From Quercus robur (Eukaryota; Streptophyta; Magnoliopsida; Fagales; Fagaceae), in the NCBI RefSeq assembly GCF_932294415.1, contig NC_065539.1:48026501-48090500 (forward strand): 64,000 nt of DNA. Reading direction: 5' to 3'. Under the pieces are notes generated by a model. The model did not search any database. It was not told the origin of the DNA and was given only the letters and a program-made list of their open reading frames with translations. The stretch's first letter is position 1, and every line of letters starts with the position of its first letter. This document shows, one piece after another, positions 1 through 64,000 of this stretch. The position numbers and the translations under genes are program-made.

Positions 1-1682
1 TCCTCCTCCGTTAACTGAACCAACCCCAAACCTAGATCAGAGGTGCACGAATCCCGACGAACACCGTCCACAGAACCTTCACCACCGTTCTTCAACTCTT
101 TATAAGTTGTGGCCTGAGCCTTAGTACTTGCTTCCTAAATTGACCTTCCATTGGGAGCAGCACGGTTAGACGCAGCTGTGAAGAGAAGAGGCAGAGGGTT
201 GTTAGCGGCTTGGAATTCAAGGGAACCAATACTTCTGTCAATTGGATTATTCGTAGCCCTTGACCGAGCTAATGCTTTTTTACCCTTCACTGAAGCTTGT
301 GGGCTAGGCTTAGTTATCAATTTGGCCTTCTCCGTCCTAGTACCCTTTTTCCCATTCTCAGTCAGTTTCGGGCTTAAGCTAGAAAAATTTAGGCCCTTTA
401 AATCTTGAAGGCATTCCAACTCTGTGACACTACATTCACCCTGGGCCCCAAACCTCACCTTAGGTGAAGAAATTTTCCTTTTGATCTCCCTTGAAAGCCC
501 AACCGATTCACCCTTCGTAAACCCATCTCTATGCCACTGAACACCCTCAACGTTTCGGCATAGCTGTGGTCCCACACTGGATCGTTGGTTTTTGGCTCCA
601 TTCACCTTACGCTTCACCACAATCCACGGTCCATACGTAATATCATGTACGTGCTCCTCAACGTTGCCCTGTCCGTTATCAGGCACGATCCCACTGGACC
701 CCTCACCTACCTTGTCAGCATTAGCCCCACGAGAAATGCATGACCGAGTACTATTTTCCTCCGATTCCATCACCACCGTCTCCTTCGTTGGCATATCTTG
801 ACGGATTGAGTACAGACAATTTTCCCGCTTATGGCCCATTCTTCCACGGTCAAAACACAACTTCTGAATGCCTTCATAGCACACTGGTTGCTCAATCTTT
901 CCAATCTTAATAGCTGTGACTAGAGGCTTTGTTAGGTTGACTTGTATACACAGCCTGGCGAACCTTCCTCTAGCCTCCAATGCAGTATGAGTGTCCACCC
1001 TTAACACATTCCCAATGGCTTTCCCGATTAGATAGAGAGCTTCAGCATTGTAGTACTCTATTGGCAGCCCATTGAGTCTAATCCAAACTGCTATCGAGGA
1101 CACATTCGCCAACTTCGGCTTAAAATCTAGTACCTAAGGTCGTATGGACAAAAAAATTTCGCCAATAAACCAAGGGCCCTTCTGCAATACCGCCTCAAAG
1201 TCTTCTTTAAGAGATAGCCGAGTAAGGAAGAACCCGTACCCTAAATCCACACAATCAAGTCTGCCTGCTGGCTTCCACAAAGCCAGGAGTCTTGACTGGA
1301 TATAGTTGAGTCCAATCGACCTTCCATACACCTTAACAATCAAAACCCTTGCCCACATATTTCTTATTTTCTATTTGAGCTCTCTAGGAATTTTTACAGC
1401 AACCAGTCCTTCCCTTAGAGCCTCTACTTCATCATCCGACTCTTCTTCGTCCTCCATGAGGTCTCCAAAATTGAAAGCTTGGGTGTAGGCACCAGGAATC
1501 TCACCCACCACCTTATCCTTAGAAGACGTAGCTCGACTCCACATACCGGGAGATGATGGTCTTGAGTCGCTACTCTCGCTAAATCCTGCATGATTCACAT
1601 TCTTAACCTTTTTGTTGTTGCAGGCTAGTTCCTCCTGTTCTTCACGCGAAAGGGAGAGAAAGGAAGAGCTAGCCATACTCAC
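1..1682 (-). pseudogene. Decayed LINE (non-LTR retrotransposon) ORF1, DUF4283/zinc-knuckle protein, 3' part off the left edge
   Basis: One reading frame runs from ATG at 1682 to the window edge, broken only by three TAG stops at 1373-1371, 1136-1134 and 137-135. The conceptual protein has an acidic N-terminus, then a DUF4283-like region (LIVKVYGRSIG, then SSIAVWIRLNGLPIEYYN), a basic linker and a zinc knuckle. Such proteins are the RNA-binding ORF1/gag of plant L1-type LINEs. In the knuckle, CFDRGRMGHKRENC has Arg where the second zinc-binding Cys is expected, so the finger is probably dead. The stop at 1136 replaces the Trp normally found in the SIRPW motif (TGG to TAG). After the last stop the frame stays open to base 1. 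The reverse transcriptase would lie beyond the left edge. It is certainly a retroelement relic; an exapted gene is unlikely with three stops. Confidence 0.85.
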
Positions 1683-1839
1683 TTCATTGAGAGATATAAA
1701 TTAATCTGCAATTCATTTTTACAAAATATACATTAATATATGAACTATTTCAACTCAGTTATACATTAATATATGAACTAATATTCATTAATATTGGCTT
1801 TTATATAGGATAGGAGGAAGAGTTGGTTATTTAAAAAAA

Positions 1840-2056
1840 ATATTAATTATATAATATATATTAAATATATGTGTGGGTAAGGTCGGGTTTGGCGAGTTTG
1901 GAATTTTATGATCCGAACTCAACCCGACCCGCTATCAAAAAAAAAATTGTAACCCAACCCAACCCACTATGCCCTGAAAACTAACTCAACCCGGTGAGTT
2001 GGGTCGGGTCAGGTCAGTTTTGGTGGATTGGCGGGTTTGCTGCACAACCCTACCTC
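1840..2056. repeat. GGGT/ACCC-rich dispersed repeat, copy 1
   Basis: The stretch is made of short runs such as aacccgaccc, aacccaaccc and gggttgggtcgggt in both orientations, preceded by an AT-rich tract (tatattaaatat). A diverged relative lies at about 53450-53595 with the same order: tatattaaatat, gtgggta-like start, aaactaaccca, and a ttttggcggatt-like end. It is a dispersed non-coding repeat whose termini I could not define. Confidence 0.5.
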
Positions 2057-3943
2057 TAAATTTCTCCAGATTTCATTACAGTCCTCTAATTTTATTTTTA
2101 TTTATTTTAGTATTTTAAATTTCAGATTTATTCAATTAAAAATTTTTCATCAAATTTTGTTAAAATTTGTTGAAAAAAACAAATCTAGAAAAATATTTTT
2201 CAATCATTAATTGAATTTTTTTAATTTGAAAATAAATTTAAAAATTAAAAAAATTAACCACAACATATAACAAAATTTTATGAAAAACCCTTAATTGAAT
2301 AAACTTGAAAGTTAGAGAATTGAAATGAACAAAAGCAAAGTTAAAAGACTAAAATGAAATCTACAGAAACTTAGAGGGTTGTTTTTACATTTTAGAAAAT
2401 AATAATAATAATCCCAAGCACGTTTAGAGCCACATTTTCCTGCATATTCTCCTAAAAATTTATTATTATTATCCTTAAAAATAAAATAAAAAACTTTTAG
2501 TTTCATTTCCATTAAACAGTATATTATAGAGGATTTGACTATTGTGATTTCATTCATAAAAAATAAACAAAAAATTTTATCACACACTTACTATTGCACA
2601 TTTCATACACAATCCATTTGAAATTGTGTTTTAAAAACATGATTTCAGTCTATGTGACAGTGTGTACTGAGACTATATTCCTATCATTAGTTATAAATAA
2701 AAAGAAAACTATTGTGAGTTTGCGGATAGGGAGTCAAGAGACTCAAAACCTTTGATCCAACAACCATTCCCTTTCAATTTACTCATTGTGTTAATTTTAG
2801 AGTTGTCAAATCATGCCAAAGACCGTATTGGCCAAGTGAACAAAATATTTCAATACCAACTAATACGGATGTACTATTTTGCTATTACTACTATCAATAA
2901 ACAAATAAATAAATCTGTTTATGAATATAGTTAAAATCCACATATTTTATAATTATAATATATTAGTTAAGTACTTCTTCTTTTTTGAGAAACAATTAGT
3001 TAAGTACATCAGTCCAATTTATTAGCCCAAATAGCAGGTTTTATAACCTAATTTTATTTATTAAAATAATGTGTGTATATATATTTATTTATTTACTTTT
3101 TTTTTTTCTTCATGTACTAGCCAAAACATCAAGAATGTTTGAACCACCTGAAAAACTCCTAGTAAATTGATATCTCTATTAAATACGTTTTATGGTTTGG
3201 TATACAAATACATATCCTCTAATACAAATACATTTTGACAAATTAATATGATTGCTCATAGTCTAGCTAATTATTCTATAAATATCTCAGATTATGTTGT
3301 GTGAATGGAGGATATTTCACCACAATCTCTCAATGTATTTCAGGCGGATTTAGCCAACTTTGCTTAATAAAATTTCAGTCTTTCCCTAACAAAAAGAAAA
3401 AAATTAACTCTTTCTCAAGGCAAGATTTGGGAGGGGAAAAAAGGGTGGGGTTCTTATAATACTTTTTTTTTCTTTTATTGAGATAGGTAAGAGAGTAGGG
3501 TAGAAGGAGATGGAGTTCAAATCAAGATATGAAGCACAAAAGATGGTATTATCAATTTATCATTGGGGCATCACTTGAAGCCCTATAATGCACATTTAAA
3601 AAAGAAGAAAGGTACACATATTAATTATTCAAGATAGTTGCATACTTGCATTTGTTATTATTGATATTTGTATATAATTTAAATTTTTTTAGAAGGAAAA
3701 TGCTAAAGCCACTGGAAATTTTAATAAAAACCTTACAAATTAACATTGTAATGAATGTGATTAGTATAACATGATTATGGTAATAAACAAATTTCTTATG
3801 TACCTCTTTTTTTTTTTTTTTTTTTTGTAGTTAGAAAATGACACATCATTTTGTAATAACATTGTTATACAATGATTTCATTTCTTTCCATTAAAATGAC
3901 ATTCCCTAAGAATATTACTTATATTTCATTCATTTATTTTAAA

Positions 3944-4973
3944 GGACAAAATTTAGCTATAAAATTAGTTGTAACCTTAGGCTACAACCTTACTCAATAT
4001 TTTTTTATTGGAGGTAAATTTTGACAGATCCATTATTGAATTACATTTTCTTTTTACATCCTCCATACTTGCAAAATTTCTAGAAAATAAAAAATTAATA
4101 GCTATGTCATCAATAAATTGTTTAAATTACAAGTTTTTGTAGTTTAAAATTATGCATAAAATATAAATTTATAGATAATGTGGGGGGTAAAAGACCCGGA
4201 GGCCCATGCGAATGTCTACATTTGGGCCAAGGGCCCAACTCGAGGAAAGACCCCTTCTTGGCCATGAGGAGAATCCTCCTCGGCATGGATATAGCCGAGG
4301 ATAAAGGAGACAACCTGCCACTGGTAGTGACACTCTATATCGTACCACGGAGCAGGAAAAGTACTATAGCAGAAAAGGATAGCGGAGAAAAGGGAGGTGT
4401 CTAGGGAAAAGGCTGTCATTATTGTGTTCATGACCTTGTGCCTGACATGGCCATACTTCCCTATCCTTACAATCACTCCCAACAACTGGAGGGAAGGGCG
4501 GATGGGACAAGCACCTACCCTAGGGACCCCATTCAGGAGGAATAAATCTACTATAAAAAGGAAGTAAAAAGAGACAGAGGGTGGGGACCCCCCAACACAC
4601 GAGAGGGACCAGAAAGGGCTCCCAGAACCGTGCTGAGGACCGATTCTCCCAGATGAACTTAGTCCATCTCATCCTAATCGAGTAAAACACCATGATAACT
4701 TTTGTTCATACACCAAATCCTAACTCTTTGGCCCACTCTCTACAAATTCATTGTACCAGGCTCGTTGGTCTAAGGTCCCACGCATCTTGGGCTGGACCAG
4801 AAAAATTAGATCCTACAGATCATATAGTAAATAATATCCAATTGACACGTGTATTAAGGGCATAAAGAGCATGCAATTCAATAGTTAGATTTTCAAAATA
4901 TGTAGTAATATTTATTTTATTGAGTAATGTTGTAGTTTTAGGTAACAATCAATTTTGTAATTAAATTTTGTCC
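3944..4973. mobile_element. Mutator-type non-autonomous element with 9-bp target duplication, interrupted by a solo LTR
   Basis: The ends are long imperfect inverted repeats of about 60 bp, starting GGACAAAATTTA on both ends and including the tail ACAACMTTACTCAATA. The flanks are a perfect 9-bp duplication, TATTTTAAA (3935-3943 and 4974-4982). Copy B of the surrounding block has the empty site (catttattttaaaacatc), which confirms both boundaries. Without the internal LTR the element is about 386 bp and has no coding capacity. A 9-bp duplication with long terminal inverted repeats is typical of Mutator-like elements. Confidence 0.88.
4179..4817 (+). mobile_element. Solo LTR (639 bp) nested in the Mutator-type element
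   Basis: The element begins TGTGGGGGGTAAAAGACC and ends GATCCTACA, the TG..CA form of LTRs. It is far richer in GC than its surroundings. The flanks are gataa and gatca, a 5-bp duplication with one mismatch. A TATA-like motif (ctataaaaaggaag, about 4551) followed by a GA-rich leader would be the LTR promoter. There is no internal retrotransposon region, so this looks like the product of LTR-LTR recombination. Short ORFs here are not genes. Confidence 0.72.
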
Positions 4974-5404
4974 TATTTTAAAACATCCAAACAAAATTGC
5001 TTAGTTTCATTCAATTGTTTTATTTTATTTTTTTCCTTTCCAACACTTAAATAGATTCCACTCAATTCTATTTATTTATGATTTACTCATTCTATTCAAT
5101 TCTATTATTCGATGAACTCCCATTCGACCTTTATTTCATTTCCATTTATTCTTTTATAAACTCTTAAACACATTAGAAATAATATAGCGCATTTCGTTTA
5201 ATTTCATTCCTTTATTGTCTATCTATTCCAAATCTTTCTTCTTCTTCTTTTTATAAACTCTCAAACATAGTGTAAGAATTCCATTATAAAAAAAACAGTG
5301 TAAGAAAATACTCTTGGTAAATGAATAAATTAACAAAAGAAGCAAAGAAAACTACAAATTCAAACCCTCAAAAAAAAAAAAAAAAAAAAAAATCAACATA
5401 GGCT

Positions 5405-5575
5405 CAGAGCAATATTGGGGCCCAATATAGTATTTGTTGGGCGCCATTCCGATGAGAACGAGCAAGCCCTCGTGAACTAGAAGATTTGTTTGGAACATCA
5501 GACTCACTACTGGGCCTACAATGGCTTCATACGAACCCTCTGGGTAAGTTTTGACCCAACAAGCTAATGATTAAA
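5405..5575. other. Higher-GC end segment of the tandem block, with TGGGCC motifs and an open minus-strand frame
   Basis: The last 170 bp of copy A, repeated at about 7480-7680 in copy B, hold ggggcccaat, ttgggcgcca and ctgggccta, which resemble plant site II (TGGGCC) promoter elements. On the minus strand one frame is open for about 60 codons with protein-like composition (TYPEGSYEAIVGPVVSLMFQ, then TNLLVHEGLLVLIGMAPNKY), but it has no upstream ATG. Copy B has a one-base deletion in it. It could be a gene fragment or chance. I do not recognise the peptide. Confidence 0.3.
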
Positions 5576-5607
5576 ATCCCAAGCCCGTTCCCAAAAAAGT
5601 TTTTAAA

Positions 5608-7700
5608 AAAATCTCAAGCACTTTAGAGCCACGTTTTCTTGCATATACTCTCCTAAAAATTTACTTATTTATTATTTTTCCTTAAAAATAAAAACTTTTA
5701 ATTTCATTTCCGTTAAACAATACATTATAGAGGGATCTAAGTCATCTGACTATTGTGATTTCATTCATAAAAAATAAATAGAAAATTTATTACACTCTCG
5801 TTATTGCACATTTCATATGCATTCTCTTTTGAAATTATGTTTTAAAAACATGATTTCAGTTCATTTGACAATTTGAAAAAATAATAATAATAATAATAAA
5901 GACTATTGTGAGTCCGTGGATTGGAAGTCAAAACCTTTGATCCAACCACTATTCCCTTTCAACCTATGTGTCATGTTAATTTAGAGTTGTCAATATTATA
6001 CCAAAGAAAGTATTGACCAATACATATCCACCTGAAAAACTCCCAGTAAATAAATATCTCTATTAAATATATTTTATTTTTTGGTATACGATACATATCC
6101 ACTAATACAAATACATTTTGACAAATTAATATGATTGTTCACAGTCTAGCCAAGTATGCTAGAAATGTATCAAATTATGTTGTGTAGATGGAGGATGTTC
6201 TTCAACAATTTCTCAATGTATTTCAAGCAGATTTAGCTAGCTTTGCTTAAGAAAATTTCAGTATTTTCCCTCAAAAAAGAAAAAAAGAAAAAATTAACTC
6301 TCTTCTCAAGACAAGATTTGGGTGGTGAAAAAAGGGTGGGGTTATTATAATACTTTTTTTCTTCTTTTTTCTGTTATTGAGATAGGTAAGAGAGTAGAGA
6401 AGAAGGAGATGGAGTTCAAATCAAGATATGAAGCACAAAAGATGGTATTATCAATTTATTATTGGGACATCACTCCTATAATGCACATTTAAAAAAGAAA
6501 AGAAAAAAGAAAGGTATACATGTTAATTATTCAAGATAGTTGCATACTTGTATTTGTCGTAATTGATATTTGTATATAATTTAATTTTTTTAGAAGAAAA
6601 ATGCTATAGCCACCGGAAGTTTTAATATAAAACATTACAAATTGACGTTGTAATAACTGTGATTAGTATAACATGAACAAGGTAATAAACAAATTTCTTA
6701 TGTACTTTTTGTATTTTTTTTTTTTTTTTGTATTGTAGTTAGAAATTGACACATCATTTTTTATTTTTTTTTTTGTTTTGAGAAGAAATCGAAACATCAT
6801 ATTGTAAACCTTTTGGTAAAATTTGTAGTAGCTAGAACATCACTCTTTTTGAAAGAAAAAAAAAATCATATAATATTAAATGCATTTTCCATAAAAATCT
6901 CAAATTTAAATTCCACCGAAGTTTAGAGGAATCGAAGAGAATGAAATTAGATTTATGAAATGTTTACTAAAATTTCCAAAATACACTTAATACATTCCGC
7001 ATGTTATAGTAACATTGTTATACAATAATTTCGTTTCATTCATTAAAATGACACTCCCAAAAAATGTTACTTATATTTTATTCATTTATTTTAAAACATC
7101 TAAACAAAATTGCTTAATTTCATTCAAATCTTTTATTTTTCTTTAATTTCCATCACTTAAATAGATTCCACTCAATTCTATTTATTTATGATTTACTCAT
7201 TTTATTCAATTCTATTATTTGACAAAACTCCCAATCGAACTTTATTTCATTTCTATTCATTCTTTTATAAACTCTTAAATGCATTAGAAATAATATACCA
7301 CTTTTCGTTCAATTTCATTCATTTACTATCTATCTACTCTAAATCTTTCTTCTTCTTCTTTTTATAAACTCTCAAACATAGTGTAAGAATTCCTTTAAAA
7401 AAATATAGAGTAAGAAAATATGAAAATACTCTTGGTAAAATGAATAAATTAACAAAAGAAGCAAAGAAAACAACAATTTCAACATAGGCTCAGAGCAATA
7501 TTGGCCCAATATTTTCCACCATAGTCATATGGTACTTGTTGGGCGCCATTCAAATGAGAACGAGCAAGCCCTGTGAACTAGAAGATTGGTCTGGAACATC
7601 AGACTCACAACTGGGCCTAGAATGGCTTCATACGAACCCTCTGGGTAGGTTTTGACCCAACAAGCTAATGATTAAAATCGCAAGCCCGTTCCCAAAAAAA
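5608..7700. repeat. Tandem segmental block, copy B (uninterrupted)
   Basis: It runs from ctcaagcactttagagccac to cgttcccaaaaaaa and matches copy A throughout except for the transposon that copy A carries. It preserves the empty insertion site at about 7078-7092. At the 3' end one base is missing in the segment read as agcaagccctgtgaact (ctcgtg in copy A). Confidence 0.85.
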
Positions 7701-8760
7701 AAAAATCTCAAGCACTTTAGAGCCACGTTTTCCTGCATATACTCTCCTAAAAATTTACTTATTTATTTTTCCTTAAAAATAAAAAACTTTTAATTTCATT
7801 TCCATTAAACTATACATTATAGAGGGATCCGAGTCATCCAACTATTGTGATTTCATTCATAAAAAATATATAGAAAATTTATTACACACTTGTTATTGCA
7901 CATTCCATACACACTCTCTTTTTAAATTATGTCTTAAAAACATGATTTTAGTTCATGTGACAATTTCAAATAATAATAATAATAATAATAATAAAAATAA
8001 AGACTATTGTGAGTCTGCAGATAGGGAGTCAAAACCTTTGATCCAACAATTATTCCCTTTCAATCTATGTGTCGTGTTAGTTTTAGAGTTGTCAATACTA
8101 TACCAAAGAAAGTATTGACCAAATGAACAAAATATTCCAATACAGACTAATAAGGACGTACTATTTCAAGATTACTATTACAAATAAATTCTTCATGTAC
8201 TTGCCGAAACATCAAGAATGATCAAACCACCTGAAATACTCCTCGTAAAGTCGATATTTTTATTCAATACGTTTTATGGTTCGGTATACAATACAATTTG
8301 GCAAATTAAGTTAACTCGCTTCTCAAGGCAAGATTTGGGAGGGGGACAAATGGGTGGAATTATTATATTGATTTTTTTTTTTTTTAGATAGGTGAATAGT
8401 AAGTGGGAGGAAAATAGAATTTAACGCAAGATATAAAGCACTTCAAAAGATGGTATTATCATTTGGCCTATAATGTACATTTAAAAAAAATGCATGTGTA
8501 TTAATTATCAAGATAGCTGCATTTATTGTAACTGATATGTGTATATAATTTTTTTTTGAGAAGGGATATGTGTATATAATTAATTTAAAAAAAAATTTTT
8601 TTGCTAAAGCTGCTGATATTTGATGTCACATGAACAAAGTAATAAACAAATTCCGTTATGTACTTAAAAAAAAAAAATTTGTAGTTAAAGATTGACACAT
8701 GATTTTGTAAAGCCTTTGTGGTAAAATACATCACTCATTTTGAAATATTAAATATGTTTA
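7701..8760. repeat. Tandem segmental block, copy C (truncated and internally deleted)
   Basis: It starts exactly like copy B (ctcaagcactttagagccac), follows it through the gtcaaaacctttgatccaac and gccgaaacatcaagaatg segments, and then loses several internal pieces. It stops matching near aaatattaaatatgtt. The TGGGCC-rich end segment is absent. Confidence 0.8.
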
Positions 8761-8794
8761 AGTTATACCCTTGAGATACTTGTTAGTAAAATCT

Positions 8795-8840
8795 AAAGAT
8801 ATATATATATATATATATTTATTTATTTATATATATGAGG
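8795..8840. repeat. AT/ATTT microsatellite
   Basis: An (AT)n run followed by tttatttatttat and more (AT)n. Confidence 0.9.
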
Positions 8841-8867
8841 AACTGGTAAGAAAGATTCTATAAATGA

Positions 8868-9110
8868 ACTAAATCAGCTTGAAATACATTATCCAGCTCA
8901 GACGGTAAATCTTCTACTCATACATCAAGATTTGTAGATAAAATTGCGTTTCTAGCAAAGGAATGAGCAAGTTGGTTGCCCTCCCTTTTTAGTTTTTTTT
9001 TTTTGGTGGGATCCCTTTTTAGTTTTTACATGTCTGAAACTATATTTATGAAAAACCTTTGACAGCATCCAAATCTCTTCACTAACATAACCAAACATAG
9101 TTTTTGACGG
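8868..9110 (-). pseudogene. LINE RNase H C-terminal fragment
   Basis: On the minus strand, the frame ending near 8868 reads EGNQLAHSFARNAILSTNLD, then V-stop-VEDLP, and on to the QADLVH region. This is the C-terminal end of the RNase H domain of plant L1-type LINE polyproteins. The stop replaces the usual Trp (TGG to TGA). Upstream, FRHVKTKKG fits the preceding FxHV..EGN motif but is interrupted by a short T-rich duplication (ccctttttagttttt occurs twice). It is an isolated relic with no reverse transcriptase beside it. Confidence 0.7.
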
Positions 9111-9589
9111 TACCCAAATCAAAAGAAATATTTTATGTGCTTTTGTTTTGGGTATCATTGACATTAATTGGTCAAATGAAACAACCTATTTTAGTTTGTT
9201 AAGGCGGTACATTCTTTTTTATTTTATTTTATTTTTATATATTAAAGACTTCTTATGTGACGGAATTGCTAGGGCCTATGGGGCACTAATAAAGTTTCTA
9301 AGACAACAATAATTTTCTCATGTAGTGGCACTTCCCCACCATAATAGATAATTTGCGTACAAATTTTCCAGGGGAACTATGAAAATGAAAGGCATTTATT
9401 AAGGGTCACGAAAGCCGACAGGCATATGTGAAGGGCATTACAAAAGGCAATATTAAGATGAAAAAATTAAAAATTTGCATGAACTTTGGATTTTATTTCC
9501 AACTCTTTAGCAGTAGTAAGATAGATATATAATTGTGCTCCTTTGAATAATATTCATTACGTTAATTTTTAGTGTAAGCGGCGATTGAA

Positions 9590-9592
9590 ATT

Positions 9593-9622
<30 letters not shown>
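9590..9622. repeat. (AT)n microsatellite
   Basis: About 15 AT units in gene-free DNA. Between 9111 and 10100 I see nothing else supportable. Confidence 0.9.
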
Positions 9623-9623
<1 letters not shown>

Positions 9624-10106
9624 TAAATTTTTATCTAGAGTTGTTACTTTTCCCCCTATGCATGGATAAGAATACACATCACAATGTATTGTATCTCTTT
9701 TTGGTAATTATAATTTGTATGGCTATTTCCCACAAAAGGCAAGTTACTAGGATTCCACCTGTTTGCATTAGTAAATCTAAAATTCCAGAAGGCCAGGGTA
9801 CACTTTTCTGACACACCTTCTTCATAATTACTCAACCAAACGTGAACATATATCAATGCCTAGCTAGGTGAAGCCATAATCGACACTATCATCACACAAG
9901 ATCCACGCGAGGGACTCAACAAACTAAATCAGTGGGAAGGGTCCATAGTTTAAATCTTGGCAACATGGTTGGAGATTACTCAAAAAGATGGGACCATAAT
10001 AGAAACAATAAGTCTATAGTATAGACACAAATATGTCCATATTTGCTTTTTTCATAATTATTTAGTTGTCATATGTTATGAATTATGATTGATGCTAATA
10101 AAAATA

Positions 10107-10275
10107 AGAGAAAGACTATGTTCACAACATTTTTATAACAAATTATAGGTGGTAAGTTGTTATTGGTTCTAATTTGAACCTATCATTTAAATTATTTTTT
10201 TGCTAACCGATAACAACCTGTAAAAACCTGCAACTTAGAATTTATTATAAAAATATTGTGAATATAGTATTTCTC
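10107..10275. mobile_element. Fold-back MITE, family FB1
   Basis: A near-palindromic 170-bp element. The left arm gagaaagactatgttcacaa pairs with the reverse complement of the right arm (gagaaatactatattcacaa). Its flanks taaaaataa and taaaaatga match at 8 of 9 positions, which suggests a 9-bp target duplication. Related copies lie near 12.8, 14.3, 38.2 and 46.9-47.3 kb. Confidence 0.75.
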
Positions 10276-11035
10276 TAAAAATGATGCCAAAAGTGATCTT
10301 GTGGGTAAAATTGATATTGGTTATAAAAAAATTTGTGTCCTTAAAACATAGCCACGTGGCGAGATTAGTGATAATATGGACCTTAGATTCATCATATAAT
10401 CCCCCAATATGTATAAAATTAACAACCTTGTCGGAATTAAGAGAGTCAGTAATCATGGCTTGCTGGCCAAAACATGCACCAATATTACTCATTTAATACT
10501 GCAAAGTGACTAACAAAGTAACAATCCGTACCATTCAAAAAAAAAAAAGTGTTGTTTAAAAAGAAATATATATATCCCATAACAAAGAGTTTCTTTAAGG
10601 ATTATTATGATCGGCCGGGGCCGTACAACACCGAGCAATAACCATCCAAAGTGGGAAACCAAGTTAAGTGCTACTTTCAGCATGGGGCAGAGAAGAGGGT
10701 CCTCTATGTCAAAGGTTTTGCTATGGCACATATAATTAAGCTTCCAAATTCTATTTTTATTGTAGCAGATTTGTGTATGGTTATGATTAAATTCGTGGAA
10801 GCAGCTTTTTAAATTATCGAGGTTGAATATGAAAGCACATATATTAGTGTTAAAAAACGTTTGTAATATGGAACATTGTCATGCTCAAGTAATAATAGAC
10901 GTAGCATGGGAAGCTTTATTGGTTGTTCATCATAAAAAATAAAAAATAGTATGGGAAGCTTTATTGGTTGGTGAGATGGTCTTTCAAAATGACTAATGAG
11001 GTTTAGATAAAGTGTTTATTAGTCGGTAATTGACT

Positions 11036-11138
11036 ATTTGGATTGAGAAGAGTAAAGTAGAGTAGAGTAGAATTAACTTATTTTTAACCAATTCTACTCT
11101 ACCCCCTCTATTTTTCCTCCCTCCTTCCTCAATCCAAA
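11036..11138. mobile_element. Short fold-back MITE-like repeat
   Basis: Inverted termini tttggattgag / ctcaatccaaa flank an interior of gtagagtagaa-type and ttctactctac-type repeats. It is non-coding and no target duplication was resolved. The rest of 10276-12350 is AT-rich DNA with poly-A/T runs and no gene I can support. Confidence 0.5.
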
Positions 11139-12350
11139 TGGATTTTAAGCAAAATCTTATCAATTTATCTAGTAACAGAAATTTTTTCACAATTTTGTTA
11201 TAATATTTTCTTCTATGCAATACATCATAACTTATTCAGCAAAAAAAAAAAAAAAAAAGTCACTTTAACAAATTGTAAAAAATATTGCGAGTAATTATAA
11301 TTACTTACACATAAATCCATAATTTTTCTTCATCAATCACACCTTACCACCTCATAATTATGGGCAAGAAGTTGTGAAAAATTTTGTGATATTATACTTT
11401 TCCAAATATTGCAAAACAGAAACCATGTCTCTATGAGGTGGGCAATAGTGATATTAAAATAAGTGAAAAAAAAAAAAAAAAAGCGACCAAAGGTGCATTG
11501 ACTAAAAAAAAAAGAAAAAAAAAAAAGGAGCATTGACTAGAACAGGATCAACGAATCCGGCAAACAAAAATTGATAACTTTCAAACCTTAAAAACCTAAA
11601 AAGTTTTTAATTTTTAGTTTTTTTTTTTTTTTTTTTAATAGCTAATGTCAAACAACCACAATATGCCTTGTATTGCTTAACGAGGATAACATAGTCGGCA
11701 TAGGATGGGTGAAAATTCAAAATTTATATCAATTATGTTTTGGGTGATTGGACTTAGAAATCAATAGCATCTCACACAGAAATCTTCACTTTTTCTTACA
11801 CGTATACCCAAAATCCCCAACAATATAATCCACGCATACATATTCTTTGTTCCCCTCAATCAATAACGCTATGTATATATGGTACAATATTCTTGTTCCT
11901 GATTAGTGATAATTTCCCATATTCTTGGTTCTTCAGCACCAGCCACCAATTGATTCATGTACGCAATTATTCACTAATACCCACATACATGAACATGATC
12001 CTTCCATTCAAAATGCATGGTCCTTTTCTTAGGCTACTTTCCTAACCCTATGACGATGATATTGACAACCACTAGAAGATGTAAGCCTCCCCTAGTTCTC
12101 TTCTCCCTCTGCATTGCACGTATGCCAATGGGTCAAGAACATTGACATTGCATTTTCTCCACTATATATATGTAATGCTCATAGTCATATGGAACTAATT
12201 TTAAACAAGAAAAAACAAAGGGGAATTGAGAAGAATGGAATAATGTACTTTTACAGTGTGCCATGCATTGTAAGTTGTGAAAGGAAAGGATGGGGAGCAT
12301 TGAGCAAGTATGGAAATAGATCAATGAATTACACTATCGCAAATGGACAT

Positions 12351-12498
12351 CGTGTAGTAAAATGTCCCCTCAAGAATGATGTCTTCCTTTGAATATATCT
12401 ATATATGCTAGGAGGAGAGAAAATCGTGTAGTAATATGTCCCCTCATGAATGATATCATCGTTTAAATATATCTATAGATGCTAGGAGGAGAGAAAAT
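12351..12498. repeat. Two-copy 74-bp direct tandem repeat
   Basis: Unit 1 (12351-12424) and unit 2 (12425-12498) both start cgtgtagtaa and end gctaggaggagagaaaat, with scattered substitutions. No coding potential. Confidence 0.85.
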
Positions 12499-12762
12499 TA
12501 ATGCAGGCATTAAGCCAATCTTAAAAATTAAAAAAAATATAAATAAATAAAGAAGAATTTACAACTTGCTTTGTTTACCCAAAAATAAAACTTGATTTAT
12601 TTGATTGCAAGCTGAAGTTGAAACACATCGAAACAAAATTTGGGTTTGGATGTGCTTATCTTCAAGCAAAGGCTAGAGTTCATGGCTTCAATGCTTTCTT
12701 TGCATTGAATCCAATAAGATACTGAAATGTAACAATTTTTTGATACATAACGGCATCCTATT

Positions 12763-13529
12763 CAGTGGCGGAGCCACATCGGGAAATATTTGAAAAAATT
12801 AGTATATATATAGTAGAGTTATTTTAATAAAGAAATGTTATATTTACAATATTTTTACAATAAATCTTAAGTAGTAAGTTATTATTGGCTGTTACGTGTG
12901 CGCAAAAAAAATATTTAGTTGTGGATTAAAATTAGAACTGATAATAACTTACCACTTAGGATTTATTGTGAAATTGTTGTAAAAATATTTTAGAAAATTT
13001 TCTCCACTACATAACCATGTGTTTGGTTAAAATACTTCCTGTAAAAGCAGTTGTGTAGCTGTGTAGGCTATTCTCACTTTCTCATATTTTTATTTGTTCT
13101 TAAAATATTAAAATAATCAATGTATCATAACATCATAAATGTATATGATTAAAATATATTATGTTTATCATTTTATTTATATATAAAATAATATAACATG
13201 TATTTGGTTGTAGTTATAGCTTTTTTTTTTTTTTTTTTTTATTGAAATTTGAATGATTGTTTGTCTTTTATTTAAAAATCTTTAAATTATTAGTATTTTT
13301 TAAAATTTTAGTCATTATATTTAATGGGTGATAATTTAATTTGAAAAATCTAGGTTCATGGATAAGTTTAGAAGTTGGTAATTCAGAAATAATACACTTT
13401 TGGGTTTTGATTATTAAATTGTATGTACATTACTGTTAGTATGGATATAATTAATATATACACAGAAATAATTAATTGTCTAATTTTATATTTGGCCCCC
13501 CCAAATATAAATTCCTAGCTCCGCCACTG
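12763..13529. mobile_element. Non-autonomous hAT element with 8-bp target duplication
   Basis: The termini CAGTGGCGGAGC and GCTCCGCCACTG are inverted repeats. The flanks are a perfect 8-bp duplication ATCCTATT (12755-12762 and 13530-13537), the hAT signature. The 767-bp interior is AT-rich and non-coding and contains a fold-back MITE near 12830-12990. A second element with related ends is at 46717-47392. Confidence 0.88.
12828..12995. mobile_element. Fold-back MITE FB1 copy nested in the hAT element
   Basis: The left arm (aatatttttacaataaatc, ttaagtagtaagttattatt) and the right arm (ataataacttaccacttagg) pair with each other and resemble the FB1 copies at 10.1 and 14.3 kb. Confidence 0.65.
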
Positions 13530-14295
13530 ATCCTATTGGGTTCAGTGCAAAAGATATTGAACCCAAGCTAAACCATTTATAATTTATTTATTTTTGTTTA
13601 TCATTTACAAATATAATTTTTATATAGAAAAAGTTGAGATCTAAAAAGTTATACGTTGTATTTTAGGTTGAAAATAAGCTTTTAGCAAATGAAAATTAAA
13701 GAATATTTTGAAAAATTAAACCGAAAGAGAGAGGGGTTTTGTCCTTTTATGGGTATAATGCCTTTGTAATTAGCCAATCACACTGTGAACAGCTTTGGAT
13801 TTTGAATTGAGAAATTACCCAAGAGAGAGAGAGAGAGAGAGAAGATAATACAGATAATCTCCTCATTACTAGTGGATGAAAGAAATCATTCAAGGAAAAA
13901 AACAAAGAGACAATACAGATTAAAATTTTGCCAGCATGGTCAAAATGACAAATTGTAACCTACTCTTCATTGGTTTGTAAACCTAACCAATGACAAACAA
14001 TCTATGACAAGTACTTTCTTATTTTGAGAACCATCTATCACAAGTACTTGACTACTTGTTCCACAGTAAAACAAGCAAAAGTTTAATACAACTTGTATAC
14101 CTTATATTACTAATGTATTGTATGCAACTGTTTTAAATGTGTCAAACCAATCAGTATAGTTTGAAGTTAAAGTTCTTTGAAAAGTACACAATTTGAAATT
14201 GTACTTTTGCAAATTACACTACACCGAAAGTTGGTGTAATTCACTATTTACTTTTCAAATTTTTTGCACTCATTTTTTAAACCGTAAAAAGAATA

Positions 14296-14475
14296 AAGAA
14301 ATGTTACGTTTACAACATTTTTACAATAAATTATAGGTGGTTAGTTGTTATTTGTTCAAATTTAAATTTACCACTGAGGTTACTTTCTTAACTCAACAAT
14401 AATAATCAGTAACAATTTACCACTTAAAATTTGTTATAAAAATATTGCAAAAATGTTGTGAACATATTATTTCTC
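14296..14475. mobile_element. Fold-back MITE FB1 copy with perfect 9-bp target duplication
   Basis: A 180-bp palindromic element from aagaaatgttacgtttacaa to gttgtgaacatattatttct, flanked on both sides by aaaagaata (14287-14295 and 14476-14484). A 9-bp duplication supports a Mutator-type origin for this family. Confidence 0.85.
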
Positions 14476-14599
14476 AAAAGAATACCCATGAAACTCCCTC
14501 TTATAATTCACTAATTTAAATTCTTATCTCAATTTTGATGAAAACCCAAAAAAGAAAAAAGAAAAATTTCAAAGCCAAAAGTTACCAAAAATGTATAAG

Positions 14600-15415
14600 A
14601 TTCTATTCAAACGACACAATGATCCAAGTGGGACTCACATTCCTTCTTAACTCTCTCCCCCGACTTTACTTCCAAAATCTAGCAGGCCTAGCAAAAAATC
14701 ACATACAATGAGTCACCATTGTCCTAGATTATCTCAGCCGTAGATCTCTCATCATAACATTTTGCCAACCTCAATCAACGGTCAATATTCTTCCAAGTTC
14801 AAACTTCCTTCCCTTATATATAAATATCTTTCGCGGCCTCTCACTTTCCATAGCTCGTGTTTCTCTCACTGTCCTAACTGTAATAAACTCTATCTCTCTC
14901 TCTCTTTCTCTTTTTTAAAGTTCCAGTTTTTTCTCTTCCTAGATTTGCTCTTCTTTAAAAGATTTGCTTAAACTATGGATTCATTGGTGTTCAAAATTTG
15001 GATCTAAATTTAATCATTTCTCTTTTTCTTTTTGGTTCTTAAGAACAAAAAAAAGTAGCTTCCAAGCTAGTATATATTATTAACAACAGAAAATCATCTC
15101 TGTTTGGTTAATGAGAAAACTCAGGAAAGGAAAAGAAAGTTCCTAATTTTACTTTTGTTGTTGTATACAGTGTATATGTGTATGTGGGTGTGTGTGTTTT
15201 CAATGTTTTTTTTTGACGTTTTGTTTGGTTTTTTGGGCAGAGATTGGTGGCGGTTGAAGCGTCTAAAATGCGAGTTCTGAGAGATCCAAAGTCCAAGCTT
15301 TGAACAAAGAATATTGTTTCCTCAAATTTTTACCACTACTGCTACTGCTACTGGTACTAGTAGTAGACTAGTAGCGCTAGAGCTGGTGGTGTATATATAA
15401 AATTATATATAATAT
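14600..15415 (+). promoter_or_regulatory. NHX promoter and 5' leader (probably with a leader intron)
   Basis: A strong TATA motif (ttatatataaat) lies at 14814-14825. It is followed by a CT-rich leader (tctctctctctctttctc near 14893), as expected for a transcription start near 14850. A pyrimidine-rich tract ending in ttttttgggcag at about 15239 is a good splice acceptor, so the 5' UTR probably contains an intron. The donor is not certain. A GCT/ACT-rich stretch near 15340 precedes the start codon. Confidence 0.6.
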
Positions 15416-18400
15416 ATGGCAATGGACACAGGAGCTTTCTTAACGAAATTGGAGATGGTGACAACCTCTGATCACAGCTCAGTTGTCTCGATGAACCTCT
15501 TCGTCGCGCTTCTTTGCGCGTGCATAGTCATCGGCCACTTGTTGGAGGAGAATCGCTGGATGAACGAGTCCATTACTGCACTCGCTATTGTAAGTTTATG
15601 TTTATATATACACACACATACACGAACATGTCATATATGCAGTGCTAGAATTTTGGGGTCAGTTATGAATCCTTCATAGACTAAGCAGAATTATGTGTTT
15701 ATATTAAAGTGTATGTTTTAATGTGAGTTGATATACATACATACACCTACAACAACGACAACAACAACAAAGGCTCAGTCTTAAAACTTTGGGGTGCTTG
15801 CCGCACATGCTTAGTGCGGTGGTCACTTCACAAATATAAATACTTGTGAGATGTGAGAGGCAATGGCTGAAATTCAAGTCTCTAGGAAGGAGCTTCACAC
15901 ACATATACACTTAAATTAGGTTAAAGTAGAAATTCTATCTTGTATAAAAAATAAAAAATAAAAACTTTGGGGTGCTCAAGAGACTATGCAGGATTGGAAT
16001 TATGTAGGTATATATGTTAATGTGTATGTTTAAATGTATGAGTGTGAAAGTAAATTTGTGTCTGATGGCAGGGTTTGGGTACTGGAATTGTTATACTACT
16101 CACTACAGGAGGGAAAAGCTCACATCTATTGGTTTTTAGTGAAGATCTTTTCTTTATTTATCTTCTTCCGCCCATCATTTTCAATGCCGGGTGAGTTTGA
16201 TTTTCTTTTCTTTTTTTACTTTTTTTTGGGGGGAGGGGGGGTGTGGGGAGGGGGTTCACATTTGTTATTTTTTGTGTTATAGGAGGGTCAATTTGAATTT
16301 TTAGAGAGACTTTCTTATGAGATTGGTTACATTGGTTATTTGGTTGGTTTAAAATAATTTCTATTAATGAGTAATTATCAAAAAATAATAATAATTTCTA
16401 TTAATGAGTGAATTTGTACTATTGTATTTTTTATTTATGCGTTGAATGAATATAACAGCCAGTGGAATTAAGGATTAAAGATTTGAATTTCGTTCTTAAT
16501 GTGTTAATTGGAATTATGCTGTACTCAAGCTTGATAAAGCTGGTAATCATGAAATGCTACATAGATTTAGCTTGCAATCTTGCAAGGTGAAAAACACAGC
16601 CTCATCCAAGAAGAAGTAAAGAACATGAACTCTCCTTTTTTTCCATTAAAATGATTAAGCCTTGGTTTCACTAATTTCTATGGCTTTTTAGCTGCTTCCA
16701 CTGTATATTGTATTTTTCAACTAGCACCTGTAATAAGATTAAATTAGTGCAAGCAGGGAAGAAAAAGTTGAAGCAACACTGTTAACTTTCACTAAAAAAG
16801 CATCAAGTCCAAAAGAAAACAGAAGAAAATATTATTAACTGTTTGGACAGACGCACCCATTAATGAGAGTGATCTTTTTCTTCTTTAATCTTTTTCCTAT
16901 TATCCTAACCAGGTTCCAGGTGAAGAAGAAGCAATTTTTTCGCAACTTCATGACCATAATGCTGTTTGGTGCAGTTGGTACTCTGATATCATTTGCCATA
17001 ATATCATTAGGTACACTCAATAGCATTATATCATTAATTGTTGCAGCTCTAGCTTGTGCATAAATTTTAGCTTAATTGTTTCAGGACTGCCAATGCTTTA
17101 AAAATAATGGCTTTCAATCAATTGTGTATGTCACGAATTAAACTTTGCAATTATTGCTGTGTTCAAGCTCCTAATTGGGAGATATATATTTCATCTACGT
17201 GTATGCATGCTGTACACATCCCCCCCCCCCCCCCCCCCCCCCTCACTTCACACATACACACAATCTTTTAAACTTCTTTTTGTGTATTTGTAAGACAATC
17301 AAATTCATTCAGAAGTTATGGAAGTCACTGCTGATGGAAATACATTCTTTTGTGGGTTTGTCAAGTAATCAGTGATTCATCACATAGATTTCCCATTTTT
17401 TAATCATGTAGAATGCATATGCTATTTTGTATTGATAAGTACTGAATTCTAGTTGTGTTTCTAATCATGTTCATGATTTTGTTTTTGGACCTAGGTGCTA
17501 TACACTTTTTCCAGAAAATGAATATTGGTTCCCTCAAGATAGGAGATATTCTCGGTATAGTCATTATTACACTTTTTTAATAAGAATTATTCTTCATCCT
17601 GTCTTCTATTGGGATAGCTTTCCTTCCTGTTTACTTATTTCATTCCCTTGATTGCAGCAATTGGAGCAATATTTTCTGCAACAGATTCTGTTTGCACCTT
17701 GCAGGTATAAATGACATTGAAGTTGAGGTCCTTATTAGTTATTACGATTTACAAAAAAGATACTTTAGAGTAATCCACTCCATTTGTGCAGGTGCTCAAT
17801 CAGGATGAGACACCTTTGCTGTACAGTGTGGTTTTTGGAGAAGGTGTAGTAAATGATGCCACATCAGTGGTGCTTTTCAATGCGATCCAGAGCTTTGACC
17901 TGTATCACATCGACTCAGTTATTGCTTTGCAGTTTATTGGAAGCTTTTTGTATCTATTTATCACAAGCACCATGCTGGGAGTTCTAGTAAGTCTCTCTCT
18001 GGTCACATGTGCATACTTGTGATTGTACACTATCTAATGACATTTTGTTTATCTCTTGCAGGCTGGACTGCTTAGTGCATTCATGATTAAAAAGCTCTAT
18101 TTTGGCAGGTCAGTATCGTCATGTTGTCTACATTGAAATACCTAACTGTTCTTTAATGCAAGATGGAAGTATAGAAAAAAAAAAAGTTACCAGTGACAGC
18201 AGTGCAGCTTCAAATGAATTAGAATCTCGTTTATTCCCCATCTCTACCTGAGCTGCCATTATATAGTTGATGTGATATGGGAGTTTTGTTGTTAGCTATT
18301 ATCTTTTTTAAATGACAGGAAATATTCCTACTGTTTCCAGGTAATGCTTTCATAAGTTTCTTATATTTTGTGTTTTGTTTTGTTTTTCAAATGATCAAAA

Positions 18401-20467
18401 CAGGCACTCTACTGACCGTGAAGTTGCTCTTATGATACTCATGGCTTACCTCTCATATATGCTAGCTGAAGTAAGATTTTCCACCACTTATGAGGCATAT
18501 AACATTACATTTTGTTATTTTTGAACTTATCTGACAGTCTAACCATGATTAAATATTTAATTTGTCTTGCAGCTATTTTATTTAAGTGCTATTCTCACAG
18601 TATTCTTTTGTGGAATTGTTATGTCGCATTACACTTGGCATAATGTGACTGAAAGTTCAAGAGTGACTACAAAGTATGTTTAATCTCCAAAGTTTTTATT
18701 ATGTACAATTGGCACACATTCTTGTTCATTGTTTTCATTTAGGAGAATCTGGGTTAGCTGTACAATTTCTGATGTTTCAGTTCTCTTTATCAATTATTGC
18801 AGGCATGCTTTTGCCACATTGTCATTTGTTGCTGAGATCTTTATATTTCTTTATGTTGGAATGGATGCCTTGGATATTGATAAGTGGAGATTTATAAGCG
18901 ACAGGTAAAGGTTAATACATATGAAGGAGATTGGCTGCCATGAATCACCTCTCTTGGTCGTAATATATAAGGGAGCACGTTTACCTTTTGTTAAACGTGA
19001 GGGTAACTTTGATTTGTTTTCTGTTGATCATTCCCCTCAGCCCTGGAAAATCAGTTGCAGTGAGTTCAATTCTGCTGGGACTGGTTCTGGTTGGAAGAGC
19101 GGCCTTTGTTTTCCCCTTATCATTCTTATCCAACTTGACCAAGAATTCTCCACATGATAGAATCAGCTTAAAGCAACAAGTATGTTCATTTTTCAAATTT
19201 TCTCTTACAGTCTTGATGCTTTTAGAGATTGATTTATTACATGTGTGTCTTTGGATCTTTTTTTTGCAGGTTACAATTTGGTGGGCTGGTCTGATGCGTG
19301 GTGCTGTTTCTATGGCACTCGCTTATAATCAGGTAAAAGATCAAATAATCTCCTTTTCTATGGACTGTTACATTGGACAACTTCATAATCTGAAGTGGGT
19401 GATGAGGTTCACCTAGAAAATACCAAGAGCCACAAACTTCAGTTTATGTAGTTCTGGTAGTTCTCTGTCTTTTCCTCATACCAATTGTTCAATGAGGTGG
19501 GGTCCATGGAGGTTTTATGCTCCGTGGTACCCTGCAGAAATCTGAATTACAGATGGGGAACTACAATTATAATTATAATCATAATCATGATGATGAAGAA
19601 CTCTTATTTTTATGCTTGCAGTTTACTAGGTCAGGGCATACTCAATTGCATTTAAATGCAATCATGATCACCAGTACTATATCAGTTGTTCTTTTCAGCA
19701 CAGTGGTAAGACATCACCTCATTTCTCTGTAGAAACCAGTAGGCAACCTACAATCAAGCCCACATGTCCAGCTTAAAACATGCCCCAAGAGAGAGCTTGT
19801 GGTTTCTCCAACTTCAACTGTGTATTATATACTATTAAACAAATTTCTTCTTAAATCCATATTCTTGGCTTGAAATTAAGACTGTGAATGGAAAACGTAC
19901 CTCATCTTATCATGATCTCAACTTACTTTTGCAGTTCTAAAGTTTGAACTGGACATTGTGGTATTGGACTGTAAATGTTACATTTAATGATGGTCTTATT
20001 TTGACAATGTAGTCATAATTATATTATGGGAGAATCCATGAAAACTTGAAGTTCATTCCAGATTTCTTTCCTTGCGTCATGCATGAAAAATAGGTTTTTA
20101 TTTTATTTTTTATTGTCCTCCTATTTGTGGAACTGTGCAGGTGTTTGGGTTGATGACTAAACCACTTGTGAGGATCTTGCTTCCTCCATCAAAACAAATC
20201 ACCAGCATGATCTCTTCTGAACCATCTTCTCCTAAATCCGTCATTGTGCCACTTCTCAGCAATGGACATGAATCAGAGGCTGACAAGGGCAGCCAGCATG
20301 TAACTCGCCCAACTAGCTTACGGATGCTTCTGAGCATCCCTTCTCACACTGTTCACCATTACTGGCGAAAATTTGATGATTCTTTCATGCGGCCTGTTTT
20401 TGGTGGTCGGGGTTTTGTACCCTTTGTTCCTGGCTCACCAACTGAAGATGTTGTTCAGTGGCATTGA
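15416..20467 (+). CDS. Vacuolar-type Na+(K+)/H+ exchanger (NHX family), 14 coding exons, 540 aa
   Basis: Coding exons: 15416-15589, 16072-16190, 16913-17010, 17495-17554, 17658-17704, 17792-17986, 18062-18108, 18404-18470, 18573-18673, 18803-18904, 19041-19179, 19270-19332, 19622-19705, 20141-20467. All introns are GT..AG, phases agree, and the sum is 1623 nt. The protein is a secondary antiporter that exchanges vacuolar H+ for cytosolic Na+ or K+ (CPA1 family). Motifs seen: the amiloride-binding segment LFFIYLLPPI (about residues 84-93), the ATDS Asp (about 160), the paired Asn-Asp in GEGVVNDATSVV (about 187-188), GLMRGAVSMALAY (about 390), and a hydrophilic tail ending FGGRGFVPFVPGSPTE. Length matches Arabidopsis NHX1/NHX2 (538-546 aa, from memory). 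The start ATG precedes the conserved SSVVSMNLFVALLCACIVIG segment. No lesions were found. Intron 1 holds a SINE and intron 3 a poly-C tract. The gene is convergent with the VAP gene downstream. Confidence 0.96.
15799..15960 (+). mobile_element. tRNA-derived SINE in NHX intron 1
   Basis: A Pol III A-box-like segment (tgcttagtgcggtggtcac) and a B-box-like segment (gaaattcaagtctc) are followed by a short A-rich tail. The element is flanked by a perfect 16-bp direct repeat, aaaactttggggtgct (15783-15798 and 15961-15976), the target-site duplication of an L1-type retroposition. It explains the short ORF in this stretch. Confidence 0.87.
17220..17243. repeat. Poly-C tract in NHX intron 3
   Basis: More than 20 consecutive C residues, followed by CA-rich DNA. 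Similar C runs occur at about 22101-22116 and 45982-46001. Such tracts are prone to slippage and to length errors in assemblies. Confidence 0.9.
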
Positions 20468-22601
20468 TAATTATATCCAACTGAAGATATGAAAAGTACT
20501 AATTTCTGAAACTTACAAGTAGGACATGATACTCGACAAAAAGAAAGAAAGAAAAAAAGGTAGGGCATTAAATCGGCTTTGTGTGTGCAATATGTTGATA
20601 TTGAAGAGATTTCATAGAGGGTGGTAACAGCATTTTGATTCAGCTTGGGCTGCGTGAAATTTGATTTTGTGTGGGGTGATCCGAAAGTTTGTATCTATAT
20701 AGTTTGTCAATGAGGTTGTCAAAGAGGTTGTGTCCTTGACAGTATAGAGTATACACAGCTTTGCAAGTTTTGCTTGATTTTCTTACAAAAAACATGTATT
20801 GATTGTATTCTGTAATTGGTCAATGATATTCTCTAATGTATTTTTTTCCCTGATGTATTGTAGTCTTGTAGAAGCATGATCGCCTTTACTGGTCATATGG
20901 CTGTGTAACTAAATTCTGCTGTAAATAAAATGGGGAAGGTGTGGAATCTGGTGCATGTCAATAGAGTGTACAAAAATAAAAAGTTTTCTCACTCGTTGAA
21001 TTTATTGTTTAAAAAAGAGTTAAAAGGAAAATATAATCCATGCTCCTTAAAAAACATGGAATTTCTAGAATATATGGTTGATGACACTTGGCCTTTTGTT
21101 TTCAAGACTCCAAATAACAATGAAAGTAGAAGTTAAAAAATATTGAAGTATCAAATTCCGAAATAAAAATCTGTGCAAGTGTTTTAGTTTATTCTCTACC
21201 AATCACATGTTGCCGCATGATCTTTTTTTCCTTGTTTTGTTCCTCATAAAGTATTGAAGTTTTTTTTTTTTTTTTTTTTTTTTTTTGAGAAACATGAAGT
21301 ATGTAATACTTATTAGAACACACGAAGTTGATGGTGCATAAAATGGATGGAAAGTTTGAAACACTAAGACTGGGACGAGATTTTTATTAAAACTCCCTTG
21401 GATATTATGCTAACCTCCCTCATCAATTTTGTAAAAATTATAGAAGATCCAGCTATACCCAAAATTTTCTTATGGTCCACCCCAACATTACCAACTTCTT
21501 CGACTGTTTTTGTATATCAATGGGACCTTCCCCATATGATAATTTTAATGTGCCTAATTTCCCTTCTATTTGCAATCAGCACTTGTTGCTTTAGCTAATT
21601 GTCCACCTTTTCCAAGTATGATTTCTATGTTATGTATGGCTGTGCCGAATGGCATGTTGGTTTTAACCCATATCAAGATGTTCCATTAATGGCTAATAAT
21701 TTTTAAAATAAGAAAATCATTATTTTCTAGATTGACTACTTTGCCCTTGCTTGTGTATGTGGTGTGTAACATCGCCTAATTCAAACACAAATCCTTCAAA
21801 AGTTTATTTACTTATTTATTTATTTGATAATTCGATAGTTGAGAGTAAGAGAATTTGAACCTTATACATCTCTATTGGAAATATCAGGAGGTGCCAAGTT
21901 AAGCTATAAAACTATTGGCAAATCTGTTGAAAGTTGGAACAAAAGAGTGTTAGACAAGAAAACCGGAGAAGAGGATCAAGAACATGAATGCAATGGTTGA
22001 AGGGCTTCGAAGGCATGATGGGGACAACGACAACATAAGAAGAGACAAAATTCCCTTTCTTTTATTCATATAATTTCTTATTTCCTATCCAACAACACCA
22101 CCCCCCCCCCCCCCCCAAAAAAAAAAAAACCCCCCACCCCTCTCCGGCAGGGCGGTGCACACCAAAAAAACCTCTCCAATAGCCCAATCTTTTAGTTAGG
22201 GTTTAAACCCTAACAATGGTTGGCATCAAATTTGATTTGCAAGTTGTGGTTGAAAAGCCATATGTTACCCAACTAAAATAAAGTCCTTTAATATTTTCTC
22301 GATCCCAAACCGTTAAAATCCAAAAAAGAATCACAGTGTTAGGGGAAAAAAAAATCTAAAAACACAATAATCTCATTGCAATATGAATACAACCAACCAC
22401 AAGAAAATTTCCGATATTTCTATTACTTATCTCTTCTGTTTTTATGCACAACTCATAGAGGCTTACTATATCACATGTTAAGTACCAAAACAGTATTTTT
22501 GGTGTCAGACCATTTTAATTACATAAAATCGGATCCTCTTCTGTATACTAAAGACCCGCGTTCCTTCTCAGAATGTCCAATGCCAGGGCCACAGAACGCC
22601 T
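20468..22601. other. Convergent intergenic region between NHX and VAP
   Basis: The NHX 3' UTR probably ends near the aaataaaa motif at about 20923. The rest is AT-rich with poly-T (21260-21286) and a C/A homopolymer stretch (22101-22135). A SINE copy lies on the minus strand at about 21800-21920. No further gene was seen. Confidence 0.7.
21800..21920 (-). mobile_element. tRNA-derived SINE fragment, family S2
   Basis: On the minus strand it reads tagcttaacttggcacctcc (A-box-like), then ggttcaaattc (B-box-like), then ctatcgaattatc before a T/A-rich tail. The plus-strand copy at 34111-34217 shares these parts in order. No target duplication was resolved. Confidence 0.6.
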
Positions 22602-25600
22602 CTATAGATGCATAAGGTATCCAAGTGCCACGCTGACAAGAGCAACCATACAGACATACAGTAGGGGGAAGCCCACTTGAGTTCGTTTCACACTGTTCTT
22701 CCTCAACATCTCCTGCATAGAAGCCTATTTGAAGTCTCTCAAAATGGAAAACAAACTTTGAAAAATGACCAGCAATCAACTAAGAGTAAAATTTTCAATT
22801 TAACATTTGGTGCTGCTCTTTTTAATTTTTATGCATCCCCAAGCATTAGAACAATGGCAAGGACATGAAAAGCGGCAAGAATCAAATGGAGGGAGCAAGA
22901 AGGAAATGAAGCTTAATAAAATTGCTGGTAAAAGAGGATAAAAAATGAGATGTGGATCAAGCAATATTGGCAAGCTTGAAGAACAAACACCAGAGGAACC
23001 AAAAGTAGTTCTCAAGATTAGTACTAAATTATATTAGTGGGGTATGAGGGTATTTCATAATTTTGATTGAATTTTAATAATTTCATGCCACATCCTGGGA
23101 AAGGTTATGGTAAAGCTATTATTTTAACTCTACGTAAAAAATTTAATGTAGGGGAGTCGTGGATAAGTAATTACATTTTCAAGGAGGGATTTCTTATGAA
23201 ATTTCATCAGGTGAAACTCTCATATTTTAAAATAGGTTAATAACTATAAACTTAATCACCTTTTTATAGATTAAATGCTAATAGTAATTTTTAGCCAAAA
23301 ACAGAAAAAAAGCTTGAAGTATTCAGTAAGATTTCTGTTTTTAGAGGGGCATGCACTGTAATTGCATAACCAACTTTCCACAGTATATAATGAATCAAAT
23401 CAATAAATCATCTTTTTTCCCCATTTATATTAATTTACCTTTCCCTTCAAGTAATCACTGCATGAAAGGGAGGTGTAAGTAAAATGTAAACTCAAACCTA
23501 CAATCATTGCTATTTGTGTTAGCTTATCTACTTGTCTCAACCATTTTTTCAGGCTCAAAAAGTTGGTGATGATAGAGAAATTGATACTGAACTTATAGCC
23601 TTTAAGTGAACAACATGATAGAAAAGGGTCCTGGAAAGTGTTACTCACCAATTCATGCTTTAGTCTATCCTTCTCTAGATTGGTCATGCGCCTCTCTTCT
23701 GTCAGCTTCATGATTGTAAATTCAGCCTGCCAAGAATCCCACAAATTTCCATTATTACATTCTTGGCTTCAAGGGCAAAATGCAAAAAGGTAGATTTCAG
23801 AGCAGTATAAAGAAATAGGAACTTCCGGTCAGTAAAGTTGAGGAACTCAATTTGGAATTGGACTATATAATAAAGGGTCGTGTTTCTAGCCCAAATTAGG
23901 TGCATATCGACACATGATTGACCTTTCCCACTCTTCATGGACTTGGCTAGAAAGTTGACAACCAATAGGATATAGCCATCTCCAGATAAGTTCGCTCTTG
24001 AAAAAGCATATTATTACTCATGGAACCCAGATAATTTCCCAAACAGTCCTTATAAAGAGACTTATCACACCAGAATTTCTACCTCCAAACATGTACTAGA
24101 AAACATGTAAGACCACAGTTCGAGGTTCCCTGCTATATGTTAAATCCACAATGAAAGAAACTGACCTCTCTTAGCGTTGAATCCATCACATTTAGCTTCA
24201 ATTTCAAATCCTCAAAATCCTTGGCTAAATTCAGCTCAACATCATTCTTCTCCACTTTCAATTCCTCCACATTGTAAACAGGTCTAGAGTCCACAAAATC
24301 AACTGCTCTTAACTCATCCATATCCTCCGCAGTTTCAATCCCCTTAACATCCTCATCGACCTGGCACAACAAAAAGAATACATAATTTTTTGAGAGTCAT
24401 CAGGCATGCTTCTTTTTATTTCCATTATAAGCAGGGGCAAACCAAATACTCTATGCTTCCAAGATCACATTTTCTACAAATATATAGATTAACCATAGAA
24501 AAATGCCAATATGGACATGAGCCATAGGGCATAGTACACAAATAACACAACTGTAAACAATGCTAAAAGACTATAGCTCAAACCAATAGCATATGTGTAA
24601 TTACTCTCTGAGGTGGAGGTATGTTTTCAACTCCACTCCGTACTATGTCTTTTTGCATTGAAGCTTCACAAGATGGATCTTGCTTCAATACTCCATTAAT
24701 TGGTAGCAGTATTGGGGAAGGAGGTGGAGCAGTTAGGATCACCCTAAGCTTCTTCTCTACAATGTATTTGCCACTATCTTTTGCAAACTGCCAAAAGAAG
24801 AAATTAGTTTACTAAATCAAGAGTAACCTAATTAGAAAGGTAACCATAAATCTTACCATGTCAGAAGTAATATCCTCCTCAGTTGACCCAAAGGGAATAA
24901 CAGTGCTCTGAATCAGGAACTTGTCCTTGCATTGCATATCAGGTGGAGCTGCACGCTGAGCTTGCATGGTAACTGTATATACCAAAAAAGTGAAGAGTAA
25001 AAGATCTACTATAGTTGGTAGCAGATATTTGGGGATGGCATGAATTAATTTCTGATTTTATTTTCTAGTTCTGTTCAGTAGACGTTTTGTTGGAATTCTA
25101 CTACTTTGTTCAAATTAGCTCTCTCTCAACATGTTTAACATGACGTTTCTAGGTATCACTTTTTAATAAACCAAAGCTGTTTAATTTCTGTTGTACAAAA
25201 TGTTGCTCAAAAAACTGTGTTGCTTAAAGTAATGGCACATATGATGTAAGCAGTATATATAGAGAAAATGAGCCAACGACATAAACAGCAAAAAACTTTG
25301 CAGAAGGCAATATGTCAAAGCACATACTGAATCAGTAATAGAAAAGTAAAGGTGAAAATAAGTCAGGGCAAGGCAATATTGGGCATATACCTGTAAAATC
25401 ACATGTCATTTTTGGCTTAATAACACCTGTATTTGGCCGCACACAATACTTCTTCGGAGATGTCGTTTTGACCTGCCAACAAAATTTTGTAAGTCTTATA
25501 GTTATCCACCTATCTACTCCATCAAACTAAAGTTTCCTCAATTGGGTATTCTTTTCACAATTATTGGAGTATCAATCATATCAGACTAAACGCTGGGGAA

Positions 25601-26505
25601 GTTTATCGATCATAATTTTTTACTATAAAGAGTTTTTTTTTTTTTTTTTTAAATTTTTTTTAGAGGCTTGGAAGTTTTGAAAACACAAAAATACTGCATG
25701 ATCCACATGACTAATCTTAGTACCTTAAAAGCAACATACTGATCAGAGTTATTGCCCAGTCGAATCGAGCATGAACTTTGTTTCTTCACCTCAACTAGAG
25801 AGAGAGAGAGATAGAGAGCTTGTCAGTATCATAAGCCTTAAGATAAATACAAATCAACTTATAACAAAATCTATTTACATTATTTTTGTATTGAACAACG
25901 ATCACAAGCATTGCTTCTGAAACCAATAGACAACTTAAGCCAATAATTTATTTATTTTTATTTTTTGAAGTACAACTTCAGCTAAGAATTAGTAAGAAAA
26001 TGCAGGTCATGTAATATGAAGAGGATTTCTTTTCCATAAGAAGAGCAGCATGAACTGGTGCAAACAAAAAAACATGTATCAAGTTAAAAAAAGAAAAAGA
26101 AAAGTTCATTGGAGATTTAATTGAATGCCACCAACTCCAAAGGTCAATGTGAGTCCATCTTCAAAGTTTGACACAGCTTCTTTTTTTTAACTAATCATTC
26201 CCCACGGACATTCAAGGAGTAATCAGTCTTATGCAAACAAGGTATCATTTTCAATCTCCGTTTCGGAACTTACTAAGGTAGGAACCATAAGTGATCAACC
26301 TATGTGTGTTAAATATTACAAGCATGCCATATAGATTAATACATGAAACTATACAACCTTAATTTCCAGCTAGTTCATTATTGTTTCTTTTGACATGGGA
26401 AAATAACCACACAATTATTGATATGCAAGTCGTAGATTTTTGTAAGAGATACTTACATGTAAATTTGAGTTCCTGGGGTTGAATCTCCAAAATCTCCGTA
26501 CTCAT
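22602..26505 (-). CDS. VAP27-type vesicle-associated membrane protein-associated protein, 8 coding exons, 294 aa
   Basis: Coding exons on the minus strand: 26505-26457, 25794-25724, 25472-25391, 24972-24857, 24787-24605, 24360-24166, 23726-23649, 22712-22602. All are GT..AG and the sum is 885 nt. VAPs are tail-anchored ER proteins that bind FFAT-motif partners at ER-plasma membrane and other contact sites. The start reads MSTEILEIQPQELKF. An MSP domain spans about residues 6-126 and contains the signature VAFKVKTTSPKKYCVRPN. A variable linker follows, then an acidic and coiled-coil stretch (about 195-260, with LKLKLNVMDSTLRE and IMKLTEERR), and a single C-terminal transmembrane segment (about 271-291) ending MHL. 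The linker between MSP and coiled coil is longer than in short VAP27 forms, closer to the VAP2 group. Reading frame is intact. A non-coding first exon probably lies at 27602-27900. Confidence 0.93.
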
Positions 26506-26629
26506 GACTCTAGATCACCATAAACCAACCAATTAAATCAATAAACAAAAATTGACAAACAAGCTTTAACATGAATCAGTAATAACATTTGACCATAATA
26601 ATGCAGCAGATTCAAAACCCACTAAAGCA

Positions 26630-27465
26630 CATTTGTAACTAAATGATCTATCTTTTAGGAGTAATTTATTGTACACACCTTGTATTCATGAGTCATGACC
26701 CTACTCCTTTTCTTTGAATAAATCTTTTTTTTTTTTTTTAAATACACAAAAATTCTCTAAAATCCTCTGATGTCAATAAAGAAAAACACACACATGCACG
26801 CACGGGCGCACACACACCTACACAAAACCAATTACTTAGAATCAAAAAAATTGAAATGTTGCCATTTCATGAAAACACTTAAAAATCAATCTTTCAACAT
26901 TGAATTCTGCTTATTTTGATTCCATGTATGAATCCAAAAATAGCCTAAAATTGTTATTTAAAGGCGTGTTTGGACTTCCAATGTAGTTACACAAACAAGG
27001 CCGTTCAATTTTCGTATAAACCCCAAATACGCATTTGTAACTAACTAATCTCTCTTTGAGATCGTAATTTTCCTCCATTGTAAGTTTTTAGTAGGGATTT
27101 AACGTACACATCTTGTATTCATGACCCCACTCCTTTTCTTTGAATAAATCACATTTTCTCAGATGCCAATAAGAAAAAACACACGCCCGGGCGTGCACAC
27201 ACAAACAATTACTTAGGACCTGTTTGGACATTCCAAAATAAAATTGAAATGTTGCCAATTCATGAAAACACTTATTAGAATCAATCTTTCAACGTTGACT
27301 TCTGCTTATTTTGATTCCAGTTTAGTTATAAACAGCGAGACCATTTAATTTTCCATGTGAGTCCAAAAACAGCCTATTCAGTTATTTAAAGGCGTGTTTG
27401 GACTTTCAACGTAGTTACACAAACAAGGCCGTTCAATTTTCGTCTCAACCCCAAATACGCCCTTA
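26630..27465. repeat. Two-copy tandem duplication (about 400-430 bp) in the VAP leader intron
   Basis: Unit 1 (about 26630-27029) and unit 2 (about 27030-27465) share in order: catttgtaact, ccttgtattcatga, actccttttctttgaataaa, a CA-rich segment, attgaaatgttgcca, ctgcttattttgattcca, and aaaggcgtgtttggact followed by acaaacaaggccgttcaatt. They differ by small indels and substitutions. The region lies between the inferred non-coding exon 1 and the first coding exon of the VAP gene. Confidence 0.82.
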
Positions 27466-27601
27466 ACAAACTCTTTTCATTTCCTCTCTCTCACACACAC
27501 ACACACACAAAAATCTAGAACAAGAACAAGCACAAGCAGAGAGATTAAACAATCAAAGACTCTCAAAGTTGGTTATGAACACAGAGAAAAAAAAAACTTA
27601 C

Positions 27602-27900
27602 TTGGAAGTGGACATGCCCTAAAATTTGGAAAATGTGGATCAGAGACGAAGAACACGCGAATTAAACTTACGAGACTAATCGCAGTAGAAACAGTAAGAG
27701 TTACAGAGAGGTTTTTGGATTGCGACGCTTTCGCTTTGAAATTGAAATTGGAACTGCACAGAAAGAGAGAGAGAGAGAGAGAGAGAAGTAGTGTTGAAAT
27801 GTTTAGGGTTGGTGATCTGAAACGAGATTTGTGTAGAAAAAGCAAAGAGAGTAGTGAAGGCAAAGAAAGAAGGAAGAGAAGAGAAGAGGTGTTGGTTAGT
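27602..27900 (-). promoter_or_regulatory. Probable VAP 5' non-coding exon and start of its promoter
   Basis: On the minus strand a CT-rich leader ((CT)n at about 27760-27787) is followed by a donor site ccaagtaagt with GT at 27601-27600. This is the usual arrangement for a 5' UTR intron upstream of the ATG exon at 26505. The transcription start cannot be placed exactly. The ORFs of 63-96 codons here are low-complexity. Confidence 0.5.
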
Positions 27901-28439
27901 GGTTAGTGGTTACTTGGTGTCTTTTTCTGAGCGAACCGATGTCTTTGTGTCTCTTCTTCTTCTCTTTCTTTTTCTTTCTTTCAATTTCAAACCAAACCCG
28001 CTTTCTCTACTAGTCGGCTTGGCTCATCAGCCACTCCAATTTAAAAGTTCTTTATTGTATTTTTATTAAGGAGATTATTATTATTATTTTTCAATCCTAA
28101 TTGTTCACCCTCGTTTACAATGTCCCTCCAAAATTTAGAAATGTACAATTGAGTCATTGACCCTCCAATTTGAGAATGTTGTAAGTTGTACTTGTAACAC
28201 TATTTTGTTGGTCTTAAGTTTAATAAAAAAAATATTTGCAAAGACGCGTGACTTTTACATGAGGTGGTACACCATGCATCTTCTACTTGTTTCCCAAGGA
28301 ATTTTTTTTTTTTTCAAGGAAGAAATCTCAACTTAAAGAGCATAAAAAGACTATCATATCATAATAAATACCACACTGTCAATTTCAAGATTAAATTCAA
28401 GCCTTCTTTAAAAGCCAATATAAAGAATAATGACCTATT

Positions 28440-28660
28440 TGGAAGTTTAGAAAATGAGGGAGAATAGAGTAAAGGGAGGGAGAGTAATTCAATTACCTTA
28501 TTTGGAAGTTTTTTAAGGAATGAAGGGGGAAGGGGAGATTTGGAGGGGTTTCAACTACCTCTAACCCCTCATTTTTAATTCCCCCAAATTGGAGAGATTT
28601 GGAGGGAGAGTAGAGTAAATAAATTATTGACCAAATGAATTTTCCAATTTACCATTTTTA
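28440..28660. repeat. Purine-rich MITE-like repeat
   Basis: The motifs cctatttggaagttt, gggagagtaattcaatta and gagggagagtagagtaaat recur in direct and inverted orientation within 200 bp. Related motifs occur near 11.05, 29.53 and 30.0 kb. No target duplication was resolved. Confidence 0.4.
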
Positions 28661-28813
28661 AATTAACAAAATTACAAACCGGTTATATAAATAATCTTTG
28701 TTTGTTTCCTGAGAAAATTTAAGTGAATGAAAAAAAAATTGAATCTCACTATTTAGACGCCGCCAAGTCGTGGGTCGTCTGATCTACAAACAAATCACAA
28801 AGAAAACCAAAGA

Positions 28814-29035
28814 ATGTTTGAGGCACAACGTTTGATGGATTTGCAAGACAATCCGAATTTCAGAGACCCAAAGTCATGGCTTTCAAGTGACAACAACAAC
28901 AACAACATTAACTCGTCCCCGACTCACCTCCCGACGACTCACTCCTCACTCACTCCAACTCCAAGTGGCAATAATGTCGATCGCGTCCTCTTCAAAGACC
29001 TCGTCGAGATCGTCCCTCTCGTCCAGTCCCTCATT
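28814..29035 (+). CDS. First exon of an uncharacterised plant protein (74 codons); remainder not found
   Basis: ATG at 28814 opens a GC-richer frame: MFEAQRLMDLQDN, then RDPKSWLSSD, an Asn/Ser/Pro/Thr-rich stretch, and VDRVLFKDLVEIVPLVQSLI. It runs to a GT donor at 29036 (cctcattgtattgcc). From memory, DPKSWLS followed by VDRVLFxxLVExVPLVxSLIDRK is the N-terminus of a family of uncharacterised plant proteins in which exon 1 ends near this Ile. No second exon (expected to start DRK..S) was found in the AT-rich DNA up to 32 kb. It may have an unusually long intron, be 3'-truncated, or be a captured fragment. It is head-to-head with the VAP gene, about 0.9 kb from its leader. Without the splice the frame stops after LPLSLSL. 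Confidence 0.5.
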
Positions 29036-32000
29036 GTATTGCCTCTCTCTCTCTCTCTCTGATTCTCTTTATTCTTGTTTGTTTTCTGAGAATATTGGGA
29101 TAGAAAGTCAACGGAACATTTTCAATCATTTATTTTTTTGCAGTTTCCTTAATTAGGTTTTGTAAAGTAGGGGTTTTCCTTTGATGGGTATTTGAAAGAT
29201 GGAGAATTTGAACCCAAAAAAATGGAAATACGTTCATTTTTTAAGCAAAGGTTAATTATTGGTGTGTGTGGGTGTGGATTATTTGTTTATTTTTTATTTA
29301 TGTATTAGTGGTATATATATGTTTTTTCCTTTTTTAGTTTTTGGGTATATACTTTATTTTGTTTTTTTTGTTTTTAATTTTATTTATGCTTCTCCAAAAA
29401 AAAAAAAATCACTGACATATTCTAAGATTTGGATGAATGATAATCAGGTTCAAGACTTTAAAAAACTGATAAATTAATCATAGACCAATGTTGCAAGTCC
29501 ATTTTCAAATATGGATAAATTTGTCTATTTAAATCATTTCCTCTCCTCTCCATCCTAATTTTTAAAACATCCAAACAAGAGGAAGGACTAATTACTCAAT
29601 TCCCCCAATATTGTCAATAAAATGATGTGACACTTTGTATATTATTAATCTAGTAAAATAAAATCTTAATTGTTAAATGAACTTTGCCCGTTTTCACTTA
29701 ACTAAATTTCATGTTGCAAAATGAAAACAACCATGGACTTGAATGGTCAAAATGTACTTTATTCTTATTAAATTTAATAGATATAAAAATATTTATTTTG
29801 TATTAGGAATTCTAGATAAATTTAAATTGCTCTTTTTACTTATATTTCCTATTTTTATTTTATTTAAAAAAAATACACACATTTTAATTATTTAGTAGCA
29901 TATATTTATAGAGTTATTGTTGGAAACTCAAAAATGACACTAAAACTTGGAAGTCCTCTTTCTAATAGTTCTTATGCTTTAAATTGAGTGAGATAAAAGA
30001 GAGGAGAGGAGAAGAGAAGGAAAGATAACCAAATGTACCATATTTTAATATAACTAGAGTGGAATGATTTTCCAATTTATATATCATGATTCATGCATAA
30101 TCCACTATTAAATGTTAAAATTTTGATATACTTGAATTCATGACTTACTTTAGCCAACTTTTATTTGGTAAATTTAAGTTTAATCCAAAACTGGGACAAA
30201 AACAAAAATCATTTTGTAGAATTGAACATGTTTTGATTGTAATGTGATAAGGCTCACATTCATTCATTCCATTAGTTCTCATTTGTTTTGTTTAGAGGAG
30301 AGATATGAACTGGATCATCTTTCTCTTTTGTATATTTCTTATAAATCTCAGAAAAATGTAGGAAGTACAAATTTTGTAGCTTAGCCGTGAATCCGTGAGC
30401 CAAGCCAAATAGACATATGCAGCTGCACTTTTAGTTCTCCCACCAAAAAAATATTACGAAGAAATAAAAGCAAACCCACCGAAAGTTAAGAAGAAAAAAA
30501 TAAAAAATGGCTCTCTTTTTCTTTTTCTTTTTTTTGGATCAGGAAATTGAAAGAAAAAGTGGGCACCAAAAGTGAACAAACAAAAAATTAAAATAACAAA
30601 AAGAAGGTAAAAAGGAGAAAAGGAAGCACCAAAAGTGAACTAAAAAAAGGAATAACAAGAGAATCCTTTTTCAACACGAGGAATAAAAGTTTCTAATTTG
30701 ACTTACTATTTTTCTCTTTTTCCTCCATTTTCTTTATAGTGTAGTAAGGGAGGAATTGACTACTCTTCTAAATAATGGCTTCATTTGAAAATGTATAATT
30801 TTAAAAGAAAGTAAAGGAAAAAAACTTTCACCATGCTCAATGTACATTTTAGATCCTGTTTAGTTTGAGGGAAATAAGAAGGAAAAGAAATATGAAGAGG
30901 AAAACAAGGGAGATGATAAGGAAATTTTGTTGTTTGGTTAAGGGAACTAGTATGGAAGAAAGGAAAAAGGTATGAAGTTGTTTTCAACTATTTGATTTGA
31001 GGGAAGAGAGGAGGAAAGGGAATAGGAGAAAGGAAAATGAGGAGAGGATAAGGAAATTTTGTTATTTGGTGGGAGGGTCATACAAACTATTATATTCCTC
31101 TCTGACCTACTATTTTATTTCTTCCCAATTTGGGAGAAGAAGGAGAGAGTAATGATTCTTAAGGCCCACATAATGGTTATTTTTCCCTTCTCTTCCTCCT
31201 TCGCAAACTAATAAAGTACATGGAATGGAAGAAGAAATTGTAGTTATTTTCCTTTTCTTTCCTCTCTCCTATCATATTTTCTAAAGTAATTGACACTTGC
31301 TATTATGGAAAGTGTAAAACTTTAATATATATATATATATATATCTTCTATAATATATTATTATTATTTAGACACGGCCACAAAATGAAATTTATACTAT
31401 CATTGCAACTTTGCAATAGTGAAGAAGCCACATGCATAATGCCACGAAAGGATTGGCACCTAAACAATCATATATTATATCTATTATATTAAAGTCAAAG
31501 CATAAACATAATTTAAATTAACTTCTAATTGTAATTTAATTTTGCTCTAAGTGTCTATTTTAATTTTCTTCTCTTTGATATCAAGTGACCAATTTATAAT
31601 ATTTAATGCGAAAAAAAAAAAAAAAAAAAAAACACCTCACTCACTTAGATAAAACCACCCCTTTTACTATTATTGAATGTTTTGGTGTGTAAGCATGAGT
31701 TACAACATGGTAGATGTATAATATCATAGGGTACCATTATCTTTACAACTCAAGAATAAAGTAGCATGAAGCTATGTGATGCAATATAGCATTTTTGCCC
31801 AAATATGTCTAACAAACCCAAAAAAAAAAAAAAAAAAAAAAAAACACAGGAATCAGGATCAGCAACTATTAACTAAAATAAAATTGTGTTACTATGCTTC
31901 TCCAAAAATGGATAACAGTGTAGCTTCTTCAAAGCAATTTTTTCCCTTTTTTTCCTCACTCTACAAAAAATTTGTCTAAGTTGTTGTATGGTCATTTACA

Positions 32001-32384
32001 AGCATAGAGGCCAGTAGATAAGGGAAGACGAAACTATTTTTTTAAAATTAAATATACACAAGTTCACAAGTAATCATTTTTGTACTCTTTTAGCCTTACA
32101 ACTAATGAAAATGATTTGCATTTGGGTTATTTTTTTGCCAAAAAACTTATGCGTTTATTTGTTGAAAATTGACCCCCCAAAAAAAACTATAATTATATCT
32201 AAAGAAGTGAGATTCTAAAAAGTTATACATAAACAAATAAACAGATAAACAAACGGAAAAAAGTTAATAAAAATACATATAAATATTACCTAGTTCACTT
32301 ATACTGTTATTAGCATATAATCATGGCAAGATATGCCAAGTTAGGCAATATGTTTAGCAACTACACTAAACTTCCAATTTTTAG
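29036..32384. other. AT-rich gene-free region
   Basis: It contains poly-A/T runs (31610-31632, 31820-31845), a (TA)n tract at about 31327-31344, and a purine-rich area at 30850-31290 with repeated tttgagggaa/ggaaagga motifs on one side and ccttttctttcctctctcc-type motifs on the other, probably an old MITE. No exon-like frame was seen. Confidence 0.65.
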
Positions 32385-32398
32385 GTCGGTCTCATTTA

Positions 32399-32601
32399 CT
32401 ACCGTCTGTGTTGGGCGAGTTGGTACTTCCCCAAGCCTTTAGGCTCTAGAGGATTGAAGATCTAAGTTTGAGTGGTCCTAGGGTGAGAGGGGGGAGGGAG
32501 GTAGAGGTTGGGTCATGGGTGTTGGGGTTATTTAATTAAGTAAAAGTTTCAAACCAATCCTAAAATCAAAAAATGAAAAAGAAAAAGAAAAAAAAGAAGA
32601 T
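32399..32601 (+). mobile_element. tRNA-derived SINE, family S3
   Basis: It starts ctaccgtctgtgttgggcga with an A-box-like gttgggcgagttggtac and ends in an A-rich tail. The flanks gtcggtctcattta (32385-32398) and gtcggtcacattta (32602-32615) form a 14-bp target duplication with one mismatch. Confidence 0.82.
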
Positions 32602-33207
32602 GTCGGTCACATTTAATTATTGTTTTGGTACTTATATTGGTGGAAGGGATAGTTGGTTAGAAGTTGAAGCCATACTTTCGTAGCAGAATTATTGAGGGGT
32701 CTAACGGGACCCATGGCCATTGGCACCACCATTCTTGTTAACCTAAAATAGCTAACTCTCACTTTTTAATATATATATAACTCTCACTTCCTCCATGTAT
32801 GCAACCTAATTTCATTTTCAGGGGTTAAAGAACGAATAAAAATATTTCTGAAATTTCAAATTGAAAAATAACATTTAAAAAATATACAAATTTTATAAAT
32901 TCATATTTATTATATCATTGTATTTTCAATATTCTTCTAATTCATGAAAAAAAAATCACATTTGGAAATATGTGTCATAGACAATAAATTCAAATCATAG
33001 ATAATATATGCGTAAGTATGATTCGGATCTACTATTATCTCTTTATAATAAAAAAAAATATGAAAAAAAATAATACAAAATATTATTTTTTTAAAAGCAT
33101 ACCTGCATATTTAATAGTAGTGAATTAATCATTGAACCACTAGTTTGGATGACACTTCCAGTTATCCCAGCTTGAAGAGTGCATGCTCATAGCATTGGGG
33201 CATGATC

Positions 33208-33375
33208 TCCTATTGGAGTAATTATTAGGTGTTCTCGAAGTATGATGATATGATTCTTCCTCTCACAATCATAATATATTCCACTAATTAAATTCATGGT
33301 GGAATCTATTATGAATATGAAAAGGAAGAGCACCACGTCACCATGTTATGAAAGCATCCAATAATTTTCCCTCCT
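33208..33375. mobile_element. Fold-back MITE, family FB2, copy 1
   Basis: The left arm gagtaattattaggtgttct is the inverse of the right arm near gcatccaataattttccctc. Inner parts tcataatatattccac and gtggaatctattatga also pair. A second copy follows at once. Confidence 0.7.
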
Positions 33376-33403
33376 TAAGTTATATTTCAGTTAAAGAAAA
33401 AAA

Positions 33404-33550
33404 CGAGTAATTCTTAGGTATTCTCGGGATACGATGAATGTTGTTTCCTTTTCTCACATTTATGATAGAGTCTACTATAAATGTGAGAGAAATGAGCACT
33501 ATTTCACTATACTTCAAAAGTACCTAAATATTTCCTAGAAAAATTACTCA
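33404..33550. mobile_element. Fold-back MITE, family FB2, copy 2
   Basis: The left arm gagtaattcttaggtattct pairs with the right arm ending gtacctaaatatttcctag..aattactc. The centre (acatttatgatagagtctac / tagactctatcataaatgtg-type) is nearly perfectly palindromic. It is in the same orientation as copy 1, about 30 bp away. Confidence 0.72.
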
Positions 33551-33799
33551 CGAAAGAGGAGCTCCACCCTAATAGAATGTCCTTAATATGTTCCAAGGAA
33601 CTTGGGCGAATGCCCTTAATCCGTTGTTAATTTTCCAATTGTCCTTACTTTTTTACTATCTATTAGTATTGCTTATTTAAGGGATATGGGCAAGATATCT
33701 GGGTAATGGGGTTAGGTGTGATGGAAAAAAAGGTTGGCAAGAGGCAAGTTTCTCTCCATTGTTATGAAATTGGAAAGGTTTAATTCATGAGAAAAGCTA

Positions 33800-33995
33800 A
33801 GTGTGCGTTTGAATACCACTTATTTTGCTGAAAACTGAAAACTAAAAACAAAAAAAAAATCTTTTGGTTACTGTTCATTAATGATTTTACTGTTCATCGT
33901 CTTGATTGCACTGGACTTAAAAAAAAAAAAAAAGCCAAAAAACGCAACTACTCTAAACGCAGACGCAAACGCTTACTACCCAAACAGAGCTTAAG
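33800..33995. mobile_element. hAT-type MITE
   Basis: The termini gtgcgtttgaataccac and the inverse of actacccaaacagagc are imperfect inverted repeats. The interior has gaaaactgaaaactaaaaac, actgttcatt and a poly-A run. The target duplication is not clear. Confidence 0.55.
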
Positions 33996-34110
33996 CTTTT
34001 ATGGATATACAGTTATACATTATATTATGTTATGTCATTTAAGATTTCATTTCTAATCCATTTTAAATTATGTGATACTATTCTATAGTAAATAATAAAA
34101 AAGTCAAAAA

Positions 34111-34217
34111 CTTTGTAGTTTAATTAGTTGACATTTTTTGATATTTTGAAGGGAGACATCCAAGATTTAAATTTGTCTCTTCCATTTTAACTATCGAATT
34201 ATCCAAAAAAAAAAAAA
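34111..34217 (+). mobile_element. tRNA-derived SINE fragment, family S2
   Basis: It reads tttgtagtttaattagttga, then aagatttaaatttgtctct, then ctatcgaattatc and poly-A. This is the same order as the minus-strand copy at 21800-21920. Confidence 0.6.
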
Positions 34218-34832
34218 AAAACACGCAATTCTATATTAATCTTATATTTATAAGCTATTAAAGCTTCTCCATTAAGGAAAAAAAAAGGGACAAATGATAG
34301 ATATATAATAGCAAAATAAAATGAGTACAAACGTAAAATTAAGCAAACTCATGATGTTGAACTGAATAGATGCAAATGCAACTTAGGAAATTTCAGGCCT
34401 CTTAGAACATTCATATAAGGCAAGGTATTTGCAAGTTTCAATTAAATTCTTACTCACTGTCAAGTGTCAACCAACTGAGATCTAAAATATCCCATATCAT
34501 GTTAAGAACAAGCTAGCCAAAATTTTCGAAAGCTACGATACCTCGCTTAAGTTTGGCCAAAATTTATTGTATTTGTACAACTTGTATATTCTTACCTAAC
34601 TGACTAATCTTTTTGTTGTTTTTAGCATTTTTCACTTCAAGTCTTCAATTGTCCGATGTCGCTCTCGCCAACCTTCCACGGCAACGTTTTCCATGACGTC
34701 AAGAAAGTGTAACCGTAAAAAGTGAATATAGAGAGTTATCTAAAATAAAAAGAGTGAATGGGTTTTGTATAGAATTTAACTAGACTTTATCGAGCCTTGC
34801 TATAAATGCTCTACGCATGTCACAGCCCAGAA

Positions 34833-35655
34833 GAGCATTTGCAGTAGTGGAGCTAAAAAACTATAATGTTATTTTAGCTCCACCAATATACCAAAAAAGG
34901 TTTGCAGCAGTGGAGGCAAACCTATAAATTTTAGCTTATTTGCTACAGTGCACATTTATAGATAGATGTGCATTGTAGCACACATCTGAAAAAAAAAATT
35001 AATTTTTTATTCCAACTCTGATTAAAATAATATAACTCACTTTATTTTTTTTTTCATTCTTTTATTCTATCTTACCATGCACTCTCAGTTCTCTCAAACT
35101 CTCATCTCTCTCAAGCTCTCATCTCCCAACCCACTCCACGCCGTCGCCGTCTCAGCCCAGCCCATGCCGTTACCGTCCCAATCCACGCCGTCGCCGTCCC
35201 ACGCCATCCCAGCCCACGCCGTTGCCGTCCCACTCTCCTCTCTCACCGTCACTTTCCGATGTAGCGTAATCAGAAACCAAAGCGTTGGCAAGGATGTTAA
35301 CAGCGTGGGCAGCATCGACACGTGGGTTTGTCTCCAATTTGTGCTGGATTTGTCTCCGGTTGGTGATTTTGTTTGGTCTGGATTGAGGATTTGGGTTTTT
35401 TTTTTTTTTTTTTTTTTCTCTGCTATGGACTGGTGGTGGTGGTGGTGGAGGATGTTTGTGCTGTGTGGTGGTGGTGGTGATATATTATTTTATTGTAGTA
35501 GAAATATTATTATTTTATTGTGATGAATATATTATTTTATTGTGTTGAAAGATAAAATAGATCAACTGCTGCAGCATGTGTGTAGGTAAAATAGATAAAG
35601 TAACTTTTGGTGGAGCTAAATTGCTAAAAATTTAGCTCCACTGCTATGAATGCTC
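34833..35655. mobile_element. 823-bp inverted-repeat DNA transposon relic (PIF/Harbinger-like termini)
   Basis: The left end gagcatttgcagtagtggag, then ctaaaaaa, matches the inverse of the right end (gagcattcatagcagtggag, then ctaaattt). Each end carries a second inner inverted copy of tagctccacc. The middle is an imperfect tandem of ccacgccgtcgccgtccca-type units, which creates a Pro/Ser/Ala-rich 148-codon ORF that I do not regard as a gene. The termini resemble PIF/Harbinger elements but no 3-bp duplication could be confirmed. Confidence 0.6.
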
Positions 35656-35831
35656 TAATGTGTTACACACTTATGGGCTCTAGTCTAGGGGCTGTTATTG
35701 CATAGTTCTGGACTATACAATAATTTTTTCTAGTCTAGCATAATGTGCCGTTGTGTGCAACCAACCTTTACGGACCCAAGGGCTTGATGCATTCCATTAG
35801 ACTAAACTAGGGAACTACCAAGTTAGTTTGA

Positions 35832-35888
<57 letters not shown>
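35832..35888. repeat. Long poly-T tract
   Basis: About 57 consecutive T residues, the longest homopolymer in the window. It could be the tail of a minus-strand retroposon. Confidence 0.9.
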
Positions 35889-36203
35889 CTTTTTTGCAAT
35901 GACTTTTTTCAACCCCAAAAGAGATAGTAAAGTCTCTCTTATTTTAAAAAATAAAAATAAATACCAAACTGAGAAAGAATAAAAAAATAAAAAAAAGTTC
36001 AAAACTTTATCAAAAAAAGCATTTAGGCATGCACTTATACACAGGCAATTTCACAACGTGCCCAGATGGACAGTTGTGATATATATATATATATATTTTA
36101 AAGGTCAATTGTAGGTTTGTATGAAAATAAAAAATAATGATATTAATTGCAACGTACCACGAAAAAGTATGTTTCTAACATAATTCAAAATTGGATTAGC
36201 ATC

Positions 36204-36371
36204 GTGGGTTCCAGTTAGCTCAACTGGTAAAGTCTCTGATGATTGTATAAGAGATATGGGGTTCAATCCCCGCTTACACCAAAACTGATTGGTGTCTTGG
36301 TCTGATAATAAAAAGCTATTATCAGGAGCGGACGCCATAGGTTGAAACTTTCTCTCAAAAAAAAAAAAAAA
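36204..36371 (+). mobile_element. tRNA-derived SINE, family S1, full length with target duplication
   Basis: The A-box (tagctcaactggtaaagt) and B-box (ggttcaatcccc) are clearly tRNA-like. The body contains actgattggtgtcttggtct and ends in poly-A. The 17-bp direct repeat aaaattggattagcatc flanks it exactly (36187-36203 and 36368-36384, the latter overlapping the tail). Diverged copies lie at about 42555-42673 and 48160-48229. Confidence 0.92.
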
Positions 36372-36474
36372 TTGGATTAGCATCTTATAGAGTTATTAAG
36401 GTAACTATATCATGAAGTTCCTAAAATTCTATACCACGTTATCATTATTTAAATAAACGTTCACTATCATTATT

Positions 36475-37060
36475 GTGGGAGGTGGAATTCTTTTGGAAGG
36501 ACCACAAAAGCCAGGGCGTTTCGCTGATACTAATCAGCACATACGCTCACCCAAATCTTTATGAACATGGCTCTCCCTGAGGGGTTTATCAATGACAATA
36601 TGGTGATAAAGGCAGATTGAGTCCATATCAGCAGAGTAATCAAAATTTTTTTTTTTTTTTTTTTTTTGAGTTTTTATGGTCATACTCTTATGTAGAAATG
36701 GAAGGACTATTTATAGGCTTCCAATGTGGACATGTCTCACCAATCTCAAGATTTGGGACTAACATGACCTTTATCATTCTAACATAATGACCTGTAGAGT
36801 GCAACTAGGCAGTTCCGTCCTACCTAATAAGGGATTAGATTGCAACACCATAAATTGATGGAAAGGATTGTGGCGCATTAAATGTTGAGATGGTTGCGTA
36901 TGGCAACTGATCATTCTTTTGAGGTGGAGCTGAATGGAGGACACTCCTTTTTAGGTAGAGCTCACCGGCATAGTGCTAGGATTGGTCCTCAAGATTCATG
37001 AGGCTAATGTCCCTTTCTAGCTTTCAAGTCTCTCTCTGTTCTTATATAAACCACCACACT
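36475..37060 (-). mobile_element. Possible LTR remnant
   Basis: A GC-richer unique-looking stretch that, on the minus strand, contains cctataaatagtccttcc, a TATA-box arrangement common in gypsy LTRs. No frame, no termini and no target duplication were resolved. A T-run splits it at 36644-36667. Confidence 0.3.
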
Positions 37061-39326
37061 TTTTTTTTATTTACATGTTCAAGATTGGTTCTCTTTTCCT
37101 TCTCAAAAAAGAAGAAGAAAAGTTTGGTTCTCTTTTTTGTTAAACAAACTCAAGTTATTTCTTAAATTACTTAATTTCCCATTTGATAAAACCATGACTA
37201 AATTTTTTTACTAATTCACAAATGTATGAACCTTTACCACAGATGGATAGTTATATTATCAACAAATTCCAAATAATAATTTGATTTTATGCGAACTCAT
37301 TTACAAACTTACACATTCTAATCTCAAGTATGTCTAAGTATAATTCTATACAACGACGACACAACAACAACAACAACATTATTATTATCGAGTTTCAATG
37401 TTTACGAGCTTGTTCTCGAATACATTATAATATTTGAGCTTACTTATTTAACAGTCTAGTTTAAACTTAGGCTTGGACTTGGACTTGAACTTCACTTATT
37501 TGTTACATAAATTAATATAAACAAACATTTCTAAGAAGTCAAACTCAAATTATTTATAAACAACTTGATTTATTTTCACACTTATTTAAAATGGATAGAT
37601 AATAGGAATTCTAGAGGATACTCATTAATTGCTCGAACTTTATATTACTTTTTTTTTTTTTTTTTTTGAGGGAACAAACTTTATATTACTTCAGAACATT
37701 AGTAATATAATACCCATTCGGCTAATTTCATTAATATTTGAAAGCCCAATCCAAAAGAAAAAGACCAGTATTGGGCTAGTATGTAGCTAGACCAATTTAA
37801 ATTTTAGCTTAATTTTATAATTAGGCCGATGCAAATAGTGGTTGAAAGTTGTTGTGGCTATGATGTTAAGCACGTGCTTCTCTTGGAACTCTACGAGAGG
37901 ACACCTGTAACTTGGTTTCCACATGGGTGTTTTATGTCATACATTGCGAGCAGAACCTACCATGGCATTTCACACGCTGCACCACACATGTTTCACATTT
38001 CCTTGCAATGTGAAACACCAACACCATTCTGCCAAGGCCGGCTGAACAGTAAAAACAATAGATGCAGTCGCCCTCAAATAAAAAAAAGCTCCTAAATTTT
38101 AATCAATAGTGTTATTTATAATTAATAAATAAAATAATATTTTTTTTATCAAATGAAAAACAAACAAAAAAAAAGAGAGAAAAATGTTATGTTCACAATA
38201 TTTTTCACAATACTTTTACAACAAATGCTAAATAATAGGTTGTTATAACTTGTTATTGACAGCAAAAAAAAATAATTATAGTGATGTTTTCAAATAGAAA
38301 ACAAAAAGCAACTTAAAATCTAGGATTTATTGTGAAAAATATTGTGAATGTTGCACTTCTAAAAAATAAAACAATAATAAGAGTTGAGTTAGCAAACTTT
38401 TACTAATTTTCATCTAAGTCTACCATTAACCCCACTCTTTTACTTACCATTATCAATCTGCTACATCAACAAGTATGAAAAGTTTTGTCAAATTTTTTGT
38501 GTCTATAAAATTTCTAAATTTCTAAATAAAAAATTATATGTTGTTCATGTTAATTAGTAGTAATTTTACATCTAAAACAATATAATAAATTTTCGTCTTA
38601 GGCCCCTAAATGCATCAAGCTGTCCCTGCATTCTGCATAAACCTACAAATAAAAGATCTATTAACTGACTTCAACATCTCATCATGGAAAAGGTAAGCAT
38701 ATAAATTTTTTTTAGAGGTCCACTTGTCCAAACAAGAGCCCAGAAGACCTATAAAATGTAAACACTCAATCGGAGAGCACCAGTGTAATGCTGAAGTAAA
38801 TTCCTTCTATGCTTAAGTCAAAACTCCGTAAGGAATAAAGATGTGAAGAAAACGATGAGTTTTATGGTGTTTTCTCTTATATTTTAGGGACTGTGCGGAT
38901 TGTTGCTTATATAGAGGTCTCTTAAGGCCACTCATTTGACAAATTATACAATTCTCATTTCACTAAAAAACTCTCATCTTTCTAAAATTGCTAAGTTAGC
39001 TTATGAAAAAAAAGTTTGACTAACTCAATAATTTTAAACAAGTGTAAGTCTTGTAGTGAAATGATAGACAGATGACGTGATCCACTATGAGTATCGAATA
39101 ATATCTCCACTCCTTCCTTTATTCTTTTTCATTATCTTTTGTCTTGGAATAATGAGAACTATGACATTTATGGGGAGCACAAATCTAGTGATTTAGGCCA
39201 ATAATTGAAGGGTTAATGCCTGATGGGCTAGAATTTCAGATCTTAATTTAGGAGAGTGTATCTTTCTGTATTGAGGTTTGGTTTAAATGACATCATCTAT
39301 TAGGTCTTCAATTGATGAACCATTGT
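37061..39326. other. Gene-free AT-rich region
   Basis: Low-complexity AT DNA with a T-run (37650-37668) and one fold-back MITE (38177-38361). A somewhat GC-richer patch at 37829-38095 holds an 88-codon ORF without recognisable motifs. No gene was called. Confidence 0.6.
38177..38361. mobile_element. Fold-back MITE, FB1 copy
   Basis: The left arm aatgttatgttcacaatatt pairs with the right arm aaaatattgtgaatgttgca. Inner arms caacaaatgctaaataatag and tctaggatttattgtg align with other FB1 copies. Confidence 0.7.
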
Positions 39327-39726
39327 TTACTTGCAATTAGAGGGTTGTCCATTTTGCCTTGTGCTGTGAGCGAGCATATTGACCATAGTTGGAAGAGCTA
39401 CTTTCATCCCATAAGATACCTTCTCCATTAACAATCGAGTGCAATCCTTGAAAATACGACTCTTTCTTATGAAGCTAAATTCCCCAAAGTGAGTTTCCTT
39501 GATCAATGAATGAGTTATGGTGAATCTCCATTTCCACCCAAAAGAAAAGGCAAAAACCTTGAAACACTCCAATCATGGCATGGGAGGATCTATTGGGAAA
39601 TTTGACAAACTTCAAAGTAAGGCACCTCTCATTAATGTCTAATTCCAAAGCAATAAGTCTGTATGGACAGAAAACTTCATCGAAATTTTCACAATTTTTT
39701 TTTTTTTTTTGGGTGGATGGGTCCAA
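39327..39726 (-). pseudogene. Decayed coding-like region of unknown identity
   Basis: Two overlapping minus-strand frames (39726-39475 and 39572-39327, shifted by one base) have protein-like composition: CENFDEVFCPYRLIALELD, then LKFVKFPNRSSHAMIG in one; HFGEFSFIRKSRIFKDC and SYGMKVALPTMVNMLAH in the other. This looks like one coding sequence with a frameshift in the overlap. I do not recognise the protein. A retroelement fragment is the simplest guess. Confidence 0.35.
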
Positions 39727-41049
39727 GTAAAAGTTGATGACAATATGACACCCTATGTGAAAGAGTGAAAATTTCGGTCTATATAGCAGCTCTCTTTACA
39801 TAGTGCATTTGTAAATGAAATATATAATATTCTAAATCCATTTATTATATACTCTGTTTATCACCACGTCGAAAGGAAAGCATGTTGGCGTCATAACCTT
39901 TGGCTGAGCAAACTTATCGGATATATTATAGGGTAAAGTTGTAGATTTTTAGAAATATTAAGGTATTATTTACAATATTTTGCTTTTTTTGGGGGCTAAA
40001 CTGCAAACGGGTGAAACTACACCCCTAAAGTTTTTTTTTTTTATTTTTTTTTAATTTCATTATTATTTTTATTTAGTTCATTGTAATTTTAGATTTTAGA
40101 AATTTCATTTTGATTTTTTAAAGTTTTTTTAGGCTAAAAAATGACGTGGCATAATGAAAATGATGTAATATCATTTTATTAGATGAATTAAATTTACATG
40201 ACAAGTTTGTGTGATATTTAACTGAAAATATGGACAAAACGGCTACTTATGCAAATAAAATATAACTTTTACATAGTAAAATTCAAATTTTGAAATTTAA
40301 TAGTATAAAATCTAAAGACCTCAAGTTTTAGGGGTGTGTTTGGCATTTTAACATTTATTTTTTTAGCATTTTTGTTGTCAACAACAACAATAAAACTAAG
40401 CAAATAACTCACCCTGGCACAATTATAATTTTTCAAGAGTCATCATTTTCCACTGGAGAGGGAAAAAAAGATCAATGGTTACATGACTTAAAGAAAATAT
40501 ATGTAAAATAATTTACATTTTCCCCCAAAATTACAAAAAATTGTACGAATAATTCAAAATAAAAAAGATACGTAGTTTTTGGTTTTTACATTTCAAAAGA
40601 TCTCAAAATTTGATTGATATTAGGATTTTTCACCAACTGATTCGCGAATCGCATCATTGGTCATTTGATGGTCAAAAGATTTTTTAATCCACAAAAATTA
40701 ATGGAATTTAGTGTCATGGGCAAAATTGGCAATATGAAAACCTCAGGGACTTACAAAGAATAATTGAAACTTAGGGGATGTTTTTACAACTAACCAAAAT
40801 CAAATGGGGTGTTTTCACATTTAGACATTTTCTTAATTTGTATACTAAATTTCATATTGATAGAATATTATTTAATCTATAAACCCATATTTTGCATATA
40901 ATATGTGAAAATTCAAACATTTTCATAGTTGAGATTGTCACTTTCCTCTGATCATTTTAATTGTAAATTTGAATGACATAAAAAGAAAGTAGAATCTTGT
41001 CAAGATACGCTTTCCAAAAAAAAAAAAAAAAATATAAATTAAATTCAAT
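39727..41049. other. Gene-free AT-rich region
   Basis: Low-complexity DNA with T-rich runs and ACAACAACA repeats. No structure supported. Confidence 0.6.
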
Positions 41050-41231
41050 GAGTAATACTACAGACATAAACTTATTTTAAAATATTTTTACAAACTGTTA
41101 TCATGATCAACTTTTTACTAGTTCTTATCTAGGCCCACCACCAATATCACTTTTTCATTTATTAATAACCATTCATCACATCAACAGTTTGTAAAGAAAT
41201 TTATAAAAAGTTTGTAACTCTAGCATTTTTC
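41050..41231. mobile_element. Fold-back MITE related to FB1, with target duplication
   Basis: Termini gagtaatactacagacataa and the inverse of the right end (gaaaaatgctagagttacaa) pair imperfectly. The inner arms tttttacaaactgtt and aacagtttgtaaag match well. Flanks aaattcaat (41041-41049) and gaattcaat (41232-41240) suggest a 9-bp duplication with one mismatch. Confidence 0.72.
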
Positions 41232-41769
41232 GAATTCAATATACAATAATAAAATTTAGATACAATTTCTTAAATGTTGTTAAGGACTTTCAATTAATTT
41301 CAAAAAAGAAAATGTTGTGAATGTAACTGTCGTCTTTTGATTAACCCTTGACCGGTATTTAATAAAAGGGTTAAATTTACCTTCAATATTTTTTTTTAAA
41401 AAATCTAATTTTATTTTAATGAGAAATTGTCACATCACCCACTAACTAAATAAAGTGTGGAGATTAAAACACACTATCACTTGCTATTATATATTTAAAA
41501 CAAAAAAACATATCCAGTAAAAAAAAAGAGAAAATCTATAATAAAAAAATGTGCTATTTTTTTAAAAGGACCATTGAATTTAACTAAGAAGTCAATTGGC
41601 CCTTAATTAGTGCACCTAAAAGTTGTAGGTATTGCATAATAATCTCCGCAAGCAAACGGTTGAAAAAGGCAAAAATTAAGAAAGGAGAAGCCAAACACTC
41701 CCCAATAAGAGTGTTCGATACTAACGATGCTCAACAAACCTCAACAAACAACACAGAAAAAAACGAGCT

Positions 41770-41888
41770 GGGCTTTCTATATATAACGTTGTCAAAAACC
41801 CCTCTTCTCTCACACACACACACTCAACACACAACCTTCGTGCTCTCCGTCTCTCCCAAAACCCCATTTCTCTCTCTCTCTACAACCT

Positions 41889-41931
<43 letters not shown>
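41770..41931 (+). promoter_or_regulatory. ACP core promoter and CT-rich 5' UTR
   Basis: A TATA motif (tctatatataac) at about 41776-41787 is followed by a CA/CT-rich leader. A (CT)n run of about 40 bases (41889-41930) ends immediately before the ATG at 41932. CT-rich leaders are common in strongly expressed plant genes. Here the run is a length-variable microsatellite directly abutting the start codon. Confidence 0.7.
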
Positions 41932-41933
<2 letters not shown>

Positions 41934-44727
41934 GGCCTCTGTTACAGGAACTTCGATTTCCATGGCCTCCTTCAAGGCCAGCTTGGTAATGATATTTCGA
42001 TCTTCTTTTTTGTTATTTGTTTTTCTTTTATAATTCAATCAGTGAATCGTTGTTTTCAGATTTATGATTTTTTTTTAATTGTTTGATATTTGTTTTATAA
42101 TCATACTGTGGTTCTGCTTAGTGATTCAGATCTTCGTTTTATAAGCTCTATTTTCCTTTTTAATTGAAGGAAAACTAGAAATGTTTGATATTGATCTTGA
42201 ATTTTAAAGTGGGTTATGTATTTGTGGTTGTTGCAATTTGTGTTATTGGATCGGTTTCTTCAATATTGATGTTTATAATTTGCATCTTATAACTAAGGAA
42301 TGATTAAATTTCAATTAAGTTCTTGTTTACTGGCTATTATTTTAATTTATGTGACTAAGATTCTGATATGTTGTGTATGATTAAAAGTATCAATGATTTA
42401 TGAGACAAATATTTTTACTTTATATTCTACCAAAGAAAATTTTGTAGTCGGTAAAATATACAGGACCGTTTTTAGTCTCTCTCTAACTCTTTGTTTTCTG
42501 TTGATGTTATTCAGAGTTTGGACTTTGAATTATTTAATTTCGAACATAACTATTTCATTGGTCAACCCGTAAATTCTCTTGTGGTCAAACAAAGGACCTG
42601 GTTTCGAATCACACCTATCCCAAAAATCAATTGGCGTTTTGGCCTAATACTAAAGAGGAATTATCATGGAGTGAATATATATATATATATATATATATAA
42701 TTTTGAATGTTCATAGCATGCCATGTATTAAGGAGACCCATTTGCGTGATCAGCCTGATTTGATGGTACTAGAAAATCCCATTTTATGGTTGGCGGATAT
42801 GGCTTTAGACTGTTTGGAGATAAGACCATTCAAATTAGATGTTTAGTAGATTAATTGATGCTTGTTGTGTAAAAATAGAGAGATTAAGCCAATTTTTTTA
42901 CTTTAATCTAAACAAATATTGTCAGTTGCCAGAACTGATGACTGGATTTTACTTTTCAAATTGTTGAAAATATATGAGGATAATCATTTTTTCTTTAATA
43001 AAAATTCTTTCCATTTTTGGTCTTAATTCAGTTATTGTGGTTGATTGGCTAACCAGGCACCAAGCAGCAGGACCTCTAATCTGAAATCAGTTTCCTTTCC
43101 TATTAGTGGGAAAAGCTTCACAACTCTTAGGATGCAGCCAGCACGTTTCCGTATTTCTTGTGCGGTAATTTCTTCACTATTCCAGAACATATCAAATTTA
43201 TCAATATTTTGACCTTTCAACACTCATGGTATATTGTTCTTTGCATTCTAGATATGTTCACTAGCATTGTATTAACTGATTCATCATTTGTTTGTCAAAC
43301 AAAAGCCTATCATAACCTTGACGAGGTTAACCTTACGAGTCCAGTGGCAGTCAGTCAGAAAGTTTTCCTAAATATCTAAAATGTATCATGAACAATGTGC
43401 TACATGTGATTGTCAGGGTTGTTCATAAGTGGGTGTTTCTCTCCTGACCTATTGTATAAGCTGCTTTTGTCTTTGGGTTATCCATGTGAACATTTGTTTT
43501 CTTTGGACATACTATGTGGTTTTAAATAATGAAACTAGTACATATATATATAGATTTCAAGCATAGTGTTTGTATGTTGATGTAACCAGCAACAAGAATG
43601 CTAATGCTCCTGTGCAGGCCAAACCAGAGACAGTGACAAAGGTGTGTGAAATTGTGAAGAAGCAGCTAGCTCTACCTGATGATTCCGCAGTCACTGGAGA
43701 GTCAAAATTTGCTGCCCTTGGAGCTGATTCTCTTGACACGGTACCCTAATATCTACCCAAGAAACATCTGTTATATTTGCCTGTACATATTGTTTTGTTC
43801 TGATGCAACTCTTAATTAAAGGCCCATTGTTTATTTTGTTACTGTACAACCATCAAGCAACTTTGATATTGCTGTTGTACTTGTTTGGAAAGGTAATGCT
43901 TGAATATATCTGAAATGAGAGGGAAATCAAGGCTCTGTTTGGTAGAGTAGTTAAACAACACATTTTCAGTTTTAAACAATAGTACACACTTTTTCACCCA
44001 CACGTATTTCAAAAAACTACAAACAACATTACTCAAACTCCTCTACCAAATGGGCCCCAAATTCTTTGAATGTAGATGTGTTCCCTTAACCTTTTAACTT
44101 GTACCTTCTCCAAGAATAACAATAAGTCAATAATTTGCTTCAGCTTATTTCTACTATTTTGTTTATCTTGCTGAGGCATTTTACATTTAACTTCACATGC
44201 TGCCTTAAAGAAAGCAATATACATGGAGTTATCATTGATAATGATTGATTCTTTATCAAACTGTATTTATTGTCTTCCTTCTGAATCGATTTCCTGATAA
44301 AATGCACTCAATCTCTATAGCCAATATTGTGCCACTACTTATTTTATTGCTTGACCTCACTGAAGAATATGTAACAATAAAAAAAAAATCCTTATACTTT
44401 ATTCCACTACCAATCAGCATACATCTCATGAGAATGGTGGTATAAAAATGAAGTGACATCCAATATAAGAGGAAACTAGAATGAAAAGAGTGGGTTGGGT
44501 GGGGGGTTCTTGATTTAATGAATCATGTGATTTTAATACATGTGGATGGTCTTATTCATTGTAAGTCTTAACTCATGAAAATACCTCTTTCCGAACAGGT
44601 TGAGATTGTGATGGGACTTGAGGAGGAGTTTGGGATCAGTGTGGAAGAAGATAGTGCACAGAGCATTGCCACTGTTCAAGATGCAGCAGATCTGATTGAG
44701 AAGCTCATTGAGAATAAGGGTGCTTAA
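41932..44727 (+). CDS. Plastid acyl carrier protein (type II fatty acid synthase), 4 exons, 137 aa
   Basis: Exons 41932-41985, 43057-43164, 43618-43740 and 44599-44727, all GT..AG with phase-0 junctions. ACP carries growing acyl chains on a 4'-phosphopantetheine arm in plastid fatty acid synthesis. Residues 1 to about 54 form a Ser/Thr/Lys/Arg-rich, acid-poor plastid transit peptide ([18 protein letters not shown] start) with cleavage expected near RISCAAKPET. The mature domain contains the attachment motif [12 protein letters not shown], with Ser about 92, and ends EKLIENKGA. Length fits plant plastid ACPs (about 130-140 aa). Intron 1 contains a SINE fragment and intron 3 an inverted-repeat MITE. 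The stop codon lies inside a short tandem duplication. No lesions. Confidence 0.96.
42555..42673 (+). mobile_element. SINE S1 fragment in ACP intron 1
   Basis: It contains a B-box-like ctggtttcgaatcac and a body (atcaattggcgttttggcct, then gaattatcatggag) that aligns with the full-length S1 SINE at 36204. It is followed by an (AT)n run. Confidence 0.65.
43928..44058. mobile_element. Inverted-repeat MITE in ACP intron 3
   Basis: Termini ggctctgtttggtagagtag and the inverse of the right end (ggcccatttggtagaggag) pair over about 22 bp. The interior is short and non-coding. hAT-like by terminus. The 8-bp duplication was not clear. Confidence 0.65.
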
Positions 44728-44779
44728 AATAGTTTGAGAGAGATCATTGAGAAGGTTGCTTAAAATAGTTTGAGAGAAT
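44704..44779 (+). repeat. 38-bp imperfect tandem duplication spanning the ACP stop codon
   Basis: Unit 1 (44704-44741) holds cattgagaataagggtgctt plus aaaatagtttgagaga. Unit 2 (44742-44779) repeats it as cattgagaaggttgctt plus aaaatagtttgagaga. Unit 1 supplies the last codons and the TAA. Unit 2 is in the 3' UTR. Confidence 0.85.
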
Positions 44780-46175
44780 GTCAGACATTTTTCTATATTA
44801 GTCTATCTAGAGTTTTATATTTCATGCAGTTCTTTTAAACTCAGTTTGCATGTCTTGCTCGTGGAGCTTGTAGCGTTCCAAAAGAACTCACCTGGGACTC
44901 TTATGTCCCTCACTTTTTTTATTTGTCTAGAACTTTGATGCCTCCGTTTCATATCTTGCTTGGGTATGTCTTCTCTCTCTCTCTCTCTCTCATTTTGGTC
45001 CAAAGGTTGGGATTCCTAGCTTTCTGTCCATAAATTACTTATCTAGATATATAGTATGGATTTAGTGCCCGCTATAGGAAATATAGCCTCTGATATAGAG
45101 CTTTAAAGACTCGAGTTCTTTATAGCACGTTTGGATAGTAGGATTTTTTTTTTTTTTTTTTTTAATGAAAAAAAAAAATTCAAGGACTTGAATTTGGATT
45201 TGCCACTTTTATCCAAAATCAATGGATTTGAAATCAAAACATTTCAAAACTATTGATTTAAAATTCAAATTCAAATGCAACGTTAGTGTTTGGCAATATC
45301 TACTAAAATAGCTTTTAAAGTACTCTTTTGGGCAATTTCTACCGAAAGAGCTTTCAAAGGGAAAAGTACTCTTTTTGGAAGTGAGTGAGTTAGGCGGCCT
45401 TTGGGAAAAAGTACTCTTTTTGGATCAAAGCAACCAAGAACATTAGCCAAGCCAATGGGTAACTCTATGAGTAGGTCTACTTGCCCAAACTAGACTACAT
45501 TAATCTAGGTTCAATGTAAGACGCTTCTATGTTATCCACTTATCCATAATAGTTTCTACTTTCTACTTCCTAGGAAGATTCGAGTGACCATTTAGATCTT
45601 CCATATAAATAATGGAGTCAGGTGTTGAAGGTAGGATTTTGATATCAGGTATTGGCATAGGGCGTGGATACTAAATTGCATGGCAAGAGCTATTGGGATT
45701 TGGGGTTTGCCTTTCTTCCTTATCATTTGATTACCTCTCTCGAAGCCTAATCCTTCTCACATTTTTTAAATCCCATCATTTATAGATAGTTTAAAATTAA
45801 ACCTTATAATTTAGGATTTCAAATTAAACCCTAAAATTTTAAATCTACTCTGATTCAAACTTTCTCTTTATCTCTTGTCCTGTTACCAATAGAAGGAGTT
45901 GGAGTTTGACTCAAAATGACTTAAAAGTTCAGAATTTAATTTGTAAATTTAAAAACTTTAGGTTTAAATTGCAATTTCCTGACCCCCCCCCCCCCCCCCC
46001 CCGCTTTTTTTTTTTTTTTTTTTCACTTTTTAAATAAAATGAAAAGTTCACCTTCTAAGAATTTCTTTGTCATTAGTATGAAACTTTTCACTCACATTTT
46101 CAAGCATGGTAGCAAGCATGCATAACTATGTACAAGTGAGATTTAAAAAAAAAAAAAAAAACTATGTACAAGTGA

Positions 46176-46231
<56 letters not shown>

Positions 46232-46708
46232 CCATTCCAATTGAGATCTTTGAGTGCTAATCAAGTGCAGTGCCAGTAGGCGGAGAACGTTGGCAATAAA
46301 AGCCCATGTTGCTATATACCAATTTTGAAGCTATGGCTCGCATAAAATATCTAGTTTGGGCCCATGCTAAATAATATGGTATTTTACATAAGTTTTTTCT
46401 TTGATAATTTTGACAGAGTTGCAACCAATTATAACTTAATAAGTTAGGGCTTAAATTATCCAACATGTCAATCAATATGATTTAAATAAAATTCTGATTG
46501 CCGAGCCTTGTTACGTAGGGTTGTACCAAGTGGGGTATTAAAGTAGTTGGATTTATGTGATGAGCTTCGATGTAGTTGGCTTTTGAAGGAAGATATTCTA
46601 TTAAACACCAGAAGATATTCTGTTAAACACTCCATGCATACGGGATCCAAACTAAATTCTCATATCTCTTTCTTTCACCTTCCCCTATGCATGTGCCTGG
46701 CCCATTTT
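44780..46708. other. Gene-free region after ACP
   Basis: The ACP 3' UTR region contains a (CT)n run at about 44971-44990. Then AT-rich DNA with T-run (45146-45163), poly-C/poly-T (45982-46023), and a (CT)n(TA)n compound microsatellite (46181-46231). No gene was seen. Confidence 0.65.
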
Positions 46709-46879
46709 CTCCTACACATGGGCGGCGCTACAGCCAGCCCAAGGGGTTCATTTGAACCCCTGACTTGGCCCAAAAAAAAAAAAAAAATTATATGTAAATT
46801 TTTTTTTACCCCTAAATAAAAAATTTGAACACCTTGAATCTAAATTTTGTTTAAACCCAGCTACAATAAGTTTAAATAT

Positions 46880-47310
46880 AATTATCTTAGTTCAACTTTC
46901 ACAATAATTTTACAATAATGGTTTAGTGGTACTCCCTTCATCCCAATTTATTTATCCCGTTTCAAAAATTCAACTTTTTAAGGGAACATTATTTATTATG
47001 TATTCTATTGTATAAAAATGTGTAAGTTTTCAAATCTATCCTTAAATAAATTTATCAAAAATGGTTTTGGAAATAAAGTAGGGGCATAATAGTAACAATA
47101 ATTAATTAATGGTTTTTAATTTTAGAAATAAGACAATAATTTAGGACATCCCAAAATGGAATAGATGACAAACAAATTGGGACGGAGAGTATGTTGTAAT
47201 TGGTTTTTATCTAGACTCACAACTGACATCAATTTTTTACATACCTTTAACGACTTACCACCTAGATTTTATTATGAAAGTATTGTGTCAATTCTTCGTT
47301 AAACAATATA
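46880..47310. mobile_element. FB1-like fold-back MITE split by a Stowaway insertion
   Basis: The left half (tttcacaataattttacaat, then ggtttagtgg) and right half (cgacttaccacctagatttt, then attatgaaagtattgtgtca) are the two arms of an FB1-type element. They are separated by the 258-bp Stowaway at 46932-47189. Confidence 0.65.
46932..47189. mobile_element. Stowaway MITE (Tc1/mariner-type)
   Basis: The left end CTCCCTTCATCCCAATTTAT and the inverse of the right end (CTCTCCGTCCCAATTTGTTT) match the Stowaway consensus start CTCCCTCCGTCCC. The TA target duplication is at 46930-46931 and 47190-47191. Length 258 bp, non-coding. Confidence 0.9.
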
Positions 47311-48159
47311 AATAAATAAACCTTCTCTCCGAACTATTCCTAACTCCGACACTATTGACTTCCCTAGAAAAGAATTCTTGGAGTCGCCACTACTCCTACA
47401 TTACATTCTAGCCCAATAAATTTCCCTTGCTTATAAATTAATAAGGACTTTCTTTCCTTATTTGTGTGCGATTACAAATTTGATAACACACTAACTACTC
47501 AATTACTCCATTAAACTCTCGTATCTTTTTCAATAAATTTAATTATCAACTTATTATTTATTTCATAAAAAAACTTATTATTTATTAAAATATTAAAATA
47601 TCAATCCTCCAACAATAAGACTATGCATATGCATTATTTAAACAATCATACGATTCACTTAAAAATGCGTGGGAATAATTTACATATAAATGGTCTCTTT
47701 AATCGCTACATAATATAACCTCCACTTCAGTTTGGAGCCAAACTTTTCTCTTCCTTAAAATGCCAATTTTTTATTATTCCTTGTCTTCTATACTCTCACA
47801 CAAAACTCTTTTTCTCCCTCACTGGCCTCCCATTTCACCCTCTCTTTCTCACACTTTCAACATTAATTTCATATATTAAAGGCCAACTGATTCTGATATG
47901 AAATTCATGTTTTACGGAGGAATTTCCAAATTTGGGAATATCGTTTTAGGAGTTTGATGAGGGAGGAAGCTGAGACTTTTGGCAGTGATTAAGAACAAAT
48001 GGAGGATTATAGAAATTAATGCAGATCCAAGCAAGCAAATCCCAAGACGAATAAGGGTGCAATGGAGTTGAAAGTATTGCTAGTGCTATGGTGGTAAAGT
48101 CATGGGAACCAAATCTTTCTTTGGATTTAGGTTTTTTTGAGAACCAAACGTTTTTTGGA

Positions 48160-48229
48160 GTAGGTGGAATTAAATTTGAGATCTCTTATTCAACCATTAG
48201 AGACTTTACTAGTTGAACTAATTGGAACT
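48160..48229 (-). mobile_element. SINE S1 fragment, minus strand
   Basis: On the minus strand it reads ttccaattagttcaactagt, then aaagtctctaatggttgaat and aagagatct. This aligns with the A-box half of the S1 SINE at 36204. Confidence 0.6.
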
Positions 48230-48343
48230 TACTAGTCTATCCACATTTAACAAGTGAAATAGGTAATATGTATGAACAATGTACACTAACAAGTGCACGC
48301 TAATAATTGCCTAGAGAATTTAGCTAAAAATTACAAGATTTTT

Positions 48344-48392
48344 ACTAAGGAGAATGTTAACAAGCACCGGAGGGTGCTTGTTAAGGTTCTCC
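48344..48392. repeat. Near-perfect 23-bp hairpin
   Basis: The arm taaggagaatgttaacaagc plus acc, a 3-base loop region (gga), and the inverse arm gggtgcttgttaaggttctc plus ctta pair with about two mismatches. A sequence with partly similar words (gttaac..gcaccg in inverse) is at about 54920-54955. Confidence 0.7.
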
Positions 48393-48816
48393 TTAGTGGG
48401 TCCCACATAAATAAAAAATTGAGTAAATTAGAGAAAAAGCATGACATGACTTGTAAGGAAAAATTGGACAAATTTGCCCTCTTAATATGGGACATAACTG
48501 GCATTGGCTGAGGGCTCTTTTTTCTTTGGACAAAATTGCCCTCTTAACACATTTCCCTCCATTTTACTTTTTATTTCCCACCAAATCTTATTTTACCAAT
48601 ATTTTACCATCCACTTTCTTTCACTTTACCAATATCAATTTCTTCCCCTTTACCAAATATCAAAGAGAAGAAAAGATGAAGAAATGTCAATAAAGGATTG
48701 AGGAATAATTAAACAAGGTATCACTATTGTATTTTAGTTTATTCATAGTTATTTTTAAAAAATAGGTTAAAATTAATATGTTGTTAATTTTTGTTTTTGA
48801 TACATGTATATTGTAG

Positions 48817-50229
48817 CACTAATGGACGGGGATGTAGTTGCAAAAGATTGCTTTAACTTAAATGAACCACTTCATGAAGGTATTGTAATTTTATTTTAGT
48901 TGTGATTTACATTTCATTTATCATAGAATATTTTTAAACTCTTGTTTTTATATAGCACCAAAATTAATATGATGTTAATTTTTATTTCTAATACATGTAT
49001 TATAGCATCTATGGATGGGAATGTAGTTGCAAGTGAGAGTCACTACTTTACTCCAAAATATTGTTTTAACTTAAATGAACCCCTTTAAGAAGGTATTATA
49101 ATTTTATTTTATTTATACATTTACATTTCATTTATCATAGAATATGATATTTATATTTTAAACTCTTGTTTTAATATAGCACCAATGGATGACAATATAG
49201 ATGCAAGTGAGGCTCATCAATTTGTTCCAATGGATTGTTTTGACTTAAATGAATTGTCTCAAGAAGGTATTATTATTTTCATTTTATTTGTAATATAATT
49301 TGTAAGGACGCAATTTAACTCCCCAGCCCAAAAGATGTATGGACTTAGGTCCAAAAAGCCCTAAAACAATGAATTTATAGAGAGTGAGTTGGAAATTTAG
49401 GCTCTAATGAGTTGGATAGTTATTATGGTAGATTCAAATGACAATAAAATAAGAACAGGCAGGTTATATTTAAAGAAAATCGCCCTCGGCACGATCCGAG
49501 GAGATTAGTTCTTGTATATCTTCCGGATTAGGTTACAAGTCCGGTCCTTGTTGTTGCAGTCCTTTCTTTCTCCATTTTTTGGATCCACAACTATCAGGGT
49601 CTATCTTCTATTTTATACTATCCTTTCCCACTTATTCCCACCTTCCACGTGTAGATTTAGATTAATAGTTCTGATACTTGTCCCATCAGCCCTTCCCTAA
49701 AGTCTTTGGGAGTAACTGTAAGGCTGAAAAGCACGGTTCAGTCAGCTGCAGAGCATTCAATGCCATGGTAGCAGCTTTATCTTATATATTTTATAGTTTT
49801 CCTTTGTCCTGTTCCTTCTTAATACTTATCTTCTTCCATGGAATGGTCCAAAATGTTGCTCTTTATGGCAGGCCATGCCCTCTGTCCTTGGCATTGCCTA
49901 GCCGAGGAGGGATTCTTCCTCGTTTTCCCCCCAGGGTGGCTCTGATCGGATTCCGTTTCTTCCCTTATTAGCACAAACTCTTCTGGAAGTGTTTACCCCT
50001 CCTCGGATTGTTTAACATTCTCGGATTGGGCCCCTAGCCCAATATATACATAGATATAGGCTCCCTGGCCTTTCACCCCTACATAATTCATATATCACAT
50101 AATATGATGTTGATTGTTTTTTTAATTTTTGTTTTAATATAGCACAAGTTGATGATGATTTGATTGCAAGTGAGGTTCATAGAAGTGTTTCAAAGAATTG
50201 TGTTGAATTAAATGAGCTTCCAAATGATG
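48817..50229 (+). repeat. Tandem array of four copies of a symmetric phase-1 exon with its intron
   Basis: Exon copies: 48817-48879 (63 nt), 49006-49092 (87 nt), 49180-49266 (87 nt), and 50143-50229 (87 nt, continuous with the downstream FAR1 exon). The first three are each bounded by AG and GT. Each encodes a variant of PMDxxxxASEAHxxVPxxCF followed by xLNELxxEG. All are 3n long and phase 1-1, so any number can be spliced in without changing frame. Copy 1 lacks 24 nt (in frame). Copy 2 has CTT TAA, an in-frame stop. Introns share gtattgtaattttatttta-type starts and tgttttaatatag-type ends. Spacing is 189 and 174 bp, then 963 bp, which becomes 175 when the LTR and its 5-bp duplication are subtracted. 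Confidence 0.85.
49301..50083 (+). mobile_element. Solo LTR (783 bp) with perfect 5-bp target duplication
   Basis: It begins TGTAAGGACGCAATTT and ends TTTCACCCCTACA (TG..CA). It is flanked by TAATT on both sides (49296-49300 and 50084-50088). It is GC-richer than its surroundings and contains ccgagg/cctcgg repeats. It lies in the intron between exon copies 3 and 4 of the FAR1-like locus. No internal region remains. The 62- and 97-codon ORFs inside it are not genes. Confidence 0.9.
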
Positions 50230-52480
50230 GAAAAATTAATAATACTTATGGAAATGAAATTATTGAAGAACATGAAGATATAAATTTAATAGAAAATAAG
50301 TTTGAGCCTTTTGTTGGTCAATGTTTTCCTAGTGAAGAAGAAACTTTCGTTTTCTATAAAAATTATGCAAATCGATATGGTTTTACAATTCAAAAAGGTT
50401 GTACTGAGAAAAAAAAAAGAGAAATAGTAAGATGTGATTTCTTTTGTCATCGACAATGTAAACAACCACTAAAAATAGTGGATCCATCTAAGGAGCAACG
50501 AAATAGGAAGTCTTTAAAACGTGGATGTAATGCTCATTTAAGTATCATTTTGAGAAAGTCATTTGATATTTTTCCTCGAGAATGGCATGTCACTAAGTTT
50601 GTTGTAGACCACAATCAGGATTTGTTCTCCCTTTTGGAAGTGTGATTTCTTCCAGCCAATTGAGTTATCACTATAGATGATGAAAAACGCATTTTCTTAT
50701 TGAAAGAAGTTGGACTTTCAATTAGAGAGGTAATGCGTGTTATGGAACTTGAGAGGCATTTGAAACATGGACAACTTCCATTTTTCAAAGGGATATTCGT
50801 AATCTTTATGTGAAAATGAGGAGGAAGAATGCAAAGAATGATGCCATAAATCTTCTACAATTTTGCAAAGTTGCTAAAGAAGAGAACTCTAGATTCCAAT
50901 ATGCATTTACAACCGATGAAGAAAATAGATTGGAGCATATTTTTTGGTCACCTACTTATTGTTTTGATTGGTACCAAAAATATGGAGATGTGGTTGTTTT
51001 TTATACTACTTATAAGGTGAATGCTTATGATATGCCTTTCAGTATTTTTGTTGGTGTCAATAATCATGGAAAGACAATTCTCTTTGGTTGTGCACTTCTT
51101 CAAAATGAAACAACAAGTGTCTTTCGATGGTTAATGGAGGTACATTCTTTATCTTATAAATTTGTACAATTATTTTTTAAATTTTATTTGATTAATTAGT
51201 AGAATAATTACGTATATCCTTTGAAATATCTTCATGTTTTAGTAAATTCGTATTTGATTAGCAGACTTTTGCATGCTTAATGAGGAATCAACCCAAGGCA
51301 ATTTTGACGGACCAAGATCCATGGATTACAAAGGCAATATCAAAAGAATTGCCGGCTACAAAGCATGCGTATTGTACATGGCATATTACCGCTAAATTTA
51401 GCGGTTGGTTTACATCAATTCTTTGTAATTAATATTCAAATTGGTGCGTGGACTTCTATAAGTTATACAAGTTAAAGTCATGTGAAGATTTTGACAATCA
51501 ATGACTTTAAATTATGATAAAATAGGACATGCTCTCTACCAAACATGTAATTGGTTTATATCAAATCAAGCACTTTTGGGTACCATGTTACATTCGTGGG
51601 CAGTTTTTTGGTGGAATGACAACAACTGGAAGATTGGAAAGTATAAATGCATTTATTAAACGGTTTGTTAGTTCTCAAATAAACTTGATTCAACTCATCA
51701 AACAAGTAACTCATTATTTACCATTGATTTCTTTTGTTGTATATATATTTTTTGTTAATATTTGTAGTCTTCATGTGTCATACAAAAGTTTTTAATTTAT
51801 TTTACTATTTGTAATTTTAGGTTGATCTTCCCATTGACGATATTGAGCAAACACAATCACATGATACGATGTTGGAGACATATAGAGGTTCTTCTTAAAG
51901 ATGAATGTCATCGTTAGAAGACCAAGCACATAGTGTTTTGACACCATATGCTTTTAAGATTTTTCAAGAGGAATTTGGGAGAGCAACACAATATTCAGTG
52001 ATTCAAGAAAATGGTATTGGATTTGTGCTACAATATTATAAAGATGAAACTAGTCAAAGGCACAAAGTATTATGGGATGGTAAGATGATATATTGTAGTT
52101 GCAAAAATTTTGAATTTTGGGGTATACTTTGTCGTCATATACTTAGTGTATTCCTTCATAAAGATTGTTACCAAATTTCATCCTTGTATTTACCACCACG
52201 TTGGTGTCGTGAAGCATCATTAAGTGAAAATGAATTGCTAGTGGTGGATGATGAAAATTTAGTGGACAAGGAAAATATGGTTGATGCTAATGTTAATGAT
52301 ATGATTGATGGAGATTGCTTCATTAATTGTCCTCCGCTTTCAAAGACAAAAGGTCGTCCGAAGCAAAAACAAATGAAAGGTGGAAGATAATTAGGAAAGA
52401 AAAAGAAGTCTTGTGGCCTTTGCAAGCATTTTGGCCATAACATCTCAACATGTCCGGAGAAAGATAATTGTACTTCCTCA
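50143..52480 (+). pseudogene. FAR1/FHY3-related MULE transposase-like gene, inactivated
   Basis: Conceptual order: an acidic N-terminus; a FAR1 DNA-binding domain (VGQCFPSEEETFVFYKNYAN, zinc ligands in CDFFCHRQC, H of VVDHNQD); a MULE transposase domain (YGDVVVFYTTYKVNAYDMPF, HGKTILFGCALLQNETTS, LTDQDPWITKAISKELPATK, YCTWHI, FFGGMTTTGRLESINAFIKR); a SWIM finger (CSCKNFEFWGILCRHILSVF); and a basic tail with a CCHC knuckle (CGLCKHFGHNISTC). Two introns fit: 51139-51264 and 51706-51820. Lesions: TGA at 50643 and at 50664 where Arg codons (CGA) are expected, a one-base deletion near 50792, TAA near 51429, several stops at 51500-51520, TAA/TGA at 51896-51903, and a stop at 52388 before the knuckle. 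The DDE-type Asp in TTYK is Y-T-T-Y here rather than the usual DTTY. It is a dead relative of FAR1-related genes or Mutator-like transposons. Confidence 0.87.
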
Positions 52481-53449
52481 AATGGTGCCAAAAAAAGAAA
52501 AAAAATGTACTTCAAGTGAAATTGGATTGAATCCAATATTTTCTTTGAAATGTTAGGCACAAACTCTTGAACTTGTAAAAGAAAAAATTATGACAATATT
52601 GTGTTTGTTAATTTTGACAATATTGTGTCATTGGACAATATTAATTTTGACAATACAATGCCATTGTTAATTTTGACACTTCTCTTTTTTTTCTTTTTTT
52701 TTTCTTTTTTTGGTTTTACATTTCCATTTTGACAATATTATGCCAGTTAATATTCACTTTATCATTTTCAATATTATGTCATTTTACTAAAACACTTCTT
52801 TCTACCTCTTTTTTTTTTTTTTTTTTAATGAATTTACTTAAATTTTTATAAGGGATTCAATAAATACTAATTTAAATTAAATATTCTTGAAGAAATTTAA
52901 ATCATGCTTAAATTGCCCATTTATAAGGGATTCAAACCTAAACTCTAATCCATGCTGATATTACATTGTTAGTCCCTAATATTTATCTACCAGTGCTTTA
53001 GTCCCTAAAGTATCAAGTGAATTTTATTGGTCTTTAAAGTATCAACTTTGACAATTTAATGTATTTGTTATTGTTTTAACTTTCTTTTTTGGTGTACCCA
53101 TAGCATAAACAATTCAATCAAAATTAATATTTTTCTTCAGGTTAAGGAGTATTTTCAATTCTACCCACCATAGTCAGGTTGAAAAAAGATCTAACCCAAC
53201 CTAGCCCACCTAGATCAGGTTCGAATTTAAAAAAAAAAAAAAAAAAAAATTGATTGAGCATTCAAACAATACCAATACAAACAACACCAATACAAATAAG
53301 AGAAAATTTATAATCTAATAAGCCTGAGCCTACTACCAAACTAACATAAACTATTTTATTAGTGCTTCAAGGTTAGTAGGATATCATACAGTTCTATCCT
53401 AACTCAGTTGGTAAACAAAAGAATAAATAATAAAATTACATGATATTTT
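52481..53449. other. Gene-free region downstream of the FAR1-like locus
   Basis: The words ttttgacaatattgtg and attttgacaatacaatg recur in a loose array at 52590-52760. Then T-run (52809-52826) and A-run (53229-53249). No gene seen. Confidence 0.6.
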
Positions 53450-53595
53450 TTAAAAATATATATTAAATATAGGTGGATAGGGTTAGGCAAATTTACTGAC
53501 TCACCAACCTCTAAAAACTAACCCAAACCGATAGGTTAGGTTGAATTAGTTCGGTTTTGGCAGATTGACGACTTGGTTGACACCCCCAGCCTCTT
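53450..53595. repeat. GGGT/ACCC-type dispersed repeat, copy 2
   Basis: It shares with 1840-2056 the order tatattaaata, ggtggatagggt, aaaactaaccca and ggttttggcagattga. It is more diverged. A further part with aacccaacctagcccacc lies just upstream, at 53190. Confidence 0.45.
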
Positions 53596-54499
53596 ATAGT
53601 AGAATAAATAAAGGGTAAAGAGTTGAAAAAGAAAATTTAAAATTTGAGTTTCCTTTAATGCGGTTGTGAATTTATGTTCTCTTATCCTTCCTTATTTGTT
53701 TGGTTACAAATCTTCGTTTTCTTTTTTTGTGTTTTAATTTCTTAATTGATCTTCCTATATTTTTTTCATTAATGGTAGATAAAAAAATATTAATGTCACT
53801 AGTAGATCCAGATAAGAACTAATAACAATTTATTGCGTAGACTTTATTATGAAATAGTTAAGAAAATATTGTGTAAGTAGCACAAAAACCACAAAAACTT
53901 TTATTTTATTATGCATAAATTTTTTTTTAGGAAATAAAGTGCATATATTATGCATAATTTTAAACCACAAAAACTTAGAATTTAAAACATTTATTGATGA
54001 TATAACTATTGACAATAAAATGTGACAATATTTTCATAATACTTTTTGTTTTTAGTTGTGGTCAATCCTAATCTAATATTTTATTATATTATTTTCACAT
54101 ATGAAAGATTTGACAAATCAACTATTGTGAAAATTTTATGATAATATGTTGTTTTGTAATACAATTTGTAATTTTTATTTTGTAAAATTCCTTTCATGAT
54201 AGACACGTATCCCATCAAGCCACCTTTTACTTTAATTTATTTATTTTTACTTCTCCTTTTTTTCTCAACCACATGTTTTGTTTCACCCTTACACTTATTA
54301 CCCATCCTTTCTGCTTCTCCTTTCTCATCTTTTAAAATTTTCTCCCATATGAAACTCTTGGCTCAACTTCTTTGTCTTCTATGTTTTTTTTTCACAGCTT
54401 TCTTTTCTAACTTAGTTCGTCTCCTCCTTGATTTCCCCTCCATCAACCCAGTTCGTCTCCCTCAAAAAAATTTTATGTTCTCCCATATGTTCTTATGGG

Positions 54500-54760
54500 T
54501 TTTTTTTTTGGATGTACTGATGTTGGTTGTTTTTCTGTGAGATGGTTTTTTTTTTTTTTTTTTTGGGATGTATTGATGTTAAATGTTTCTTGTGAGATGA
54601 GTTTTTTTTTTTTTGAATCTACTGATGCTGGTTGTTTCCTGGGGATTGTGATTTTAGTTTTTTTTATTATATTTTTTTATGTTGGTTGTTTCCTATGAGA
54701 GGATTGTGATTTCAGTTTTTTCTTTTCTGTAAAGATGTTTGGTGTTGTTTTCCTGTGAAA
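54500..54760 (+). repeat. Degenerate tandem repeat with T-runs
   Basis: About four units of 50-57 bp, each a T-run followed by (g)gatgtactgatgttggttg and tttcctgtgagatgg-type sequence. Low-complexity reading frames here (114 and 67 codons) are rich in Phe/Leu and are not genes. Confidence 0.65.
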
Positions 54761-55800
54761 GACGCATGAGTGCTTGACTAGGCCTGAGTTGGTGAGAGAC
54801 GTGAAAAGGGTATTTTGGTCTCTTTATTCAATTTTTTTTCTTTTCCTATAGAGCTGACCCACATTTGATAAAAAAAAAAAACACATAAAAGCTGTGTAAA
54901 AGACTGCCAAAAAAAAAAAAAAGCTGGGTTACGGTGCCCCGTTAACACAACCTTTTTACTAATGCATGACTTTAAAGTATTTATTAATAAGTTATTTTAA
55001 AAAAATTATGAAAAAAAAGTGACAAATTTTTTTTTTGCCAAATTTTTTAATTTTTTATGAAAAGTTTTATAAAATTGATGATTAATACCTAAATTACAAA
55101 ACCAGATGAATGGTCATTATATGAAAAAGTTACTCGCTCCAATTGACAAATCGGGAAAAAGTGGCGTAAAAATCTATATATGAGAAGCTCTGTGCCACTG
55201 ACTACTCGACATGCATGTTAATTTGGTCGGAGACATAACTCAGTGTACGTATAAAAAAACACACACACAGCGACTCCCTCATTGGATAAAAGATGCTGAC
55301 GGTGGAAAGAGACATAGCAGTTCGCCAAATACAACCACCATTAAATTTGACTTTCATTACCTAACATGTGAGTTGTATGCAACTGATTCCTCCTTTGATG
55401 ATGAGACAACTCACTTGTGTGTCTCACATGCACTCGAAATGGAAATACTTTTTTCCCATATGGTTGTGGATCAAAGCCATGTGACATGCACATTATAGCA
55501 TGAAATCAACTATGTAGCTTCTCCTTTTGGTGCCAATTAGTGGGAGTTTTCGATCCAAAGAAAAAGAAAATAGCAACTTGGAGCAGGAAATTTAAAATTG
55601 ACACTAGTACAATAAAACTAGTCTCTTAATACAACTCATTTCTACTCAAAAATCAATCATCACAATAGCTTACAGTCACAATATTGAACGAGACAATAAC
55701 TACATACATTGTATCATATGCTGTAAAGAATGAAAGATTAGCATCAACAAGGAGTGGGAAGCTACAACAATTATGGATTTCATGTAGCCCTTAAGTTACT
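54761..55800. other. Gene-free region
   Basis: AT-rich with A-runs. Includes a ggttacggtgccccgttaac segment near 54925. The 95-codon ORF at 55211 shows no family features. No gene called. Confidence 0.55.
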
Positions 55801-55808
55801 ACTATATC

Positions 55809-56234
55809 TTAACTGGCTGCATACACCAATATGCAGCTAAAACCTGCAAAAACAATATTCAAATATGAAACCAAGAATTTAGATTCTGCAGAGGAAGCCG
55901 GCATTGACCCAGATGGCGACAATGCAGAGTCGGGTCCAAGTAAATCCAACTCGTCCGGATTTGGAGGGCTTGGGCTTGAAGGAATGGTGGGTATGGATGA
56001 TCCAGTTGAAGTAGGGACTTCACCACCAGGAGAAGGCAAAAGTGGAGCAATGTCAGGGGATATTTCTTGGAAAGGAGGAAGAGATGGAGGAGAGTTTGTC
56101 AAGAATGATGGTGTAGTTGAGATAGTGTTGGAGGCATCAGAATTAAGGTTCGGAGATAAAGAAAGCAAAGGTGAGACCATGAAAGCCATGATGATGTTGA
56201 TGAGTGCTCCTAAATGAAACCAAAAGGAGGCCAT
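55809..56234 (-). CDS. Classical arabinogalactan-type protein (GPI-anchored AGP), 141 aa, intronless
   Basis: The start chosen is MASFWFHLGALINIIMAFMV (ATG at 56234). An ATG three codons upstream (56243) would add MIR. The protein has an N-terminal signal peptide to about residue 25. It then has a Pro/Ser/Thr-rich core with many SP, TP and PSP units (TNSPPSLPPF, LLPSPGGEVPTSTGSSIP, IPSSPSPPNPDEL, SALSPSGSMPASSAES) expected to be hydroxylated and arabinogalactosylated. It ends in a hydrophobic stretch (about residues 124-141) typical of a GPI-anchor signal. From memory it resembles the AtAGP25/26/27 group. It would act at the plasma membrane or cell wall. A TATA-like tatataac lies about 45 bp upstream on the minus strand. 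The ORF on the other strand is a shadow. Confidence 0.88.
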   Translation of the reverse strand: MASFWFHLGALINIIMAFMVSPLLSLSPNLNSDASNTISTTPSFLTNSPPSLPPFQEISPDIAPLLPSPGGEVPTSTGSSIPTIPSSPSPPNPDELDLLGPDSALSPSGSMPASSAESKFLVSYLNIVFAGFSCILVYAAS

Positions 56235-56269
56235 TCTAATCATGAAGAAATCAATTTCACCCTTATTGG

Positions 56270-56290
56270 AGGTTGTTATATACTTAAAAA
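56270..56290 (-). promoter_or_regulatory. TATA-like element of the AGP gene
   Basis: Minus-strand aagtatataacaacc, about 40-50 bp upstream of the AGP start codon. Confidence 0.5.
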
Positions 56291-56921
56291 AAGTAATGAA
56301 TATTTTCCTAAGGAAAAGCAGAGGAACTTTGGTGAATGTAACTATGTGGGCTATAATGGAAGTTATGATTTGGGGCCTTAAAAAGGTATGACTACTAAGT
56401 TCTAGGTAGGGCCAAGTGCCAAATGGTTAGTGGTTAAGGGATGAAGATGAGAAAAAACAGGTTGGCATGTATGGGAAAGAGACAATGATCATTAGACTTT
56501 TGTAGTGATTTGTTTGGTAGTATAGGATTTCCTTTTTGCCTTTTAGCCCGTGATGGTGGGCTCTCCCTGAATTAATAATCAATTGGAATCCTAACGCCTA
56601 ATCCATCCATCTAGTTGATTATGAAAATGACAAAATCCACAACCAAAACCAAAGTAAGATAAAATGTCACATCATTCATTGCAGGTCATTGGAGATGCTA
56701 GAAAAGAGTATTTGGAACCAGTAAATTTACAAGTTTGCAATACACGCAAGCGCTATTCTAAGTTGTATTAGATTTTCCACGATTATTCTAAGTTAAAAAT
56801 GAGCTGTAAACTTAAGAGTGTTCAGATTGTATTCGTGTTTGATCACATATGTATTTGATTAATTCATTGGTAAGAAAATACAGACAAACTAAAAATATTT
56901 AAAAAATTATCAGAGAATTTT

Positions 56922-57125
56922 GTAATTCTGCATAGAAAAACAACTAATTGGAGGGTGAAAATTTTTATAAGGTAGATGAAAACTTTATGAACATCAAACT
57001 TTAATCAAAGGTAGTAAGTCCTACTGTTTTGAAATTATGAATAGAAAACCAACTAATTGGAGGGTGAAAATTTTGTATTAGGTAAATGACGACTTTATGA
57101 ACATCAAACTTTAATCAAAGGTAGT
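56922..57125. repeat. Two-copy 109-bp direct repeat
   Basis: The words aactaattggagggtgaaaa and ctttatgaacatcaaacttt plus aatcaaaggtagt occur at 56942 and again 109 bp later, with few differences. Confidence 0.85.
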
Positions 57126-57907
57126 TAAATACTAGTACTGATAATATTTGCAGTCACATGGGACCTTAAGACACTGCATACCCATGAGGGCCATGACCCA
57201 ACCCATTTAAAGACAAAAAAAGTAACCTCTCCCCTAGCCCCAAATCACGGGATTTCACCAAATTGGTCATCATTTAGCAGCCTATAGATGCCAAAGGTTG
57301 TCTCTTCAAGTTCATAAAATGAAATTGAAAGATACAATATATGCCAAACTGCCGATGCCAAAGCATGCGGTGGGTGCTGATGGAATGCATGAACTGTGAC
57401 TTTTTACTACAGGGAAAAGAAAATACTATTGGATAACTGTTCTCAACAAAAAATAAAATAAATAACAGTACCAGTAACAGAGATGCTTCCATTGCCTTTA
57501 TCCAATGGAACTGAGCATATTTAATTCCTATAAAAAAAAGTAAATATATTTCATTTTATACCGACATCACCATAGCTTTGAAGTTTGAACAAAAGAAGAA
57601 AGGAAAGACTACAGTGATTTGATTGAATCAATATTAAGTGAATTCTAGAAAGAAAAAAAATTCAATTTAATATGTCAAGAAAGATACAAAGTATACTTAA
57701 AATTATACAATTGAGCTATGAGCAAAAATGTATAACATTATACAGAAAAATTTTGACATCCTGAAGCATGTCTAACGTTTTCACAAATCAATGAATGTTC
57801 ACTATACCTGCAAACAAGAAGCAATCAACAGATTGAGAAACCATAAATTTTATGAAACAAAACAATAGATTAATGAAACAAATATACTACCTTGAGAACA
57901 TCAATGA

Positions 57908-60900
57908 TCAAACGCACCGAGGTAGCCGCTGCAGTTCCAATGCCACATTCAAAGCAGCATTGGCTAAAGCAGGTACACCTGAACTTTTAAGTTCAGATAC
58001 AATAGCTTCAACCCTTGAAATCTCATGTACAGAAATTGATAATATCATTGCTTGTGAGAGATATTGCCTACAAGAATAACCAAGAGCATGCAACACCCGC
58101 AGCACAAGCAAGCGAGAGGTGGCCCTGCTTGAAGACTCGAGAATTGCACTAACCTTAGGGAGATTAGTCAGAAGACCAGTGGTGGCTTCCCTTGGAGCTG
58201 CCTTAAGCAACAATACCACACATTCAGAGGCTATATCTGCAACATTTGCTTCATGGGACTCGCTTAACTCCAGCAGTACACCTACATTGCTACCAAAGTC
58301 CATAATGTCTCTTATGCTTTGCTGCTGATCGACTACACTGTTTGCCTCCGCAGAACCATCACTTAAGAGATTTGGTTCTTTTGTGTAGATGAAACCTTTT
58401 CTGCTGCTGATTGATCGTAGAAGGAAAGCCCTACACAGGCCAAGAGTTGGTTCAAGAAAATCCTCCATATCCTTTGCATAAACAAATTCCAAGAGGTTTC
58501 CAATCCTCCTGACTACTTTTAGTTGGGAGAGTAATTTGGATTCCATTTCAGGAGCAGATGCCAGAGCCAGACACAGCTTGACATTGTTTACATTTGCACT
58601 GGAGAGATCACCGAGCAAAAACTCAAAGCATTGCGAAACTATCTTCAGATGTAGAATGTTTGAAATTCTAATGTAGTTAAACTCAATGAACATCACAAGA
58701 AGCTTTTGTGCATACATTGGAATGGGATCTTCATCTTCAATCAAAGCAGGGTAGAGAGGGAGGAAATGTGTATTAGCTATGAACTTCAAATCTTCTGATC
58801 TTTGCTCATCATTAAATGGTTCGTCAAAAAAAATGACCATTACATCAAACAAAATTTTCAGGCACAAAAATCTGGCATCACCATCCTTGTTTCCCTTATA
58901 CAGAACAGCTAAGCTGGGGAGAATTTCACAAATGAAAATGAAAGGGTTTTCAAGAATTACAGGGGACTCTTCTGTCACAGATTCAAGAACTCGAAGAAGG
59001 GTTATTTGGAAGTCATCCCTGCCCTGGAAATCAAATAATAAAGGCAAATTGCATATTAGATCAACGTCAAATCATTATTTTTTGGTCAAGGTTAGAAGTT
59101 CACCATATAGCCAAGATAATTGTGTCAATCTCATCCTACAAATCATTTCCGATTGCCATGAGCTTTTTCATTTAGTTTTTAACTTATTTTGTTTATATAT
59201 AGCTTCTTAAAACCTCACATTTTCGAATATAAGTATACTTTAACCCATTTTCAGCAAAAGCCAAAGAAGCTGATGCCAAACGAATACTAGTTAAAGATAT
59301 CTACCTAAGGACCATTTCATGTTTTTTTAGTGATTAATTTAGCAAAAAGTGGTTCACTAAACATGGCAGACTTGTGCAGTCAGTTTACCAATCACATCCA
59401 CCACTACTTCATCTTACCAAGACAGTATTCAAGCCCCTGGCAAGTTGCACATTTTCCAAGTTTTCAGACATTGACTGTTGAAAGAGCTAGCCAACTATAC
59501 AGATTTTAGCATCAGTACTCCTTGAAACTTTAACAGAAATGCAACTCAACTCAGATGAGAAATGAGGCTATCTTGTCAAATGCAGAAACTATATATAATT
59601 AAAATTGGAAAATGGCTCAGCTGCAGCCACCTACCTGAAATGGGGTCTCAACAAGTTTGATTAAATTTGCCAACTGCTGCAGGACATGATGGCTGACTAC
59701 CTTGCGCTTAAAAGATGAGCTCCCAAGTAGATGAAGAACAACAGGAAACATATGAATATTAGTCTTTGGAGCAGTTCGACTGCTGAGAGCAGAGATATGC
59801 CCATGGCGCCTTCCTGCCATTATTTGCTGAATATCTCCAGTTATGGTATCCAATAAACCTGGTATGGTGGATGCCACAACATTCACAAATGCATCTAAAC
59901 ACTGCTTCACAAAGTTGTCCTTCTCTTTTGCTAGCCTGTCCACAGCAGAAAGCAACCTAGCATTGCACAAAAAGTGTGGCAGCCATCTCCTACCATTCTT
60001 GCAAAGGAGAGCCACAAATACAAGTGCCTTTCCCTTCAAAACTTCACTACCCTGCTCAATGAGAGACAAAAGGCTCGGGACAAGGTTCTTATCCTCCGCC
60101 AAAGGTAGAAGATACCGACCAATGCTAGTGAACATATGGCTTCCAAGCATGGCCATGTTTAAAAGGTTCAAGCTAATTTGCTGCTCACGTGGACTGCCCT
60201 TGACAAGGGCAGATGCAATTTCCTTGAAGGAAAGTTTCTCTATAACTGATTGAATGCTAGAAGGATTGAAACGAACCAAGCGGACCAAACATGATCCTGC
60301 TGTGAGTCTCATGCTCTCCTGTTTCCCTGAAGCCCTATATATATAGCTCACATTACTAATCACATCCTGACTGGTGAAACGAGCTCCCCAATGCCCTCCT
60401 TGACTGCAGATATTCTCAATTGTCCTCAATGCATAAAGTTGAGTCATATCATCCTCACCTTTTCGTAATATTGATGACACTAATGAAATCAATGAATTTG
60501 AAACCTGCCCCAAGGAATGTGAGTTATCTATAAAGAAAATGATGTAGAAGAACATGAAGATTGCACAAAGGACTCAACACCATCTCTATAAAGTAAAAGT
60601 TATCTTAGTATATCATTCATGAGACTTCAAGCGATAGGTAGATATGTTACAATTTTTTTTACTTAAAGAATTGAAGAGTCAAATTTAGATTAATTAAGCA
60701 CCAAACAATTTGGCACACACACAAAGGTTATGGCAATCAAATAGGAAGCTAACCTGCCAGCCAGATGTGGATTTATAGTCCTTTGATGGAGATTCAGGTG
60801 GATTATTATCTCTAGTTTGATCATTTTGAGTTGATATATAGAATAGCAGCTCACCTAAAGCAGCCATAGAAAACCTCCTCACTTTATCCTGCTTATCCCT

Positions 60901-63900
60901 AAGGCCATCAGAAAGTGAACCTAAAATCCCAGAATTAGCCAAATCATCTTCAATAAAAGTTGAATGCCTTATCAGCAAGCCAACCAGTGATGCAAGTTGA
61001 ACACGTAAAGCAGAGACCTTGGATTGTCTGAGCATTTTAACAAGAATGAGCATTATTGGCCCATTAGTCAAGATATTAGCTGCATCAGCACTAGTGCTCA
61101 ACATCTCAAGGTATCTGATCACATTCTGCTTCTCCCCAATGCTAGTGTTCCCACTAAAAATGGATGTAATCCTACCATTCAGGGCATCCAACTGCTCTTT
61201 AGGCATCTTCACAAAATCCGATGCTTGTAAGGCCTCAAAAGGAAGTGAAGGAATCACCTCCAATAGTTTATCAGCTTTTCTGCTAGGCATTACAGGTCTG
61301 ACTGAGAGATCAGATGGATGCCAAAAAACCTGGGAAATGTTATTAGAAGATTTTGAAGAATCAGAGTCAGGGACCGATCCTGAACCATCTTTAATTCTCT
61401 GATTTTTAAGCTGAGGACTGACACTGGGAGGGGTAGCAGCCACTTCAATATGCTCTGAAGATGATTCCTGGTCCAGTGGTTTTGATTCATCTGAGGCAGG
61501 CATATTAACAGGAGTATCAAATTGATGTGTGTTATTTTCAACATCTTCTACCTTCCCCTGATGCTGATCCTGACTTGACATCTTGTCTTCGGGCGTACAA
61601 GTAATGCTATCAGATTCATCATGTGCCTCATCTTCAGTATTTTCATTAAAATCAAGTTCCATATCGGTATTCTCAATTTTGACTTCAGCATCATTTTCAG
61701 AGCCATTAGGCAACGGCCTCCTGTAGTTTTCCTTCTCGTTCTCCCTCTGTAAGTTTGTCTTTGCTATTCTTGAAAGTCTTAAAAGATTCACACCTCTAGT
61801 GGCACTAGGACGGTTTTTCTGCTTCTCCTCAACTACTCTACCAGAAGCCTTGGTCTGAGTTCTGCGGCCACTTTGTGTACCCTTGATTGGTGTCTCATAG
61901 CCTCTTGGTCCTAAAACAGAATTCTCATCCTGTTTCGGAGCCCCTTGTACATCTTTTTCACGGTACTTAGGAGGGGTCTTGTTTTGGAGAGATTTATCGC
62001 CATTACGTTCTGAAAGACATGGTCTAGCATATTGTTCTATCATGTTAGTGAAAGCAGGCTGAGGAGGTAAAGGCACTGGAGTGAATCTAGTTCTCCAAAA
62101 AGCATGTCCACAAAGCTCAGGCCATTGAATTCTTTCTGCTGGATCTTTTACTAGCAAAGAATTGATTAGATTGACAAAAGGGCGGCTTGGATTACCCGGG
62201 AGAGGTGGAACTGGATCTGAGAGGATGGATTTTACTAGTTGAGTAAATTCTCCCCCCATGAAGGGAGGCCTCCCTGCATAACACTCATATAGTACACAAC
62301 CGAGGGCCCAGAAATCAGATGCATAAGAATGGACACCCCCATCCTCAAACAGCTCAGGAGCCATGTAAAATGGTGTTCCACGTTTAGCTTGCGGCAACTA
62401 AACAAGTTCATAAGAATCAAACTACATCAGAAACTGTTTAATAATAGAAAAAAAATGGTAGATGGAGAAATTCAAAATAATTATCATCAAGTCAATTTAA
62501 ACTTTGTATACAACACCAACTATTGCAATAGTTGGTAAAAACATACCGAGGAAGAAGGAGTTTTCGATATTTCACTTAATTTTCTAGCCAACCCAAAATC
62601 ACATAGCTGCAAGGCATAATGATACAAGAATAATTATTCAAGTCGATATCATAACCACTGGCAGTAGCCTAACTATACAAGAAAAATAACATGTGAAAGC
62701 ACCTTTGTACGTCCATTTTCGTCCAATAAGATGTTTGAGGGCTTCAAATCACAATAAATAATTCCCTTGGAATGCAAATACCTGACAATAGAGATGATTT
62801 TCTCAACATAGCTCAAGAATAATACATGTACTAACTCTACCCTAAATAATAAAAAGGAAAATCAACGCTAATTTCCATACTGCAAAGCTTTGAGAAGGTC
62901 ACGTGCAATATCATGAATTGAATCTTCTGGTAGTTGACTATCCTGCATCTCAGTCACGAAAATGTTAGTAATGTGAATCATGCCATTATAAGCATGCTTC
63001 AGCTCAGATATTACATACCCATATTGCATATCCTTGTTTCTATGTTAACTGTATAAACCCAGAATAAATGAAAATTTCAAATGATAGTATGACATGGTAT
63101 TAAAAGTATGCAAATTAAAAGTATTTTGCCACAGCATTGATTATGATATTTCCCCATGCTTTACAGCCAAAGTTTAATGATATATGATCTCTGAATTAGA
63201 TTAACTCAAAGGGGATAGAGTCAAAGAAAGATGAAGAAACATTGAAGCCAGTGAAATGATGAAACAATTGCATCACTTTAAATTGGCAAGCTTCAAAAAA
63301 GCTATAATGCATTGTGCAGGAACTATTATGAGTTTCTAAGAAGAATATGTTACACATCCACACTTTCCCCTTTCCAATGTTCTAGTGATTTATAAACCAT
63401 AGAAAACACTAATCAGCTTCATTGAAGTCAATCTTATATATATATATAGAGAGAGAGAGATAATAAATTGATAACCATTATTGCCTAATTGAAAAGGAGA
63501 TAACATTACGAGGGTCATGACCCAAAAGGAGTTGATTGAAAACTAGGACACAAAAATTTGTCTTTGGTACACAAAAACCAGTGTAACAAGGACACTCATA
63601 ATTTATCGGTTAAGCTCATTAGGCAACAACACCTACATCCACAGTCCACATCCATAGTTAAATCGCATTTCTGAAGATGTTGTATTCAATAACTCATATC
63701 TGCATTTGGTTGATGCCCAAGGGTGTGTCCTTGTACATACTTCCTATATAAGCAGTTGGATTACCCACAGCATTATTGATAAAATTAAAAGACCAGAAAA
63801 CTTCCAAGTCCTTTCCTGCTCAGCCTTTCAAAAGAAATGCATTACCTGACGTAATAAGGTCATGAGATCTCCTCCGACACAGTACTCCAAAACTAACCAC

Positions 63901-63921
63901 AAGTGAGCAGATGTTTCATAC
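57908..63921 (-). CDS. RUK: RUNKEL-type serine/threonine protein kinase with C-terminal HEAT/ARM-like region; 5' end off the window
   Basis: Visible coding exons (minus): 63921-63846, 62942-62881, 62781-62703, 62606-62547, 62397-60754, 60504-59635, 59023-57908. GT..AG and phases agree, giving 3907 nt, about 1302 codons. The missing part is the kinase N-lobe (glycine-rich loop, VAIK Lys), beyond base 64000. Seen: WLVLEYCVGGDLMTLLRQ (hinge), GIIYCDLKPSNILLDENG (catalytic loop), LCDFGLARKL (Mg-binding DFG), RGTPFYMAPELF (activation/P+1), and the DFWALGCVLYE subdomain IX. Then a long acidic Ser-rich linker and a largely helical Leu-rich region matching HEAT/ARM-type repeats, ending ALELQRLPRCV. 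Arabidopsis RUNKEL is a microtubule-associated phragmoplast protein needed for cytokinesis (from memory about 1366 aa). The order and length fit. The HRD Arg is Cys here (YCD). No stops or frameshifts. Confidence 0.93.
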
Positions 63922-64000
63922 CTGATATACAAGTTTAAAGAATGATAGAGATTGTGGGCACATAATAATTCAAATATAAATTCCAAAAGGAAGAACGAAA
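63922..64000 (-). other. Intron of the RUNKEL-type gene at the window edge
   Basis: Minus-strand sequence upstream of the acceptor (ttgtatatcag) at 63924-63922. The codon of the preceding Trp (TG|G) is split here, so the first exon or exons lie to the right of the window. Confidence 0.7.

Follow-up and report, generated by a model that had tools for sequence, protein, structure and literature searches.

The window, by which we mean the whole 64-kb stretch of DNA analysed, carries a Mutator-like element (MULE) whose gene has FAR1, MULE and SWIM domains downstream of a tandem array of short exons (Table 1). MULE target-site duplications (TSDs) are 9-11 bp long, and the window element is flanked by a perfect 10/10-bp TSD, TTTTTACTAA. 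A second TSD, ATAAATTTAT, flanks a related element at locus L016, and none was resolved in the other loci looked at. The two ends of the element are weakly alike over about 20 bp, as judged by eye, and the left end is itself a palindrome; blastn between the flanks found no long terminal inverted repeat. The transposase gene contains several stops and frame breaks, and related copies are scattered over the 785.7-Mb genome. The window element is thus a MULE, and a dead, inert copy of a multi-copy FAR1-type family. An ordinary immobile host FRS gene is ruled out by the dispersed multi-copy element and its TSD. Searches of viral and genome contig collections returned no relatives.

Table 1. Features of the element and its exon array (positions in the window)
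Feature	Position	Strand	Remarks
Mutator-like element (MULE), dead, with FAR1/MULE/SWIM gene	48349..54952	+	10-bp TSD; homology borders in dispersed loci
TSD TTTTTACTAA, left copy	48339..48348		
TSD TTTTTACTAA, right copy	54953..54962		
Palindromic left terminus	48349..48392		20-nt arm, 4-nt loop, 20-nt arm
Candidate exon 0, 3′ end (5′ UTR)	48684..48717	+	TGA at 48699 in the frame feeding c1; donor at 48718
Unit c1	48817..48879	+	63 nt; 24-nt in-frame deletion; ATG is codon 3
Composite intron	48880..49005	+	i2-type part up to 48956, relic acceptor included; CACCAA; i0-type tail
Unit c2	49006..49092	+	87 nt; ATG is codon 3; TAA is codon 28
Unit c3	49180..49266	+	87 nt; ATG is codon 3
Solo-LTR TSD TAATT, left	49296..49300		
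Solo LTR (TG...CA)	49301..50083		783 bp; in c3-c4 intron, the last of the array
Solo-LTR TSD TAATT, right	50084..50088		
Unit c4	50143..50229	+	87 nt; fused to FAR1 exon; GTT replaces ATG
FAR1 DNA-binding domain (PF03101)	50352..50627	+	E 6.7e-14
MULE transposase domain fragment (PF10551)	50990..51139	+	E 1.6e-12; frame broken upstream
SWIM zinc finger (PF04434)	52064..52162	+	E 1.2e-8

The original prediction of four homologous exons of 63, 87, 87 and 87 nt is borne out by their borders and by a profile search. AG/GT borders enclose c1, c2 and c3, whereas c4 has AG before it and continues into the FAR1 exon. A profile built from c1-c4 recovers its own members at E 2e-12 to 1e-23, as it must by construction, and the next best match has an E-value of 2.5, leaving no further comparable unit in the 64-kb window by this search. 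Independently of the profile, c3 agrees with c2 at 64/87 positions and with c4 at 60/87, where the mean for the window is 24 (sd 4.3). Together, these match counts and the profile E-values rule out a chance repeat. The in-frame loss of 24 nt from copy 1 and the stop in copy 2, both foreseen, are present in c1 and c2. The proposed phase 1-1 symmetry holds for the 87-nt exon but not in full for c1, whose left 'phase 1' is without coding significance, since the candidate exon upstream of it is interrupted by a stop in the frame concerned.

The introns of the array, previously described as near-identical, proved similar but more diverged than that, with 5/76 differences between i1a and i2 and 14/84 between i2 and i3. 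The c1-c2 intron (126 nt) is a composite, both parts of which beat all shuffles in their matches (0/500 as good for either). The match of i1b to i3 was equalled by 2/500 shuffles. The homology of i0 to i2 and i3 was not significant (47/500 and 75/500 shuffles as high), so that the first step of the duplication model rests on exon homology. The insertion point of the solo LTR is uninterrupted in at least 16 other loci in a genome search in which 40 of 2817 candidates were scored. Minus-strand fragments resembling parts of this LTR also occur at 4465-4837 of the window.

Across the same genome, 51 loci were examined, counting the window, and the unit profile gave 161 matches in them; L001-L008 (the window and matches to the LTR part) were excluded from the unit counts. 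Because the genome searches scored 40/2817, 40/81, 40/77 and 150/316 candidates, family sizes are lower bounds, and the genome holds more related loci than the 51 counted. The usual unit number is two in groups C and D, three in group B and four in group A. In group A (28 loci), 18 loci have four matches, six have three, two have two and two have five; in group B (12 loci), nine have three, two have four and one has one; in group C (nine loci), eight have two and one has one; and both group D loci have two. Five whole units occur only in L048, since an insertion splits one of the units behind the five matches of L055, and the additional matches in L036 and L047 are partial and distant and were not counted as whole units. 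Partial or rearranged loci are L026, L050, L052, L053 and L055-L057. L053 groups as c1-c3-c4, a loss of c2, and three group A loci with three matches (L009, L012 and L013) have lost the fused unit through internal deletion. These three (contig C5) are internal-deletion derivatives that lack the transposase body as well as c4. In three host-type FRS relatives from the same genome (1.5-1.8 kb each), no significant match to the unit was found (best E 0.036). At the DNA level, these counts support the predicted variable-length N-terminal module, with two to five units among the relatives. The coding-intact locus L030/L059 has two.

The length of the unit is largely constant, at 87 nt in 127/161 units and 63 nt in a further 18/161, and the neighbouring introns span 74-138 nt, eight interrupted gaps aside. 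Lengths that are not a multiple of three occur in 15/161 units and stops in 16/146 frame-clean units, and such broken units are expected in a set that includes dead copies. AG precedes 141/161 units, and GT follows 84 of the 110 non-last units. All 11 of the 11 group B loci that have a first unit are missing its GT donor; some units can therefore not be working exons, and the working number in this group may be two. Group C has undergone a separate tandem expansion of exon 0, its intron and ~24 nt of unit 1 with a ~183-nt period, present as one copy in L037, L042 and L043, two in L030, L033, L035, L039 and L041, and four in L044. This expansion, which lies at 755-1472 in L044 and at 1119-1473 in L030, adds no coding unit.

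Exon 0 and the start codon indicate which exon was duplicated. In the frame feeding the first unit, exon 0 has a stop among its ten final codons in 25/25 loci of group A, 7/10 of group B and 8/8 of group C, no reading being available for three A loci, two B loci, L037, L045 and L046. This stop argues against exon 0 as coding, and its absence from 3/10 group B loci counts against our preferred explanation. In 96/146 frame-clean units, codon 3 is ATG. In the fused unit, ATG is present in 8/9 group C loci, whereas group B mostly has ATT at this position and group A mostly GTT. Because the unit carries an ATG and exon 0 looks like a 5′ UTR, the array is a repeated start exon rather than an internal cassette. 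On the simplest reading, it was the first coding exon that was duplicated, and its fused copy lost the ATG once upstream copies took over. Locus L030/L059 (C2:79360900-79365692), a group C member, can be read without a stop over four exons, which begin at the unit 1 ATG and are separated by GT-AG introns, and encodes 768 aa, with splice sites chosen by script and an alternative donor giving 776 aa. Its product has MULE (1.1e-24), FAR1 (1.4e-18) and SWIM (6.9e-7) domains in Pfam, and its two units end in DLNELPQE and DLNELPND, both of which fit the pattern DLNx(x)P.

The history of the array was read from a unit tree with UFboot support, built from 11 group A, six group B and six group C loci. 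Units group by slot across loci and not by locus: the fused slots A4, B3 and C2 form one clade (UFboot 100), A1 and A2 another (99), and eight of the nine slot types are monophyletic at 91-100, B2 being the exception. The placement of B1 with A1 and A2 has a UFboot of only 72, and the penultimate slots did not all come together in one clade in this tree. The slot clades rule out concerted evolution of the units. Since the fused slots of all three groups share one clade, the split between fused and upstream units predates the split of A, B and C, and further units were added by later duplications. The clustering by slot further implies that the array grew stepwise before the window copy died. 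The proposed tandem duplication of an 87-nt symmetric exon is thus supported. In another unit tree, which likewise groups units by slot and not by locus, the first unit of L040 (C38:29839180-29841180) stands apart from the other B first units and near group A units, from which it follows that the subfamilies may be linked by intermediates.

We consider it likely, with a probability of roughly 80%, that the window holds a dead FAR1-type MULE copy with a stepwise-duplicated start exon. The gene is laid out as a putative 5′ UTR exon, a tandem array of the duplicated first coding exon and the FAR1/MULE/SWIM body, and at the DNA level the duplicated segment consists of an intron together with the 87 nt that open the FAR1 exon, ATG included. 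Living members of the family would splice the units in series, each unit contributing one ~29-residue N-terminal repeat, and translation would start at the first included ATG. An SE plus [D]LNE core, apparently kept by selection, probably binds a host protein, for which a TOPLESS-type corepressor is the leading putative candidate.

For 22 group A, 11 group B and eight group C loci, with nine slot types represented by their commonest codons, dN/dS over codons 22-27 was 0.19 for all pairs and 0.16 for orthologous slots, against 2.0 and 1.5 for the remainder. Over the whole unit, dN/dS ranged among the sets from about 0.65 to 1.18, which means that the greater part of the unit is not conserved. 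Judged by the commonest codons, both LNE and SE are identical in 9/9 slot types. When a single real copy stands for each slot type instead, pN and pS are 0.029 and 0.386 for LNE, compared with 0.256 and 0.235 for the whole unit. Codons 22-27 have only the fourth lowest pN of 24 windows, codons 20-25 having the lowest, and 1300 of 20000 random six-codon draws were as low as codons 22-27. As the pairs are non-independent, these figures are indications and not tests; they suggest that the SE plus LNE core is the part kept across slots.

The strongest alternative, to which we give slightly less than an even chance and which is compatible with the stepwise start-exon explanation, is neutral structural drift, in which the 5′ end of the MULE is prone to duplication and symmetric extra exons are tolerated without selection for their number. 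Such drift would account for the independent exon-0 expansion in group C, the donorless first unit of group B, the loss of c2 from L053 and a unit that for the most part evolves at a dN/dS of about 1 or more. It fits less well with an LNE that is the same in every slot type and has so low a pN relative to its pS, or with a unit length that stays in frame while introns vary.

The intron could instead be the multiplied element, with the exon as a passenger. Additional 5′ introns near the start raise expression, an effect known as intron-mediated enhancement. The expansions in A/B and C share the first intron, and in the window i2 and i3 differ less (14/84) than c3 and c4 (27/87; Fisher p 0.03). 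That the introns are better conserved than the exons was, however, a hint that failed for c2/c3 over 12 group A loci, in which the mean i2/i3 difference is 0.230 and that of c2/c3 is 0.233, c3/c4 still being higher at 0.345. The conserved amino-acid core also argues against the exon as passenger, as does the absence of the intron-enhancement motifs TTNGATYTG and CGATT from a 460-nt stretch in five group C loci. We regard multiplication of the intron as unlikely. The original prediction's mechanism, unequal crossing over in an array perhaps still expanding, taken here as in-register exchange between units, agrees with the variable copy number and with the nearly identical additional c2 of L048, but is improbable given that the c1/c2 and L048 junctions, read by eye, are out of register, that of L048 being shifted within the intron, and that the slots have not been homogenised but cluster across loci. 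On this reading of the junctions, the youngest duplications arose out of register, at a few bases of microhomology, and not by exchange between aligned units.

Within the start-exon explanation, the identity of the core's partner is more speculative. EAR repression motifs follow the patterns LxLxL or DLNx(x)P (PMC9956375; DLNx(x)P also in PMC6479872), and DLNx(x)P motifs are described as lying mostly near the C terminus (PMC9956375). DLNxxP is found in the commonest C1, C2 and B2 units and in the first units of L045 and L046, and DLNxP in the commonest A1 and A2 units. In contrast to known EAR repressors, the motif here lies at the N terminus of a transposase, and the likeness is one of sequence pattern. 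DLNx(x)P occurs in 50/146 frame-clean units, window included, whereas the window cores themselves (NLNEPL, NLNEPL, DLNELS and ELNELP) fit it in 0/4 cases. Corepressor docking by the units may be suggested by this short motif. It is conceivable, though we would not expect it, that the transposon multiplied a host-corepressor docking motif, each start exon adding an EAR-type [D]LNExP and an alternative start codon. If so, array length, splicing or start choice would set the strength with which the transposase recruits a TOPLESS-type corepressor, and through this recruitment the transposase would tune either its own expression or how its targets are silenced. The EAR reading would then connect the evolution of transposons with a main corepressor pathway of plants, and would be relevant to how transposases of the FAR1 type turned into transcription factors. 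In this regard, FRS7 and FRS12 are reported to recruit the co-repressor NINJA (PMC13306707).

The element resembles known MULEs with FAR1-type transposases in its MULE, FAR1 and SWIM domains, 10-bp TSD and dispersed copies, but differs from them in a first coding exon that is a tandem array of two to five units and in a short palindromic left terminus, no long terminal inverted repeat having been found between the flanks. The FRS host transcription factors share the FAR1-MULE-SWIM order of the transposon gene, whereas here the gene is part of a multi-copy, mobile element, with the repeat on the upstream side of FAR1. In grape, one FRS is reported to carry duplicated motifs, presumably forming two FAR1 domains, and the same source names exon duplication as a general cause of family growth (PMC12112247). 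Like known tandem exon duplications (Kondrashov and Koonin 2001, as cited in PMC2674458), the array consists of adjacent homologous exons of symmetric phase with splice borders, but the duplicated exon carries the start codon and belongs to a transposase gene. A search of the PMC literature found no earlier description of such an array in FAR1-related or MULE genes, and no paper that joins FAR1-related sequences with a DLNxxP EAR motif; to judge from that search, the array is undescribed so far. Within a single genome, the duplication of an exon of a mobile gene can be followed through an ordered series of two, three, four and five units, with orthologous slots available for comparison and a coding-intact relative available for testing.

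Several smaller features of the element and its surroundings were also observed. The left terminus resembles a short palindrome (hairpin) in groups A, B and C, by eye in the latter two, and the palindromes of the window, L043 (~1000-1045) and L058 (~525-565) differ in sequence by group and are alike in form. A 58-nt stretch of the 3′ part of the MULE (53943-54000) recurs inverted at 4107-4164 with 90% identity. A RUNKEL-type kinase gene adjoins the transposon at 57908-62397 on the minus strand (ARM_RUK 8.7e-125; protein kinase 1.4e-15).
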